Assembly: GCA_037176845.1 (NCBI GenBank)
Contig: JAYKXP010000209.1
Location: forward strand, 1-64,000
Direction of reading: 5' to 3'
Source of the DNA: Paramarasmius palmivorus
Lineage: Eukaryota; Basidiomycota; Agaricomycetes; Agaricales; Marasmiaceae
DNA length: 64,000 nt
Shown piece after piece: positions 1 to 64,000 of the stretch. Position numbers and translations under genes: made by a program. Below the pieces are notes generated by a model. That model saw nothing but the letters and a program-made list of their open reading frames with translations, was not told the DNA's origin and did not search any database. The number at the start of each line of letters is the position of its first letter. The stretch's first letter is position 1.

Positions 1-3000
1 AAGCTCGTCTCGCTCATCACCTCTGCGTTGTTCCTGCTCAGTGCGAAACGCTGAGCACCGACATTTGAAGGGGACTTGGATTGACCGAAGCACCAGCGGA
101 GCTTCGATGGTGTAGAGTGGACCCGCCAGATGTTGACGGTAAACAGTTCCGAGGGATGTGAGGACGCGCAACGACGACAGACGTTGTTCCGAGAGCATGG
201 TGTCGAAGACCATTCGGACGACCATGGACGAAGTCGCCGTTACCCAACACCAACCCATCACCCCGCCGATATTTGGTATCGGTTGTCGTCGCAGTTAGGT
301 TCCTGGAGGTGATGCGGTGCCAGTAGATAAGAGCTTCTCCATTTTGGATGAAAGGCATTGGACCGGAGGTAGATAGACCAATCCTTGTAGGCCGCGATGA
401 ATGGACTGGGAGAGTGCGGACCAAGCCAAGAGGTGAGGCCTGATTCAGAGTGGCTGGTTAGCTGAAAGAAAACTAAAACAGAAAAAAGACACTACGTACA
501 TATCGTTGGCCCACTTTGAAGCACACATCATCAGTGTCTGTTTTGGGGCCGAGAGAGGTTCCGAGTAATGAGATTCGCCGTTAGTCATTCCCAATGGCGA
601 TCTCGAGAATGTAGCTGCAAAGGCGGAATGTCGAATACACCGTCGGTATAACCAACATCAAATCACTATGGATACCCAGTTCTTGTGCTGAAAGGTACTT
701 CCGCCCAAAATGATGGCTACACGGAAACACGTTGTCATAACGAGCTTCACAATCACCAGCAGAGTCTGAACACGTACAGAACCACGGAGAAACACCCGCA
801 ATATGCCGTCTTCCCCCCAACAAGCCAGAAATGCTTGATCACCCTGCTCAACAGTAAAACCAGATTAACCACCACTCGGTGTCTCGGGTTTATTTCCATC
901 ACGTCGGCAACTCTGCCAGTCAACGACTCCGTCGAGAAGTGATGAGAAATCCCCCAACCACGGATGGAAGTTGCGGTGCAAAGTAAATATCCAAACCGGG
1001 AGCCGCATTCCTAATCGCCTGAAACGTTCAAAGGGCCATTCGAGGGTTGAGATCGCCATTGAACGTCGAAACGAAAACCCTTCCGTGACTATTCCAGATA
1101 TCGAAGCTGTGCAGGCCTTGAGCATAGGTAGAAATGTGGCACCTATTGACTTGTTCGTCCCTGGGGAGCATAGAAATTTCGCTGTACAAACGAGATGAAG
1201 ACTTTCATCCCGTTATTTATTGGCGATTCATATGCGAATTCTAGTTGGGCCGTGGAACGTCTTGCGCGAAGTTGAGAGCAAAAGAGCCGATCGATTCCGA
1301 GAGTGCTTTGGCGCACCAGCATGTCATCGTCGTAAAGTCTGCAGCTGAGCCACAGTAGGTTGGGCCGACGATACCCCATTCTGAGGAACACTGGATCTTA
1401 GTGAGAAGGAGTGAATAGTGCTGAGTGTCACTAACAACTAAATGAAGTCGAATACCAGACGTTGAGCTGGGTAAATCATGTCTGCGAGTATACCGAGCTG
1501 ACTCTAGAGAGGCATCAAATACCTGGAATCAAACGAATCTGAAGAAAGGGTATTGCGCTTTGTCGCGCGCAGAGCTCAAAAGATGGATCCCATCATGATG
1601 CGTGGGGTATCAAAGGGCAGTATGTTCCCCAAGATCTCGCCCGGTGCTAGAAATATCTGACCCCCAGACAGCGGCATCTCTCCATTTGACGTACACACAG
1701 CCGGTGCAACTCAAGTCGTGGGGAGGCTTCCGGCAGTGCATGAAGATGAGTAATGCGAACGTCCATGTCGTTCACGAAATAGAATGAAAGTGAGTCAAAC
1801 GAAGATTAAACGCCTCCAACAAGAGTCCGTAGTGATCATCATTGTATTCCACAATGTTGCGATTTACAACCTACCGTAGGTCGGGGGGCGCGACGGGAGA
1901 AGTATTACTGAATGGCCTTCCGAGTCGACGAGGATCGATCGAATACCGTTGATGTGAATTGAGCGAAAGCCGAAAGCGTTTTCCACATCAGATTGCGAAT
2001 ATCGAGATGGAATAAAAACTCTGGCTATTCTACCGGAATTAGTGGAGGGGGGCTAGGCGAACCGTTTGGGTGCCGAGAACAAAAGATTCAATGAAGAATA
2101 TGCAGTGATGTGAACTGGAGAAATAGCGTGCGGATTGGGGTGTGAATGGCCATCAGTGTGGTGAAGTATAGGGCCTGGAGTGTCGATAGCCGTAAGACCA
2201 AGGAGGTGTCGGTGAAACAGTGAATTGGTAACATCCCTTCTCTCTTCTCTCTTTGCTCCTTGGAAACACAGTTCCGAAAACCCAAATCCTCGTAGCCGAC
2301 GATCGGAGCACTCGCAGCTATACACCAGCCCCATCACCCAAGGGACAGAGAATGATGTGGATGTTCTACACCCCAATAGCATCCACGTCAGCCTGGAAAC
2401 TGAGCTGCAACCCCAAACCCAAGAGGACAACGTGTTCACGGTGGTATCGCCGTCTCCCTTTCCGGCAGACTGCGTATAGTCAGCGTAAAGTTACTTGCGA
2501 AAATCGGGGGACATGTGTGTGAGATTTGAAGCGAGCACTAGGTGGCTAGTGTTAGGTGCTGGGATTGGGAAGGACATAACTATGAGGACTCTAGAAACAA
2601 TGCCATTCGAACTGAGTCGAACTTTGAGAAAATTGAACACAAAAAGAGGCAGGGAATACATACCGACCGACTACTCTTTCTTGCGTCTCCTTCTCGACCT
2701 CCTTCAAATATCATGTATTACCACATCCATAGCTACAGCTTCCAACAATTAAATCCTCCGCATGCCACAACGCAATCCCAGCTGATAATCATCTCGGAAT
2801 GTCTGGCTATCAAATCGAATGGTTCGGTTTAGACGGCTATGTTTGAATGAAGATAGCATTGGCAGAGAATCCAGATTCTAGAGGAAGCCCAGGCGATTAT
2901 CTGCTGTAACAGTCAGCGGAATGACCCAGGAAATGTACGAAGAAATCCAAGAAGGTTGTAGAAAAAACGTACTTTGGCATTGCTTCGCGGGAGCGGTCTG

Positions 3001-3565
3001 ACAGACTGTCCCCGCGTATACACACATTGTGCACTCAAGAATGCCCCCAGCTGGACATAAGTGTCATTGAAGGTACTTATGAAGTGCAGCCTGAACTGGC
3101 TAACACGCTAAACGGCGTAACCCGACCCGGGCATTCCGGTTCCGGTTCCCATGCACATGGCTTGACCCAAACAATGTCTGGACTCCGACCACGCTCCCAA
3201 CTTTTGAGTTGCTTTGGAAAGTTGGCTCGTCGACGGCGCTCCTCGAACATATGACCTCGTAGAGACGCTGGTGCCTTGATAGAGCTGGCAACAACATGAT
3301 TGGGTTCTTTTTCTCTTGACGCCCATCATCATACCAGGGCCCAGCCAGCTATGGCCTCGGTACAGAATGCTCAACGGTTTTCGATGGGTGCGAGGGATTT
3401 GAATCAAGCTGGAGGCAACATACGCACCGTTACGCATCATCATTACAACTTTCGCTCAAGGAATCGGTTTACCCCGCTACGCAAGTCTGTTATCCTCCCT
3501 GCTTTCACTATACTGACGCGATGCGATGAAAAGCCATTCGTATCAAACGGATACCCTCGAATATC
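1..3565. other. Region with no confident gene
   Basis: I see no frame here that reads convincingly as a conserved protein. Short open frames occur on both strands. The best candidate is on the minus strand, about 900-480: a hydrophobic exon containing VQTLLVIVKLVMTTCFR, followed by an intron-like stretch (GTACCTTTC to TTTGCAG) and a second open exon. It could be the end of a membrane-protein gene, but no start and no family can be assigned. The plus-strand frame at 2225-2479 is acidic and protein-like but isolated. Confidence 0.4.
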
Positions 3566-5904
3566 ATGGATACGGCAGATACGAGATCATCAAATGACAT
3601 GGATGTACCAGAGACGATGCCATCGAACGATGATACAGGCCCAGTTAATGTGACAATTCGTCTACCTTCTTTTCCTTCCCCAGACGACCCGATTGTTCCC
3701 AGTAGCCTCCGCTATTCGTTGCTTCTCTTCCAAGCCCAGTCAGGATATCCTCTCTGGTGTCCTGAGCCTATGTCAGGACTTCCACAGGAATACACCGACG
3801 TGGGTGTTCAGATCGGGGACGTAGGCATACTCCATCACGACATGTCATTCGATTTTTTATTCAACATTACCTATCCAGCCGACCACCCGGTGAATCTTCA
3901 GTTCGGGGTTCCAGTTGACTTTGTTCCGATCGCGAAAGAGAGGTTACAGATTATGGAGACTGCGAAATACAGGAAAAAGGACACTCATCTAGATGGGCCC
4001 AGGCATATCCTTAGCTCGAAAAGAATCCCAGAGGAAGAGTTGGATCCTCGGTGAGATACTATTCCTAAGCACTGGGGTCTAATTATACCTATTCCAATTA
4101 GACATCAAAGAGCATATGAGTTCCTAACGCACGTAACTGGTAGTGGTGCAATGCTCATGCTACCAGATGGCTCTACTCGCTACATCTTGATGAATCAAGC
4201 TATCTTCCGCCAATATGCTTGCGAGAACGCTCAAAAATGGTTCGAATACGCCGAAGGGTGTCGTGGAAGGGAGTTCTCGCCTAAAGTCCATCCATCCCTG
4301 TACCTGGTGACCGGTTGCGAAAAGAGCACCGCTTGGGGTGTAGCATCTTTTTACAATCGACAATCTGCCAGGAAACTAGTGATCTTACCATTCGCCGCTG
4401 ACAAGCCCCGGAGAGCGTTCAGTTGGGGCTACGACGGACAGGCCGATTCCAAGTGTTACCCAGATGCGGAAGATATGGATTTTGGCGGGGAATCGCGGCT
4501 CAACCAATGCGTGTTTTTGAGGGGTTTCAAGGTCTCGAAGAGAGGTAGATCTGAGATTCAGGTTCATGATGTCCCCGGCGATAGCACACCAGCAGGGGAG
4601 ATTTTGAATATTGGCTCATTTTCTATGCTCAGTGACACTAACTCTTCAGCCATGCCATCTACCTCATCGATCGGCGGAAGTTCAATGAACGAAACTACGG
4701 ATAACCGATGTATTGGTTCCATAGGAATGTTTGATGCAGGACTGTCGGTAGATGGCAGCGCAACTTGGGAAACGCCAGCGGTACGAAATCCATCCTTCCC
4801 AAGTGATCCTACTGAAACATTTATAGCTATACCACCCTTGCGACGTGATAAACAACTTCATGCTAGATATTGCTACTGCGGTTCGCGGCTCGATTGGGAT
4901 AGCAATATCTCACGACGACGATTGGTGCTCTGCGACGCCAAATTCATCAGGAATCGTGGATAGCAAGACCCTCATTGAACAACTACTCACTCGACATAAA
5001 GTTGTCATTGATAAAGGTATAGCGCCGTTCGATTTCGCGAATGAAGCTGATTAGGCGACTGTAGATATTGTGTATACGGACGTCATGTCAGCGAAGATGA
5101 TCAAGGATTCGGGAGACAAAACATCCTATAAGGATGCCTCTATCAACGCGGTCTTTGTGGAGATAGTAAGGTTGAATAGCTCCCGAGGTAATCCTCAATC
5201 AGAGTCATCGTTTGAGGACCTTGTCGGCGAAGTTTCCGCAAACATGGAATGGCTCATCAGGAGTGGTAGCACCGAGGTGGATAGTGATACTGTATTCGAC
5301 CCCTCGAATACAGGATCGTTCAATCGACCGGTCGCAGAGCAGAGAAGTCCAAGTAGGATACCCAATCTTGGTATTCGGAACGATGTATTTGAAGGTAGTG
5401 GTGGCGGTAGTGGCGGAGAGGAAGGTAACGGCAACGGTTCAGTGACACAATGCACAAACTGTCAAACAACAAATACACCAATGTGGAGGCGTGATTCAGA
5501 GGGTCGGCCGTTGTGTAACGCATGTGGGCTTTTTTATGTCAGTTTCTCTTATTTATCTTGGTTGCTCTTCTTCTGACACGGACGACAGAAGCTGCACGGG
5601 GCAGCTAGGCCATTATCGCTCAAGACCGATGTTATCAGAAAAAGGTGCGTGCCATTTCTCCGATTCCAGCTTGCGACGTCGAGTGTGGTACGGCTGTCGG
5701 CGCTTTCGTTATCTTACCGTCCTTTATGGCTTTGTGCTGATCATGGGTACTCTTACTCCTAGAAATTGGTCCGTGAAATCCGATTCATCTACGAAAATCA
5801 AAGTACGCGGGAATTCAAGCACACCTAATAGTTCGTTGGCCCGTGGAAGTGCTGGAAGGGTTGTAAAGGAGGAAAGACAGACGAGTTCCGGTCGTCGCGA
5901 GTAA
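3566..5904 (+). CDS. GATA-type zinc-finger protein with Agaricomycete-specific N-terminal domain
   Basis: Probable nuclear DNA-binding regulator. Six exons fit: 3566-4050, 4102-4780, 4827-5016, 5055-5537, 5589-5644 and 5763-5904. The first two exons encode a domain that I recognise only as a recurrent unnamed Agaricomycete family (signature IGDVGI..., [16 protein letters not shown]). Exons 3-4 carry HPCDVINNF and [11 protein letters not shown], shared with the minus-strand gene at 26.0-27.0 kb, with matching intron positions. Exon 4 ends in a GATA finger of spacing CX2CX17CX2C (CTNC...CNAC). The finger is completed after the intron by the basic tail [19 protein letters not shown], as in true GATA factors. 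A Gly/Ser/Glu-rich linker precedes the finger and a Ser-rich basic tail follows. The start is the first ATG of the open frame; upstream exons cannot be excluded. The finger is certain. The joining to the N-terminal domain is inferred from splice phase and the absence of a stop. Confidence 0.8.
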
Positions 5905-6678
5905 TAATATTTTTCAATTCGGATGTACGTTATGTTTTTGGTGAGGGAAATTGTGAATTGCCTTTGCGGTATCTACTTTCAATATCTCTTTACCATAATT
6001 GTCTCTCCCTGTCGATCGCACAGCTAATGCTAGTCAGGATCAGCTAATGAATTATCTGCCGGAATTGCGGAGGCTATGTAGTAATTGATAATGTCACTAA
6101 TAATGAGCATGTGGCTATCAATGAAAGCAGCTTGGACCGATTGTAAAAAAAAATGACACCAAACAAATCAAACATTGAGAGCTTTTTCCAAAATCGTGCG
6201 TAGCCTGATTTTTGGGTCGCTAGATATCATCTTGGTAGGGGTGGGGTCCCAAGAGAACTTATAAGGCGTTGGAAGGTTCTCTCTTAAAGGAGGTGGTGGT
6301 GTGTCTCCCGAGCGACGGAGCCAGCGACCCACCAAGTCATCTATAGTATTATCAGTAGGGCCTCTAGCATAAGGCGAACATGGGCTCGTACCTGGCGTAG
6401 CTTGAGGATCCCCGTATTTGATGGAGATGATCTTGTCAATCTGCGGGAAAAATTTGCTTGAGAGGAACTCAAGATGCCTGTGGTGCTGATGTTCAGGGTC
6501 CGACAGTAAGAGAAAATGCGCAGTAATTACTTGTCTATGTCAGACTCTCCAGCATACCAACAAAAACGATCTTCTTCCTGACAGAGACGACAGTGCGATT
6601 CACGAGAGCAGACTTTTCCGAGCATATCACAAGGTTGACAAGACCTGTGTGGGTCATTAGCATTGGCGAAGAAGCTGA
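5905..6678. other. Intergenic region, convergent gene ends
   Basis: This stretch lies between the 3' ends of the GATA gene and kinase A. I see only short frames with many stops and A-rich runs consistent with 3' UTRs. No RNA gene or repeat is evident. Confidence 0.5.
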
Positions 6679-8222
6679 TTAATATCGAGAAACAAACGTT
6701 GAACGTGTGATCGGTCCTAGTTCGCCCTTGATCCCGACTTCCACTGTAACGGTCCAGGGGTGAGCCGGGCCATTCGATCCTTGATCATACTTCTGCTTCT
6801 TTCTAGTTTCCGGAACAACCATGTCGCCCATTCGAGCAAGCGGTAAACGTCGTTTCTTGTCTTGCTGAAAGATAGTAGGTAGAGGAGAATGTGTCTTATA
6901 GCTACCAGCGACATTTCGCTGTAGCTCGTTGAACAACAGGCCGTCCCAGTCCTCCGTAGGGGATGCACTTCGGTCTGCAGGGAATCGCTGAAGTAAATTC
7001 TCCGCCGTAGGCCGCGACACGGGCTCAGTCGCCCAACAATCGTTCATCAATGACCACAACCAGTCTCGTATGTCGATGCCCTCGGGTTTCTCGGGGCGTA
7101 ATCCTCGTAAGACGGCTAGTAACACTGCAGCTTCGTTCGGTAGGTTGTGAAATGGAAGAAGCCCCGTAACGATCTAGTACAATTCATGAATCAATCAGAA
7201 CAGGAGAACAATAGAATATTGTTCGACTTACCTCGTAAAAAAGGCATCCAACTGAATAAATATCACTCTGTGTCGAAGAAGAAGCTCCAGTATGTATCTC
7301 GGGGGCAGACCATCTAGCAGTTCCGGCTGAATGAGTGACCGTAGATGTAACCTTGAAGACCTGGGAGTCTGCGATATGGGACAAACCGAAGTCGGCAAGA
7401 CATGCCCTATGGGATCGCGTTATCAGGACGTTAAACTAGAACAACGGTGTCAGTAACTAGACCAGCTGTAGAGTGCACCCCTACACGCACACCTTTGAGG
7501 TCTCCGTGAACGATCTTCAGTGCATGTAGATGAGATAGCCCACTCGTGATATCGTGCATCAGCTGGACGTGATTAACAGACTCCCGTGGATGAGCTCGGA
7601 TATACTCGACGAGGTTACCGTTATCCATCCAGGGGGAAACCAAACAGACGCGTTGTTGTGTATCATCGAGATAGTATAAGCCGAGACAAGGAAGGACATT
7701 AGGATGCCTGAGTTGTCGCCAGATGATTGCTTCGCGGAGGTACTCCTGCCATCAGCGAAATCAATATCAGTGTTATAGGATCCGAACGTAATGCACACCT
7801 TCATTGAGCGCTTCAAATCCGACATGAGGTACACCTTAACCACTTTTAAGCACACGAGCTGACCACTCCCAAGATGCCCTTTCCAAATATCGCCGAACCC
7901 GCCACCAGCAACGGGATGTTCTCCGAGCTTGGTCACACCTCGAATCGTCAAGCAGCCTGGGCAAAGACTGGACCTCTTGGAAAGTCGAACCATGGTTTGA
8001 CATATTGAAGCGCGAAGGTTTTTCGAAACTCCTGGAGCATCTATTAGCTGGTAAAGAGTACTTGAGCTGCGTTGAATGGAAATGATTAAAAAGATGACAT
8101 ACCTGCTGCAACCAATCCAACAACGACTGAGCTACGGGCCCCTCTTGTGCCAATAGCTTTTTGTAGGCCTCTTCGTCTCGAAATAATACCTGAAGGTCAT
8201 TGAGCTCGTCTTGGTAGTTCAT
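6679..8222 (-). CDS. TKL-like protein kinase (kinase A)
   Basis: Predicted Ser/Thr protein kinase of the tyrosine-kinase-like type expanded in Agaricomycetes. Reading leftward from the ATG at 8222 there are five exons. First comes a short helical N-terminal module ([24 protein letters not shown]), then a linker ending in [14 protein letters not shown]. The kinase domain has glycine loop [10 protein letters not shown], the VAIK-type lysine in VCLKVV, catalytic loop HGDLKG followed by FNVLI, the metal motif ADFGLS and SAPEIH. All catalytic residues are present; HGD replacing HRD is usual in this fungal group. The C-lobe ends with DCWATEPVSRPTAENLL. Introns fall in the same places as in kinases B and C. 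The frame stays open upstream of 8222 without an ATG, so a further 5' exon like the long N-terminus of kinase B may exist. The last ~60 residues (basic, KKRRLPLARMG) have no counterpart in B or C. Confidence 0.8.
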
Positions 8223-8738
8223 AATTAGAGGAAAGCGTAGAACCTGTGCCGACACGCTGTGACCGTGGGCAGTGAGAATGGCTTGTGAAGATGCTTCTTT
8301 TAGGATCACGGACCCGAGATCCTGGTGAGCAGGCGCTTTTAGCCTTTGAATATATAATTAAATATAAGCCAGACGCTGGCCAAAATGTTCATAAATCGAG
8401 CATCTTGCGAGCATCCCAAGGTCGGCTGAGCGATGCGCCCAAAAAGCTTGTGTCGTTCCGAGAGTTCGGAAAGCGTGAGTTGTTGTTCTTTGCGGTCGTG
8501 GGGGCGGTGACTAGTATTGAACACTGAGTTTTTGATGAGCTAGTCGTCAAAAGGACACGCACAGCATATTTATATTCAGACTTCGAACCCCCCAGCGATG
8601 ATTAGAGAAGTGACGAGTTGAACGGAAGAGACTGGGTATATTGGAGTCCCTTGACGAGCTTGTAGCTTTGTCGATTCCATAGCGTATCAAGATGTTCATG
8701 TAGAGGAAGAGCCTGAGGTGTGCAGGTTTGAGAATCTA

Positions 8739-8811
8739 AGGTAGGGGCACTCCATCTCCCGCAAACGTCACGTGCCATCGGCTAGTGTTAGCGGGCGATC
8801 CATATATGGTG
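8739..8811 (+). repeat. Left terminal inverted repeat of the 451-bp MITE
   Basis: Pairs with 9117-9189 in inverse orientation. The outer ~35 bases are nearly perfect; the inner part has scattered substitutions. Confidence 0.85.
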
Positions 8812-9116
8812 AAAATAAACAAGTAGCTCTCTCTGGGAGCTCCCATCCTGTTATGACACAAAGTAAAACCAACAAATTTTCGTTATGACTGTAAGGAATG
8901 TCACTGGTAAATTTGGGGGAAAGGAGAGTCCATTTCGCGGAGTTATTTCCAATTTATCTGTCGGAGACTTCGAGCCGAAATTCAGCTCGGAAATCATCCC
9001 CTTTTCACACAATTCTTGTTCGTACTTGAAGATACTCTTGTTCTCGAGAAAATGTTGGTGCTACTTTTTGGGAAACGATCGCGTTTCGCAGTGCAATAGT
9101 CCTTGCAGAGCAAAAT

Positions 9117-9189
9117 CACCATATATGGAGCGAGGTGATAATCTAGCCGAGAGCACATGACGTTTGCGGGAGATGGAGTGCCCCTACCT
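9117..9189 (-). repeat. Right terminal inverted repeat of the 451-bp MITE
   Basis: Inverse complement of 8739-8811. It ends with GGAGTGCCCCTACCT just before the right-hand TA. Confidence 0.85.
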
Positions 9190-10048
9190 TACCAATTTTA
9201 TTCTCCGAACAAGTCCGACAACTTCAAGGTCCGACGACACTCCGACGACAAGTTTGCACAGTTGATGCCAGATATCAACGTCATTGTCAATACGCGACAC
9301 CGAGATGGACCCAATACTCGAACGTGTTGCGGCAGTAATGCGCAAAGAAGTGCTAACGGAAAAAATCACGCTTGCAGGTTCCGATCTCTCTTATTCTAGG
9401 AATACAGAGATGCCTAGGGCCAACAAAAGGTAGAGACTTGAATTTCTGTACACGTATTCTTCACCAACGCTCAACAAGCCATTGAAGGTGTGAAGATATA
9501 CGAAGATTCAACTCAGAGCCAACTACGTTTATTAGGCGGGGCACCCATCCATTCATCAAAGGAGCCTTCAAGCTTGAAGGTCGATCCTACAACTTGTCAC
9601 TAGACACGGACAAGGTCATATCCTCAATCTCGTTCACCCAGGTGGAAACCAACCCGAAACCTGAAATAATCGGCCTCCGGTCTTAACTTGGACGTGGACG
9701 TGGTCTGATATTGAAGTACCACAGGAAGTGGTTTGTATGGTCTCCCCGATACCTGGAGTAGCATAACCGCTAGAGAAGAGGCCGGAAACGTTTGTAATCC
9801 TCGTGAAAGTGGGATGTGCAACGTCGATGTGGGTGCTAACTTAAGAGATGTACGAGGAACCTTGCCAATCCGCGAATGGCTGTTCTGAGGATGTTGGCTG
9901 TCAGGTGCATGAGAAAACCAGGCAGCTCGCCGAACGTCTTTCGTAGCGCCATGCGATTTATATCTTTTTCAAGGGAAGCTGGACAAGACATTGACTCGTA
10001 CATACAACACCGATGTATCGTACATGACGAGCAACAAAGCAATTCTAA

Positions 10049-11857
10049 TCATACACTTTCAATAAACTTTTCAAGAAACTCCATCGCTTCATGATGCTGT
10101 GACATCGTGTTCTCCACGCTTTTTCGAAGCTCCGTGAACAACTCAGTATCCCAAACCTCCGCCGGAGCTGTAACAGGCAAACGGCGAAGTATATCCTCTG
10201 CTGTAGGTCGCGACGTAGGATCGGAATTCCAGCAATCGTTCATCAACGACCACAACTCATCCGGGACAACACCATCCAGGGGTCTCGAAGGCCGCTTTCC
10301 TTGTAGAATAGCCAATAATACCGCAGCCTCCTTTGATAGGTCATGAAATGGGACAAGGCCTGTGATGATCTGTGTCTCGTCAGAATCATCATGGCGAGTA
10401 ACGATGATAGGTCACAAACCTCGTAGAAAAGACATCCAGCCGAGTAAATATCACTCCATGTCGTTGAGGGATCACCAGCATGTATCTCAGGGGCAGACCA
10501 TTTAGCTGTTCCAACTGCATGCACAGCGGTGGAAGTCACTTTGAATTTCTGAGAGTCTGCAACGCGAGACAATCCAAAGTCAGCGATGCAAGCTCTGCGA
10601 GATCGTGTGATCAACACGTTAACCTGTAATTTGCATGGTCAGATACTATGCAAATCCTTCAGAGCATCGTCAGCTTACACCCTCAAGATCCCCATGGACG
10701 ATCTTTAACGCGTGTAGATAAGACAATCCACTTGCGATATCATACATCAGCTGAACACGATCAACAGCTTCCGGTGGCTGATTCCGAAGAAAATCGACGA
10801 GATTTCCGTTTTCCATCCAAGGAGAAACCAAACATACACGTTGCGTGTCATCAAGATAGTACAGCCCGAGACAAGGAAGAAGATTCGGATGTCTGAGCTG
10901 ACGCCAAATGATCGCTTCACGAAGGTACTCCTGCCATTTAATGAACGGAATATCTGTGTATTCAGAGCGTAATACGCACCTTTAATAAACGTTTCATATC
11001 CGACATGAGGTATACTGTTACCACCTTCAAACGCACGATCCGACCAGCTACTTCTCCGAGGCGCCCTTTCCAGATATCGCCAAACCCACCACCGGTAACT
11101 GGGTCTTTTCCGAGCTTCGTTGGGCCTCTGATTGTTAGGCAACTTGGGCAAATACTATTCCTTTTCGAAAAGCGTATCATTGTTGTATATATAGAAGCGC
11201 GTAAATTCTTCGAGATTCCTGGAGCGTCAATGAGCTGTAAGGTCACGGGTTAGAAATTGGGAATATAAACACAAGCGTGTGCTCACCTGTTGGAGCCAGT
11301 CCAATAATGATTGAACAAGGGTACCCCGCTGTTCCAGCAATCCTCGATATACCTTCTCATCATCCAGAAGTAGCTGGAGCGTTTGTACCTGGGCTTCGTA
11401 ATTTGCGGAATCTGAAATGTCTGTGCCAGTGTGCCGTCGACGTTTGGGTATAGAATCTGGGTCAAGATCATCGGACGACTTGCGCTTCGATGAGGTAGGT
11501 AGGTTAGGAATGACGAGAGAGAGCTTTTGTTGGATCTGTGAGCCCTCGTTTGCCGGATGTAGGCGTGAGGTATTGTGGTGCTCTCCTAGAGCCATCTTTC
11601 CGTCGTGTTCATGGTCGTACTGCATGACTCGTGTAGTTCTGGCGGCATAAGGTAAGGAAGGAGAATGTATGGGATCTTGCCGTTCTTGTTCAAGAGGATG
11701 AAGAAGAAAGTTTGGCAAATCGGGCGGAGACTTGAATATGGGAGATTCCAACTTGAAAAGTTTATGTATCAGATGCAGGTAAGGAGAAACACCGTGTAAA
11801 ACTTGCCTCAAAGTCAACGTCGACAGGAGAAGGGGTCGAACGTAAATCGCCCCACAT
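10049..11857 (-). CDS. TKL-like protein kinase (kinase B) with altered catalytic-loop lysine
   Basis: Paralogue of kinase A with the same exon pattern. The start is taken at ATG 11857 (MWGDLRSTPSPVDVDFE). This reads into the long second exon if a GC-AG intron (donor GAG|GCAAGT near 11809, acceptor near 11756) is used. The N-terminal ~130 residues are low-complexity and contain a basic PKRRRH patch. The helical module follows ([21 protein letters not shown]), then CPSCLTIRGPTKLG and the kinase domain: [39 protein letters not shown] and DCWNSDPTSRPTAEDIL. The catalytic-loop lysine is glutamate (HGDLE instead of HGDLK), while the catalytic aspartate, the asparagine and the DFG remain. Activity may therefore be reduced. 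The protein ends ...MEFLEKFIESV. The kinase assignment is firm; the 5' splice model is inferred. Confidence 0.8.
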
Positions 11858-12204
11858 CTCACTGCTGGTAGGAATGAAAGAGGGGGTGGATACTGTACAA
11901 GTCTGCATAGGGAACGACGAAGGGGTGTTTGAGTAGTGCGTTGTGTAGGACGATAGGTAATGATGGGACGTGTGTGGATTGAGGAGCCAGGCTGGGTGTC
12001 CTACAGCCTATTTCATCGAATACAACAAGACTTCGAAATCCGGGGGCCGAATTCTGAGTGAGGCGTAAACGCGAGTGTGATGAGGACGATGGGCACCAGG
12101 GCGCAAAACAGGAGACGATGCCGGAGAAGTGGTGTTAGACGACGACGACATTCCACGGCCCAAGTGGTAGTGTTTCCCGTTCTTCGTAGCACTGAACGCT
12201 CTCG

Positions 12205-12400
12205 TATAGCCTTCTTTCCCAACCTATCCCCAAACTCGCATCCGTTGTGTCCTGTATCTGGTCATGTCCCCGCAATGAAGACAGACAGCACGGATGATCT
12301 TCTCCCCATCGCTCCAAGCCTCGTGTACACCCATTGTCAACCAGCATTTGCAGTAAGATGATTTGAAGGAAGAGCTGGGCGTTCTGGTAGTTGTGCTGAG
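12205..12400 (+). repeat. Diverged dispersed repeat, copy 1
   Basis: Resembles 19640-19815 in order and wording: CGCATCC...GTGTCCT.TATC, CCCCG.AATGAAGA, then AAGCCTC.TGTACRCCCAT and TTGCAGT. Identity is patchy (roughly two bases in three by eye). No terminal structure is visible, so the class is unknown. Confidence 0.45.
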
Positions 12401-13263
12401 GAAAAGACGACAATGCTTCATTGAATGAAATTCGGGCGTATAAAGGATGTGTCTTCAACGTTTCTCCTTTTCTTCATCTCCTATACCATCCGTACCCAGT
12501 CGCTCCTTTTCTCCGAAGCAATCAAACTCCAGAATAGATAGGTAGGAGATGGCCGGGAAAAATTGACTGGTGGACAGCCTGTTTCGTGAAGGAGGTTCGA
12601 TGGACAGCAAAAGCTTGGAATGCAAGGTACTGTCGCCTGGGAAAATTGGAACCAGGAATGGCTTTTGCAACCATCGGACTTTGTCGGACATGTTCGGAGA
12701 ATAAACTCAGTGTCACCGTCTCTCCTCCTCTCCTCCTCCTCTACCTCCCTATCTACAGAACAAGCCATTGTTCTTGGTGTAAAAAAGCAGACTACTGGGC
12801 CCAAACTCTGAGAGGTGTGTAGGTCTCACACTCACTTTGTATTCGAAGCTCAGTGCTCAGTGCCGTATACGTTTTTCACCCTTTCGACGTGCACCTGTAC
12901 TGCATCGATTCGGTCACTACATACACTGGCCCATGCGCTTCAACGTCAAGGATTGCATAGACCTCTAACTATGACCTTGTCCGCCTATCCGACGATAGCC
13001 TCCTGGTAAAATGCTCGGCGCCCCAAATATGAACACCTGGCTTGGTGTCTGGCTGTACTTGTACCAATATCCGCTTGACCTAGGGTCCTTGTTCCTCAAA
13101 AGAAAATCAACATCGTCACAGCCATTTAAATTCCCCCCACACAGCTGTCCATCAGTTATCAGCACAGGTTTCACTTGACGAACGGGGAGAAGGACGAAAG
13201 GAATGGTACATATTACAGCGGATCCAATATTCCTGACAGATTTCACTGTTCAGGACTTTTGCT

Positions 13264-13377
13264 TAGTGTACAAACAAAATTGGTCTTTTTCCGGTAATCC
13301 GCACCTTCGAAAGTGGCGCTAGAGCCTCGAGATGCAGAGCGGATTACTGTGAAAGGTTATATTTTATTTGTACACTA
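13264..13377. mobile_element. Short palindromic MITE with TA duplication
   Basis: A 110-bp element at 13266-13375 between TA dinucleotides. The arms begin GTGTACAAA(C/T)AAAAT, and the arm similarity resumes at GTAATCCGC, so the whole element can fold into a long hairpin. There is no coding capacity. It lies just upstream of the fusion kinase gene and could affect its promoter. Terminal sequences differ from those of the 451-bp element, so it is a different family. Confidence 0.75.
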
Positions 13378-13523
13378 AACAAAAATCAAAAACAGCTAAA
13401 ATCGAAAAAGTTCCTGGAAATATTGCTGTACTATGATGCTTTGTAACTGCTCATGAATCAGAATACGGCTGCGGTGGGACCAGATCGCATCCGTCGACGT
13501 CGTATACGTCATTCCTTTCTTCC

Positions 13524-16500
13524 ATGACATACGAATACGAGCTCAAGCTACTCCGGCTGCTACTCCAGGATAAAAGAGCCTACGAGAAATTGTTGGATCA
13601 GAGAGGCGACCTGGCCCAGTCATTGTTAGACTGGTTACAACAGGTATGGACGGTTCTTTTGTTCTCGGCCGACATTGCTAAATCAGAAACTCGACCAGTT
13701 AATCGATGCTCCGGAAATCCCAAACGAGTTACGGCCTTTGATTTGCAAGGCAATGGTTCGTCTTTCGAAGAGATCCGAGCTTGGTCCAAATTGCTTGACA
13801 ATTCGAGGCGTTACGAAGCTCGGAGATTGTGCGGTCGCCTTCGGCGGGTTTGGTGATATATGGAAAGGACAGCTGGAAGGATTGGACGGGCACCTCATAT
13901 GTATCAAAGTCCCCAGAGTGAATCTCACGTCGGATATGCTGTATTTACTCAGGGTGCGTAACTTTCGAAGCGTTTGTAACCACATACTCACCTCGATGAT
14001 TGCAGAATTACCTTCGTGAGGCAATCATTTGGCGGCAGCTCAGACACCCTAACCTTCTTCCGTGCCTTGGCCTGTACTACCTCGATGATACGAAAGAACG
14101 TGTTTGCTTGATATCTCCCTGGATGGAAGAAAGAAATCTCGTTGAGTTCCTCAGAAATCACCCACGAGAATCCATTGACCACCTCCGGCTCATGTATGAC
14201 ATAGCCAGTGGACTGACTCATCTTCACGGCCTGAAGGTTGTTCACGGTGACCTCAAAAGCGTAGGCTGTTAAATCCCGTACTTGTAATTTCCCAAACTGA
14301 CGTACCCGAAACCATGTAGGCCAATATTCTGATTACAACATCCCACCGAGCTTGCATTGGCGACTTCGGCTTGTCCAACGTCGCAGACTCTCAATTTTTC
14401 AGCACCACGTCCAGTGTGCAAACAGGAGGTACTGCGCGATGGAGTGCCCCTGAAGTACATAATGGAAAAACACCGACGACAGAGAGCGATATTTATTCGT
14501 GCGGATGCCTTTTCTATGAGGTCCGTAGTTTCTTCTGCTCACTCAAGAAAACCTAATAAAAGGTGTCAGGTTATGACAGGCCTCCTTCCGTTTTATACGC
14601 TGAAGAGGGACCCCGCAATTTTAATGGCGGTTTTGCGAGGGGAACGTCCTCTAAAACCTCCCGATATCAACATACCAGAGTGGCTATGGTCGTTAATTAA
14701 CCACTGTTGGAGGGCTGAGCCTGTGTCACGACCCAGGGCAGATGATCTGTTTCAGAGTCTATCATCAGGAAGAAATATCCCCCCTGCAGAGAACTGGAGT
14801 GACACATTATTCTCCGGGGTTCAAAAGAATATATCAACAGGTCACCAGGATCAAAACGTGCTGGAATTTCTGGAAGCAGTTGTCAAAACGCAAGACATAC
14901 CTGAATTGGCCCAGGGAACACCAGCGAATGTGGAAGATTCACAATCTGGTAACTCAGTGCGTCACAGTTTATTAGTACCACTCAACACCTCTGACGCCTC
15001 TTCGCCTCAGCCGTCACACATACGTGACCTGGGTCAAGAACCTGTCATTGCGATCGGCAAGACAGCAGTGGATATTTCAGTAGAATTTGCTCCTGTTCCC
15101 GAACTGCAGCCTGCAGTAGATCTACTCTTCCAGATCATCGAACTCTGTGAGAATGTATCAATCAATCGGTGAGTTGTTCAATTGCAGTGCCATCGATGAA
15201 CGGCTCGGACGCTCACTGGCTTGCAATAGGACTCAGGCGCGAAGTCTGTCTCTCTGCTGCTACAATCTCCTACAGGCTGTGCGAGATCATGAGCACCATG
15301 TGCCTAACAGTCTGCAAACCATCTCTCAAGATGTTCAAGCGTAGGGGTCACATTGTCGTCCATTTCCAATGAGTTCATGCCTCTGTCGCTATAGTTGTTT
15401 CAAACAGATTCGAGTGACAATGGCAAAATGGGCAGAGTTAGGTTTCATCAAGTCATTTTTGAACCAGGATTATATGATGGAGGATATAGAGAGTTGTCTT
15501 GTGACAATTTCTGACTGTTTTAGAAATTTCCAGGTGTGTGGAACTTAAACCAATGCGTAGAATCGACATTCACCCAGAGACAGTTCGCGGGAACCATGGA
15601 GATCAGCCACTGGCAGGAGGATTTCGAGAAGGCTTACAAAGAAGACCAGAAGGGAATGCTCATGCATCTCTCTGACATCAAGAACGGGCAAGCAATGGCC
15701 CTCGAAATATCAAATGAACCAGAGGAAAAGCGCGTGAGGTTTATGACAAGGATGCAGGACGTGTGTTTTCTATCTTTAGCTCTTCCATGATCATTTTACT
15801 AAACACCTAACAGGAATTAGGTCAACACAATACGCGAGGGGACACTGTACACAGCGGATTGTCCAGTAATCTATACCAAATCCAACTTGAATGTAAAGAG
15901 ATCCTGCCAGATTTGCACCTCAAGCGTGGCGAGGTCGAACGCATCGGGGTGTCTCCACTCAAAGGAGAAGGAGCTATGGATATCTACGAAGGTCTCTATC
16001 TTAAGAGAGAGAGGGTTGCGATCAAAACTATACGCGCCTCGAACTTCAATCCAAAGAATATCGAGGTATATTCCATGATCTCGTGAATGGCCCGAGGATA
16101 ATGATGGTTTCACGTAGCGGTTCTCGCGCGAAGTCGAGGTCTGGACTGAGCTCTGGAAGGTAGACAGGGGTAAACATATTCTACCCTTCTATGGGTTTTG
16201 TGTTGAAGGTGGACCGTACCCGTACCCGTACGTTTGATTTGTTTTGCGCATGCGTCGGACTTTTAGCTCAAGCGCCCGGCAGATATATGGTCAGTCCGTG
16301 GAAGTCTAACGGTACTGCCATCGACTATGTCACAAAGTTCGACTTGACTGTCAATTATCCCGAACTAGTAAGTACAATCGCTACCTTCAAGAACTAGGTT
16401 CCTTACTCATCGAGACGACGCTCACAGATGATCAACATCGCCCGTGGTATTCAAGTTCTACATTATATGAAGCCGCCCGTCGTCCATGGCGGCCTCAAAG

Positions 16501-17046
16501 CTGACAACATCGTCATTGATGAAACGGGGAATCCTTTAATCGCGAGCTTCGGGTCTTCACAGGTTCATGCTTCGTCGAAATTGTCTACTCAAGTAATGGT
16601 ACTCAAAGTACGCATCCTCGCAGATCATTAAAGACATTACCAGAGTACCATTCAGCCTGAGCCGAATGACCAATTCATGGCGATGGTCTGCACCGGAGGT
16701 TATCATTGATGGAGCACCTCCTTCTCTCGCGGTAGACATTTATGCCTTCGCGATGACCGTTCTCGAGGTAAGCTTGAACCATTCACCCCATTGACACTTA
16801 TATGTGACATCACTTTAGATATATACGCACAAACGAACATTCTCCAACATCGAGGACCCGAGGGAGGTTCTGATTGAGCTCTCCAACGGGATTTTTCCTC
16901 TTAGGCCGACAGAAGCGCAAGTGTTGCAAAGGGGACTGGATGATAACACTTGGAATTTGATGACTAAATGTTGGAGTTCTGATGCGTCGTCGAGACCCAA
17001 TATCGATGCCGTTCTCAGCACGCTAGGAGCTTCCGAAGCTTTGTAG
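13524..17046 (+). CDS. Fusion protein: TKL-like kinase + MLKL-NTD-like helical domain + pseudokinase
   Basis: Exons that fit in phase: 13524-13643, 13687-13953, 14006-14260, 14320-14520, 14570-15168, 15230-15340, 15395-15533, then about 15590-15760, 15815-16065, 16120-16230, 16285-16370, 16428-16570, 16660-16768 and 16820-17046. Part 1 is a complete kinase like A and B: helical module, [38 protein letters not shown]. The same exon runs on without stop or in-frame Met into [20 protein letters not shown]. Next come [22 protein letters not shown] and [15 protein letters not shown], the pattern of the MLKL-type four-helix adaptor domain of Agaricomycetes. Part 3 is a second kinase fold with VAIKTI. 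Its catalytic loop is HGGLKADN (aspartate lost) and ASFGSS replaces DFG, so it is a pseudokinase. Its end ([17 protein letters not shown]) is intact. By analogy it may act in regulated cell death or non-self response. The alternative is two genes with an unseen promoter near 15.0 kb. Confidence 0.75.
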
Positions 17047-17129
17047 GATAATGCACGCGGACAGGGCTACGTATGATCAGAAGATACCGAATTGTCTTTG
17101 GTGGATTTGTGCTACTTGTATATCCATAA

Positions 17130-19013
17130 TTACTGCGATGCAAAGAATACTGTAAGAATGAGAACATAAATGGCCACCCCAGAAATGGTGCTCGAGGAAG
17201 CGGAACCAGAGGAAGATGAAGTTGTTCGGCCTACATCGGATGAGACCGTTGAACTAACTCGCTCCAGAGTGGTATTCATAGTAATCGGTAGCGTCAAGAC
17301 AAGGACTGACGATATTTGCGTGACAGTGAGGTGCCCATCCGTGTCCGATTCCTCTATGCTCGGGGTTATGATACTCGTTACAGGGAAGTTGTGCTGTTTG
17401 TCAGACTGAGTGATATCGACTGTGACTGGTATGGTGGTAATAAGGTGCGACGTTGTAAGAACGGTAACAGGACCTGCGTCGTCCACGGTTACAGTACTAG
17501 GAGAAATAGAGATGGGAGGATCGAAGATAGCGACGGAAGAAGGACTGTCGACAGGGGCGGTGGGATCGAAGACAGTGACGGAAGAAGTGGTCGGTAAGAC
17601 AACGGGGAAATCTGTTTTAGAGACCGGGCTCGCCGAAACCGCAGCCGAGTCGACCACAATCGAAGTTGTAAGCACCGGGCCAACATTCGTCGGGGAATCC
17701 CTGGCCACCACTCTCGAGGCTAGTGCCTTCGTCGAGAAAGTCCGAATATACGCGATCTCCCAATACGCAGTGGCATAATTGCTTCCGTCCCCGTACACAT
17801 CCGACTAGTAGAACCACAATAAGTATACCAAAGCTGGCAAATTGCGGAACGTACGTACAATGCACTCTCCAGGACATGTTTCAGCGTACACTTCAGGTAT
17901 ACCTGCCCTACAAGTCGACTCAGGTCGATGATCACCAGCCAAGGCAAAGGAATGCTCACCATTGACCGCACAGTGTGATGTCTAAGATGAGCTTTTGTGG
18001 CTTGAAAAACTTCTCGATATCGCAGCCAGCAGCGGGATAGGCTGCGCTGTGTTTTCCCCAATCTGATAAATTCATAGACGAGTAGGAGTCGGCTTCAGAT
18101 ATAGAGACTGGGATATCACGTCGCTGCGAACATTCTATCAGTTTCATGGAAGCGAGGATCAAAAAACCAACACCCACACTCCAAAACCACATGAACACCC
18201 CTTGAACATCGATCTTGAGAGCAAACACGCCCCCTCCAGCCTTCGCGAACCCTTCTCCGTAGCTGTCAGACTTCGTTTCCTCAACCTTGCAGCCTACGTC
18301 GCTGTTACAGTCCGTAGCAAGCGTTTTGCCTCCTTGGTCAACGCCGGGAGACTGCACACAACCAGGATCGCTGTGCATCACCATGTTGTTGGCCGTCATT
18401 CCGTTGATGCCCTCGATGAGATCAAGCTCGCCAGCGTGTGGCCATCCGAGCTCGGTTCCCAGCGTCCAAAATGCAGGCCATACCTGAGATAATGTATCAG
18501 AGCTATTGAAAGATTCAGAGATCAAAGGACGTACAGAGCAACCATAAGGAATATGAACGGCGTCTATGATGATCAAGCTTCCAATAGCGTACGCATCTTT
18601 CGATGTGATCTTAACCTGGAATGATAATCAGCTTAGCGGCTGGATGCCTAAAGACGAAAAGATGTACTCACGGATTTGCGGTAAGCAGACAAACTACCGG
18701 CCTCGATGTTGGTGGTATTGTCGACTCGAATGATACCGTGTCCAGTCGAAGGGTCAACAAAGGTAAGCCTATCTCGAGTACCAGTTTGTCTGTCGACGTA
18801 GGAAACATTGCCTATATTTCCATTAGCACAAGTGTTTGGTGCAATACGTGAAATGTACGCACCCCAGGTAGTATCGTCAATGTTCCCATAGTAGTCCCAC
18901 TCTGAAAAGAACCCTGATCCGGCATATTCTCGTACAGGTTCATATACTCCCAGAGCCGCGAAGGCTTTAGCAAAGAGGAGAGTCTTGAAGAAAAGAGCGT
19001 AGGTTGATCTCAT
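17130..19013 (-). CDS. GH16 family endo-beta-1,3(4)-glucanase-like protein, secreted and GPI-anchored
   Basis: Glycoside hydrolase that should cleave beta-1,3/1,4-glucans at the cell wall. Reading leftward from ATG 19013, the protein has a signal peptide (MRSTYALFFKTLLFAKAFAA) and the GH16 core. The core includes SEWDYYGNID, GSLSAYRKS, WPAFWTLG and the catalytic motif GELDLIEGIN (two catalytic Glu around one Asp). Further GH16 landmarks follow: NNMVMHSDPGC, GVFALKIDVQG, MWFWS, and SDWGKHSAAYP near the substrate side. After the last core strands (DVYGDGSNYATAYWEIAYIRTF) comes a ~150-residue Ser/Thr/Val-rich stalk ending SSSSGSASSSTISG plus a hydrophobic tail (VAIYVLILTVFFASQ), the layout of a GPI-anchored wall protein. 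About five short introns fit in phase. One near 18180-18130 is 54 nt with no in-frame stop. Long plus-strand frames over the stalk are antisense shadows of the simple-sequence codons. Confidence 0.9.
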
Positions 19014-19399
19014 GTCAAGGAGAGCTGGAAGAAAAGAATGAACAACTATTTACGGCGACAAGGGCTTTATAAACTCACATCTCGCAGTGTCAACCATCAT
19101 CGCACGGGAACAACTCAGGTGCGATGACCAGTTCGTATCGAGATGGAAACGGGTTCATGGCAGATGTTGAGATGCAAGAGCACAGAGAGTGATGTTGACG
19201 AAAATAGGTATTTGCGCTTTCATAGTCCTAGGCACCACATTAAAGTCGAGAAACGTGACCACTCTTCCGTGCGACGGTGCAACCTTGATACATTTGCCAC
19301 AGAATAAATTTTAGGCTGCGCAACGGCCCCACATCCCAGTGTGCATCAGATCGCCCCAGCCGACTTGTGCATTACATTCGCCGGAACAGGGCTTGCCAT

Positions 19400-19815
19400 G
19401 AGGTAAGAATCTGAAAAAAAGTCAACCCGCATCTATGCCTATGGTGTCCTATATACCCACAACGCAGAGACAGGAAAACCACGGGACGGGTATCTGTGGG
19501 TGTAATAGAAGTAACGAGGAAGGGTGTATAGGGGAACTGGGAAAGGCCAGGTTCAATGATCGATACAGCCCTGTTGGTGTCGGTGGCCGCTTTTCCTGTT
19601 CTGTACGTCATGTATCTTTCTTCGCCGTTCCCTAATCCTAGATTCGCATCCACGCCCATCGTGTCCTATATCCCCGAAATGAAGAGATAGAAAGACCGCA
19701 GGTAGCGCGAGGGGATACGAAGAGTATCCTTCCCTTCTCGTCCTTCCACCGGATGGCCTAAGCCTCATGTACGCCCATCAGCCCATGCCGCTTGCAGTGA
19801 AGAGTCGAACGTTCC
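19400..19815 (+). repeat. Diverged dispersed repeat, copies 2 and 3 in tandem
   Basis: Two units start with CGCATCTATGCCTATGGTGT (about 19430) and CGCATCCACGCCCATCGTGT (about 19645). Each is followed by CCTATAT...CCC, a purine-rich segment with AGAGAYAG.AA.ACC, and later a GCC(T/G)TTCCTG or similar pyrimidine block. The second unit also matches 12205-12400. No ends can be fixed. Confidence 0.45.
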
Positions 19816-20723
19816 GGTAGCCCGAGGAACGAGAAGTACTAGTCGATACCGGTAAGACGCATGTACGGTGGACTGGGACATTCTTCTTCATCTGCCTTCA
19901 CCCAGCAAACTGCATACCCAAACCGACTGGACGGATACAGGAGTGGAGACACGACAAAGGGGTGTAGGTGTGGATTGGAGAGATTGAGGGATTGGACGCG
20001 TTCATCGTCTCTATTAGTATTGGGGAGAGAGCACCTATGGCAGCACCTGTCACGTGATATTGACACCTGTCAGGTGGTTATAAGGTAAGTCAAGCGCGCC
20101 AAGAATCAACGAACCTTAGAGGTCCCCTCCCGAGATGATACCTACTCTTCGGCACCATCCATCCGCCCATCCTGTAATCATCCTTCGCGACCCACCCACA
20201 AACCATCCATATGCCATCCTCCCAAACGTCTTTCTGTGTCTATTTTGCACGCGATGTACTGCCGAAACGCTTTTTCAGTCTCGTTCCACGGTCCACACAC
20301 CCCAATGACCACATCAAACGCGTCGGCCACAGAGATGCACGCCCCAACACTACGGCGAGAGGCGTTATCATCTAATTCCGCTACACGAACCACAAGAAGG
20401 AACGAGGGTGTGAGCATCGTAAAGTGCTGAAGTCTGAAGCGGTGGCAGAGGGGACGCTGCAACTTGGACAATCGGAAGGAGCTGAGCACAACTATGGGCG
20501 ATTGGCACAGGTATGTCACTGAAATAGATCTTGAGGATGAGCCACTATTGACTTTTGCACCCTCACTGGAATAGATACTTAACAAGATGATCAGGATTTC
20601 GAGATTACAACCTCATCAACTTCGATGCGGACCCTACCCTTCACTTGTAGATGCTTTCTAATCTGCTCTCGCTCACCTCTCACCCTTTTCGTGTCTGTGT
20701 ACCAAACGGCTCAGGTGTGGATG

Positions 20724-20812
20724 ATAAAAGATTGTTGAGGATGCATCGGGAGATTATCGGAGAATCTTTTAGGCATCCCGTAGGCATCCCGTAGGCATCC
20801 CGACAATCTTTT
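20724..20812. repeat. Inverted repeat enclosing a tandem GGCATCCCGTA repeat
   Basis: AAAAGATTGT at about 20725 is repeated inversely as ACAATCTTTT at about 20802. Between them the unit GGCATCCCGTA occurs in two full copies plus a partial third, and GGATGCATCGGGA on the left is partly complementary to it. The stretch could fold into a hairpin. It might be a tiny MITE relic or a structured RNA, but nothing else supports either. Confidence 0.5.
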
Positions 20813-23800
20813 CATTGCACAACCATCTCGACGCTCTCTAGCAAGAGGCGACTAGTGTCGTCAATTCATCTTTGCTTGTATCTTCCACTGGCAGAGTATC
20901 CCCCTCCACTCTACATCATCTAGAGATCATCCTCGGATGAGAGTGCCCCAGAACGATCCTCTCGTGTCGCGGCAGTTGCACGAGGCGAGTAGCGTCCGAG
21001 TTGCGTTGCTTCTTTGGCATTTGTCGAAAGTGTATATCCGAATATCCGAAAACATATGCGTGGATGCTACGGGTACATAGAAGAAGTGCAACTCTAGGAG
21101 GAAGTAATACCAGGTAGAAGGAGTAAGGTTAGTATGGATACACGGAGAAGAGACGGACAGAGGAATACGACCGGATTACAGATGTATGTTGCGCACGCGA
21201 TAGGGAGCTGTACCAAGAAGTCGATACTCACAGGTATTTCTTGGGCCTGTAGTTACCATACAGTAGTAATGCTAGTTGAATACTGCTAAGCATCAATCCT
21301 TTCATGGATTTACCCTGTAAGATGACGCATCGGAACAGACAATTCCCAATCTGCCTATCCAACCACTTCGGCAGCAAGTGGCCGATTTTCTATCTATACC
21401 CTGAGCTCCTTAGTCAATGGCTCTACATATTATGACTCCGAATGAGTTTACGCACAAGTGCTCTGCACGACGATTAACAAAGGCGAAGTCGCGGGTTCAA
21501 ATCATTGGCAGTTGTCCATCAAACCGCAAAAAACCATCATACCTTGACGGATATTTGGCTGGCCTCTATCATACACCACTTCCGTTTTAGTTATGAGCCA
21601 TATCAAGCTATCGATTGTCGAGGGAAGCTGAGATCTGACAGACATAGAGGAAAAGGTAAAGGACAAATGTCGGCATAAGTACGCAGAGTTGCCGTTATGA
21701 GTACAGTAGATCACTTACTCCCATATTGCGACTTTACCTTTTCGTTTGAACCCATTTCGTGGCGAATCATCCTAAAATTCAAAGATGTTGAAGGTATCAT
21801 ATGCATGTGTGTCATGTATAAACATCTGAGCTAAATAGCAAGCCCATCTCATGCTATTCTTGATTTATGTTTTCGCAAGTTGCGGTAATCCTTTACTTTT
21901 TCAATCTTCTTCGACTGTTGCTTCGATGATTCGCTTCGAGCCTAGTATCATAGTATGCATACCCTTTAGCCTCTCTGCATTCAGAAAGACCATTCAAGTG
22001 TTGTCTTGGATCCATTTCGGCGCAGCAACATCCACAGTTTGCCATTTCAGCCAGTATGTCAGGGAAAGCGTTGTAAGATCATAATCTACGGTACATTTTG
22101 ATAGAGTACGCATCAAGATTGCCTACGTAGTGCCACAGTATGTACCTTCCACGATCTGCATACCAAACCATGCAAGCTCGTCTGAACGGGATGATCAGCT
22201 TGCGTTGCGGAAAGAACATACAAGTGAGAAGCATACCGGCATATCCTCCGGGCCTCGCACATACAGGATCCTTTGCTAGAATTGAAGGAATTGCATGTAG
22301 TGGTCCATGAAACGAGAGTGCAGAAGAACCTCGGGAAAAAGAGGCTCAAGATTGCACTTGGATCGAAGGATTACGCGAAAGGGATGGCAGAAGTTTAATG
22401 ATGTCGTGAATCTGCTCGGTCGTTGAAGAGCCTATAAAACTGATTTCAAGACCATCTATCAAGGGTCAGGACGCGACTGTCAGGGGGAAGATAGAATACA
22501 CACAACGAGGACCTGGGATGAAGATCTGCGAGCATAGCGACGAGTTTCGAGCGCCTGTAGCACGTGCGGGACAAAGAAGAGATGGTGTTGCATTCTAGCA
22601 ATGATCCAGCATCAAAACGATTGGCATTTACACGTATCAAAAAAGGGCATAAACGCAGTCATCGTGTCCTGCTCTTTCTCTTTTCTCCATTCAAGTGCAC
22701 GAGCTGCATAGTGCTAGATACTTCTTGTGAATGATATGGCTATGGGATGCCATCTGTGCGGTAATAGATCGAAGTATATTGGATGGGAGAGGGGCGGTTC
22801 ACAAAAGAAAGCACGCGTGACATCGCGTACGTTCCGCATTCTTTCGGGATCTAACGCGCACTGAACACAGAATTCAGCTAAAAGCAATAACCTAAGCAAT
22901 AAAGAGGCTCACCAATTGTGTACGGTCCCATCCCAATCCCAATTCTGAAGGCGGCCCCCAAGCCGTGTAACACCCAGCCAAAATTGTTACTAAACGCGTC
23001 GAATGAGCCGATAAGAGGATATAATATTCAATCCTGCGACATATGATGTTGGAAAACGCGTGTTTTTGGGGTGGGTCGACGTCTTGGGTGGACAGCAAGG
23101 ATGGGAAGGAGGCGGTAGTGGTGAAAAAAAGACCGGAAAAAGCCGGGGTGAGGTAGGCAATGATTAGGGTTTCCTTGCCGAGGATGCCGAAGGATCGCTC
23201 AAGCATCTAGAGGCTGGATGAGGGATGCAGCAGAGGGTAGCGGCCAAATTATGGCTGGATGCATCGTGGATGCATCTGCAGATGGGACCTCTGAGGTCGT
23301 TTTCACACATACACAAAAGGGGGCCTTTAGGTCTCCGCCATGCCGTAAAAAGTGCCGCCTGGGCTGAGTGGCCGTCTGAATTCGTTTCCCATTGCCCGGC
23401 CGATCCGGCGGTATAATTTTCCCATGCACTCCTTTTTTCTCTCCGGCCCGGCGGTCCTTGTTGAAGTTTCCTTTTCACGTCTACCACAACTCGAAGGGGG
23501 CACAATGAGTGCACAATGGCTTCTCGGTGATAGTACGTATGATTTTACTACATGCATGCGGGATGCATGGTGATTTCTGGTCTCCCATATAGATTCGTTC
23601 GAAAGGGATGCGTGATGCTGGGTCTCGTACGTCGTGTCGAGGAGTCGGGCCTTCAGAGCTGAGCCTCTGATTCTATCGTTTATCGAAGGGAAGTCGATGA
23701 TCAAAACACCCGTTTAGTTATGAACTAGTATGATTCTGGGACCGCGTTTAGGTGATACTTTCAAAGGTGTGTGCAAAGTGCTTGCCAGTACATGCTTTTT

Positions 23801-24287
23801 CAGTCTCTTTCCTTCTCTTGACAGAATTTCAACAGGATGTACGATGAGTGATAGCAAAGCTCGAAGATTTGTTCTTTGATATATGCCGAAAGCCTGACTC
23901 CTCTCACTCAATGAAACGAGGAGTGTAACGCACCGAAACCATCTGAAGCATTCCACGCCAAAAGCCTAGAACCGAGGTGCAGTGATGATGACCTATGTCG
24001 CTCTTTTTCATACGCCGGTGGGCCGCCTTTAAGGTGCGTTCAAGTTGGAGCAAACATCTTCGGCATACAACTACGCAGATCACCAGGGCGGCGCAGGAGC
24101 ATGGCGAGTTTCAACGCTTGTATTCTGCTCTATTCTCTTCGCTCATGCACATCTTCAAACCTAAATCGACTACAGTGGTCATTTCTTTCTGTGGATACGC
24201 GATGCTCAGTTGTGGGCCGGATGAACATTGGTTGCTGGCGTAAGTAACAACTAAGAAGATGCATAGTACAGCTGACAGTAGATGACT

Positions 24288-25967
24288 TTAGTCCTCTTCA
24301 GGTATGAACGGCGTCACCAATCTATACGTGTCTTCATTTCTTCTTCCTCTTTTATTGGCTTTGTTACCTCGTCCGATGAATTTATTGAACATCTTTCCAA
24401 TGCTACGACTACCTTCGGTTCCGGCCTTTTTGTCGTGGTCATAGTATAAGCTCGGATAACATGTGTTGATCATCTTGGCCAGCTTCCGAAGTTCACTTGA
24501 ATTATCATCCATATATCGCCGTGACTCATCAAGAGCGGCTTGAAGATAGAGGGCAAGGTTAGGGAATGTGATGGGGAGAGTTGGGTATGGAAGCGACTCG
24601 GTCGAGGGAATGGTATATCGCTTGGAGTGTGGCGTGTCAGATTTGTTACGCAGTAGTGCTGGACAGGCAGTCAGCGAATAAGAAAAGGGGAGCACTTCAA
24701 CGTCATAACGATGAAATTGAGGCTGGTCAGGGACTGGATAGTCTATGGTGAACCAGAGTATTGTCCGCCACTCGGGACTGGATAAATCTGGTTGGAAGAA
24801 TTGGACCACAGTGCGCAGCTGCATTTCGGCGCTGGCCTGTTCGAACGACTGAGTTGTTGGCTCGATACGCGTTGCAGATAGCCCGGTCATAAGCTGCAGA
24901 AGCTGCTGCCAATTAGGGCCCTGAATATGCAATGGTGGACTCGCGCCATACCCCAGAGTTATGAGCTGGGGCGGACTATTCATCGGCTCGTCAATTGGAA
25001 ATATGGCAGTTGGCGAAAAGGACATCGCTAAAATAGGATATTTGGCATAAGTAAGTGCCAAGTTGTACCGCAAACGAAAAAAAAAGGTTGTAAACTCACA
25101 GACACCTCGTAGTAAACTGATATCCACGAACTGGGTGGCATTTATTCGGATAGGTGGCGAGCCCACTACCAATGGGTCTCGCGTATCCGGTTCTGTTGGA
25201 CTTGCTTTTGACGGTTCTGATTTTGATTTGGATAGACCCAATTTTGATGAGCTCGACGACAAAGATGTCCAACGACTCTTCCCCAATAGGCTCTTTCTGG
25301 AACTTCGTGAACGTACTGGAAGCCCCAGAAAATCTGGGTTCGCATGCTTCAGTGGCTGTGGGCGCACAGGGGTGAGAGGCATTAAATATGGCGAGTCGGT
25401 AGGAACACTAGTTGTGCTGACAGAACCAGTTCGATCATTCCCAGGCACAATGGGCTCCAGGGCCACAGAAAGAGATGGCTTTGCTGATGGTGCTTGGTCG
25501 TAAGCAGGAGGAAGATTTGAGCACTTTCGAGCACCCATAGCTCTACGCTGTTTGATTAACGCTTTCTCTTCCTCAGCGATAAGCTGTCTGGCAAAGGCCT
25601 CGTCATCTTTTATTAACCGTTCATACTTGTCTTGAAATTCAGCTTGCTCAGCAGCAAGTTGTCTGGCAAATGCCTCATCACCTTCTACCGGCTGTTTATA
25701 GCTATTAGTCGAAGCCAGATGTCTGGGGGCATGCCGAGGTGACGTTCCCTTACGGTCTAGCGTCGTATAAACCCCTGAAAACGGGTCTTGCTGACCAGAA
25801 TAGGCAGAGTGCGCCACCGTATTCAATGGAGGAGCACCTGATTGGTTTGCCTGAGAATACTGCCGAGTAGCAGAATATCCCAATGCTGTTACTGCAGGGA
25901 ACCCTGAGCTTTGAGGGTACCTTTTCTCGCCTTCAATGCAAGGGTGGTGATGGGTATGAGGGGCCAT
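24288..25967 (-). CDS. Conserved Agaricomycete protein with two UIM-like repeats
   Basis: Function unknown. From ATG 25967 the N-terminus is His/Ser/Pro/Gln-rich. At residues ~95-150 there are two copies of (G/D)DEAFARQL(A/I)AE(Q/E), which resemble ubiquitin-interacting motifs within a charged helix. A Ser/Lys-rich linker follows (SLSSSSSKLGLSKSKSEPSK). The C-terminal half is a globular domain I have met in many mushroom proteins without a name (QLITLGYGASPPLHIQGP, QLRTVVQFFQPDLSSPEWR, LPITFPNLALYLQAALDESR). It ends with a short basic segment. The 559-codon frame includes a probable 72-nt intron (GTGAGTTTAC...TTTTAG, about 25100-25029) with no in-frame stop; splicing would give about 535 residues. 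The gene lies directly downstream of the minus-strand gene at 26.0-27.0 kb. A splice from GG|GTGTGT near 26036 to CAATAG near 25994 would join the two in frame. Confidence 0.75.
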   Translation of the reverse strand: MAPHTHHHPCIEGEKRYPQSSGFPAVTALGYSATRQYSQANQSGAPPLNTVAHSAYSGQQDPFSGVYTTLDRKGTSPRHAPRHLASTNSYKQPVEGDEAFARQLAAEQAEFQDKYERLIKDDEAFARQLIAEEEKALIKQRRAMGARKCSNLPPAYDQAPSAKPSLSVALEPIVPGNDRTGSVSTTSVPTDSPYLMPLTPVRPQPLKHANPDFLGLPVRSRSSRKSLLGKSRWTSLSSSSSKLGLSKSKSEPSKASPTEPDTRDPLVVGSPPIRINATQFVDISLLRGVCEFTTFFFRLRYNLALTYAKYPILAMSFSPTAIFPIDEPMNSPPQLITLGYGASPPLHIQGPNWQQLLQLMTGLSATRIEPTTQSFEQASAEMQLRTVVQFFQPDLSSPEWRTILWFTIDYPVPDQPQFHRYDVEVLPFSYSLTACPALLRNKSDTPHSKRYTIPSTESLPYPTLPITFPNLALYLQAALDESRRYMDDNSSELRKLAKMINTCYPSLYYDHDKKAGTEGSRSIGKMFNKFIGRGNKANKRGRRNEDTYRLVTPFIPEED

Positions 25968-26017
25968 CAGTGTAGAAGAATGATGATGAGGATCTATTGT
26001 GTCCTGAGTTGTTGATC

Positions 26018-27000
26018 TTATAGGTTCAAAATGACATGGAACACACCAGGTACAGGAGAGGTAGAGCCACGACCAGACGTTCCCCCATGCGAGTATCCTG
26101 ATTGCAATGATATGGTGCCATGTGAATAGGTAGGATTTTGGTCATCGTAGTAGTCGTGAGACGACTGGTTGTCCATTGGAGCACGATATCCTGGTGTTGT
26201 TGTTGCTGTTGTTGTAGGCAACCAAAAGCTTTCAGGGTGCCATTGTTCATCCTCCATGCTAGAATAGCTATGGCCTGAAGCGTCCTTTGGTGCCGAGAGA
26301 TGATAGGTGTCTTGCATCAGGTTTTTCTGGGATTCGATTTGATACACGAAGTTTGGGAACGATGAGAATGAAGGGTCCGCTTGTGCCCCGTCTTCAATTA
26401 TTTCTAGGAACACCTCTGTACCGATACGGTCACCCTCGCCGTGCCGCTTAGCTGGCCACTCAGAGTCTATAATAATATCGCTATACACAACGCCTATGAT
26501 AGTTGAATCAAGCCTACGTCACCGAGCCAGAATTGCATACATACCTTTCTCCAATACGATCTTACACCGAGTCAGTAACCTCTGAATAAGGGTCTTGCTT
26601 TCGGGGAACTCTGCTGTCGATGATATGGTCGGCAGTGCAAAGAGCCAGTCGTCATCATGAGATATTGCAATCCCAACAGATCCCGACTCGGAACTTCGAA
26701 GACATGCAGCGCCGACGTCAAACATAAAATGATTGATTATATCGCAAGGGTGGAGTAGCTGTCATAGATTTAGTGGAAGTAATACTAGTAAAAGATTGTG
26801 TACATACTGGAGGTCTTTCCCAGGCTGAGCAATCACGTATGACCAGTTGTTCCATGTCATGACACAGTGCGTCAATATGACTGTCAGTACGTCGACTTGT
26901 TGCCGGTGAGCTGGGAGACGGCCCGGGAATCCTATGATCGCCCGACCTCAACCTCGGAGTCAGAATACCCCCAGACGTAGACCGCGAGGCCGTGCTATAA
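26018..27000 (-). CDS. Paralogue of the middle region of the GATA gene, possibly truncated
   Basis: Function unknown. Three exons fit. The first (about 26998-26806) ends CSAWERPP; the second (about 26756-26545) begins LLHPCDIINHFMFDVG and contains [11 protein letters not shown] and KTLIQRLLTRCKIVLEKG; the third starts VVYSDIIIDSEW. The second exon aligns closely with exon 3 of the plus-strand GATA gene ([43 protein letters not shown]), and both flanking introns sit at the same places. This copy lacks the IGDVG/FDFLFN domain upstream. In place of a zinc finger it has a Gln/Thr/Tyr-rich tail (QSSHDYYDDQNPTYSHG). No clear start ATG: the frame opens at an acceptor-like TTTATAG near 27000. It may be a truncated relative or the 5' part of the downstream UIM-like gene. 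Confidence 0.6.
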
Positions 27001-27160
27001 AGCTCTGACTAGCTTGGAATGGGTCGGTCTTAGCGACCGACAAGTACGAGTTCGTATGATGGAATCAAGAAAGTAGGATACAATTTGCTCGATGTGGACG
27101 ACGTGTGTATGTTACATGCGATGACTAGCGGATATGGTAAAAGAATGTACCGATTGACCT

Positions 27161-28950
27161 TCAAGTGAGTTTCTTCCCTACTGTAAATGAGAGTGAGTGT
27201 ATGGCGATATGTACAGCGAGCAATGGCGTACCAAATACTATTTCTGAACCAAGCTCGCGTAATTTGATTGTTTCCGGCAAGATGAGGGACTCTTCGGCCG
27301 ACGAGAGGCTGCTCGAGGATAAGTTGACGATGAACTGAACACCGAGAACAGAGGTGACGTCCATCGAAGTGGGTCGCTTTACGATCGAAGCTTGAACCTG
27401 TGGGAGTTGGTGTAAACCAAGACAAGAAAGCGGAAAAGAACAAATTACCTTCATGGTTCCGTCTCGGATACCCTTTAGCTTGGACAATGCGTTGACGACC
27501 AGAAAGGAGATAGCCGCCGGAGGGAATTCTTCTGCTGTTGTGAATGATGCGTCCTTGCGAGAAGAACGCAGTCCTCGCAGTAGGTCATCAACTAGAGTCC
27601 TGAGATTGGAAGCTGGGCCGTAAAGGTCTTTATACACTTGCATGAAGAAAGGCAGGTGGCGCTCGTCGGAGAACGGGTGAACTGCGAAGCAGCTTGTGTT
27701 CACGTGGGTGAGAGGGACGTTGAGTTCCTTGGGTAACCTAGTCTTGTACTCTGTGTACAGCACCGGGGCGACCAAGTAGGTTTGAAGGAACCGCGTAGCC
27801 TTCAGGAATTCCATTCTGATGGATGGGAAGTTTTGTTCGGAAAGGACCATCTGCCATGAGTGAGGGCGAAGCATCGCACGATGGCCCAAAGTCATGAAGG
27901 TGGGTACCGTAAAAGGCTTCAATGGAATCACGCCTGTGATGGAGTCGCCGACTTGGCGGGGGAAAGGACCGGTGTCACTTGAATACGATAGGTAGTCGTA
28001 TATGGTGAAGTATGGGTTGACGACAAGATAACCACCATTGAAATATGTGGAAGCTATCTTGACGTTCCTTTCGTCTGGCTTCGTAAAGTCAAATGCCATT
28101 CTGTACCTGAGCGTGAGCTCCGGGTACAGTAGCACCATCTCACTTGAAGAGATAAAGCACATCATCAACGCTTAAAACATCGTAAGTAGGCAGATCGGAT
28201 ATAGGTAACAGAAGATGGAGGGACTCACTTGATGTTACATTTAATACGTACTCCAGAGGGTGGGTCATCGCAACGATGATCTCTACCATTCGCCCATCGG
28301 TCCTGCTCATCCGATAAACATCCTTCACGTATTTTTCGTTGCAAGTGGTCGAAACAGTAGGCTTTGCGCCTACGGAGAGCGCCGGGGTGTCTTCCAGTGA
28401 GCGAGCACTGCTGAGCGGCATGCTTCCACTAGAAGGGATCCGGGAGAAAGGGTTTTGCACGGCGAATCCTTCTGTCTCGAAGAATTTGATGAGCAGGCCG
28501 AAGTACTGAGGTAACGCGCAAACTTGGAACGCAGAGGCGGGCGCAGGTTTAGTAATGGTTCCAAAGGCCGTGGAGCCGACGATTAAAGCGCAAGTGTAGT
28601 GTTGTAATAATCGGAATTTCTGAATAGACGAGGCCTTCATGTGTTGGAGAAGCACTCGATCGTAAGCCGCAAGATATCTGTTGACGATGAAGGACTTCAG
28701 GTTGTTGCTGCCGGCGCCAGCAGGCAGTTGATCTGGAGAGATTTGTGTGGCGAAAAGTTTTTCCATCTCGTCCGTTCTGTGTTTTGTATCGTGAATAAAA
28801 AAGACACACTGCATTAGGGTACCGTACGCACATACTGTGGCCAAAGGCATCCTCAGTAACAGACTCCATTACCTCCTTTTCAACGACTGAGAGAGTTGAC
28901 TTGACGATTTTGTGCTGAAGCTCGCGATCAGCTCTAAATAAGGAAAGCGA
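27161..28950 (-). CDS. Unrecognised multi-exon protein
   Basis: I do not recognise this family. Exons joined by phase: one ending ...STLSVVEKEVMESVTEDAFGH (about 28945-28830), a second from TDEMEKLFATQISPDQL to PLEYVLNVTS (about 28770-28237), and a third beginning TLMMCFISSSEMVLLYPELT (about 28175). The third continues through VVNPYFTIYDYLSY, RQVGDSITGVIPLKPFTVPTF and LPFFMQVYKDLYGPASNLR to about 27460. A 51-nt intron (about 27450-27400, no in-frame stop) precedes VQASIVKRPTSMDVTSVLG. The end near 27161 is uncertain because another intron-like GTATTTGG...TTTACAG overlaps it. No signal peptide or transmembrane helix is obvious. The sequence is even in composition and looks like an ordinary globular cytosolic protein. 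Its start lies in an unplaced exon above 28950. Confidence 0.6.
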
Positions 28951-31900
28951 GGGTAAGCAATTAAGCTGACGGTGACGAGAGGAAGTACTTTAAATACAGA
29001 GCGTACTCACAGCGTGTACTGGCCTCTCGGAGCAAGGTAAGAGGACAAGGGCGGTGAACGTGAAGGGGAAGATAAAGGGTGGCGAAGAAGCGCTTTAAAA
29101 GACTACCGTCATGGTGAACGATGACGTACAAGCCCTTCTTCGCTTCTTTAATCGATAAAAATGGAGCAAAAAATAAAAAAAAAATAAACAAAAAAATAAT
29201 AAAACCATTTGTTCCCAAGCCGTAGACGACAACTGACGCTTTTTAACCACGATTAACATCTGTACGGAGACATACGATACCTACTAAGGGTCCGGGGTGA
29301 GGGGACTGGAAATCGTTGTGGAGGCTGTGCGTGATATGTTTGTCAGATGAGTTGAGATTTTTGATGCCGGCTCTGACATGCGTCTTGCCCTTATACTCCT
29401 CACAGCGAATACAAGACAGGTACGCCGACTTTCGTTTTCTCTTTTGTGCTCGAACTCTCGTGATAACTATTTTCTACAGGCCTCGTCACTACGATAACTT
29501 TGCCCGGGTCACTTGAAGAGGTATTGAAAATAGTGGCCGACTCGCAAGGGAGGAATATGGAATGTTGTCTAAAAATGTGCATGGTACGCGGTATAGTTTT
29601 CTTTTGTGACCAAGGATTGACAGAGAAGGCGGAGCCTCAAGAACGTTAGACCCTTCGACCTATCATGCTCGGAAGAGAGAGGTCAACAACACCGCTTGGA
29701 GGTGCTTCAAGACATACCCCCAAGATTTCCCTGGTGCCCCCTCAAAAAACTTTCAGACATCGTTCTTTGTTCGACAACCCTACACCTAGCTTCGCAGAAG
29801 TGGCCTCTGCTCGCAAAAACACTACTTCGACTACAGCATCTACGAGGATTAAGTCCCTACGAAGGACATTGTCTTTCCTTTTCAATTTGGCAACGGTCGC
29901 AGGCCAGTCAAATGCATCCAATTCAAGGCCATCTCTGTCACCAGCACAGAACCACCAGGTGTCTCCAAGGGGCCATTTGTATTGTCGAAACTTTTTTCTC
30001 TGGATGACAGGCCCCGCCTTTGACCACGCGAAGCTCGAGGTCGTCACCCTTTCTTGTAGGGTAATAATCGTGCCACACGTATCGCACTACAAGAGAAGGT
30101 AGAAGCCGAGAGTAGTCAAGTTGGTGACCCTGAATTCGCAAACATGGATTGAGTGAGCACTTTTTTTCTCGTCCTTTCCTCTGTGTTCAGCTGAAGGCTG
30201 ATCATTCCCTTCTCTAGGATCGATACTACCTACACTCGCTGCTGGTACTACGCAACCCGAAGAAGCTGGAAAGGCGGTCAAAGTTCACAACATACGGTAC
30301 GTTCCTAGAATCCATCTGGCTTGCACTCAACGCTAATTCTCCCTTCATGGAAAAAAGATCTATTCATAGGTATAACCGGATTGCAAAGAGTAACATCGAT
30401 TCATTAGACGTCTTGAAACTTTGTCTACGTGTACAACATCGACACCGGTAATAGAATACTCTAATTCGGAACCTCCCAGATTCAAGACCTAGTGAGCAAA
30501 GGATGTACGGGATAGCCTAGCCTAACGCGGTTGAACTTGTGACATGTGTGGAGGATATGGAACGGGTTGGGTGTCGGAGAGCATCTTTGAGAAGGGTTTG
30601 TCGCGTAGGTGAGGGCGTAGACTTATGCTTGTAGGTGTACTTGGATAGGAAGAGGTATGACGAAGAGAACAATTGAGAGAGAACAGCGTACATACCTTAT
30701 TCCGAAAATAAACGTGCCATGCGTTAGGTTATTCCATTCTTCTGAGCTACTAAGTCGTCTATTAGCACACAGACTGGGAACATGTAACGGTTGAGCATAC
30801 CGTTATAAACCTGCAAAGAGCAAGAAAGGATCAAACGATGGTGGTCGTTTTGAGGAAAGTCAATTGCTGGCGGCAAAAGCTCTTCCACATTGACCACCAC
30901 CATCATTGAAAGCTCTCAAGCTTATCAACCGCAGGTACGTCTTTCTTGCATCCCTACCAACATATTACGCTCTTATTAAACCATATTTTCCAAGATAAGC
31001 CCGCGTTACCGTGGCCTTTTTCGCCGGTGCAGCGCTGATCTTGCCGGTAGCTGAGGTTTTTCCAAAGACAGGTGCGTGTTCAAGACTCCAAGGCTTCAAC
31101 CAAGCCTCAATTCTTTCCCTACTCTCCTAGCATCAACATAACCTGATCATGCTTGAGACATAGAAGTCTCAATAGCATGTGGAAGGAAAGATCAAAGTCA
31201 ACAACGATACCCCATGGCAATGAAATCCCGCGAGTATGGATTCCCAACGCGGAACTACGACTAGGCCGCAACTACAATCACTGGTGCGACTTTCTATGTA
31301 AGTATCAGTTCCGCTGGCATGAGCAGAAAGCTTAGCTTTGAATAGACATTGCCTGAGTCACAGAGCTCACAGCTGAGCCGCCTTTCGGTTTTTCTTCACG
31401 ACCATGGACACCTCGTGTTCGAAACATCCTCATTCATTCACTCACTCAAGGTGTACATGGGCTAAAAACAGCCCTTGCTCTGACCGTACCCGGTGAATAC
31501 CTGGCGATGTGTCAAAGGGCCGCAAGAGATTGCACCACCGTCCTGCGGTAATGGTATGTGTTCTTTTTCTTCGTTATTCGATCGCTGCAACTAACGGTAC
31601 TCTTTCTCTTGCATTATGTAGCCCCGATCCCGGATAGTATGAATTCAAGGAATCGAGACCTCAGTTGAAGATGCACCTCGTACCCCAGCCCCTCTTCTTT
31701 CGAGGCCTTCAGAACTCGGTCATCGGTCTTACTGTAAATGCGTCTGTTATCACTGTTGCATTCATGAGGCACCATATACGTCGACAAGATGAGTCACAGT
31801 ACCTTCTACCGCCATCGAGACGATCACAAGTCGCGTGTTTTTCGTAGCGGTCGCGGGCTTGTGATAGCGTCATTCCCTTTTGACCTTGGGATGTACTAGG

Positions 31901-34900
31901 TGGACTATGGGACCAACGGAGTACAAGAACTTGAATGTGATAGAGTACACCGCTGGTGTCCTTTCGTCCTTTCCTTCACTAATAGGAAACCTTCAACTCT
32001 CAAGGACCAATGGAACGAGTTGGATACTCGATCAATGGCGAAAAGTTCTCTAGCAGGCGTCACTTAGCCTGGTAACTGGCACCTTTGAAACATGCCGACG
32101 GTTTTGATTTCTCCGAGCTAGTGTCAGTGTTCGTGTTCCTCATCTTTGTTTTGGAGCAGAACTAACGCTCCTGACAGTCAAGTAGTTTGATATGATGCAT
32201 TACCATCGCTATGGACATACAAATTACACAGAACATGTACACTATCATCTGAATGGCACAATACAAACGGTTCTATGCAACACTACGATAACAGTAAGTT
32301 GTCAGGTAGTTTGCCAATTCTCTGGACGTTCTGGATTGCTTCCCGCCAGAAAAACAAGAAAATGTCTAGAAAGAGTATACGTCAACGAGGCGTTGCAAGT
32401 AACACCAAGGTGAACATACACAGTAATCGATCCGTTACAGCGCGTCTGGCCATCGCCTCGTTAGCTCCTCTATCCTGAATCCTGAAGCTCGAGCCACCTA
32501 TGCATGCTGTGTCATGTCCGAGCCTTTGTGGATGTGCCTGTATGGGAGCGTGGTAGAAAGTAGTCAAATTGCTGAGCTTGGGCAGGATTTTCGGGGGCAT
32601 TGGGTGAGTTGAATGTCTCCACGGATGCTTCGGGCAACGGTCTTCGTTGGTGCGGGACAGGAACGCGAAGCTGGGTGCTGAAACCTCAAGGGGCAGTAGA
32701 AAGGGTGTAGATCGCGGCAACTGATAGAACACCCCCGTATTTTCGACTAGCCAAATAAGTCAACTTCTACGAGAACGAAAAGACAACAAAAGACACGAAC
32801 CTTGTACAATGACGCTCCCACATCAGAAAGCTTAGGCTGTAGAATGCGAGAACATCGAACCAGCCTCCTCGCATAAAGGCATGAAACATCACAACCCAAC
32901 TACCAATCATAGTAGGAGGAGGAAGTTTGGTAGTGGGTGTTTCAGGGATACGTCTGTATAAATCGCGTTCAGTATCAGGAAGCGACGATGTACGAGTTGG
33001 CTTACCTCGAGCCCCAGTACCTACCCAGTACCCAACAACCTAGGTATTGGTCGGACCTATCACCGCATATTTCAAGTTGGCCGGGTTGGTAATGAACTCG
33101 TTTTGCGAGATACGCACCATGTCGGCTCTAATGCTGCGATAGGAGAGATAGAATCAAAGAGCTGTTTGGTAGGCTCGAGAGAAGCGGTTGATGATGGTAA
33201 GAGCAGTGGTGTGCGAGATGGTCGGGCCAAAGATGCGGTGGGTTGGTCGTTGCACTGGTGATGAATGGCGGGGGTGTCGAAACTGTAGCGCGCAAATAAG
33301 TGAGCTGAGAAGGGGTTCTTCGCCGCCGTGTTTCGATGGTTGTTGGTCGAATACAAGACCCTAATGCTAGCGTTAGTATTGAGACCTCAAAGCTGATAAC
33401 AAGTAGACTCACCGAATAACAGTGGTCGGAGTCGTACGGCCGAAATAACAGCTGCGCTGACATGCCATATCTTCGTCCCATAGGTTAAGCTGAAGAAGGT
33501 ACAGGGGATGGATCTTCTTTAGGGCTAGATGCTTGAAGTCCAGTGTATAATGGTTAGGACGGGATGGACGGTGTTGGTATTGCTGGCGGCTGATGCATGA
33601 TGCATGATGAGCGAACGCAGGAACCTGGATGGTAGTGTATACGCACTGTTTCCCCAAAAAAGCTCCAAACCCGTAGCCTATTTGTCCCTTGTAGTGTACC
33701 CAGAATAAGGATACGCAAGCTTCTCAACAGACATGACCTCGATATGCGTGACCAGGTAAGAGTTCGGATGCTGCTGAGACAGTAACGTTGCTAGTTGTCC
33801 GATGGGACGAGGCCAGCGGGACATGGTTCATTGAAAAGGCAGAGATTAGGTGAATGACACGTTCTGTGTAGGGTTTGCAGAGGTCTTGAAAACTGCTTGG
33901 TTGAAGGAAGCAGGGATTGTGAAGGGATAATGATGTTGGTGAACTTGGGAAAATGTGTGAATTTTGCGAGTCGAGTGTGTAGAAAAGAAAGTCATGCTTT
34001 ACCTACTTCGCGCTCCAGTGTTGGCCGTTGCATCGTTGAGAATAGGCTGAGGTGGTTGTGACTTTGAGTCAGAGCAAGTCGTCATTGCGAGGATGTTGTT
34101 GGTGTCGAAGAGAGCCGCCGGCAGGCATTTCCTTCTTTACGCGCTACATACCATTCTCTCGCCAGACTAAGTAGACAAGATACAGCACTCCATCTCTCAG
34201 GTTACATTCAAGACACGTACAGAAGAAATATTGCCTCATGACAATTATAATCAACCAACCCGCCTATGCCTATAGCCAAAGACCTCTACGCCTTTGACAG
34301 CCTCCTTCTCACCACGCTCCTCCTCACTCCAACGAGTACCTCCCTCCCTCTTCCTCCTCACCTGAACCGTGCCATGAATATTACCTCCAACAACCCGTCT
34401 TCATCAAACACGCTAAACCTACGGTCTGCCTAGCGGCCCAGGTATCGCGAGCAAACCGAAGCACGAGATATCTAGGTGAAGATGGGGAGAAAAGGCCGAG
34501 AAGACTGAGGGTTGAATGATAGAACCGAAAATGAAGATCCGAGAAGAGCAGAGACGAATTAACCAGACAAGGCCTTTTTGAAAGGGCTGGGTAATTGGGT
34601 TATGTTGCCAAGTGAGTTCTCTTCCTACTCCTTTTCGCGAGGCTGATCATTCCCAAGGGACGCGCACGGAGATGGTACAAAATTCCAGTTGTACGGACGC
34701 CAGAAGACTGCAAAAATGAACATCCTGTATACTACAGACTGAGTATGCAATCACCCATTCCCCGTCTGTGGCCCCTTTGCTGATGTACTAGGACCAACTC
34801 TTCAGGTCGTCTACTGCTTCATACGACATCCTATCCCCGCTATCATTATTAAAAGGATTCGTTGTCCGTACTCTCTCACCCGTCTCTCCTCTCAAAACTC

Positions 34901-37900
34901 AAAACTTATACCATAACCCTCGTCGCATAGGTATACCACGACAAAACGTTCAGAACTATCAATAGCGGCTTTCCAACTGGTTGAAATCTCGTCCCAGCGT
35001 ACCCAAGGGGGAAGGTACAGCGAGTGTAGATACCCGCTTGGTTGATGCCGTTGTAAATCACTGGGTAGCTTCTTTGTGGTATGTGTTCCTTTCGCTCAGC
35101 TGCTATTTTTCTTGCCCTTTCCGCAATTTCTCCATCCTCTGGTTCGAAGAACGAACACTGACCAAACGCTACTTGCAGCCCTCAAGTATCACCTCAATCG
35201 CTGTCTTCATCACACATTACATGGTACACAAAGACCGGACGCAGACACGAACTATTTGACGGAGACAACAGGTATGTATACATGCTATTCGATCTGGGCT
35301 TTCCTTTTCGTGTTCTTTTGTGCTACTTACCGTTCTCTCCGAGCTGCGAAGCGCCATGCTTGGTTACAATCTCTTATTTCTTTCTTCACTACTCCCTCTT
35401 CGATGGAGCTAACATTCTCGCACATCTAGAACATTCAACATCGACTGGAACTTGCAGGCCCCACTTCCCGACCAACGCCAGTTATTCCTTCTCTTTGGAA
35501 GGGGAACATCTCCATGCCATATGGCGGTAAGTATTTGCGTCCATCCTTGATTGGTATATCTCACGGTAATCTCAGTGCGATGTTCTAGGACACCCACTCA
35601 TTGTACTTGTCGCGGATGATAGCACCTAGCCCGACCCAACCCGTACTATGGCACCATACGGGCATGTCTAGGCAAAGTCAAAGCTGGCGCTCGTGCCGCA
35701 TCTCCTGGACTGCGCTATGGCCGATGAGACATACATGCCGGTCTCTCGCGTTCTGGATTTGTGTCTTGTGCGCTTTTGCACCATGCTCGTTCAGCCACCA
35801 GCATGTCAAACCCGAACCGGTGCACTGTTCTGCGATCTGTCGGTGTATTCGTTTAGTGTTGGCTTCGGTTGACCTGTTAACGTTGGAGTATCTATATACG
35901 ATACGAGGGTAAGTGATACATATACCGTATTGCGATTGCCGTGCCCATAGTTCTTTCTGTGTAGATCCCGGGCTTCAGGTTCGAAGGTTCGAGAAGATCA
36001 GCATTCGTGTGAGCTATCTAAATCTCACTCTTTATGGCTGGTTTCTGACTCTCACCCTGTTTCGTTGGTTGGACGAACTCAGGTGGACAACTTTACACAT
36101 CCTAAGGTTTAGTCTAGGGGAAGATCGCTCGCACCGTCTCAGGTACGTTAACTTCCAGTTGTTATTCGTTCATCTGAAAACATAGCACCCTCAGTATAAC
36201 ACGCATAATCAAATAAATCCAACATCGTAGGTCTGCCATTTCCAGAGTTGCGCCGCCATACGAACGCAGATTGATCACAGCTAGAAGGAATTCCGACTAT
36301 CAGCACCGTCGATGGCGTTCGTTCAGAAAGGGTACTAAAGTCAGTATATAGAACAGTTGTCGTTCTTTTAGCTGACTTGCCTGGCACGCAAAATCTCATT
36401 CTGGAGTTGGCTCGTCGAATACCGAATGCTTCTAGGGCTCAGGCTCAGGTAATGCACCATCCCTTTCAAATACGTTTCTATACTAATGTTGTCTCTTGTG
36501 CTAGCTATCTTATCCTTTCCTATTAAGACATCCAACGTGAGTATTGGTATTCCCCACTACTATCGAACCGTGAACGCTAAAACGGTAGCAGTACTTCGCG
36601 TGTCTGTGTCACGCACAAGACGTCTTTCACTATGTTCTGAGGTGCGCACCGCTTGAAATTTGTGTCATATATATCTCGCTCACAATCAAGAGCAGCGATA
36701 TAAACTCATAAATTGATATACACCTTGTGTCTACCTGTGGATAAGGAATGCAACAGGTATATCTGATGCCGTGTTCGTCGTATAGGCTATGCCAACGACG
36801 ATGGCTAGGTACACGCGAATAGAGCCTTTTGCTCGATTTTCATCGTCGGCCAGCCTCGATGGCTTCTTGATCGTGCTTGGATGAACATCTATTGCCCATT
36901 CAGTGTTAGGTCTACGTCCTCACGTTGGTTTGCCATTGGATTGACCAGCAACTCCATGATCCGCGTTCATGATACATGAAGGGGACCTGCTGGATTCCAC
37001 GAGTGATGTCTATCGTCCTAATGCTTGCAGCGCTTACCTTTAGGCTCTGGGGACGTCGTGTGGATTGAGCAAATCTATGGTCATTTTCGCATTCCCCTAG
37101 GTTCGGGTATTACATGTTCATATAGCTCGAGATGCTATTCTCCTAGCCCGAATGTCAACTTTTTGTATCCTTGATCAATTACTGCAACAGTAGAGATATG
37201 TTATGCTTCATACGGGATGCCAGTACGTTTACTCCCCGCGAGTCAGGTATTCCCCGAGGTGATGGGGCGACGAAGCACTAAAAAGAAACCCAGCATATCT
37301 GCGTCTGGGACTGAAATACAATGAACAGAGCCCAGAGAGACGTTTCTGACTCTGAGAGAATTGAGTGCGAAAGCGCTGTGGGAAATAATGCCGACAACGT
37401 CTTGATCATGAACCACGACGACGAGCATCACCTCTCGGTCCCTTTTTCCTTCTTTCCTCTTATTCGTCGCTTCGCGTGAAAATTCGAATGGCTGTGTCAC
37501 TTCATGGTACGTCTCTTCCCCTATGACCCATTCCTTCGACTCAAAAATACCTTGTCTCTACAGCTCCCAGTCGAAGATCTTCCATGGGTCAAAATACAAG
37601 TTCATCGCGAGGATTCAAAACTAACAGATGACTTACCGGGGAAAGACTCGGTGCGTCGTCGTGTTTTCGTGGTATAGCGGCAAGATGTCGTTTTGCTGAC
37701 TCTTGGAATAGCTTTCATAGATGAGGAATTACCAGCCAGGTCAAGAGCCTACCGCGCCCCTTTATGCCGCATGTGATAGGACCTGGGAGGTTGCAGCAAG
37801 CGGTGTTTATTGGAAAGGTCGTCGAGAGGAAGGTTGGGGATGAAACTTTGAGCTAGAGATTTCAGGATTTTGAGATCCTTCATGTACGGTACGTCCTTGT

Positions 37901-40900
37901 TCAGAACCATCCTTCAAACAGGAGCTGACGATATCTCCTAGCCAAATACCAGGAAACTCTAGGCAATATCGAGGCAATAATGAAGAATCAGAGAACGAAA
38001 AAAGATGGCTTCAAGAATAGGTTAAGAGCGTGACCACCATTTGTTTGTTGGGATCAATGCGTGTGAGGACCAGTGCCTCTAACGCTGGCAGCGGTAAGCC
38101 TCAATACCCCGGCTCGTACCACATCTACAATATAGGCAAGTATTCCACACGACCATCTACAACCAGTGTACGCAGGTCTACTAGAAGTCAAGTCCTTTCC
38201 CATCACATTTAGATCATTGCTCGCGTTCTGCTACTTCCAAGGCATTTTTGGCCTCCTCCACATCCTACGCAACCCGCTAATGAACCTCAACGACCGATCC
38301 ACGGACATCGACGCAGTTGGCTGTAAGCACCTCCTGCTACCCTCCGACTTTCATGAACTGACACCGGGACTCATTCTAGGCTCCAACACAACGCTGGTTC
38401 CACAGCCACTCGGTTTATCCCAAGATTCTCCACCTTTTGATCATGACGACTGGATTCGCAACCGCAAAATGAGTAACCCAGCCTCAACGGAAAAACGGGA
38501 ACCTTTCTCTGGCACCAGAACGAACAAAGGCTTCAATCCAGCATCATCGGACTGCAGCTTCTCGAGAAGGCGCGAAAGAGGCCGGGGCTTCGGTAGCACA
38601 ACTGGCGCGGGACGGAACGCATGTAGACGCCAGAGGGGTTTGGGTTCTGTAAAATGGACTATCTGTCCCGGTATCTATGACTACTCTGACTTGGGCTACG
38701 TTTCTTCATCGCAATCTTTTCATCACATTGTATGTGTATACGCAGGGATTTACAGTACAGAATCATAGTTCGGTGAAGTATACTATACTCCATCATCGGC
38801 GAAGCACTGGAACGAAAAGGACTTGAAAAGAAAACTCCTGCACACGCGCGCTATTGATGTGGATGTAAGCGATCCCTTCCTCTACTGCAATGGCGGCATT
38901 ACACACCTTCGCGAGATTTGGAGAATATAGACCGATGTCATCTCCAACGTGATCAAAGCGGATTATTCACGAAGTGAGTCGAAATATCCTCTCCGAGCTT
39001 GCCAAGGACTAGCAAGCTCACTATCTAATTTGACGAAGCTAGAATGGAAAGGCGACTTGGTAAGTAATACAGGACAGGGTGAAAGAAGAAAACATACCGA
39101 TGACGAACGGACGTGTACAGGTCCAACGTGTTCTATCCAACAGCAACCCTGATCGACAAATAATTGGCGTCTCTGCTAGTCCATCGAGAGCAGCATAACA
39201 TGGTTTATGGCCAACCGAGGTGTAGTACGTTGATTATACTTCAACAGGTCATACGAACCCAAATAGAGAGTCAGTAATGAACTAGAACATGTAGAAAAAC
39301 CTGGACATACGGACACTCGAACAAGCCCGTCTCATGACCTTGCACATCTTCTACTGATCTTGTACGCTATCCAACTGTCATTTGATTCGAAACCTGAAGA
39401 TTATATCTTAGCACCCAGGTGATAAAGCAGAAGACCAAAACGAACGACCAAACGAACCATCCCAGGGCTTGCATGGCTGAGATCTCTACGTGCTGTCGAT
39501 GAAGGATGCGAAAGTGAATTCGCGATTCGTGGTTCCTGAGGTTAGAATAGGGGAATAGAAGGATGAAGTCCCACAATCGACACCAGTGTTCTCTTCCTCC
39601 GGTGAAAATGGACGTGTATATCGGTATGGTTGCGCCTGCACGGTTCAAGTGATGCGCGTTGGGTACCGTCATCTCGAAGAACCAGCAGCCCCACCGAACG
39701 ACATCGAGTCTATGGGGTTCTAGAAAGGATGTAAACCGAGGTACGGTTTGCCTCACACACATTGTGCGAAAGTTTGAGGATAAGGGAGTCGTACAGTCCG
39801 TCTAGTCAATGCTGGTGTCGGAAAGAGTGCGTGGAAGAGTCGGGTCGGTGTTATAGCCGGAACTCAATCCTTACATTGCTTAGGAAGATCGAGCCGTAAT
39901 AAAAGGCATGAAATAAATGACAGCGTACCGGTAGTAAAGGTCTGATAGTTCATCGATGCCCTGGTTCTGTACTAAGAGTAGGAACGCGGGATTACATCTC
40001 TAGTTTCAAGACTGGCCAGAGTTGTTGCCTGCTTCGTGGTCGAGGATGTAAGCCTGATATACAACTTGAAGCACTCGAAACGCACCTTTTCATAGCTATA
40101 CAGCCAGTCAGTACTTGTTCTGCGCGTGGTTCTGCCTTGAGATGGGTAGAGGGTGCTGCCAGCAGATGGAGGTCAAAGTGTAAGCGCGTAGACCGCCGGC
40201 ACTTTTTTCCTCACAACCACCACCTTGCAGCTGCCCAGTGAGTACGATTGCTTCTGTATGCACCGTTTCGAAACTAATATACCTCTCAGTAACGTAGCAA
40301 AGTTTAAATCGGAACACTCAAAGCTTGAAGATATCACTTTTCGGAATTTGGTACGCGTGCAGACTTTGCTCAACGTTTCTCGCGATCCTTATGCCCCTTC
40401 CTACCCAAGTACACGTCCAACTTGATGTTCGTGCCCTCAAAGAAACTCTATATCCACCCTAAATAGCTTCCCGAAGTCAAATCCACGCATCCGGCTCCGT
40501 ATCCTTCACGCAAGCACGACCACAAGGATCTGGGCAATCCGCGTATCGTCAGTCCGCTACCACTCAGGATACCGCCGAACCAATTCCATCGTGAAAATTT
40601 TCCTCTCCTCCACTTCCTTTCCCGCACACAGCCTATCCAACTGCCTCTCAGCCGTTTTCGGCAGACCGTCAACCACCAATTGACCTTCCGCTTCCTTTTC
40701 ACCAACCAAGCGTGTCTCCCGTACTCTATCCAGGCATAAACGTGCTGCAGGTGTGCCTCGATTGGTAAGAAGAGGAAAATTGAGCGCAGCAGAGGTCCAG
40801 AGCAACGATTTAGATCGGAACTCGCGTTTAAGACTCAGGTGAGCTGTCTCCCATTGTTCTCCCATTTTTCTCTCGTTTTCCATCCTTTCCTGCGCGTTTT

Positions 40901-43900
40901 CCTTACACTTCGTTATCTACAGCGCCGTTAACGGGATCCCTAAATTTCCAACCACAACAACGAACCCCGAACGCCTTCATACTCAGGTCTACATACTACA
41001 TTTCGATAATAGCCCCAACCCCAACCGCCAGAGCTGGATTCGCTTCCCAACCCCCGCTCTTTCTACACCCGCCTTAACATCTTTTCCCTATCTCGCTCCT
41101 CAAAACCAGACATCGATTCTGCGCTCCAAGGCGCCAAGTGGTCACCCAGGGGTTCATCGCGTTTGTAACATTAGGCGGTCGATTAACCGATATCGGCGTG
41201 GCTGTAGGCACAGTATACAAGTCTCACGAGTAGGAAATGGCGGCTGCTGTTGGAGTACGGGAACTGCTCAAACCTATCTTTGGGCTCCAAGGTCTCCTGC
41301 ACCTTGATGCATGGAGGCACACCCTAGTATGGTGAGTCCGTGCTATACGCTCTCCTTAACTGGGTAGCAGCAGCTCATGTCCGTAATTCCTTACCAGGAT
41401 CCATCTGTATTGGTTACAAGTTTTCGTGTTCAATGTCGAACGCCCTACACCGAAATTTTCAGGCCTTGTGGGCACGTTTAGCTCTGGTTATATGGCGTTC
41501 ATTATCCGCGGGTCTGTTCAGCTTATTCGGTAAGGATCATCAATTGAGTCCGAGTAATCGACCTTATCGCTCATTGCTGTTGACTGCCACAGCCATGCCT
41601 ACCGCGGATACACAGGCGCTCATGTAAGATAGGTTGGAACCCTGTCCACAAGGAAGGAAAATTGGTGTGGTTTAGGCTTGATCGTTAGTTTCGGCTGATG
41701 AGAGGGCTTCTCTACGCCAAGGTGTGTGTTCTTGTAGTTCAGTCTCTTGCTGTTGGAGCATCTTGCTGACCCGAATGCCTTATCGCCAATAGCATCCGAC
41801 GCGACTTCTGGCCTTCGCTCGTTTGATTCGATCCCTGCCTTGTTTTCACATCAGAGCCTGGGTCCCGTGAAGTGTCAATTGCAGTTCGTTCTCGTACACG
41901 CAACATCGAGGTACGGAATATTCTTAATGTACTACCTTTGACTATGTCGTTGACAGCTTTTGGTGCTTAGTATCCGCATCTCAACAGAGCATGAGATGTG
42001 TAGACAGGGTGCTGTCTCACTTTCGACACGCTCCCAGCAGACTGGCCCTAGAGTGTGGTTCAACTCCAATCCTCCACGCAAGCGCACCACACAAATCTCG
42101 CTTGTGATAGCGGATTTACAGCTCGTCCTGAAAACCCAATTCGAAACTTGACGATGTCTACAACAGCGTCCTCTCGAACCGCGGCTCTTTTCTAACGAGA
42201 GCGTCGATGTTGAGGTCTACCTTGGGTACGCATAGACACAAGAACTTGGCACCTCAACTTATCAATGCATCTCGCGGTTACGAGTGGGATATTGGCCTTA
42301 TAGACGAATGAACGAGCGTCCTGTTGAAGACTATCGCTGCCTTCTGGTGAGTAATATTATCTGTTTCTTCATGTGCTTCTTATTCACACCGAGTCTTTCA
42401 CAGGGACAGATGCAAAATCACGATTCGTTTGTAGGGCTTCCCGCGATTCAGATGCTCATGCCCGTAGACGAACCCTACGTTCTATCGGGCTTACTCCTTG
42501 CTACATCCACCCAAACGTCGACATAGTACCTGCGTCGATGAGCACACTATTTCCTTTCATCTTATCGAACCACTGGCCGGTGCTACACCTCCTACCGGCC
42601 AAGCACTTTCCTCGGCTCTGTTCAACCAGCAGCTTTGAAGCTTGTACGAAGGCCGTGATAATGTATGTGTAATCGTCATTGGTGAGCAACTGTTCCTTCG
42701 CGCCGTTTTCCGGAGTGCTATCCGATACACATGCATTCATACGGATCTTCAGGGGCAACCAGTCATTTGCCGGTCCATTGCGGCCTAATCGTACGGCTAT
42801 GTGAAGGGAATGACCGGCGTGAAGACAACGGTGTATTGTGTTGCGATCGCATTAGCCCAGTTCTTCGCTGGCGGATGTTGTGAACCTGGATATGAACGTA
42901 TGGCGTTGAGTCGTGTAGGGAGCTAGTGTAATGTAGGACAAGTCGATGGTACTGCAAAGACACGGGAGCTGGATTGCGGGGTGTGGCCGTTGACCTAAGC
43001 GGTGTAGCGAGGAGGAAAGGAGAGGCGAGCTGTACGCGTGTTAGCATCTTCTGGTGCGGTGTTCGGCATTCGTAGCGTCCCTATGTCGTATCCAGTCTCG
43101 CCTCAGTGTTCCGCTGGCCGACTGTCGCGTTCTTTGCATTTCAACGGTAGACTGTCTAGGTATCGTTGAGATAGGGATAGACTGAGTCAAGGCGCCAGTA
43201 GACACCATGAAAGTGTACCGCAGTAGAACATTCATTTATATTGATCCATTGAATTCGATAGGTAGCAACATTTGTCGGCCATATTCTATGTGGCGGTCTA
43301 TGGTAGTATGTCATACTCGACATATATATATACTTCAAAGACGGATATCGTGAAATCAAGATAGGAGTTCTCTGATGTTTTGCTGAACGTGCTAAAGCGA
43401 TACAGGTATGTGAGGTAGTAAGAAGGCAGAGTCTATGAACGACGGGAAGAACATATCTGTAGTCGTCCAGGGTGCCTATTATTACGGTCGACCTGAGAAT
43501 CGTGATCCGTACATCGTGTCCTCACGACGACAATCTCTCCTTCGAGTAATCTACAGGCTTCCAGACCGCAAGTAGAGTCTGCAGTGGTGGAGTTGAACGG
43601 GATCCACGCTCCAGGATTGAATTTGAGGAATATGTTGGGTACACCGGGTCATATCCCACGAAAGGTCAATGATATAGGAGCCGGGAATGAGTTGGAGATC
43701 GGGTGAAGGCCTAAAGTCTGAAAAATCGCACATTAAACATGACAATGATCAATTTACCGGTGAAGGAGGCCTGAGTGGAGATACCAGAGGTTGGGTACAC
43801 GACAATGCGACGGTTTAATTTCAAGGATAAATCCAACGGAGATATACCACCAACGGTGTACTGAATACGTACGGTGTTGACGTTGGAAGAGGTCGTCATA

Positions 43901-46168
43901 TGGGAGAGCATTCGATGTAGTGTTGAAAGTGGAAGCAGATAGCGTCTGCCGCCGGCACATGACTTGGCCTAAACCGACCACCATCTCTCCCTGGTCTCCT
44001 TGCTTGCTCTGATGGTACGCTCAATCATGACATGGCTTTTTCCCCCCGGGTGTTGTGGGATGGCTTGATCTGGTCAAAGTCCGCATCAGCTACGATCTCT
44101 TCTGCATATATTGAGTCAACTTACCCTAACGACATGAATAGCGACCAGACTACTTCCCAGATTCGTCAATTAGCATGCTTTCGACTGAAGCAGGTGGATG
44201 CGTTCCTCATCACCATATCGAAGGTCACGGTCATACGTACAAAGCAGCCTACCACTTAGAACAATACAAGCATGTTGACCGAGCTGTTGGTGACGCTGTC
44301 GTGACACCCTGGGGACAGGAGAAACAGGCTGGCGGTAGAACAAGACATGCGAACGAAGGTCACCGACACGATACGCTAGACGATTTTCATGGGCATTGCA
44401 GCTGGTGCAACGTCCACCGAACAGGTACGTGTCTTGCCAATTATTCATGCTGTTGACTGATAAGCAAAAGGGCTTTCGATTGGTGCGAAATGGGGTCAGG
44501 CAAAAGCGGCTGTCAAGGAACTTCGACCAAAAGTTGACGTCTTCACGGCCCTTAATCTGTTGAAGACAAGTGGAAGGTCGTGTACGCGAAACCTCTTCTT
44601 CAAAAGAACGGCTAGGTGGCCGAAGACATATTCACAGCACGTGTTGGACAAAACCATGATCCAAACCTATCGGGCATCTAGGCTAATGTTATACACATAG
44701 ATATTCTTACTCTCAAGAGTCGAGTTGATGCTTAAGTTGCCAGAGAAGTACGGTGGTGACTCCGACCAGCGTCAACGATACTCGAGTCGTTCTGTCCACA
44801 GGAGTATCTATCAACTATAAAAGTACTTTTAGTACCCTCCCCTTAGGCCGAGTAACCAACCGAGTCAGAGATCCTCATTGCGGTGTACGTTTCATGAGTG
44901 GATACCGACTAGCGCATAGAACAGATAAGGTGTGTGATTTCTAGAGCCCATTAATCATCGACTGATGCTAGCGTTTTCTTTTTACAGCTTTCACGGGCGG
45001 TATTCTGTATCCGCTACTACCCAGCGTTCTCAAAACCTCAAGCCTGAAGTCTTCAAGCACACTTCGAAATCTGCCCTCACAATCGTGATCTGTACATTCC
45101 TTCGTTGCTCTGGGCCCAATATCTTTTCCAACGTTGAGAGATGGCCGGTTTGATGGTATCAGGTATTTGGAACAGGAAAAATGGGATGAGCAGCGGGGTG
45201 ATGGAGCGGGTTCTTGGAGCGGGTTCTTGGAACAAATGTACAAAGATGCTTGTGCCCCTCGATAATTTCAACTCTTACGGCCATGAAGTATCCGAGCGCG
45301 AACAACAAAGACGTTTCCAGCTGGCCGGTACATTCACCATACGCCACATGGGCTGCACAGACTTTGCAACTCGCGTTGGTATATTAGCCTAGTGACCAAG
45401 ACAAAAAGAGACTAACGCCTACAGTGATAAACGAAGATTTAAGGCGAAACCCTGGAATTCAAAGGCGTCGCTTGGTAGCATGGAAGCAAGTCAATGATCC
45501 GATATCATCCTTTTTTGATGCGCAAAAACTCGCGCCCAGGTGGTAAGTAAGTAAACAGTATTAATATTCACAGTATGTACTCTTAGTGCGACAACTAACC
45601 GACTAAAGGCGGACACCACCACGTACATTAGAGAGAACAGCAATACATCGGTTCCTCTACTACTGGACTGGCACAGGGAAAAGGATAATAACCACGTGGC
45701 TTGGAAACGAGCGAAGAGAAACGAACGGCAGAAACTCGCTTTCCAGAAGCAGGGATACAATCTCTGCGCAAATTCTGAAGGTCAGTATGAGTAAATTCAA
45801 ATATAATTCAATCCTCACATCAATCAAGCGCCCCCGAAATAATCTACGATATCTTCCAGCCTACTGGCTTCCTGTCAAACTTAATAGACCAAACCGAAAA
45901 CTTTGACTCGAACGACAACAATCGATCCGAGGGGGGACATATATTCGATTACAGTAACACCTCAAATCCATAGAAGAGAATTATAACAGAGGGTGACAAT
46001 AAACGGTCGCCTACACATGACAAAAGCTCAGGTCCAATTCGTACTCTATTAGGAACCCATCTTCGACGAGACATGTACATACTGAACACTAGTCCTATTA
46101 GAGCGAAAGAATTAAAAGACGGCTGCATACCACAAGCAGAAGTAAGTCTCGTATCGGAAAGAATACTT
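28951..46168. other. 17-kb ORF-poor stretch, probable decayed genes or element debris
   Basis: No frame here exceeds about 200 codons or resembles a known protein. Many plus-strand intron-like units occur: donor GTACGT/GTGCGT/GTATGT, a pyrimidine-rich middle and YAG at 50-75 nt. Examples start near 30299, 30934, 31071, 31556, 35079, 35273, 35528, 38322 and 44424. Short fragments between them read like protein (ARVTVAFFAGAALILPVAEV at about 30998, PHLLDCAMADETYMPVSRVL at about 35695) but hit stops soon after. The best frames are + 29665-30102, + 38166-38768 and - 40557-40883. An A-rich tract of ~40 bp sits at 29166-29205. The pattern suggests old multi-exon genes losing their frames, or noncoding transcripts, but I cannot decide between them. 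Confidence 0.45.
38380..38768 (+). pseudogene. Possible coding remnant, hypothetical
   Basis: The longest frame in the ORF-poor region. After a good 3' splice site (CATTCTAG near 38380) it reads GSNTTLVPQPLGLSQDSPPF, then a Ser/Arg/Gly-rich basic part (SRRRERGRGFGSTTGAG) and WTICPGIYDYSDLGYV before the stop. No start, no upstream coding exon and no family resemblance can be given, so it may be a chance frame. Confidence 0.2.
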
Positions 46169-47265
46169 CTACTTTAGTCTAAGCAAATCTCGGCCGTCCG
46201 ACAGGAAAAGGTCAGGGAGCAAAGTCCTCCTATCAACAAACTCCCTAATCTTCCGCCAAAACTCATCGTACATTGGAGACTCCGAAACAACACAAAGCAA
46301 GTTATCGACGTAGGATAGTATCCGATCACCACGATAAACTGCTTGAAGAGGGTCACCGAATACAGGAACCACTAATTTAGGATGAAATCGATGCTCCCTG
46401 AACAACGAATGCCGTACAGATTGCTGATTGCAAAGAAGAAGAGCAATCACTTCCACGTTTGGAGGAGGACGCATATGTGCCAGGAAAAAGGCCACGTTCG
46501 CTTCCCAAGACCGGTCGACCAACAGGATTGAGAGCTCGACTATGGACTTCAAACCTGTAAAGTCATAAAGAGGACCGTCAAATGGGGGTAAGCCCCATCT
46601 GCATCGCACACACAAGCGCTTCAGCACCGGCCAACGATCGATAACGGAGACGAGTGTCAACCGCTGAATGCGGGGTCCCTCTCGTCTGAAGACATGCAGC
46701 TCGCTGAAGTAGTTGCGAAGGCGAGCATGCAAGCGAATAGTCGTCAATGGATCCAGCACGTAATAGTACGGAACCTCCATCGACTCGAGTCGCGGAAAAT
46801 AGGTGGCACGGAATTGGAAGAGTATATCGGGATGGAGTCGGCACGATAGTCCCAAGTGCTGAATGGTAGGTGCTATTGCCGCAAGAATGGAGGGTACTGC
46901 GAAGGACGACCCAAAGATTTCTGCGTCCTGGAATTCGGCAAACGGCGGACAAGTCAAGTGGATGCGAAGCTCCCGCACCAGTCCGGCCAGGCGAGGATTG
47001 CTTCTGAACGCGACATCCAAGAGCAACAGCTTCTCGCCTTCCTTGATACGAATTTTGCGATACAACACCACCATCAGGCTAGCAATGTACAAAAAGACGA
47101 TTGAGTTTGAGCCAAATCTCATCATGAAGGAAAAACTCACTCCCACCATAAAAGAGGTTCAACGAGAATAATATCGCTGGAAAATCGACGCTCGTCGACA
47201 GCATCCTGCATAGACCAAGCCAAGACCTGCAATAAGGAGTCGCGGTCCAAACGTACGAGTGGCAT
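46169..47265 (-). CDS. F-box-like protein with leucine-rich-type C-terminal region
   Basis: Probably a member of the large Agaricomycete F-box-like family that supplies substrate receptors to SCF ubiquitin ligases. Two exons. From ATG 47265 the first reads MPLVRLDRDSLLQVLAWSMQ... to ILVEPLLWW, with the intron between about 47144 and 47080. The second opens LMVVLYRKIRIKEGEKLLLL and continues with NPRLAGLVRELRIHL, APTIQHLGLSC, FPRLESMEVPYYY, RIQRLTLVSVI, WPVLKRLCVRC and MRPPPNVEVIALLLC. This spacing of leucines matches the loose repeat architecture of fungal F-box proteins. The N-terminal LxxDxLLQVLxW fits a weak F-box. There is no transmembrane segment. The stop is at 46169 after DLFLSDGRDLLRLK. 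The assignment rests on architecture, not on a diagnostic motif. Confidence 0.7.
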
Positions 47266-47616
47266 CGCAAGACAAAAGGAAAGCTAATACCGACTTACCG
47301 ATAAACGCGACTATCTTTTATAGAGTCTGTAGCCGAAGTACTCAAGTACCGAGATATCCAAAAGGGAAGGGGAAATATTACATAATATTACAAGGAACTC
47401 AAGGTCCAACAATGACCACCATGAGAAAGCGCCAACCAGCACGCCGCCTGCCACACTGACTTTACACCTCCCGGTCGCGAGTCGGGTACTGAATGGATCA
47501 AAACATCGACCCGAACTAACTAGCTCGAGCCCACATGGAGACACCATTCGTAGTCAAGAAAAGCGCGCTGGATCAGAAACCACTAGCTCCACCAACTGCA
47601 AAGGTCACCCAAGAAG

Positions 47617-48949
47617 ATGACAGGCAATACGAGGCAAGAGGCGTCCAGCGACGGAGAAAATGGCGACAAAGGGACGAGCAACCTTCTGAACAGCTTGTGA
47701 GTCAATAAATTGTAAAAATTGACACGCTAAATAACTCCAACAGGCCATTTCCAGCACAAAGGATCACATTCGACGAAACGAGTGTCTACGACTTAATCAA
47801 CGTCAGGAGGGTTTCCAAGGACACGCTCAGAGATGTCAATGAATACTACGCGAGCACCCTTGGAGCCGGCAGAATCTATGGCACGTTCTTCAGTGAGGAA
47901 AGACTCCAGACCAAGTTCAGGAAAGCAATCGCACGTGCAGGGGCACTCGTCAGCGGTATATCGATGGCTAAAGTCTTCCTCAGGGACCAAACCGACATAT
48001 CCCATATTGACGTGTACACGCCATGGTCCACAGCTAACTCCATAGCAGAAATCGTCGCAGAGGCCAACTACACGTTCAAACCGCTCCCCAGAAAGACCAA
48101 GGACGGAAGGACGTACGACGCACAACACTCAGTCTTCGAACAAGCAGTCTCGGCAGAGTTTTCGAAAGCCGTGCCTAACACAGGAGATCTGGATGAAATC
48201 TGCGATGACTCAACTGCAGCTGGCGTGTTCATTTTCGAAGACGAACATTGCAAAACGATACGTATTATCGGTACAAAGACAGAGCCGATAGAAGTCATTC
48301 TCGGTTTTAATTCCAGCAAGTAACCTGTCTTCACACTACGCTAAATCACTGATTAGCATACCCTACAGCACTACACATGAACTTCGCCACTGCTACGCAA
48401 TACGTTTCCCTTTACCCAAAGACATCATTCATCGACAAACGCATTTTAAAGCTAGCCATCACATCACCGGCCGACAAACATACGTACGAGGAGTACGAAA
48501 CAAAGGGCTGGACGATAATGAACGAGCTTTCGGCTGAAGAAGCTCTTCACCCTAACCACGAGCTTTCCCTCCAAATTCGATGGTTTGGGGACCCACACTG
48601 CTGGATAATCAACTTGTCTCCCCTAGACGACATGGACCTAGAAGACGCACGCTACCGACCACTCTCCGTAACTTCATGGCACCTATGCTGTCCGTTCACG
48701 GACAGTACACGGATCAGCTTCGAAAGGCTAGAAGATGCACGTCTTCCTTCGACGTACATCATGTCACCCGAGGCTGAAATTGCTGTGGTTCAGCACCCTT
48801 GTTTCAACCCCTTCACGGACAAAGGCACAAAGTTCTACCAAGAAGGAGCGGAAAATCCCGAAGATGGCGGAGAACACTATTTTGAGAACGAAACGGACAG
48901 GTGCGTGAACCCTAGCAGACAGAACTGCGCGCTTACAGCACTTGAATAG
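47617..48949 (+). CDS. Nucleotidyltransferase-like Agaricomycete protein
   Basis: Belongs to a common unnamed mushroom family that I associate with a nucleotidyltransferase-like fold; the function is unknown. Exon 1 (47617-47696) reads MTGNTRQEASSDGENGDKGT. After a 47-nt intron, exon 2 (47744-48315) gives LPFPAQRITFDETSVYDLIN, the core SGISMAKVFLRDQTDISHID (in relatives a GS...D-[LI]-D metal-site pattern, here D-I-S-H-I-D), AGVFIFEDE, IRIIGTKTEP and IEVILGFNST. A GC-AG intron (A|GCAAGT at 48316 to TTAG at 48356) restores frame into ALHMNFATATQYVSLYPKTS. This is the usual ILGFxST...MN..xxxxxxSLYP block of the family. The canonical GT donor four bases on would break the frame. The remainder is acidic and ends ...RQNCALTALE. 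The intermediate H for D in the presumed metal site makes catalysis doubtful. Confidence 0.7.
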
Positions 48950-49046
48950 TGCTACTGGAGGAGAGAGCATTCCAAGTCCGAGTACGAGTGAAAGAAAACT
49001 TCAGCGATACAAGGCCGGGCTCGATCCTTGCACCCACGGGTAAGAT

Positions 49047-49582
49047 ATGGCTATCAGTCGAAAATCTGATACTGACAGTTATGACAGGGGGACAAGCGGG
49101 AACTACAACCTGGAGAAAGCAATATCGGAGTACCTCGCCGAACTATATCACCTCATCGCCGAATGCCACACGAAGAACGTGAACTACAAGAGAATCAGGG
49201 AGAATCTCATACACGCACGCGAAACGTTCACCAAGATGGAAGACAATTTGGTTCAACCGACAGGGCATGCCATTTACCTGATATTCCGTTGCATCGACGA
49301 TGTCAGGAAGACGAGTGGAAACAAGCCACTAGAGGTACGTCGTATATCCAAGCACACAGAAACACGATAAGCTAAGGATTCATACAGTACATGCTGGAGC
49401 TCACTCTAGTACCGATGAACAGAGCCGTTGTCACGACCTGTACCATTCTTGCCCCGGAGGAGGATATACACCACATCACGAGGAAGCTGGCAGGTCAACC
49501 GAATTGGTCAGACGACCTACACATGGACGCGAACGTAATAATGAGATTCCAGAGCATAGAAGAGTACGTACAATTAGAGTAG
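49047..49582 (+). CDS. Small hypothetical protein
   Basis: Not recognised. Two exons fit: the first to about 49334 (YNLEKAISEYLAELYHLIAE, then CHTKNVNYKRIRENLIHARE, GHAIYLIFRCIDDVRKTSGN), a 53-nt intron GTACGT...CATACAG in phase 0, and a second exon YMLELTLVPMNRAVVTTC... ending IMRFQSIEEYVQLE. The first exon looks helical. An upstream open exon (48949-49030) may belong to it, but no phase-correct splice was found, so the start at 49047 is provisional. It follows the nucleotidyltransferase-like gene on the same strand by about 100 bp. Confidence 0.45.
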
Positions 49583-50390
49583 TTCAACGCAAAGGTCCCG
49601 TAGAGCAAACACATTGAACAAATGGAAAAACGGCACCTGAAGACAGTCGTAATCAGGGGATAGCTATAAGCTAAGCTCGTAAATGGAGGAAAGTAAAAGG
49701 GAACAGGGTTTGTCCTTACACAACTTGAACCGAAGCAAGGCTTAGAAAAACGGAAAAGAAAGTTCGTTCCGAACTCGTAACTTGGAAGGCCGGACCGACA
49801 CGCTCACGTAGGACTTGTCTACACAAAGACGAAAATGGAACCTCGAACTGCCCAGCCTGTAAAGTGCCCATCGTATTGCAGCCAGGCATTTTACTTCTGT
49901 GAAAAGATACTTGTCCGAGTAAGCTGTCCGCAGTAGTGGGGGCGAAAATGGGAGAGAAACGGATCGAAGGTAGCGGTCATCTCACGAGCTCACTATTACA
50001 CTGATTAATAACTGACCTGCTCTGTTGGGAACCATATCCATTAGTTTGAATTCTTCTGGTGACATAGATATAGGAAGGATAGGAATAAACCGGGTTTAGC
50101 TATTCGTGAAAACCCCTTAATATACACGAGATGACGATCTATGGATACGGAACAATGAAAAGTGGTTACGATGGCACAACAGTCTTTGATGCTATCAACT
50201 CCCGACACGTCTTTGTTGGCTACTGTGATGCCTGGTGTTCAAGTCGGTTATGATCGACCTGCTCGACCAACCGTTCAAGATAGTCTGATCAAACTCTTTC
50301 TCTACCTAAGTATAAGTATTGGACTCAGCACGTCTGACCTTATATGTACACTGGACCACATGACTTGAGCTTTGCTCGCTCTGGAGTAAC
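49583..50390. other. Intergenic region next to the Helitron 3' end
   Basis: No gene seen. Short frames only; base composition is like the host, unlike the A+T-richer Helitron to the right. It should contain the 3' UTR of the small gene ending at 49582. Confidence 0.45.
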
Positions 50391-50403
50391 TCAGCACTCT
50401 GAC

Positions 50404-50417
50404 GCCTGCGGCCAGGC
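50404..50417. terminator. Candidate Helitron subterminal hairpin
   Basis: GCCTG-CGGC-CAGGC, a perfect GC-rich stem-loop within otherwise A+T-rich DNA, 9 nt inside a CTGA. Helitrons use such a hairpin as their 3' transposition terminator. Position and orientation fit the minus-strand element. Confidence 0.45.
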
Positions 50418-50767
50418 CTTTAAAAATGCATAATGATATTCCCACTATGACCACTGAATAATGTGATGTTAGCTGGTATGTACTGGTGGAGAAGAAATGC
50501 ACAGATGCAATGTTTACACATAAAAAATCATAAATTGAATAACTGATACCCTGAATTCCTTGACAAAGAGTTACAAGGGTCCAGCCTCCTTTTAACTGCA
50601 ACAGGTGAATAGGATCCAAGTCATGTGCACAGGGTTGTGTCTCATCCCACCTGTGTCCCATCATTCGAGTCTGACAAGACACCCAGAATGGGGTCATTCC
50701 TGGCGTCTGATTAGATGGGATGTAGAATGGGCTGATACACTTGAAAACAACTAAATTGTTCTCACTG

Positions 50768-53700
50768 TTAGCACTTGATATATATTGCATGACATGCCTT
50801 GTATCCACGACACTTTGATAAGTCTAAGTTGCCAGTATTGAGGTCCTTATTGAAAATATAGTGGTTTCTCTGGCTTACCTGAGTTGACATGCCATCATGA
50901 TACCATACTCGCTTATGTGTGTCCATTACTCGAGCTACAAAGTGACCATCCTTAAAGTATATGACGCCACACAAACGATATGCATGAGACGAGCCATCAA
51001 CTGGAAGTTGTATAGACAAATCTATATAGGGTAACTTGTGTTGAGGTCCAGCTTCATGTACAGCAAACATCATAATCCAAGGTGGAAAACAAAATTCATG
51101 TGCAGATAACATATTAGACCCACATTCTCTACAACGATGAGAAGATATGTGTGGTTCAGTATATTGACGAAGTAATGAAGCAATTGAAGAACTATAAGAA
51201 CTACTTTGACTGATGTGAGGGACATAATCTGCAGCTGAGGAAACACACACCGCTGAGGCACATCTTGTGCATTTCTCCTGTCGTTGGGTTAAGGGTGTAT
51301 TACCATGCAGTACAGCATCAGATAGCTCAGATATAGACACAAAAGCACCAAGTACAAATTTGTCAGGAGCAAGAGTGGTAAGCTTACTGCGCAATGCATC
51401 TCGAACAACATCTATCGAAAGTACTTTGTCATGACACTGGCTAAATAGTTGAATTAGTTCAGGTAAGATGTTGTTGTGCATAAGGTTACTGGTAACATCA
51501 AAGGAGTCTCTTGATATGTTCCATGTGAACCACAACACATCCAGTAATGCATCATAAGCACAGCTATTATTGGACCATGTTGGAGCAGGTAGTAGAGATA
51601 AATGTGTTCTGTCTTCGGAGGTACTATTATGCTCCACATGAAGTCGTTTATGCCCATCAGATCGATAAGTTGGAGCGCTTTCAGAGAGGACACGCTTACT
51701 TCTCAACTGCACATTAGACTGTAAATTTACTGGCAAGTTCAAGGCTCTCTTTCTGGGCTGTAATACCTTAATACCTGGTTTGCTAGGCAGTTGTGGTACC
51801 AACCAGTCAGGATCAGGTATATTATGCTGAGAAAGATATTCCTTTAGATCTTTGGTAGCGTCTCCTTGACTCACAATCTTCCATGCAATTTCATCAATGT
51901 CGACTTGATCCAGAGGATCACTAGCACTCCATGCTAAACACAGTGGTACTGTAGTGGGAACATAAGTATCAGTCATCTCATTACGGAATGAGGCTAGCAA
52001 GACATTTCTTGTATTACCCTGTACACACAATGGAAGGTGACCTTCGTACCTACGTTTTGTTATGTCATCCAATAGCTCAAGTTCACGATACTCCTGACGG
52101 AGAGAAGATCCTTTAAGCCCACCAGTTATCTTATTGCTATCAAAACTTCCAAGTATAATAGTACCCTTAGCTGTAGCACTCCGTGACAAAGCTGTATAAT
52201 ATGAATGGAAATCACGGCAATTTGTAAGATGAACTGGATTGCGAGGTCTAGTCTTCCCTTGAGAAGAGAAATCAGTCATTGAAAAACACGGTGCAACATC
52301 TACCTGTGTTCGAAACACTTTGAGCATCTTGCCATCCTTAAAGGGCAGCTTAATTGTGGTATAATCTGAGGTAGGTGTAATTGGTATGACATTTAGAGGC
52401 AATCCTGGTAGCTGGACATCGTATGGAGGGCTTGTTAGTTTAACAAATAGAGTGTCTAGTCTCTGTCGATGCAGAGGTCCTCTTGCAGTCCAGCCATAGA
52501 CAGTACCTTCCTGACCTCGTGTTATATTCAGCTCTGTAGCTAAGTTCTTCCTGATGATAACAGGCATCCCTTTACAAAAGCTCAGCTTAGGAGACACTAG
52601 AGAATCAGAAGCACTTGCATCAAGAGACCACAGAAGTTCTTGCCATTGAGGAGTCATTTCTTTTAGATTAATCATATTACTATCATTGTTCTGCTTACGT
52701 TGTGCTTTCCCAGTAGGTTTGATAATATCCTCACAGTAGAAATGATGCAGTGGCTGACCATGCTCTTCTGCATATCGAATACCACCTAGTCGATTGATTT
52801 CATCTTTCTGCACATTCCATGCAGTGATAATAGCAATGTCTCTGAAATCAAGTGCACTTATTGAATCATTACCTTGCAGGTTTGATGATACTCTGGAGTT
52901 AAGAAAAGCTATGTCCTCCTGTGTGCAACTTTTGTAGCGCATGTTCTCTAATGCTCTGCGAAGCTTAGCATCATCCTCAGATTGATTGCGCTGACGCATG
53001 TTCTGACGTAATATGACTACATTTGTCACATGATGCCATAATGACTTGCCAATTGCCTCCTCCTGATGCTTTGTTGTGCTTCTGAGAGCGCCAATGTTTC
53101 TGCCATATAAAGATATACTTTCACCACCCATTGGTGGTGGAAGCTGGGCAAAATCTCCTGCAAATATGATATTTAGCCCACCAAACTCAGTGTCAGGTTT
53201 AAGTAGACAGAGACAAAGCTGGCGGCTAATACGATACAATTCTCTAGCTGAAACCATAGATATTTCATCAAAAAATACATATTGAATACCTATCAGTCTC
53301 TCACGAACTGTAGGAAGATTGTCACCTGTGGAATAATCATTGATTCCAAAGGCTGAATGATAAGTAGAACCTCCAAGAAGAGCTGCAGCACTACCAGTAG
53401 GAGCCACAACAAGCAACTTATAGGACTCATTTCTCAGTTGAAAGAAGTGTATTAAAGCTCGCAACACAGTTGACTTGCCAGTACCACCCATGCCACCAAT
53501 ATACATCTTCAATTGATCAGCATCTACAGAAGATGCATGTTGAGATATGATACGGAATGCTCTCTCTTGTTCCTCATTAAGTGAGAACAACTGGAGGGTT
53601 TCTGAAATATAGTGACCTTCATCCTTAGCCTTGAAACCTCTTTCCAGATATGTTTTATCTATGACTTGAACTTCTGTCATCATGGGAGGTAGCTGTCTTC

Positions 53701-56700
53701 GGTTACGGAATGCAACAAAGTTTGCTCGAACAGAAGCAGGAACTGAAGTTGTGCGTGATTCGACAATCTCTTTCTTACGCTCCATCAATACTGTTTTCCA
53801 GAAATCACGGGTATTTAATGCAATTGGACTGTAACTTTCAACATCACAAACCTTGTCTAGAGGCAATACTTTGGTCCAGTTGCTGACACTGAGTGTACGT
53901 TGAATTTCTAACTTTTGCAACAGTCTCTGCTTATGACCTTTGCTAAAATCTGCCAGCTGTGCTACCCCTTCAAAGTCATGCTGATAAGGAAAACTGGACT
54001 CCTCAGTAGTGTGCACTGCATCAGGGAAAGAATTCAAGATATCATCATAATCTTCCTCAGCACAGTCAATTAATGGATCCCAGCTACTATGCAGACCATT
54101 GTCTTTCTTCATTTGAGCATGATAGTCGTCACGAGCATCAAGACACTCGTACCTGATCATAAAATTATCCATAAGCTTCCTTTGTCTTTGTGAGAAGTTA
54201 TAGTTATTGAAGGAATCTTCCCAAGTGAGATACCCATCTTTAAGGTCAGTACCATTTCTCCAGGGTTTGAAAAGAGTCAGCATCACTTTGCAGTAGTACT
54301 CTCTATCTCCAATGTCTCGACGGGGAAGATTTGCCCCAAGAAAGTTTACTACAAGTTTGTCAGAGTCTTTCTGGATCTTAGCAACATGAGTATCTGACAG
54401 AGCATGGTTTGAATGATAGTAGTAATGATTTGAAGGCAGTGTCTTTATGTTACACATCTGTTTGGATGAGTGCCTTTGCTCAGGATCATCATTTTCGTCA
54501 GCATCACTTTCAGCACAAGATGCATGTTGAACAGTAGATCCCTTACTGTTTCGTTTTTTTGCTGATTTCAGTGTAACTCTATGCGAGATCCGAATCCAAT
54601 CATACAACACAATGTCATTGGATTCAAGAGGTCTGTCAGTATAATCCATAACAGGAGACAGACCTATTATACGATGCCCACGCTTTACTAAAGCTACCCG
54701 CTCTTTAACACTGTCTTCAGATTTACACATATTATCCTCTGGAGTTGACTTTTCTGTCGAACAGTCACTCTCAACACGAGCAACATATTGCTGCCAGTAA
54801 AAAGAGATGAAACGGTGATCAGTGTAGTGATCAGGAAAATCTAGCAGATAGGAACATATCAATGGTGCTCCAAATTCCATTTTTGTAGTCAAAAGATTAA
54901 CTATTTTTGTAAGAAGTTTTCTGGCTTTCTCTGCACTGCTTTCAGAACCATTAATGACAGAACCATGTTTGGAATATATTGATAGGATGGCATCAAACAC
55001 TACGTGTGTCTTTAGTGATGATTTAGTAATGTAGTCTGTAACATATAGCACTACAGATTTTATTGCAGTACCTGAACCAAGAAAGGTAACATCTGTATTG
55101 CTTCGCATCAGATAGGTCAGAGGATATGAGAAGGTGTTGAACCAGGGTTCATCTTTACGCATAGTGATTGCCCCACTTTCATGGTCTATTGAAGTATGGG
55201 GATGTGTTGGTCTTGGAAACCTAGCTCGACACTTACCCCATTTGTTATCACGACACCCTTTATAAACATGACGTTTCTTTAACGTTCCATCCTTCTTGTA
55301 GTTCGAGTCACATTCATGCCTTTGGGTCTTAAGAATGATATCATTTACATCAAACACATAATGATCATACCATTCCCTATAAGTATTGCAATCACCACAA
55401 TCTGTAGTTGAATACATGTACTGGTGATGAGCACAAGGTTCTGGTGGACACACAGGTAGTGCTTGAGTTGGGTTGACATATAAATCCTTTTTTGTTGCTA
55501 GTTCAACATCACAAGATACCTTTTCAAGAGTATTATCCAAAAACTGACCTGCAAAGACACTATCAAGATACATAATTACACTTTCCTCAAATCCCTCGAT
55601 TCTTGCTTTAAGTTTGTCCCGAATCTGCTGGGGACTAAGTGCTCCCTTAATCCAGAGAAGCAGATGGAGATGTAGAGTAAGGCGCCCCTGCTGTTCCACA
55701 ACACCATAATGGGCATCATGTTCACCATATAAACCTTGATGATTACTATTGTATCCAAGCACATCAGTAATGAATATATCAACCATATGGTTGAAAAACC
55801 TGGCTGAGGCCACAGGATTACTGCAGATTAGTCTTAATCTTGGTGCATGATCCATGAGTTTGGATGAAAAGTCAACTTGTTTTCCAGCAAAATAAACACA
55901 CAATGGATGCTTGCTGTCTGCTGGAGAAATGGTGATATACCAAGAAGGTGCTCCTTTATGTGCAATCAATGACCATACTTCATGACGCATAAACTTCTTT
56001 GTAGTTGCAGATCCATTGACTTTACTTGCAACTCGATCAATGTCATTAAGAACCTTAAAGCATTCAACTTCTTGGTCACCCTGTGGGATAACTTTTTCTC
56101 CACCAGCCATTCGTTCAGCGACGTCCTGTAGAACTGAAGTGTTTAGAGATACTATTCTGTTAGCAACAGCATTAAAGGACTGCTTGTCAGCTAGAAGCCA
56201 TCCTGCTGACGTAGCGGCTTTAACCTGTTCATGACTGAAAGCAACTATAGGGAAGTTTTCATCTGTCTGAAAGCGCTTGTCATAGTACATGAGCAAATGC
56301 TTTTTATGCGCTGAATCGGAAATATGACAAGTACCTATACCTCCATAACCATACGGAAACAGCCAGGGGAACATTTTTGGATATAGTGCAGGGTTTTTCC
56401 AAATAGACTCCCCTTCTTGTTTATGCCCAACAGCCAGTACCTTGCCACCCCGATTGAAGTAGCTTGCAGCAATGCCTTTGATCTCATCCTTTGTATATCC
56501 TGGGAGATCATCACCCAAGATTCCATGGACAGTGAATGAACAGCGCCCACTCTCAGTACCATCTTCAGGTTCATTGTCATCAAGAGACATGGATTCAACA
56601 ACTTTATTGTTATCAGATTCTCTCCATATTATTGAACATGGAGGAAGTGTTTCATCATACTGTAAGAGATGAGCATCAGATACTTTTACATCAGAATAAT

Positions 56701-58588
56701 CTTGATGGTTGAGAACAAGCCATGTCAAAGCTTCTTTAACAACGCTTCGTCGGACGAGGAGTGGTGTACGGGTGAAGTCATCTGCTGAGGGCTTGTTTGG
56801 ACCAGTGAACAAGACAGCAAGGACCTCATCAATGTCTTCTCTGGGGGGAGGAAGAATATCATATACCTTGGGGATAGGAGATTCAAAAGCCATTGCATTA
56901 GCCTTCATTTTCTTGCCACCAGTTGCAATACGAATAAAACAAGAGGTATGTCTTACACGAGCAATCAGCAGTTTTTCAACATATGACAGATATTTAAGCT
57001 GAGGAGGCACTTCACCTATCCAAAACCCATTTGCAAGGGCCAGTTTAGGCACGTTTCCTTTCACTAGTGCTTTTCTGCATGTAGAGCAGACTGAAGTGCA
57101 GTCCATTGCACAAATCGGGGTCGATATATGAGTGATAGGATCAGTTGAAGCCAGTCTTTGTTTGCGGGTTCCCTCACTTTTTTCTAGCACTCGCATATAA
57201 CCTCGTACATGTCGTATTGGAGTTAAGTCTACCTTTCGAGTGAGCTGAGCACACACGGCACAGCCTTCTTCCTCAAAGAAACCAGGACTTAATTTTGAGC
57301 AGGCACTGGATACAATATGATGGATTAAATCTTGACTAGCTTCAGCTGGTGGATAAGTTACATGTTTAGCCTCATCAGGCAACAGTGACTGTTTAAGTAT
57401 TTCTTGTCTATTGGGCTGCTTCAACTCGACAGCCTTCTTACGATTACGCCTTAGTAACTGGGTGACCCGCTTTCTCTGTCTTAGCGGTGGCCTAACTTTA
57501 ATTACACTGACCATTTGAGTGCACGATCCACAACAATGGGTACCAAAAAAGTGCTCTACAGCATCCATGTTCATCGAGGAGTGGTTAGGAGCACCATGCA
57601 ACTTAGCTATCATTCTCCCCTCGTCACGGGTTACAAAGGGTATAAGAGGTAAAACAGAGCCTGAAACAATGATGCAGCCCGGCTCATTGGCCAGAAGCTG
57701 CGTGGCTTCGTCAATAGGCAAGTGCTTCAAGAACGTGTGTGTGGAACCTGGGAGGTAAGACGTATCGTTTGCATGGGGAACAACGGACCCTTGAAGGAGG
57801 TTCCACGGAATAACCGCTTTCCTCCCACCTCCAAACAACGTAAATGACCCAGTGGAATACTCATTTTCGGCTTTGCGACATCCATTTTCCGAGCAAGCGT
57901 AACATCCGCGCACGGGCAACGAAAGACGGTGGACCTGTTTAATACCCACAAGCAGGGGCTTACGACGGCAGGGTGTACCGAATGCAACGCCTCGAATGAA
58001 CGTAGCGCTAGTTCCGACCACCGATACTAAGAAACTGGTCGGCTCGTATCGACGTAGACATAAGTCAGTCATAGCATGACGGAAAGAAAGTCTGCTGGTC
58101 ACATTCCGAACAAGCATCAACGCACAGAACTGAACCCTGAAGACCAACCCGTTGTGAGCGGCGGAGCCAAAGAAATGAAGCAACGCCAAGTACGTCATTG
58201 CATTTGTAAACCGACGGAAAGAAAGCGATTTGCGCGGCTCGTACTTCATCAGACCAAACCCATGAACAGGAAAGGCAGTACCAGTGTCTAGACGGCGCGT
58301 TTGGGCATTCGGTAGACTTTCCATGACGGGCTCTATCTCGGCGTATCGACAGCCAAGTGAGAGGTGAATAGGGACATTGAATAGAGTAGAGCAACGATAA
58401 GACAATGTTGGAACACCCATATATTGTTCATTTGAATGCGAAGTCCGCAGGGAATTAAGCATACGGTCAAAGCCGTTAGGTATATTGAATACTCGACGAA
58501 CAATCCGTCCTACATTCCCTAGGGAATGCGGCCGTTTGGTGTTATGCTCGAGCTGCATATTGAGGGGGCCATGCCTGCGGTGACTCAA
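50768..58588 (-). CDS. Helitron Rep/Helicase with C-terminal USP-like protease domain
   Basis: Catalyses rolling-circle transposition. Residue numbers are from the open-frame limit at 58588. That codon is TTG; the first well-placed ATG is 58072, giving about 2434 aa. Domains: a Cys-containing N-terminal region (FEEEGCAVCAQLTRKVDLTP, ~440); the DUF6570-like block (ALANGFWIGEVPPQL, ~520, to TPLLVRRS); Helitron_like_N/Rep with the HUH motif LHLHLLLWIKG (~970) and tyrosine motif YVTDYITK (~1185); and a PIF1-type SF1B helicase with Walker A GGMGGTGKST (~1700), Walker B FFDEIS (~1775), AGDFAQLPPP, QNMRQ and ALSRSATAKGTIILG. After ~2300 comes NNSCAYDALLDVLWF (a USP-type Cys box), two CxxC pairs (CTRC, CREC) like a USP zinc finger, LPYIDLSIQLP, and the His box GHFVARV...WYHDG. 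No frameshift or stop is seen. It has more A+T and A/T-ending codons than its neighbours. The Helitron identity is certain; the USP-like call rests on motif order. Confidence 0.95.
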   Translation of the reverse strand: MSHRRHGPLNMQLEHNTKRPHSLGNVGRIVRRVFNIPNGFDRMLNSLRTSHSNEQYMGVPTLSYRCSTLFNVPIHLSLGCRYAEIEPVMESLPNAQTRRLDTGTAFPVHGFGLMKYEPRKSLSFRRFTNAMTYLALLHFFGSAAHNGLVFRVQFCALMLVRNVTSRLSFRHAMTDLCLRRYEPTSFLVSVVGTSATFIRGVAFGTPCRRKPLLVGIKQVHRLSLPVRGCYACSENGCRKAENEYSTGSFTLFGGGRKAVIPWNLLQGSVVPHANDTSYLPGSTHTFLKHLPIDEATQLLANEPGCIIVSGSVLPLIPFVTRDEGRMIAKLHGAPNHSSMNMDAVEHFFGTHCCGSCTQMVSVIKVRPPLRQRKRVTQLLRRNRKKAVELKQPNRQEILKQSLLPDEAKHVTYPPAEASQDLIHHIVSSACSKLSPGFFEEEGCAVCAQLTRKVDLTPIRHVRGYMRVLEKSEGTRKQRLASTDPITHISTPICAMDCTSVCSTCRKALVKGNVPKLALANGFWIGEVPPQLKYLSYVEKLLIARVRHTSCFIRIATGGKKMKANAMAFESPIPKVYDILPPPREDIDEVLAVLFTGPNKPSADDFTRTPLLVRRSVVKEALTWLVLNHQDYSDVKVSDAHLLQYDETLPPCSIIWRESDNNKVVESMSLDDNEPEDGTESGRCSFTVHGILGDDLPGYTKDEIKGIAASYFNRGGKVLAVGHKQEGESIWKNPALYPKMFPWLFPYGYGGIGTCHISDSAHKKHLLMYYDKRFQTDENFPIVAFSHEQVKAATSAGWLLADKQSFNAVANRIVSLNTSVLQDVAERMAGGEKVIPQGDQEVECFKVLNDIDRVASKVNGSATTKKFMRHEVWSLIAHKGAPSWYITISPADSKHPLCVYFAGKQVDFSSKLMDHAPRLRLICSNPVASARFFNHMVDIFITDVLGYNSNHQGLYGEHDAHYGVVEQQGRLTLHLHLLLWIKGALSPQQIRDKLKARIEGFEESVIMYLDSVFAGQFLDNTLEKVSCDVELATKKDLYVNPTQALPVCPPEPCAHHQYMYSTTDCGDCNTYREWYDHYVFDVNDIILKTQRHECDSNYKKDGTLKKRHVYKGCRDNKWGKCRARFPRPTHPHTSIDHESGAITMRKDEPWFNTFSYPLTYLMRSNTDVTFLGSGTAIKSVVLYVTDYITKSSLKTHVVFDAILSIYSKHGSVINGSESSAEKARKLLTKIVNLLTTKMEFGAPLICSYLLDFPDHYTDHRFISFYWQQYVARVESDCSTEKSTPEDNMCKSEDSVKERVALVKRGHRIIGLSPVMDYTDRPLESNDIVLYDWIRISHRVTLKSAKKRNSKGSTVQHASCAESDADENDDPEQRHSSKQMCNIKTLPSNHYYYHSNHALSDTHVAKIQKDSDKLVVNFLGANLPRRDIGDREYYCKVMLTLFKPWRNGTDLKDGYLTWEDSFNNYNFSQRQRKLMDNFMIRYECLDARDDYHAQMKKDNGLHSSWDPLIDCAEEDYDDILNSFPDAVHTTEESSFPYQHDFEGVAQLADFSKGHKQRLLQKLEIQRTLSVSNWTKVLPLDKVCDVESYSPIALNTRDFWKTVLMERKKEIVESRTTSVPASVRANFVAFRNRRQLPPMMTEVQVIDKTYLERGFKAKDEGHYISETLQLFSLNEEQERAFRIISQHASSVDADQLKMYIGGMGGTGKSTVLRALIHFFQLRNESYKLLVVAPTGSAAALLGGSTYHSAFGINDYSTGDNLPTVRERLIGIQYVFFDEISMVSARELYRISRQLCLCLLKPDTEFGGLNIIFAGDFAQLPPPMGGESISLYGRNIGALRSTTKHQEEAIGKSLWHHVTNVVILRQNMRQRNQSEDDAKLRRALENMRYKSCTQEDIAFLNSRVSSNLQGNDSISALDFRDIAIITAWNVQKDEINRLGGIRYAEEHGQPLHHFYCEDIIKPTGKAQRKQNNDSNMINLKEMTPQWQELLWSLDASASDSLVSPKLSFCKGMPVIIRKNLATELNITRGQEGTVYGWTARGPLHRQRLDTLFVKLTSPPYDVQLPGLPLNVIPITPTSDYTTIKLPFKDGKMLKVFRTQVDVAPCFSMTDFSSQGKTRPRNPVHLTNCRDFHSYYTALSRSATAKGTIILGSFDSNKITGGLKGSSLRQEYRELELLDDITKRRYEGHLPLCVQGNTRNVLLASFRNEMTDTYVPTTVPLCLAWSASDPLDQVDIDEIAWKIVSQGDATKDLKEYLSQHNIPDPDWLVPQLPSKPGIKVLQPRKRALNLPVNLQSNVQLRSKRVLSESAPTYRSDGHKRLHVEHNSTSEDRTHLSLLPAPTWSNNSCAYDALLDVLWFTWNISRDSFDVTSNLMHNNILPELIQLFSQCHDKVLSIDVVRDALRSKLTTLAPDKFVLGAFVSISELSDAVLHGNTPLTQRQEKCTRCASAVCVSSAADYVPHISQSSSYSSSIASLLRQYTEPHISSHRCRECGSNMLSAHEFCFPPWIMMFAVHEAGPQHKLPYIDLSIQLPVDGSSHAYRLCGVIYFKDGHFVARVMDTHKRVWYHDGMSTQVSQRNHYIFNKDLNTGNLDLSKCRGYKACHAIYIKC

Positions 58589-59014
58589 GATTTCTTGGCA
58601 AGCACTGCCGAGTTGACTGTTGTATCAAAAGAAACATCATAAGAAGATGCAGTAACTGAGGGTGATATGATACGCACATCTTGGGATCACCTTCCGCTGT
58701 GCAACCTTCATCGCAACACGCCATACCAAAAGGCTTCAAATCGTGACAACAGACAGAGAGCTGGCCACGGGGTTCGGTGCAATCGACCCAGTAGTCAAGG
58801 TCGTTTAAGAGTGTAGAGGGTCTAGATGCTCCATCAACTAGATACCGTGCAGCTGTATGCTTGGGCTGATGAAGATGTAGGTCTCGACCTGGATTCACGG
58901 ACGCTGGTGCACGCAAATCAACAGCTTTTTCGCAGCAACCATAAAAGACACGGTACCTGTTATAAGCAGAACCACCCAGAATAGGGCAGCGAAAAGTACA
59001 GACGAGAAACGCAT
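58542..59014 (-). CDS. Small cysteine-rich secreted protein candidate
   Basis: From ATG 59014 the first exon encodes a strong signal peptide (MRFSSVLFAALFWVVLLIT) and ends at 58957. A 53-nt intron (GTACCGTGTC...GCACCAG) restores phase into ASVNPGRDLHLHQPKHTAAR at 58903. The mature part contains WVDCTE, SVCCHDLKPFGMACCDEGCT: a compact cysteine cluster (C, CC, CC, C) resembling small secreted effectors or wall proteins of fungi, but not the spacing of a classical hydrophobin. The 3' end is ambiguous. Unspliced it stops at 58542. If the GTGCGT donor at 58677 is used with the CAACAG acceptor near 58618, the frame enters QLGSACQEILSHRRHGPLN, which then continues into the Helitron frame. The gene therefore overlaps the Helitron's left part and may have been disrupted by it. 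No family name can be given. Confidence 0.55.
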
Positions 59015-59150
59015 GTGGAAGATGTAAGTTGAGGTGAAAGAGACGAACCGAACTTTCGAAGAAACATCAACATGTCACGTGTGTATATACACGAGCGTCT
59101 AACGCCACCAGATTCGAATGAAGCATGATATAAGAAAGCATCGTTCTATC

Positions 59151-62100
59151 CTACATACTACTTACAAATGTATATCCGCTGTCTAGAAGCGGTTTGAGAG
59201 CCCACGACATTGAGGTGCAATCCGCCAAAGTGAGGACAAAAGACAAAGTGTGCGGAGGCAGGGCAAGTTCCATGTGCACCGACGATCCCTCGACAACAGC
59301 CTGAATTAATTCGAGCGAGCCCTTCTCGCCTTTTAGTTCATCCCAAAAGAGATCCTTCGCCTCCCTCCAAGAACTATCGATATGAAGTCTTTGGCGAATA
59401 ATGTCCGTAATTATAGATCCTTGCTGGACTAAATAGGCAGACCATAAGGCAGATACGGAGATGCGGATCGTAGAAGCAGTAGAAACTGCAACAATAGCGT
59501 CATCCAGTGTGTTGATGACCTCCCGAAGACGCAAAATCGCGGTCCTGTACAATAAACTGTTACCGTCCGTATCCGAAGTTACCCCTGCATGTCTCTGAAA
59601 CACCTTTCCCAATACCAATAGTATTAGCAGAGAAAAGACCTGCAGCAAGCCATCTACAGACAGCACGTTGGGTACGTGCGAGTACCTGTGTCCCTGCTGC
59701 GTACGCAGGGCCAGGAAAGCATGGGTGTCGTTTACAATGACATCATGCCAATGAAATGCAATATCCGTCAAGGCCGTTGCTCTATCGAACTCGTACCGAA
59801 AACGTGCCTTCGGAGGGTGCATTCGTATATAGAGGTCTGCCCAGAGAGTTTGTTCCATTGTCGCAAAACAAAGGAAACAGGTAGCGTGACATACGGAGTC
59901 CTTTAATGTCACGATGTCGTATGGCGTACCGGCGGGCAAACACCTAAGCAAGATATATACAGTCATAAGTAGCACGAGAAAGGTACGACCGTCGAACTTA
60001 CACGCGATCTCCAGGAAACAGTAGGATCGCCGTGACCGCACGGATCTTCGCAAGAAGATCCGCCGGCGGGACACAAAGGGTTGAAATCTTCCCGAGAAAA
60101 GACGGGTCCTCAACCGGTAAGGCTGCAAAAACAATGACACAGCCTTCCCAGACAGTGAGCTCTGTGTTTAGGCCATCAGGCAACAGCATTCCATTACGGA
60201 CAGCATTAGCGGTAGCTATGAAATGCCATCCGTTTGGAGGTAAAGCCGATGCAACGACCTGAGCTTGCAAGCGACTAATATACTGGCGTGAAAAGACATT
60301 GGAACTGATTGAAAGCGTACCCGTCGACGATGCTGCAGAAGGCACGAGAGGAAAGCTCATAATCCTTTGCAATCCGGGCGAGGAAAGGAGTGCCAGGAAA
60401 TCAGAGAAGGTAGCGCTACAAGTAGCATCAGCATCTGCGGTGATAGGGTACGGCCGTGTGTCCACTACAAAATTAATTTAATAGCTAGGCAGGACACAGA
60501 AGGTTGTCACGTACTGAAGGCACGCCTTGGCATAGATGTGGGTCCGATTCTAGACAATAGGTTCGTATCGAGAGACCGTCCAGAGGCTTGTCTCTGGCGA
60601 CTAAATGCAACCAGAACATGCCCTCGAAGAAGCTCGGGTAGCACCGCAGCACTATCCAAATGCTCGTACTCGCCTGCAGAGAAAGCAACAACACCTCTTA
60701 TGCTTAATCCTCTGTCCGACGTGGCAAACTGTTGCTCTTCGTCGGGAGCCGGAAATCCCAGTGTTAGTTTGTAAAACAACAATCCGTTTCCGTGAATAGT
60801 CTGATATAAGTTGGACCGATCCAGTAGACCAACGAGATACGAAACGCCATCGCTTGTCTTATAGACCAGTATTAGCTTACCGCAACACAAAATAAGATCC
60901 TTCCCTACCGGACACGTTGGCCAAAACACTTCTCTACGACCGTCTAATCCGACGATTATATATGCTTGCCCTCGAGTTGCCTGGTGGGAAAAAAAGAAAG
61001 GAAAAGAAAAGATTGGTGAAAAGCGGTAGAGCACAATATGCCATACAAACCTTTCTTATCGCTTCGCCAAAGACTGCATGGGCCAAGTTGCTCGGCGGCT
61101 CTGAGTACTCACAGAGCCGCCCTCCGATATTGGACTCGCGGATGTTCGATTCTTTGAGCAGAACAGTGTCCTTTCTCCTCCATGACCCTATACGCGACGA
61201 TCTTCTGTGCGACGGCGGGCCGCCTTGTATCGTGTCCACCCGGGGAGGTTCAGAAGCTAGAAATATGCCTACTCCTCTGGTCTTCCCAGACGAAAATCGA
61301 GAACCCGTCGATTCAGAAGGGATGATATCGTTTTGGCTATTTTCGCTATCTTCTTTATCGGAATGCGTACTAACAGTCACGAAGGGCATATCCTCAGTAA
61401 CAGGCAACTCCAGAGGGAATGCAACTTACATTTTCGCAGTCACACGCTCATACGATAGCCCAAGTGGCAGGTCGACGATGACACCAACATCTATTTAAAC
61501 GAACGTCAGTAAAAAAACCGGTGATATCTAGCGACCAAAATGTGAACTTTAGACTGACCTGTTTCGAAAAAAGACTGTTCCTTGAAAGCCAAAGGCAACA
61601 ACAACTCGGCCTCAGAGATAAAGTCCTGTACAGCACGAACAGGCGTAGTAAAGCCTCTAGCAATTGCGAACAGTTTCCGCCATAGGCTTGATTCCAACCT
61701 CGATAAAATAGGCGGCCGGGACGTTCCATAATGAAACCACGCCTGCCAATATTCAGCACACGAAACAACCATGTAACACCTATACTTGTGCTTACCCTCA
61801 GGATGTACAACTTTGTTATGTTGGTGGACATCGGCGAGAAGTCGACTAACAGTAAGAGGGGTGTTATCGCCAGAGCCAGTAGCAAAGGCTGCCGTATCCT
61901 GGACGGGGAAGGCATCTTCGAGACATAACAGTCGCGAAGCAAAGAACTGTATAACATCCACCCCGAAATAATACGACAGGACGATTTGCACCGAACAAGA
62001 GACAACCAGTTGCGGATACCGACCATCAGATCTTTTTCCACTGAAGAATCAGATGAAACCATACCTGGTGACACCCTTGTATAGCTCGCTAAAAGTAGAA

Positions 62101-63420
62101 GGCAAATCGCTATACCCCTGGAGATACATCAGGAAGGCCAAAAAAAGCACCTACATAAGGAACTCACTTGCAAGGCATAATTAACGCAAAAAGCTGCAGC
62201 ATGTATGTTCTGCACTATCTTAGACAGGCTCCTGCCATCGGAATCCGTGGACAGTCCTTGCAGAAGCGCATAGCCAACGAACGCGAGCCCCTTATCGCTG
62301 GGAGCATTCACTTTTGACGCTTGCAATAAAGCAGGCTTCACAGACTTTGATTTGAGAATATCCCGCACATTCGCAATCACATTCGGCCAGCCTCGACCAT
62401 CCGCAATAGCTGGAAGTCCACGCTGAAAGCAACCACCAAGGATGTCAAACAGAGACGCAAGGAGGGAATAAGTAGACTTCGTACTAGCTTCTGTGTTTCC
62501 CCCACCACCGCAGTTCTCGGAACAACACGGTTCAGGCAAGTAGAAGCATCTTCCATCACCTTTTCAGGAACCTGCCGGTCTTGTACCTGTATACGGGAAG
62601 CAATATCCAGTAGACGCAGTGCAAACAGATGCGAAACAACCGGTGCCGCAGACTTTCGTGTAGGGACTAGAGCAGTCCGATTAAATGCCACGTCTTTATA
62701 GGCGTCCTCCCGACACCCTTTGTCGACATCGCTGAGTAAGTTAGTCGCCATGCTCTAAATGAATGACTTATATGGGCGACACAATGCAGGCGAGAGCGTG
62801 CAGCTTACCCGTAGGTCTTCGGGCAGCAGCGATAACCTATCAGTAGCGTAACTGACAAAGGGACTGAACCAAGGCATGTCGAGGAACAGCGGCACTGTAG
62901 ATGGATCGACCCCTTCCATTCGAGGACCACCTTCCACCGGCATTCAGCAAAAATATAATAAAGAGAGCGGACGTACTCACTGGTCATGTAAGTATAGGGA
63001 AATCGCAGGTTGGGTAAAAGAGATAGAATGCTAGGACAACACAGAACCGAGGCAATCAAAAATCACATCATGGCAGGTTATGTAAGTACACGTGGACGTG
63101 CTCAAGATCACGATGGGACCACTGCAATTCGTCTACAACGACGAAATATGCCTAGTACAAACCGAGTACGTATAAAGAACGCCCGTCATCACAGGGTATG
63201 GGTAATAAGGACCGTGAGCGAGCATTTCGTCCCGTGTAACTGCAATCTTCCGTAGCCCTGTACGCTTCAGCGGAGACCTTACCTGATAAAAACCCTTGAA
63301 GACCAAATCAACACACCGTCTGGCTGAGGACACAGACGTATGTAGCCAAGGGGGAAAAAAACGCGGAGTGCATTCTTCCAAAGTAGATAAAACTAATAAA
63401 GTGCTCGCCGGACACAATAG
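59151..63420 (-). CDS. Large exon-rich unrecognised protein
   Basis: I do not recognise this family. Reading leftward, exons join in phase at short introns. They give RRCVDLVFKGFYQ, AVTRDEMLAHGPYYPYPVMT, PIVILSTSTILSLLPNLRFP, GVDPSTVPLFLDMPWFSPFV, MATNLLSDVDKGCREDAYKD and YSLLASLFDILGGCFQRGLP. Later blocks are GRGWPNVIANVRDILKSKSV, SRLLADVHQHNKVVHPEGKH, SSLWRKLFAIARGFTTPVRA, an acidic/Ser-rich linker (VSTHSDKEDSENSQND), GQAYIIVGLDGRREVFWPTC, TADADATCSATFSDFLALLS and RLREVINTLDDAIVAVSTAS. Total length is probably 1000-1200 residues. Repeated helical leucine-rich stretches suggest an alpha-helical scaffold; no catalytic motif, signal peptide or clear membrane helix is seen. The 3' end (stop at 59151 after SGYTFVSSM) is firm; the start near 63.4 kb is not resolved. 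It could be two genes, with a possible break near 61.5 kb. Confidence 0.55.
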
Positions 63421-63434
63421 TACATACAGTTAAA

Positions 63435-64000
63435 CTATGCCAGAACAGCACGATGGAGGGTATCTAGCAGATCTTTCATAAAAACAGGCATAGACGAAAA
63501 CGGATGACTGGAAGGCGAAGCAAATAGTCCAATCCGAGAAAGAACCGTATCAGTTGTATCGCTATTTGGAGACGGCGAGTAATGAAATATTCGATGAGAA
63601 GCATTGAAATGTCGTTCGGCGGACCCCACAGACGGTAATGCTTGTAGCTGAAACCGTAGACAGAAACGAAACCCTAAACCACCATTAATCATTGTACGTC
63701 AGGAAAGGAATCGGCGTACCGTGAGCCACGACTTTAGCGTCACGAAAGAAAGACGTGTAGATTACACACTCAGCCGCGTAGTCCACCGAATTAGGTAGTT
63801 CGCCTTCATACGCCTCGATGCTTTGTACGTGGAGCCCGGTGGATGCACACAGCAAAGTCATATGCAGTTGTGTGACGACGTCGAGCTCGTTTTGCCAGTC
63901 TACAACGTAAATCAGCAGATAAATGCGACCGCAATGCAACATCATCACCTCCTTCCGTAAACATCGAAGGAAAGGCATGATATTTGGGGTGTCTGAGGCG
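63435..64000 (-). CDS. 3' part of an unrecognised gene, cut by the window edge
   Basis: Partial. One exon reads LIYVVDWQNELDVVTQLHMT, STGLHVQSIEAYEGELPNSV, VIYTSFFRDAKVVAHG to about 63721. An intron GTACGCCG...GTTTCAG then leads into LQALPSVGSAERHFNASHRI, SDTTDTVLSRIGLFASPSSH and MPVFMKDLLDTLHRAVLA, with stop at 63435. An ATG at 63978 may be internal, as the frame could continue beyond the window. It lies only a few tens of bases from the next gene on the same strand, so it might instead be its 5' end if the TAG at 63435 is spliced out. No family recognised. Confidence 0.45.

Follow-up and report, generated by a model that had tools for sequence, protein, structure and literature searches.

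The gene at positions 13524 to 17046 on the forward strand of the window (the whole 64,000-nucleotide stretch analysed here, from Paramarasmius palmivorus) encodes an intact kinase, an MLKL-type helical domain, and a pseudokinase in one chain. The one-chain gene is confirmed. Judged from its DNA matches, it is an in-frame fusion of a stand-alone mushroom kinase with a stand-alone MLKL-type gene (bundle, brace, and kinase), and the fusion is young. On the trees made here, such fusions seem to have had three independent origins, so that mushrooms seem to have placed a kinase before MLKL at least three times. MLKL brings about the death of animal cells in necroptosis. Features of the gene and its neighbours, in window positions, are:

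13524..17046, + strand: whole fused gene, 14 exons, 940 residues; NCBI protein P0001 overlaps from Met 300
13524..13806, + strand: N-terminal region, residues 1-80, common to stand-alone kinase paralogues
13807..14785, + strand: kinase 1, residues 81-353, catalytic motifs intact
14249-14251, + strand: HGD Asp 211 of kinase 1
14362-14364, + strand: DFG Asp 229 of kinase 1
14570..15168, + strand: exon 5, beginning in the kinase C-lobe, crossing the linker, and ending in the MLKL domain
14963..14991, + strand: fusion junction, from DNA-level matches to paralogues
15029..15031, + strand: CTG (Leu 435), at the alignment position of the start ATG in stand-alone MLKL-kinase genes L053, L055, and L056
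15065..15527, + strand: predicted MLKL-type helical bundle, residues ~447-562, a short N-terminal helix and four long helices
15584..15894, + strand: brace-like helices, residues ~565-650, in the bundle-to-kinase interval (predicted model, converted numbering)
15937..17028, + strand: pseudokinase, residues 665-935, with HGG and SFG; activation-segment Ser/Thr kept
16491-16493, + strand: HGG Gly 794 of the pseudokinase
16545-16547, + strand: SFG Ser 812 of the pseudokinase
10055..11400, - strand: neighbouring stand-alone kinase-1-type gene in head-to-head orientation to the fused gene, modelled ends 2.1 kb apart
6826..8222, - strand: another stand-alone kinase-1-type gene

The hand-made splice model joined 14 exons through GT..AG introns of 43-61 nt and gave 940 codons, stop-free from the ATG at 13524 to a stop codon ending at 17046. 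A spliced-alignment script recovered identical exons. The domain order was N-terminal helical region, kinase 1, linker (roughly 80 residues), MLKL-type bundle with brace, and pseudokinase; the single-chain order of kinase, MLKL-type helical domain, and pseudokinase proposed in the initial annotation is thus borne out by the spliced frame and the predicted helices. Pfam detected two kinase stretches in the protein (protein E 3e-66), and no family above cut-off in residues 1-80. Exon 5, which was claimed to pass from kinase to MLKL domain without stop or in-frame Met, is stop-free from the C-lobe onwards, but it does contain in-frame Met codons at residues 283 and 300, each within the kinase C-lobe. 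From residue 301 to 526 the translated model contains no in-frame Met, so a separate start codon between the domains, which had been named as a sign of two genes, was not found there. The NCBI protein VNI00_018087 (P0001, 623 aa) takes Met 300, a residue of the kinase fold, as its start; from there on it matches our model exactly except for residues 411-428 (18 residues), which were called as intron. The open frame is not a matter of chance, since the 14-exon layout is repeated in a second fused gene elsewhere in the genome (L052, annotated as one chain, P0002) and 0/500 neutral simulations of a paralogue's MLKL-kinase half stayed stop-free.

Kinase 1 carried [17 protein letters not shown] and DFG, with its motifs intact. 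Kinase 2 had VAIK and the alpha-C Glu, yet showed HGGLKADN and SFG, and the loss reported earlier in its HGGLK and SFG motifs holds in the translated gene. HGD/DFG followed by HGG/SFG is the layout of plant-type tandem kinases, in which an intact and a degenerate kinase share a chain. This layout, known here from the motifs, is a likeness only: Yr15-type plant tandem kinase proteins also hold kinase and pseudokinase in one chain, in another lineage. To our knowledge, they have no MLKL-type bundle between the kinases.

Pfam MLKL_N (PF22215) matched residues 465-562 weakly and below cut-off (15.0 bits for the domain alone and 11.8 bits in the whole protein; curated cut-off 27 bits). When nine relatives were scanned, five scored 17.9-26.6 bits and four had no match at E 0.5. 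Precomputed PF22215.2 annotation was present on 7/84 retrieved proteins, and 6/9 members of profile A2 matched the family at E <= 0.01 (best 1.1e-6). PF22215 matched the own genome at five places, all of them outside the loci of the MLKL_N-kinase family. A protein search with the MLKL stretch of the window gene recovered nothing beyond that gene's NCBI record (1 match/309 candidates); searches with the second fused gene (44 matches) and with P0042 (77 matches) recovered the family.

The AlphaFold2 model of P0001 (P0001 numbering) showed helices at 130-137, 141-159, 164-187, 192-223, and 225-245, further helices within 251-333, and then the kinase, with block pLDDT of 84-98 over residues 131 to 340. 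Four long helices and brace helices before a kinase fold are the MLKL/HeLo-type layout, and the helices expected between the kinase folds for a four-helix bundle are predicted with high confidence. Sequence likeness to vertebrate MLKL was weak: 6/9 PDB matches of profile A2 were MLKL (E 0.13-0.22), and the best match was 'SUWA (Super WA20)' (E 0.013), with 'Syn-F4-Link' and pRLB-519 among the others. SUWA and Syn-F4-Link are presumably helical designs. A single-sequence PDB search with the MLKL domain gave one match, which was not MLKL. VIA-align of the whole model returned kinases in all 50 matches listed, the kinase fold being dominant. In Foldseek, the alignment with mouse MLKL 4btf covered 488 columns (rmsd 17.1), and it was the sole row among the 50 matches listed whose alignment far exceeded a kinase's length.

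At the junction, the kinase-side DNA match to stand-alone kinase genes ended at 14962 (L061) or 14982 (L056), and the MLKL-side match started at 14992-14994 (L053, L055), within the 5' flank of those stand-alone genes. The CTG of Leu 435 occupies the place of the stand-alone MLKL-kinase ATG, which is the start of P0082, the NCBI protein of locus L053. The genome's own stand-alone MLKL-kinase paralogues have their later exons laid out as in the window gene. An allelic or haplotype origin of the fusion was considered and rejected, as no listed match to the linker-kinase exon was a close second copy, the next best standing at 77%. Of six stand-alone MLKL genes found in the genome, four face a kinase-1-type gene head to head, with 1.3-2.0 kb between the modelled starts; this could partly be chance, because the kinases lie in arrays on several contigs.

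The row set held 92 sequences (84 retrieved and 8 own models). The tree was built without P0001-P0003, which are records of rows already present, and without P0084, which has no MLKL part; it did include P0081 and P0082, the records of L054 and L053, and two stand-alone rows are thus counted twice. Merged neighbours are apparent in some gene models of the family (MDM10 in P0039, P0041, and P0044; a CoA-binding domain in P0037). The window gene grouped with L053-L056 with support of 100/100, as a member of the Agaricales MLKL_N-kinase family. Kinase-before-MLKL required 3 changes on the 88-row tree; the domain order, which the initial annotation had proposed to look for in other Agaricomycetes, recurs there in three origins. 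Twelve fused proteins formed one clade in Mycenaceae, the third independent fusion clade; here the long linker of the window gene is absent between kinase and MLKL part. AU tests, for which 30 of the 88 rows were selected and the groups were named once the first tree had been seen, rejected a single clade of all seven fused rows (p-AU 3e-48) and a clade of the window gene with L052 (p-AU 2e-5).

The upstream kinase directly before the MLKL domain had HGD and DFG in 13/13 readable fused rows, the 14th row being cut. The second kinase was unreadable in four fused rows; in the remaining ten, a catalytic Asp (HGD or DFG) of the second kinase was lost in 8/10, against 7/74 non-fused rows (including P0062, a cut gene model scored as 'lost'), with intact motifs in 67/74. 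Two Mycenaceae fusions, P0050 and P0052, retained HGD and DFG in the second kinase. Fisher's test gave p 5.6e-6 with kinship ignored, and the sign test over the only three independent contrasts gave a median p of 0.25. In the activation segment, two positions were Ser/Thr in 9/10 and 10/10 readable fused rows; four others were Ser/Thr in 84-99% of intact non-fused rows and in 5-8/10 fused rows.

On the window gene branch, dN/dS was 0.30-0.35 for the pseudokinase (bootstrap 0.21-0.52) and 0.43-0.49 for the MLKL domain, where the bootstrap reached 1.02 in 1/3 comparisons. The L053 and L055 branches gave 0.05-0.22. For L052, the MLKL domain gave 0.27 (bootstrap 0.04-0.37), and the kinase part was unusable (bootstrap 0.12-9). 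By these estimates selection on the window gene is purifying, and relaxed on the fused branch. Relaxed constraint alone could account for the catalytic loss, because dN/dS is raised on the fused branch.

In the accessible part of the literature, MLKL-like domains of fungi appear mainly as effectors that are linked to NLRs or triggered by amyloids, and the accessible open-licence PMC texts yielded no description of kinase, MLKL, and pseudokinase in one fungal chain. Stand-alone MLKL_N-kinases of Agaricales (P0007 of Marasmius fiardii, P0075 of Moniliophthora roreri, and P0003 of the same genome) have the same bundle, brace, and kinase, and the window half is 50% identical to P0007; several are named TKL/TKL-ccin by NCBI. 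Unlike the window protein, they have no kinase in front, and their own Met stands shortly ahead of the (S)LGK stretch. Vertebrate MLKL shows bundle, brace, and pseudokinase in the same order, with an intact kinase, RIPK3, associated; RIPK3 and MLKL are separate proteins, in contrast to the single chain here. The likeness to this pair is probably one of logic, and we infer that kinase 1 may phosphorylate the second half. In plant MLKLs such as wheat Pm13, as described in PMC10951266, MLKL_NTD precedes a kinase as in the window half, and Pm13 keeps the kinase residues like most stand-alone fungal MLKL-kinases; they have a single kinase fold and nothing ahead of the bundle. According to PMC9815663, the bundle in BaMLKL effector domains of basidiomycete NLRs carries an additional N-terminal helix, which is also predicted for the window bundle, but that bundle heads an NLR, whereas the window bundle sits between two kinase folds.

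The recurrent fusion suggests cooperation between kinase-1-type kinases and MLKL-like proteins in fungi, and it names a candidate activating kinase family. Stand-alone proteins with mostly intact motifs and fused ones with mostly degenerate motifs offer a natural before/after comparison for the change from kinase to pseudokinase. It is a tentative idea, which we hold to be somewhat short of even, that mushrooms repeatedly built a one-chain necroptosis-like switch and that with each fusion the kinase of the MLKL protein itself became free to turn into a pseudokinase. If this is true, the fused copies are Rosetta-stone evidence that kinase-1-type kinases activate the widespread stand-alone fungal MLKL-kinases, and the fusions retrace how animal MLKL came to be a RIPK3-dependent pseudokinase.

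For the protein itself, the reading we favour, with some reserve, is a kinase-gated, non-autonomous MLKL-like regulator that acts with intact stand-alone paralogues. An upstream signal would activate kinase 1, which would phosphorylate the activation segment of the pseudokinase in cis, across the ~80-residue linker; the pseudokinase, its own catalysis lost, has kept the activation-segment Ser/Thr, which would be the phosphorylation target. Phosphorylation would release the bundle, leading to oligomerisation at the membrane. Because the kinase caps the N-terminus of the bundle, the fused protein would be expected to nucleate or gate intact stand-alone MLKL-kinases in the same cell instead of forming a pore alone. 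Oligomerisation with paralogues might then result in membrane damage, with a possible role in immunity or non-self recognition.

The initial idea of a self-contained executioner, a protein that itself permeabilises the membrane once kinase 1 has activated the MLKL half in cis, perhaps following a cut in the linker, appears unlikely. Every part is present in one chain, and the window copy retains the IGKTA start of the bundle and all six usual activation-segment Ser/Thr. Against it, PMC9709077 reports that EGFP or SsrA on the N-terminus of a mammalian MLKL construct blocked killing but not membrane recruitment, and by this analogy the capped N-terminus speaks against such an executioner. The N-terminal Gly-Lys/Arg of the bundle was also present in 0/12 Mycenaceae fusions, compared with 64/67 readable non-fused rows (seven rows without the N-terminal stretch excluded); the three exceptions were P0037 and P0039, which look like merged gene models, and L058. 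L052 has RK at this place and no Gly, which is not tied to fusion, because its stand-alone sister L058 (CK) also has no Gly.

We also doubt that the protein is an immune sensor of the plant tandem-kinase type, with the degenerate kinase as decoy or ligand platform, kinase 1 signalling, and the bundle as an assembly or membrane module. PMC10951266 discusses plant kinase fusion proteins in this way, kinase and pseudokinase share one chain here, six Mycenaceae fused copies have an extra kinase fold with HGN ahead of the intact kinase, and the window copy evolves faster (end branch 0.15-0.16 vs <=0.06 in the four nearest stand-alone paralogues); a pure decoy, however, would not need the partly conserved activation segment. 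Still less probable is a by-product of kinase-cluster turnover, little expressed or drifting, with its second half decaying. The young age of the fusion, raised dN/dS, catalytic losses, and kinase arrays would fit, but all 14 exons are open with dN/dS below 1, the simulated halves did not stay stop-free, L052 is also open with a constrained MLKL domain, and an entire fused clade exists in Mycenaceae. That kinase and MLKL-pseudokinase are separate genes or transcripts and only appear fused is very improbable: P0001 is annotated only from Met 300 and gene prediction seems to run neighbours together in this family, but the ancestral MLKL start is CTG here in a Met-free stretch, P0001 itself starts within the kinase C-lobe, L052 is annotated as a single chain, and the twelve Mycenaceae rows form one clade with the MLKL part following the kinase directly, without the long linker.

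The window (contig C209 of a 68.3 Mb assembly in 393 contigs) encodes VNI00_018087 (NCBI, Paramarasmius palmivorus), a protein of a Marasmiaceae agaric that an excerpt of PMC11053350 lists among the named causes of cacao thread blight. Splicing by hand gave 14 exons and 940 residues at 13524-17046, with introns of 43-61 nt that have GT..AG ends and are in phase 0 except for three in phase 2. A spliced-alignment script gave identical exons, so the single frame described in the initial annotation, running from a kinase through an MLKL-like domain into a kinase fold with HGG and SFG, was recovered by both routes. The NCBI model begins at Met 300, which lies within the kinase fold and not at a domain boundary. 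The gene and its neighbours are as follows.

6826-8222, (-) strand: further kinase gene of the type of the first kinase in the fused gene (kinase 1)
10055-11400, (-) strand: kinase of the kinase-1 type, head to head with the fused gene
13524-17046, (+) strand: fused gene
17130-19049, (-) strand: multi-exon gene downstream of the fused gene, from a reading of the frames

Judging from motifs, the frames at 17130-19049 resemble those of a secreted glycoside hydrolase whose tail is rich in Ser/Thr. An inverted repeat at 13241-13400 (62-nt arms, 74% complementary, 36-nt spacer) ends about 120 bp before the ATG of the fused gene and could be a small DNA-transposon remnant.

Pfam detected two protein-kinase stretches in the fused protein. 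Kinase 1 (residues 81-353) showed [13 protein letters not shown], the alpha-C Glu, HGDLKSAN, DFG, and SAPE. The second kinase fold (residues 665-935) kept VAIK, the alpha-C Glu, and SAPE, with HGG replacing HGD and SFG replacing DFG. The two are separated by a linker and a domain that is about 200 residues long. For this domain AlphaFold2, run on P0001 (the NCBI record of the fused gene) with 66 relatives, predicted one short helix followed by four long ones and, up to the kinase, further helices, with a block pLDDT of 84-98; the model thus has helices where a helical bundle was proposed between the kinase folds. Kinases dominated the Foldseek search with this model. Mouse MLKL (4btf) ranked 32 among the best 50 listed and was the sole row there with an alignment much longer than a kinase (488 columns, rmsd 17.1), the rmsd indicating that the two halves are placed differently relative to each other. 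A profile from nine family members returned nine PDB sequences, six of which were MLKL (E 0.13-0.22, aligned over almost the same columns); the best match (E 0.013) was not MLKL but a designed helical protein. Pfam MLKL_N matched the window copy weakly and below the cut-off (E 0.18 with the full-length protein, 0.018 with the domain by itself), whereas some relatives reached it. By predicted fold and domain order, the domain is MLKL-like.

The MLKL-kinase half was found at no fewer than eight loci of the own genome (at least the window gene, a second fused gene, L052, and six stand-alone genes, L053-L058). The stand-alone genes have their start Met shortly upstream of an IGKT-like stretch, and NCBI records P0003, P0081, and P0082 give identical starts for three of them. 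On the kinase side, window DNA matched stand-alone genes for kinases of the kinase-1 type, as far as 14962 for L061 and 14982 for L056. On the MLKL side, its match to the stand-alone genes L053 and L055 began at 14992-14994, i.e. inside their 5' flank. The CTG at 15029-15031 aligned with the ATG of L053, L055, and L056, and Met was absent between residues 301 and 526, which agrees with the earlier claim of no separate start between the domains. The alignments indicate that the former leader of the MLKL gene has turned into linker and that the MLKL half has lost its own start codon. Kinase 1 was 86% identical to the L056 stand-alone kinase; against L053-L056, the MLKL part was 74-77% and the pseudokinase part 85-87% identical. 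The stand-alone kinase-1 paralogue at L061 (7519-8962) has degenerate motifs (HSDLQ, DFG absent), and its linker is nearer to that of the window than the L056 linker (74% versus 58% identity).

On the window branch, dN/dS was 0.30-0.35 for the pseudokinase (5-95% bootstrap 0.21-0.52, three comparisons) and 0.43-0.49 for the MLKL domain (5-95% bootstrap 0.27-1.02, three comparisons). Kinase 1 against the stand-alone kinase L056k gave 0.18, and the stand-alone L053 and L055 branches gave 0.05-0.22. Neutral simulations on one paralogue (0.18 changes per site) acquired 8.7 stops on average, and 0/500 were stop-free. Taken together, the dN/dS values and the stop-free frame indicate that the fused gene is under constraint, weaker than in its stand-alone kin.

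The main interest of the fusion is its recurrence, and that the recurrences tend towards the same degeneration of the second kinase. L052 (C96, 3496-6921) has the 14-exon layout of the window gene, with HGD and EFG in its second kinase, and its exon 5 likewise crosses the junction. NCBI annotates it as a single chain (P0002) with about 430 extra N-terminal residues and one kinase exon fewer than our model. In Mycenaceae (Mycena, Favolaschia), a kinase stood directly before the MLKL domain in 12/84 returned proteins. Six of these 12 fusions (P0045, P0046, P0047, P0049, P0050, and P0052) showed an extra kinase fold in front, with HGN and, at the DFG position, a GYG-type motif or GHG. Behind this fold came an intact kinase and the MLKL domain; the last kinase was intact in P0050 and P0052 but degenerate in P0045, P0046, and P0049, and it was cut in P0047. 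On a tree built from 88 MLKL-kinase halves, kinase fusion needed three changes. On a 30-row tree, a single origin was rejected for all seven fused rows (p-AU 3.4e-48) and for the window gene plus L052 (p-AU 2.1e-5), the tested groups having been defined after inspection of the first tree; L052 was sister to the stand-alone L058 (support 99/96).

By eye, P0002 residues 1-430 and P0004 residues 1-450 form the same kind of N-terminal region with an IGDVG motif, placed ahead of kinase 1 in the former and of the MLKL domain in the latter; in P0002 it gave no Pfam match. Three Mycenaceae annotations (P0039, P0041, and P0044) join an MLKL-kinase to MDM10. These are probably neighbouring genes merged by gene prediction, and they hint at a conserved position of the MLKL-kinase beside MDM10.

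Both motifs could be read in 84 rows. Among these, the second kinase had lost its HGD or DFG Asp in 8/10 fused versus 7/74 non-fused rows, counts that are not independent since the rows are related and provide just three contrasts. P0050 and P0052 were the fused rows that kept both motifs. By contrast, HGD and DFG were kept in 13/13 readable fused rows by the kinase immediately ahead of the MLKL domain. Over the three independent sequence contrasts, kinase fusion tended to accompany catalytic loss in the second kinase, but three are too few to reach significance (sign test median p 0.25). The non-fused P0004 (Moniliophthora roreri) is an exception, with HGN and, in front, the N-terminal region that by eye is of the P0002 kind; its near relative P0075 has neither. 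Six activation-segment positions were Ser/Thr in 84-99% of intact non-fused rows, and the window gene kept all six. In the 10 readable fused rows, two of them were Ser/Thr in 9/10 and 10/10, and four in only 5-8/10.

The sequence analysis establishes the domains, their fusion, the constraint on the gene, the recurrence, and the unequal fates of its two kinases; our reading of how the protein works is tentative. Over four rivals, we prefer a kinase-gated regulator that would act through the intact stand-alone MLKL-kinases: kinase 1 would phosphorylate the pseudokinase activation segment in cis, and the phosphorylated segment would free the bundle. A self-contained executioner is unlikely. The window copy does keep IGK at the bundle start, where Gly-Lys or Gly-Arg occurred in 64/67 readable non-fused rows, but the pair was missing in 12/12 Mycenaceae fusions, and in the excerpted PMC9709077 an N-terminal EGFP or SsrA stopped killing by mammalian MLKL constructs, with membrane recruitment still allowed. 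By this analogy and the missing pair, killing by the fused protein on its own appears doubtful. At the same position L052 reads RK and its sister L058 reads CK; as L058 also lacks the Gly, the L052 change predates the fusion or is separate from it. Ranking next, and likewise unlikely, is a plant-like sensor or decoy. A drifting by-product is quite improbable given the dN/dS constraint and the simulated stops, and two separate genes are scarcely credible with the ancestral MLKL ATG turned to CTG and the Met-free stretch.

Stand-alone MLKL-kinases are a known, little described kind of protein, and several bear the NCBI name TKL/TKL-ccin. In excerpted form, a 2025 review places some HELL domains in proteins that also have a kinase or pseudokinase domain (PMC12881547), a 2022 study describes, on basidiomycete NLRs, MLKL-like domains that have an additional helix at the N-terminus (PMC9815663), and wheat Pm13 is given as an MLKL_NTD together with a kinase whose residues are intact (PMC10951266). 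We found no description in the open-licence papers searched of an active kinase preceding an MLKL-type protein in fungi.

Four of the six stand-alone MLKL genes (L053, L055, L056, and L057) have a kinase-1-type gene as head-to-head neighbour, with modelled starts 1.3-2.0 kb apart; for L054 and L058 no such neighbour was found within the flanks examined. L053 and L055 seem to be duplicates of a single block. Contigs C45, C47, and C96 carry arrays with many more kinase-1-type matches, and because of this arrangement the head-to-head pairs could be partly chance. P0040 (Mycena capillaripes) showed the reverse order, an MLKL-kinase and then, by eye, the beginning of a kinase-1-type kinase. In the profile search of the own genome, the sole PF22215 MLKL_N match above the cut-off (E 8e-9) fell in L059 (2331-5009, (-) strand; G000:C76:13445-13786), a different protein with an 892-aa open frame.
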